Source of the DNA: Deltaproteobacteria bacterium
Lineage (GTDB): Bacteria; JAUYMQ01
Direction of reading: 5' to 3'
DNA: 6,368 nt
NCBI GenBank assembly: GCA_030698575.1
Contig: JAUYMQ010000012.1
Coordinates: 1 to 6,368 of the forward strand
A program made the position numbers and the translations under genes. Position 1 is the stretch's first letter. Each line of letters starts with the position of its first letter. This document shows positions 1-6,368 of the stretch, in pieces. The notes below the pieces were generated by a model. It saw nothing but the letters and a program-made list of their open reading frames with translations. It was not told the DNA's origin and made no database searches.

Positions 1-15
1 AAAGATGAGTTTCAC
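1..15 (-). CDS. fmt: First codons of fmt (methionyl-tRNA formyltransferase), partial
   Basis: GTG at 15-13 followed by AAA CTC ATC TTT gives MKLIF, which fits the usual Fmt start (M-[KR]-x-[IV]-F-A-G-T-P). It begins 21 nt after the TGA that ends the deformylase frame, and def-fmt is a conserved gene pair in proteobacteria: Fmt formylates initiator Met-tRNA and Def removes the formyl group afterwards. Only five codons are in the window and the ribosome binding site is weak (AGAAG), so the call rests mainly on context. Confidence 0.5.
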
Positions 16-36
16 AGCTTCTGGGAACCGCGCGCG

Positions 37-471
37 TCAGGCCGACTGACGCGCCCGCTTTTGCATCCTGGCGCGGATGCGGTTCTGCTTGAGGCGCGAA
101 AGATAGTCGACGAAGACCTTCCCCTACAGATGATCCATTTCATGCTGAATGCATACGGCCTGCAGCTTTTCGGATTCGAATTCGAACCGCTTGCCGTCCA
201 GGCCCACTGCGCGCACGTGTATCCACTCGGCGCGCTCGACAGCCTCATAGACCCCTGGGACAGATAGGCAGCCTTCTTCGCAATACTGGGATCCTTCGCT
301 TGCCAGTATCTCCGGGTTGATCAGGACCAGCAGCGTATCGCGCGCTTCCGATGTGTCGATGATAATGACCTGTTTGTGCACGTCGACCTGTGTCGCCGCG
401 AGCCCGACGCCGGGGGCTGCGTACATGGTCTCGGCCATGTCGCGCACCAGGGCGCGGATGTCTTCGGTAAC
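37..471 (-). pseudogene. def: 3' part of def (polypeptide deformylase), lacking its 5' end and carrying an internal TAG
   Basis: Deformylase removes the formyl group from the N-terminal methionine of new proteins, using a metal held by Cys and two His. All three motifs are intact: GVGLAATQ (388-411), EGCLSVP (256-276, Cys at 268-270) and QHEMDHL (127-147). About 30 N-terminal residues expected in the family, with the YPDPRL region, are missing; instead the frame runs in from a helix-turn-helix near 471. TAG at 124-126 falls directly after HEMDHL, yet the same frame continues as a normal Def C terminus (GKVFVDYLSRLKQNR) to TGA at 37-39, so the stop looks like a single-base nonsense change or a sequencing error. 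The sequence is most like betaproteobacterial Def. Loss of the 5' end and the stop both argue for a broken copy, or for a misassembled junction plus an error. Confidence 0.8.
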
Positions 472-3400
472 GCCCTTGCTTTCGGCGGGCGTGCGCATGG
501 TGACGCCGGCGCGTTCGAGCCATCGGCGTACGGTCGTTTCGCCACGGTCCATCGACTGAGCGATCTGGGCAGCCGTCTCGCCTTCTTCATAGCGCTGCGC
601 GGCGGCTTGGAGCGAGCCGATATACTCGACGATGTCGTCCTTCGTCGTTTGGCCCCTCAATTTGAGGAACTTGTCCAGACCGACGCTGGCGATCTCGTCT
701 TCCTTCACGCCCTGCGTGTTGCGCAGCGCGGCGAGCATCTGAGGGCCGGAGCCTTTTTCGGTCTTCAGGGATTCGGCGGCGCGGGTGAGGGCGGAGAAGA
801 AAGGTGGGGACTGACGGGGGAGGGCGAAGCGTTCGCGACCGCCGCGCGAAGCGAGCGGCATCTCCGGTGTCGTTTCGCCGCGCAGATACGCTACCCAGTC
901 CATATCGAGGATGCGGCCAATGTCGACCGCCAGGATCGTCTCCCGGCCCGCCGCGCGCGCAGTGGCGACGCGATGTCCGCCCTCAAGCAATTCCCATCGG
1001 CCGCTGTCGCCGCGACGCACGAGTACGGGCGGCGGCGCGTTGCCGGTCGCCAGCATCTCGGAATATCGCCTGACTGCGGCTTGGCTGATCGAGCGCCGGG
1101 ACAGATCGAGATCGGCCACCGGAACATCGGCGCGCGGGGCAGTCAGCGGATCGGCAAGGTCGAACAGTTCCGCGCGCCAATCTTCCTCCGTGGCGTCGCG
1201 GCCGTTTACTTCGCGATAGGCGCGCGCCGCCGGTTCGTGGCGGCTGATCTCATAGGCAAGATCGCTGCGGGTCTCGGCGGGGAGATCGTCATATGGCGTG
1301 TCGGTTAGGGCGCGATCTGCTTCGCCGCGCTCGCCCCGCTGCGCAGCTTCTTCAGCATCTCGCGCGCTTCGGCCTGGGTCTCCGGCTCCTCGCCTCTCTG
1401 TTCCAGAGCCGCTAGGTGCGTCACGATCAGGCCTTCCAGGCTGTCTCGATCGGGCGCTTTGCCCAGCATGTTCCTCGACATTTGCTGTAGCGGGGTCATC
1501 GTAAACCTCCTTGAGGGCGTCGTGCTCGGCGTGGAACGCATCGAAGGCGGCGACAAGATCGCTCTTGATGCGGCTGTCCAGCCCAGGATTATGCTCTTCG
1601 AACAAGCCTGACAACGCCGACAGCGCCGACGTGAAACTTTGATTGTGCTCGCCCTCGTTCTCGTGCACGGCCTCATGGTAGAGCGTGTGCAGGACGGATG
1701 CCGCCTTGGCGCTGGGCTTGGACAATCCGCCCGCGAACGGCCCGTAGAACGGGTTGATGAAGAAGCCCTTGAACGGCACCGAGACGTTCACACCGGCGTA
1801 GCCCTTGTCCAGAGACACGCCTGCGGGACGTGCCTGCGGGCTGCCCTCGGCAAAGGCCAGGTAATCCGATCCTGGAATCTTGCCGAGCCCGTCGCGGAAC
1901 GCAGTTGCCGCGGCGCCGAGCTGGTAGAAGAACTCGCGCAGCTTGGCTTCGGGCAAACCGGAGCGCTTCGCCGCATCGGCCACGATGTCCACATTGAGGT
2001 TGTTGTGGAATACCGGCGGCAGGCCGCGCAGGCTCTCGTCCGGAACCTTGAAATCCTCGACCGTGTTTGGGTTCTCGAACTTGTCGAGCGTGCGGCCGTC
2101 GATATTGAGCGCGCCGTCCTTGACCTGAATGCGGTCGGCGATCTGGAACGCCAGACTGCTCCGTTTCGGCAAGGCATCGCTGAGATCGAGGGAGTCGAAA
2201 TCCGCGCCTTCGGTCGTGGGGCGCATGGCCTGCAACCTGGTGAAGCCGGTGCTTGTCCCGCTCGCCGTCCGCGACCAGTTGATCAGGCGGAGATAATGTT
2301 CCAGCGCGGCGGTATCCTCCTCGACCTTCTTCGACCAATCTTCGCGCTGGTTGTTGAAGGGATAGAAGGCGTGCTCCGCCGGCACCTTGGAGCGCACGTT
2401 GAGGAGGATGCGATAGGGGATCGGATCGAACTTCATGGGGGTGGCGCGGAAGCGGGTGTCGAACTGCCACAGGCCGGCGGAGAGAACCTGGTGGTCCTGC
2501 CAGCCGCCATCGGTCGGCGCGTCGCCGTAATAGATATCGATCTCGCCCCACGGGAACTCCGCGGTGGTGATCTTCGGCAGCCCCTTCAACTCGATGTTGC
2601 GGCCGACCGGCAAGGTCATCGGCGTCTTCTCGCTGGCAGTCTTCACCGTGACGGTCACGTCGCCGATCAGCGGCTTGCGCAGGAAACCGAACGAGGTCGG
2701 GCTGCTCGGGACGTAAAGGTCCTTAATCTCGCCGCCGGCATCCTTGTATGTCTTCGGGAACGTGACCGTGACCGTGGTGCCGTTGGGCTCGCGCGTGGAG
2801 CTTTCTTTCAGGGTCGCCCGTCCCGCCATCAACTCCTTGCCGCTGGTGTCCAGATCGACCGCCACGCCGTCGCGCACGGTATGCAGCTTCAGCCCGTCGT
2901 TGCCGAAGATGAAGGCGAGCTTGGCGATGCCGAAGCCGCCCGAGGCCTGGTCCGGCGCAAGTCCCGCCTTGTCGGTTCCCGCAACGGTGAGGAACGCATC
3001 CTTCACGGTCTGCGCCGTCATGCCGGCACCGTTGTCCGTCACGGTGATGGTGCGCTTCTCGGGCTCGTAGACGATGTCGATCCTGGGCTCGCCCTTGATC
3101 GCGCCCGCGAACTGCGCCGCCTTCACCCCGTCGAAGGCGTTCTGCACCAACTCCTTCACCGTCACGTCCGGCATGTCCGCGCCGTAGAGTTTCGCGCCCA
3201 TGATCTTGACGATGCGCTCGAGATCGGCGCCGATGCCGACGGTCTGGTCCGGCCCTGGCTCGCGGGTGTCGCGCAGCTCGCGGCGCTCGCCGCCGAAGAA
3301 ACGATCAAAGGCGGACTTGTCCTGGGTCGAGGGGAAGGGGCCGCGCGGGAGGCTGAACTTCGGCTTGGCGGTCGCCCCTTCAATGCGCGCCGCCTCGGCC

Positions 3401-6368
3401 TCGTAGGCTTCGTCGAAGCGAGCGGTCGCCTCATCGTACTCGCGCTTTGCCGCCAGGAACTCGTCGTCACCGATCTTCTTGGCGCGGTAGTCGTCTTGGG
3501 CCTTTGTGAACTTCCGTTGGGCGGCGTCGTGCGCGGCGCGCGCGGCTTCGTACTCGGCAGACGTTGCCGGTTCGTCCGCAGCCTTCGGCGCTTCTTTCGG
3601 CGTCCGGGGCGCATCGAACATGTCGGCCTGCTTGCGCGCCCCTGTATCGAACAGCCCTTCATCGGCCGCCTTCTGCTGGGCCTTGGGCTTGATGCGACCC
3701 TCGCGCGCTTCGACGGCCTGCTGCACGGATTTCTCTGTACCGGGAATGACCTGCTGCTCGCGCGCGCCGTCGATGGTCTGGACGGTTTCGGTCGTGGGCT
3801 TGGCTTGTCCACGTTCCTGCTTCTGGAACTGGCCGACGTGGAACCCTACGGCCTTCTCTCCGCGCTGGAAGGCGGATGCCTGGGCACCCTGGCGGAACCG
3901 CGGCGGGATTTCCGTGCCCTCGGGAATGGAGCCCTCCAGCTCGGCGACACGACGATCGTAGCCGGCGAGGAACGCATCGCGCAGGAGCCGATTGAACGGC
4001 TTGCCGCTCGCCGTGCGCTGAGTCTCGACGGACGACTCGCGCTGGGCGCGAAGGTAGGAGATGAGGGCGTCGTCGCCCGCCACCTGACCGCCAGATGGCT
4101 GCGCGGCGGCGGATGTCTGATCTCCGGCAGCGTAGCGGGCTGCGTTCACCAGCGCCTTCTTGCTGTTCGCGAACCAGATCGTTCGGCCGGAATCGGTAGA
4201 CCCCTTCCGGAGAGCGTCGCCCATGGCCTGACGCACCCGCGGGCGCGTGACGCCGAACATCTCCTGCACGACGGGCGAGATGTACTCGAAGCGCGCGGAT
4301 GGATGGAGGTCCAGGAGGCGGAGGTCTGCATCTGTCGGCTCTCCGCCGGCACGCAGGCGCGCAGCGATCTCGGCGACGCGGTTCTGTCGCTCTTCGGCGC
4401 GCGCAGCATTGTCAGCCACGTTGGTGAGGCGCTTGCGCGCACTGTCCGCGGCAGCCTCCTTTGTCGCCTCGTAGTTCCAGATCATCTTGCCGTCGGCGTC
4501 GGCGACCGCCCACTTGCCTTTGGCAAGGCCCTTGCCTTCGATGAAATGGGAGCCTTCGGGAAAACCGTCGAGCAGAGCGTCGTCAGAATCAGAAACCCCG
4601 GCTTCTGGGGCCGGGGCTTGGTCTGCGGCTGGCTGCTCGGCCTGCGTTATTTCTGGTTGTTGGCCAGCGCCTCCAGGTTCTTCGCCTGGCGAAGTCCCTC
4701 CTTCCTCTGCGCGCGCGTCAGTCCCGGCTGGCCCAAGGCGCGGCGGCGCCCTTCCTTCACCAGCGCGAGACGCTGGTCCTTCGTCAATCTCGAACGGGAC
4801 TTCCCACCTATCTCCACGGCCTTCCTCCTGGGCCTGGGCGACGCGCTCGTCGACCCACGCCATCTTACCACTTTCAACAACGTCCGTCACAGCTTCCTCG
4901 GCGGACACGCCCTCGCCCATGCGCGCAAGGGCCGCGTCGGCTTCCTCGGCCGTCAGGGTGATCTCCATCTCCTCGGCGTATGCGGCGATATCGGCCCGGG
5001 CGTCGGCTTGGCCGGAATCGCCTTCCTGGGCCTGGATTTCGCCCCGCCGGCGGTCGACCTCCGCCCGGTCGCGCTCGGAATAGACGCGCTCCCCCCTGGC
5101 CTGGCGCTCGATGAGGTCCAGAAACTCGTTGATGCCCTGCTCGGGCGACGCATCGGGGCGTTCCTGGGGGAGATATCCGGCTTCTTGGGCGAGCTCGCGC
5201 GCGCGGTCCAAGGTCAAGCCATTGGCGCGTACCAAGCGGCCATGGCCAGGGACGAAGACGCGGCCGATATCGAGAGTGCGCAATTCGCCGCCCTGGTCCC
5301 GGATGCCGCCCTGGGAGGCCAGGAACCGGAACAGGTCTTGCGGCGCCCGCATGCGCTGTTTCAGTCGGCGCTGCGGCTCCGGCTCTGCCTGTCCAGCAGG
5401 CCCCGGCGCGGCTGGCGTTTCGACATAGCCTCGAACATCTCGACCTGCGCCAGCCTCTTCTGCGCCCGCTCCCGGCTCGGATACGGCCCGCCCAGGTTGC
5501 GGCCCGACTCGCTCAGGACGTGAAAGCCGTCCTTGCGTTTCACGATCATCGATAGCTCCTTGCGAAATCTCCATCGCCCGGCCGATCGCTCGGGATTTCT
5601 CCTCCTGCGTAAGCTGCGCCCACGGCGCGACGCGGCCTGCGGTCTCGCGGATGATGTTGAGCCCGACCCCGGCGACGTCCGGCGCGCCATCGGCATCCTT
5701 GGGCAGCAGCGCGCGGAAGTGCTCGAAACTCGAGGAAGAAGGCGGGGCCGGTCGGGCAGCGACTGCCTCGACCGGCCCCTGGGCGGGAGGCTGCGCCTCT
5801 GCGCGAGGCAAGGCAGGAGCCTCGACCGCCGTCTCGTCCGGAACAACGGATACGTCCTGCGGGCTGACCAATACGGCACCATCCTCGGTCTCCAGGCGGG
5901 CATAGGTCTGGCCCTGGTGCTCCACCGTGCCGGCGAGAGTGCCGCGCACGATCTCGCCGGAGGGAAGGGTGGCGGTGACGGAGGGGGGGGCATCTTTCGC
6001 CCGCTCCTGGTCGGCCACGATATCGGCCAGGGGGCTCTCCGTCGTGACCGGACGCGCTGACGCATCGGGATCCTGCCGCGCGGCCTCGGCGATGGCGCGG
6101 CCCTCGGCGATATCGGGGGAGGCTGCCGGGGCTGAAACGGCGGGCGCGCTTAGCGCGCTCAGCGCGCTTTGAATGATCGCCTCGCCCTCGGCCTTCAGAT
6201 CGGTGGGGATGGGAGAATCGATGTCGCCCTGTGTGATCTCCACGGCGACGGGGGGAGAAGTGGGATCCAGCGTGACCAGGACGGTGCCGGGCTCGGTCTG
6301 GACGGCTTCGGGGGCGGGCTGGGCGGGGTCGCCGGAATCGGGCGGGGGCGGGCTGAGGTCTGGGGTGG
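124..6368 (-). CDS. Giant polyvalent protein, 5' end outside window, fused at its C terminus to a deformylase fragment
   Basis: The frame is open from the right edge to TAG at 124-126, giving over 2,080 residues. The first in-window start candidate is GTG at 6243, but the frame stays open upstream with Pro-rich codons, so the true start lies outside. Numbering from that GTG: disordered region 1-230; phage-type module 298-400 ([16 protein letters not shown]); beta-hairpin/helix near 567-610; coiled coil about 894-955; GHKL ATPase about 1007-1180 (N box at 1031, DNGAGM at 1070); [11 protein letters not shown] at 1523-1533; ParB-like domain with GGHR at 1755-1758; second conserved module 1806-1875; helix-turn-helix 1879-1922; deformylase from about 1925. 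This mix matches the large polyvalent proteins of phages and conjugative elements, which are thought to counter host defences during entry; that role is inferred. Three strong nested ORFs lie within linkers. It could be several genes fused by loss of stop codons, and the deformylase junction may be an assembly artefact. Confidence 0.8.
478..609 (-). other. Helix-turn-helix segment at the end of the mobile-element part
   Basis: The stretch [19 protein letters not shown] followed by [19 protein letters not shown] fits a resolvase/homeodomain-like helix-turn-helix: AAQIAQSM as helix 2 and [11 protein letters not shown] as the recognition helix. Such heads with the tail [10 protein letters not shown] are often found on phage regulators, HNH homing endonucleases and small terminase-like proteins. 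The sequence switches to deformylase immediately after it, so it may be the truncated head of a larger domain. Confidence 0.6.
619..828 (-). other. Large-polyvalent-protein associated module
   Basis: Reads [20 protein letters not shown], then [20 protein letters not shown], then [18 protein letters not shown] and VEYI. The order (FYSxLxRA, GxxQMLxxLRxxxGVKxEEI, GLxxFL, TKDEI) matches, from memory, a short module found repeatedly in giant phage and conjugative-element proteins, where its function is unknown. It supports a mobile-element origin of the frame. Confidence 0.68.
901..1119 (-). other. ParB-like domain of the giant protein
   Basis: Starts with [13 protein letters not shown], then a predicted helix ([11 protein letters not shown]), a PPVLV strand, and the signature ELLEGGHR (GGHR at 970-981) followed by ATARAAGRE and AVDIGRI. 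This is the ParB/Srx-like fold with its GxHR motif, which in ParB binds or hydrolyses nucleotide and which is common as a module in polyvalent proteins. Whether it is a nuclease, a CTPase or a modification enzyme cannot be told from sequence. Confidence 0.78.
1305..1499 (-). CDS. Nested small helical protein, 64 aa, overlapping the giant frame
   Basis: ATG at 1499 is preceded by AAGGAGGT with a 5-nt spacer, the strongest ribosome binding site in the window, and the ORF ends at TAA 1305-1307. The product starts [16 protein letters not shown] and continues with [20 protein letters not shown] and a charged helix ([12 protein letters not shown]), so it looks like a folded, helical protein. About 83% of codons end in G or C, against about 45% for the giant frame, which reads here as an RG/GE-rich stretch without recognisable structure. 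It begins just after the metalloprotease-motif region and ends just before the ParB-like region of the giant. I do not recognise a family and assign no function. It is in the same +1 frame as the other two nested genes. Confidence 0.7.
1500..1830 (-). other. Zincin-type metallopeptidase motif region of the giant protein
   Basis: [11 protein letters not shown] at 1645-1677 gives HExxHxxxxxH, with a third His at the metzincin spacing but Glu where metzincins usually have Gly. It is followed by NQSF and a helical SALSALSGL segment. Upstream is an aromatic/glycine-rich stretch ([16 protein letters not shown]). A zinc-dependent peptidase is the likely reading. Its place directly after the GHKL ATPase suggests an ATP-controlled protease module, which is inference. 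Confidence 0.65.
1505..1512 (-). promoter_or_regulatory. Shine-Dalgarno AAGGAGGT of the 64-aa nested gene
   Basis: An eight-base match to the anti-Shine-Dalgarno at 5-nt spacing from the ATG at 1499. Such a long match inside a coding region should recruit ribosomes. In the giant frame it encodes KEV, so Lys-Glu codons could produce part of it by chance. Confidence 0.72.
2700..3225 (-). other. GHKL (Hsp90/histidine-kinase-like) ATPase domain of the giant protein
   Basis: The Bergerat-fold motifs are present in order: an N box ELVQNAFD (3130-3153) with the Mg-binding Asn, DNGAGM (3019-3036) with the adenine-contacting Asp, and [10 protein letters not shown] (2911-2940) as the lid glycine motif. 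Spacing of about 35 residues between motifs is normal for the superfamily. The segment down to about 2290, with the basic stretch [10 protein letters not shown], may be the transducer-like region that follows the ATPase in GyrB/MutL/Hsp90 proteins; that part is inferred. Catalytic residues look intact, so ATP binding is likely. Confidence 0.82.
4593..4619 (-). terminator. Terminator-like hairpin after the 56-aa nested gene
   Basis: On the minus strand the arms AAGCCCCGGC and GCCGGGGTTT can form a 10-bp stem (seven G-C pairs, one G-T, two A-T) around the loop CCCAGAA, followed by a T-rich but interrupted tract (CTGATTCT). It starts 27 nt downstream of the TAA of the nested gene and lies inside the giant frame, where it encodes Ala/Pro/Gly-rich linker. 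The stem and position fit a Rho-independent terminator, but the T tract is weak. Alternatives are an attenuator, an mRNA-processing hairpin, or chance in GC-rich linker DNA. Confidence 0.42.
4647..4817 (-). CDS. Nested small basic protein, 56 aa, GTG start
   Basis: GTG at 4817 follows AGGAGG with a 6-nt spacer, and the ORF ends at TAA 4647-4649. The product is basic and looks like a helical protein: [15 protein letters not shown], then [18 protein letters not shown], then [15 protein letters not shown]. The two LT-(K/R)-x-Q-R stretches look like a helical repeat. About 82% of codons end in G or C, against about 46% in the giant frame here, where the protein reads as Gly/Glu/Pro/Ala-rich filler. 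An ATG further upstream at 4880 is in frame, but the intervening residues are shadow-like and lack a ribosome binding site. I do not recognise a family; size and charge fit a small accessory phage protein, possibly nucleic-acid binding. It is +1 relative to the giant frame, like the other two nested genes, and a terminator-like hairpin follows its stop. Confidence 0.62.
4824..4829 (-). promoter_or_regulatory. Shine-Dalgarno AGGAGG of the 56-aa nested gene
   Basis: A perfect six-base AGGAGG, 6 nt before the GTG at 4817. It selects GTG over the upstream in-frame ATG at 4880. The giant frame reads these bases as part of a Gln-Glu-Glu run, so chance cannot be fully excluded. Confidence 0.6.
5361..5549 (-). 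CDS. Nested small phage-type protein, 62 aa, overlapping the giant frame
   Basis: ATG at 5549 is preceded by AAGGAG with a 6-nt spacer, and the ORF ends at TGA 5361-5363. The product starts [18 protein letters not shown] and continues with LGGPYPS and a basic helix ([16 protein letters not shown]). The pattern, a short beta-hairpin with a Gly turn followed by a helix ending in Q-V-E-x-F, resembles a type of small uncharacterised protein common in tailed phages; I recall the type but cannot name a family. The C-terminal 20 residues are R/S-rich and probably disordered. About 92% of its codons end in G or C, against about 50% for the giant frame over the same bases, so the coding signal belongs to this ORF. 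It lies +1 relative to the giant frame. Its stop is 8 nt before an in-frame ATG of the giant (5352), which could be a coupled restart. Function unknown. Confidence 0.72.
5556..5561 (-). promoter_or_regulatory. Shine-Dalgarno AAGGAG of the 62-aa nested gene
   Basis: A six-base match to the anti-Shine-Dalgarno, 6 nt before the ATG at 5549. It decides this start, because the same frame is open further upstream but reads there as low-complexity Arg/Pro sequence. In the giant frame these bases encode part of SQGAI. Confidence 0.7.
6144..6168. repeat. Short 9-bp-period tandem repeat
   Basis: GCGCGCT occurs three times at exact 9-bp spacing (6144-6150, 6153-6159, 6162-6168). In the giant frame it encodes Ser-Ala-Leu, Ser-Ala-Leu, Ser-Ala in a disordered Ala/Pro-rich region. 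It is most likely a small slippage expansion within coding sequence. Confidence 0.4.

Follow-up and report, generated by a model that had tools for sequence, protein, structure and literature searches.

The stretch of DNA analysed here (the window) is the entire contig C650 of a metagenomic bin of 653 contigs and 4.13 Mb (G000:C650, 6,368 bases); at 6.4 kb, this contig is cut at both ends. Its minus strand carries a giant open frame of 2,080 codons, made up of four modules (A to D), and three small open reading frames (n1, n2, and n3) that are nested within the giant between successive modules (Table 1). Pfam searches detected an HSP90-like ATPase domain in module C, a helix-turn-helix domain in module D, and a peptide deformylase domain at the C terminus of the giant, and weak ParB-like matches were also found. 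Because the window encodes these several unrelated domains in one long polypeptide, we regard the giant as a polyvalent-type protein. Like the polyvalent proteins described previously (Iyer et al. 2017, PMC5512222), it is very long, multidomain, and phage-type, with linkers between unrelated modules. The window's own modules gave no Pfam match to a large-polyvalent-associated domain. No similarity of the window to phages was found at the nucleotide level, and searches of IMG/VR and genome contigs with the ATPase, A, and B segments found no close relatives of the giant. Relatives were reached solely through the protein family of n1 (see below) and, for the B module, through an alignment of two rows.

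Table 1. Features of the 6,368-base window
Feature	Position	Strand	Evidence or remark
Giant open frame, 2,080 codons	6366-124	minus	ends at TAG 124-126; 5' end cut by contig edge
Module A of giant	6366-5550	minus	
Shine-Dalgarno sequence of n1, AAGGAG	5556..5561	minus	sequence; 6 nt before ATG (start 5549)
Nested gene n1, 62 aa, ATG to TGA, KDG family	5361..5549	minus	codon signal, homologues, structure model
Module B of giant	about 5360-4818	minus	
B module sequence	5023..5352	minus	common to other giants and shorter ORFs
Shine-Dalgarno sequence of n2, AGGAGG	4824..4829	minus	sequence; 6 nt before GTG (start 4817)
Nested gene n2, 56 aa, GTG to TAA	4647..4817	minus	codon signal; weak kin at same slot in other giants
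Module C of giant	4646-1500	minus	
HSP90-like ATPase domain (HATPase_c / HATPase_c_3), module C	2752..3165	minus	Pfam
Shine-Dalgarno sequence of n3, AAGGAGG	1506..1512	minus	sequence; 6 nt before ATG (start 1499)
Nested gene n3, 64 aa, ATG to TAA	1305..1499	minus	codon signal; no relative found
Module D of giant	1304-124	minus	
Helix-turn-helix domain (HTH_23), module D	511..606	minus	Pfam
Peptide deformylase domain, giant C terminus	127..471	minus	Pfam; cut short by TAG 124-126

The original prediction, made from the letters of the window, held that the three small ORFs share one frame, that each follows a strong Shine-Dalgarno sequence, and that third-position G+C content (GC3) flips between the two frames across them. 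All three observations were reproduced: n1, n2, and n3 lie on the minus strand in the +1 frame relative to the giant, and the Shine-Dalgarno spacing is 6 nt in each. Both frames are thus open across each stretch; giant and nested ORFs have separate starts and stops, the start of the giant lying beyond the contig edge. GC3 in the nested frame is 0.92 for n1, 0.82 for n2, and 0.83 for n3, versus 0.50, 0.46, and 0.45, respectively, in the giant frame across the same stretches (binomial P for the giant deficit = 3e-8, 7e-9, and 2e-10) and a steady 0.81 in the giant outside them (1,898 codons). A scoring of all starts of all +1 ORFs in the giant placed three ORFs at the top, with their best starts exactly at 1499, 4817, and 5549; the next-ranked +1 ORF was not significant (P = 0.18). 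The codon signal therefore supports the reading of n1, n2, and n3 as genuine coding sequences.

The length of the nested ORFs was rejected as coding evidence, because the number of +1 ORFs of at least 40 aa in the giant (10 observed) equals that in synonymous shuffles (10.5). Such a chance-level count would fit an artefact, be it open frames arising by chance in GC-rich DNA or local assembly errors. We consider an artefact extremely improbable, since the codon flip falls on exactly three ORFs that have Shine-Dalgarno sequences, n1 has homologues, and 20 independent contigs, some with a GC content as low as 37%, show the same arrangement (see below). For n1, an artefact is already refuted.

The use of a single frame by all three ORFs, which the original prediction had taken as a clue to their origin, turned out to carry no additional weight. 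With the three proteins and the codon usage taken as given, the probability that the giant frame is open is 0.26 across n1, 0.35 across n2, and 0.23 across n3, whereas that of the other alternative frame is 0, 0.09, and 0; constraint alone predicts that the giant's frame is open and the other blocked. The frame is fixed in this way because ATGA, the sequence at a Met-Ile or Met-Thr start, already contains a stop in the other frame.

By sequence similarity, n1 is a member of a widespread and previously unnamed family of phage small proteins of ~45 aa, which we name KDG after the MIVKRKDG start of n1. It matches a 43-codon free-standing ORF of Aeromonas phage 1233 (65% over 40 aa, E = 3e-10), and searches of IMG/VR, whose loci are uncultured contigs, recovered 11 loci at first and then at least 390 (66% identity over 44 aa for locus L010). 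The conserved columns of a 58-row alignment are Met1, Gly8, Leu19, Pro22, Ala29, Arg32, and Phe39, with Met1 invariant, and n1 is similar to the family over the ~40-aa core with its conserved residues. An AlphaFold2 model of n1 has a beta-beta-beta-alpha topology (pLDDT about 95 for residues 1 to 40). We sorted 75 distinct loci, taken from the best 80 of the at least 390 relatives as ranked by similarity to n1, and the resulting shares are not population frequencies: KDG is a free-standing gene with its own start and stop in 43 loci, is nested in a giant ORF in 20, and forms an in-frame domain in 12. No KDG was found in plasmids. The standalone genes come after a terminase-like gene and often ahead of a portal-like gene (names read from the sequences), and the in-frame copies lie within prohead-protease-type proteins; from this context, we guess at a role in head assembly.

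Searches of the nested products against Pfam, NCBIfam, and PDB gave nothing convincing. Weak sequence matches to KDG members were seen in four PHROGs of unknown function (phrog_2859, phrog_3684, phrog_13335, and phrog_1375); in the large PHROG profiles the domain lies in frame within a longer protein, for example of the prohead protease type, unlike the nested n1. The KDG model also weakly matches structures of DUF1508/YegP-like proteins (NMB1088, HVO_2922, and YegP), with scores too weak for a claim of membership (best Foldseek E = 0.67; VIA Z = 3 to 4). The standalone genes closest to the KDG of the window (L093, L094, and L096) are binned as Candidatus Micrarchaeota, a binning that may be wrong. 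At another locus (L034), an 810-aa terminase-like ORF ends 19 bases before KDG and, by eye, contains an apparent intein-like insertion near the Walker A region.

The 20 nested copies of KDG lie in giant frames of 629 to 4,108 codons, in loci whose GC content ranges from 0.37 to 0.67, mostly 430 to 870 codons from the first codon of the giant. Their frame relation to the giant is identical to that in the window in 20 of 20 cases. These giants have no detectable relationship to that of the window, and several carry domains typical of polyvalent proteins, including InPase, strawberry-notch helicase, N6 methylase, LPD38 (below the cut-off), and RadC. The codon-usage flip worked as a detector of nested genes only in the GC-rich giants and not in those of intermediate GC content.

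Because the window has no close relative, selection was measured in the other giants. Five pairs of homologous giants were compared across KDG, and the differences at positions 1/2/3 of the KDG codons numbered 0/0/16, 0/2/7, 0/1/8, 0/1/11, and 8/6/12. This concentration at the third position is the reverse of the pattern almost everywhere else in those giants. In every pair the KDG protein was more conserved than the giant linker that overlaps it (identity of 1.00,.95,.95,.95, and.82 for KDG versus.64,.84,.82,.75, and.64 for the linker), which indicates purifying selection on the inner frame. The outer frame is also kept open by selection: given the KDG protein and genome codon usage, the probability of an open giant frame across KDG is about 0.001 per low-GC locus, with a product of 10^-38 over 17 nested loci, a rough figure because some of the 17 are related. 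The corresponding probabilities for the window (0.23 to 0.35 each) are uninformative. The same frame is open across only 4 of the 43 standalone KDG genes.

The nested copies could in principle be reached by programmed frameshifting from the giant, which would yield fusions of the N-terminal part of the giant to the small domain and not free small proteins. The small frames do lie inside a translated gene, and KDG occurs as an in-frame domain of larger proteins in the 12 loci noted above. Such a shift would nevertheless have to be reconciled with the invariance of Met1 and with an in-frame stop 1 to 40 codons upstream of the KDG start in 19 of the 20 nested loci, so that a shift site would have hardly any space. 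At nested KDG, the use of Shine-Dalgarno sequences also matches that of the other genes of each contig: 11 loci have such a sequence and lie in contigs whose genes mostly use one, and the 9 that lack it lie in contigs that hardly use one. We therefore give frameshifting very little credence. Taken together, the third-position differences, the open giant frame, the agreement of Shine-Dalgarno use with the contig, and the upstream stops show, on comparative sequence grounds, that the KDG stretches in the other giants are dual-coding.

A clade consisting of nested copies only (10 rows; SH-aLRT = 97; GC content 0.37 to 0.64) suggests that some of these nestings are old and inherited. The remaining nested copies are scattered over a weakly resolved tree and likely have several origins. 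The KDG tree, built from 52 columns, did not place the copy in the window.

The B module gave access to the second nested gene. A search with this module found 13 loci, and matches lie in the giants of L103, L106, L107, L110, L111, and L113 and in shorter ORFs of L006, L104, and L105. The L103 giant matches that of the window on both flanks of the n2 position (window residues 342 to 431 and 850 to 917) and carries a +1 gene between them, across which the GC3 of the giant falls to 0.43 versus 0.85 (P = 5e-14). L106 has a +1 gene at the same place (P = 4e-7). A +1 gene also follows the B module in L006, L104, and L105, and codon differences there shift off the third position of the giant. n2 itself has a weak homologue elsewhere in its own bin (E = 6e-5), which the L103 gene matches as well (E = 5.5e-6). 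Against a profile of the five sequences from this slot (L006, L104, L105, L103, and the host-bin homologue), n2 ranked first of 5,001 (E = 7e-4). No match to n2 was found in phages or IMG/VR. These similarities make it likely that n2 belongs to a recurrent slot family filled by overprinted small genes. The host-bin homologue has a weak addiction-module match (TIGR02574) below the cut-off.

No homologue of n3 was found in any collection searched, including phages and IMG/VR, and the codon flip and Shine-Dalgarno sequence alone mark it as a putative gene. The original claim that the linkers are translated small genes read out of frame therefore stands in graded form: homologues settle it for n1, it is likely for n2, and for n3 it is what these two signals suggest. 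A lack of homologues for all nested products, combined with conserved giant linkers in relatives, had been named as the outcome that would count against that claim; such homologues exist, and in the giants compared the linkers are not conserved.

A third position recurs in other giants, where L110 (10183-10410) and L113 (7476-7715) each have a +1 gene after a GGDEF-like domain, a label read from the sequence. Each of these products has the other as its best match, ahead of 5,000 shuffles (E = 2e-4 and 5e-4). Pfam called GGDEF in L016 only, in which a nested ORF at the same place matched neither the L110 nor the L113 product. Long, protein-like +1 ORFs were also observed in giant linkers of L016 (12734-13198; 154 aa) and L066 (11163-11543; 126 aa). 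They have Shine-Dalgarno-like sequences but no family match, and both giants also hold a nested KDG. Three types of slot were thus seen: one holds KDG, a second follows the B module (n2 of the window, L103, L106, L006, L104, and L105), and a third follows the GGDEF-like domain (L110 and L113).

We consider it likely that the window encodes a polyvalent-type giant whose inter-domain linkers double as small genes lodged there in the +1 frame, probably expressed by internal initiation. Ribosomes would start at the internal Shine-Dalgarno sequence and ATG or GTG on the giant's mRNA, releasing a free small protein, and ribosomes translating the giant would decode this stretch in a phase shifted by one base, as a hydrophilic, flexible spacer rich in Gly, Pro, Arg, and Glu. 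A linker could tolerate overprinting because it needs only openness and flexibility. The small genes would have been inserted or relocated into linkers that already existed.

The original prediction proposed a different history, in which A, B, C, and D began as separate operon genes and were joined by stop-codon loss, so that the small genes between them became linkers. The small genes do sit exactly between modules, and at 66% GC read-through in this frame is cheap, as the probabilities for the window given above indicate. However, among the loci sampled, and within the limits of that sampling, no relative was found in which modules and small genes are encoded separately in the order A-1-B-2-C-3-D. 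The B module of L103 and L106 lies within giants that are already fused and lack KDG; KDG is absent from the giants that share this module with the window, and standalone KDG genes sit elsewhere. The TGA of ATGA, moreover, lies in the third frame, and had an upstream gene overlapped by the usual ATGA, point loss of one stop would have been insufficient.

The most direct comparison comes from L065 and L066, the giants of which are homologous at their N- and C-terminal parts. In L065, KDG is a free gene of a tight operon that lies directly upstream of the giant, which lacks KDG; on its own, this arrangement would suit an operon fusion. In L066, KDG is overprinted at residue 491 of the giant, which matches the L065 giant on both sides of this position. 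The pair speaks for the move of a small gene into a linker that was already present, although the direction of the move is unproven, since loss from the L065 giant together with a separate KDG is possible. We infer that the small genes reached the linkers by insertion or relocation and were not left there as scars of fusion, and we regard fusion by stop-codon loss as improbable. For the window itself, this history is drawn by analogy, because the giants sharing its B module lack KDG and those with a nested KDG are not detectably related to its own.

Overprinted viral genes include E, which lies inside D in phiX174, and Rz1, which lies inside Rz, and the arrangement in the window appears similar in that one DNA stretch serves two frames and the small protein would be started internally. 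In classic overprints, the inner frame is usually treated as the newer one; here, in contrast, the inner gene comes from an old family that also has standalone members, and the frame around it encodes a linker. Across virus genomes, the median +1 overlap is only 14 nt (Muñoz-Baena and Poon 2022, PMC8903798), and the polyvalent-protein paper (Iyer et al. 2017, PMC5512222) is silent in its text on genes that overlap, are overprinted, or are nested in frame. A literature search, with subscription journals outside its coverage, found no described case of this arrangement.

Overprinting in giants looks like a recurrent way to pack two genes into one DNA stretch. We lean toward the broader view that overprinting of small genes in linkers is a systematic feature of large polyvalent genes in phages, with slots that recur and with the +1 frame used every time; the constraint on frames explains why one frame is always used. 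If so, the linkers would form a reserve of small accessory genes overlooked in annotation, because the giant ORF masks them from annotation pipelines. Small ORFs within long ones are discarded by gene callers, and annotation would therefore lack a whole class of conserved small proteins of phages. Overprinted linkers also provide a clean natural test of shared two-frame constraint, in which the small protein is conserved and the linker peptide drifts, its frame just staying open. They further suggest that small genes can lodge harmlessly in the disordered linkers of giant proteins.

One further feature of the window concerns the C terminus of the giant. The TAG at which the giant ends falls inside the deformylase domain, right after HEMDHL; the Pfam profile was matched only from position 22, and the domain is 49% identical to a deformylase on contig C434 of the same bin. 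This TAG could reflect a nonsense change or a sequencing error, or it could be read through. Beyond it, the giant frame continues with GKVFVDYLSRLKQNRIRARMQKRARQSA until a TGA.
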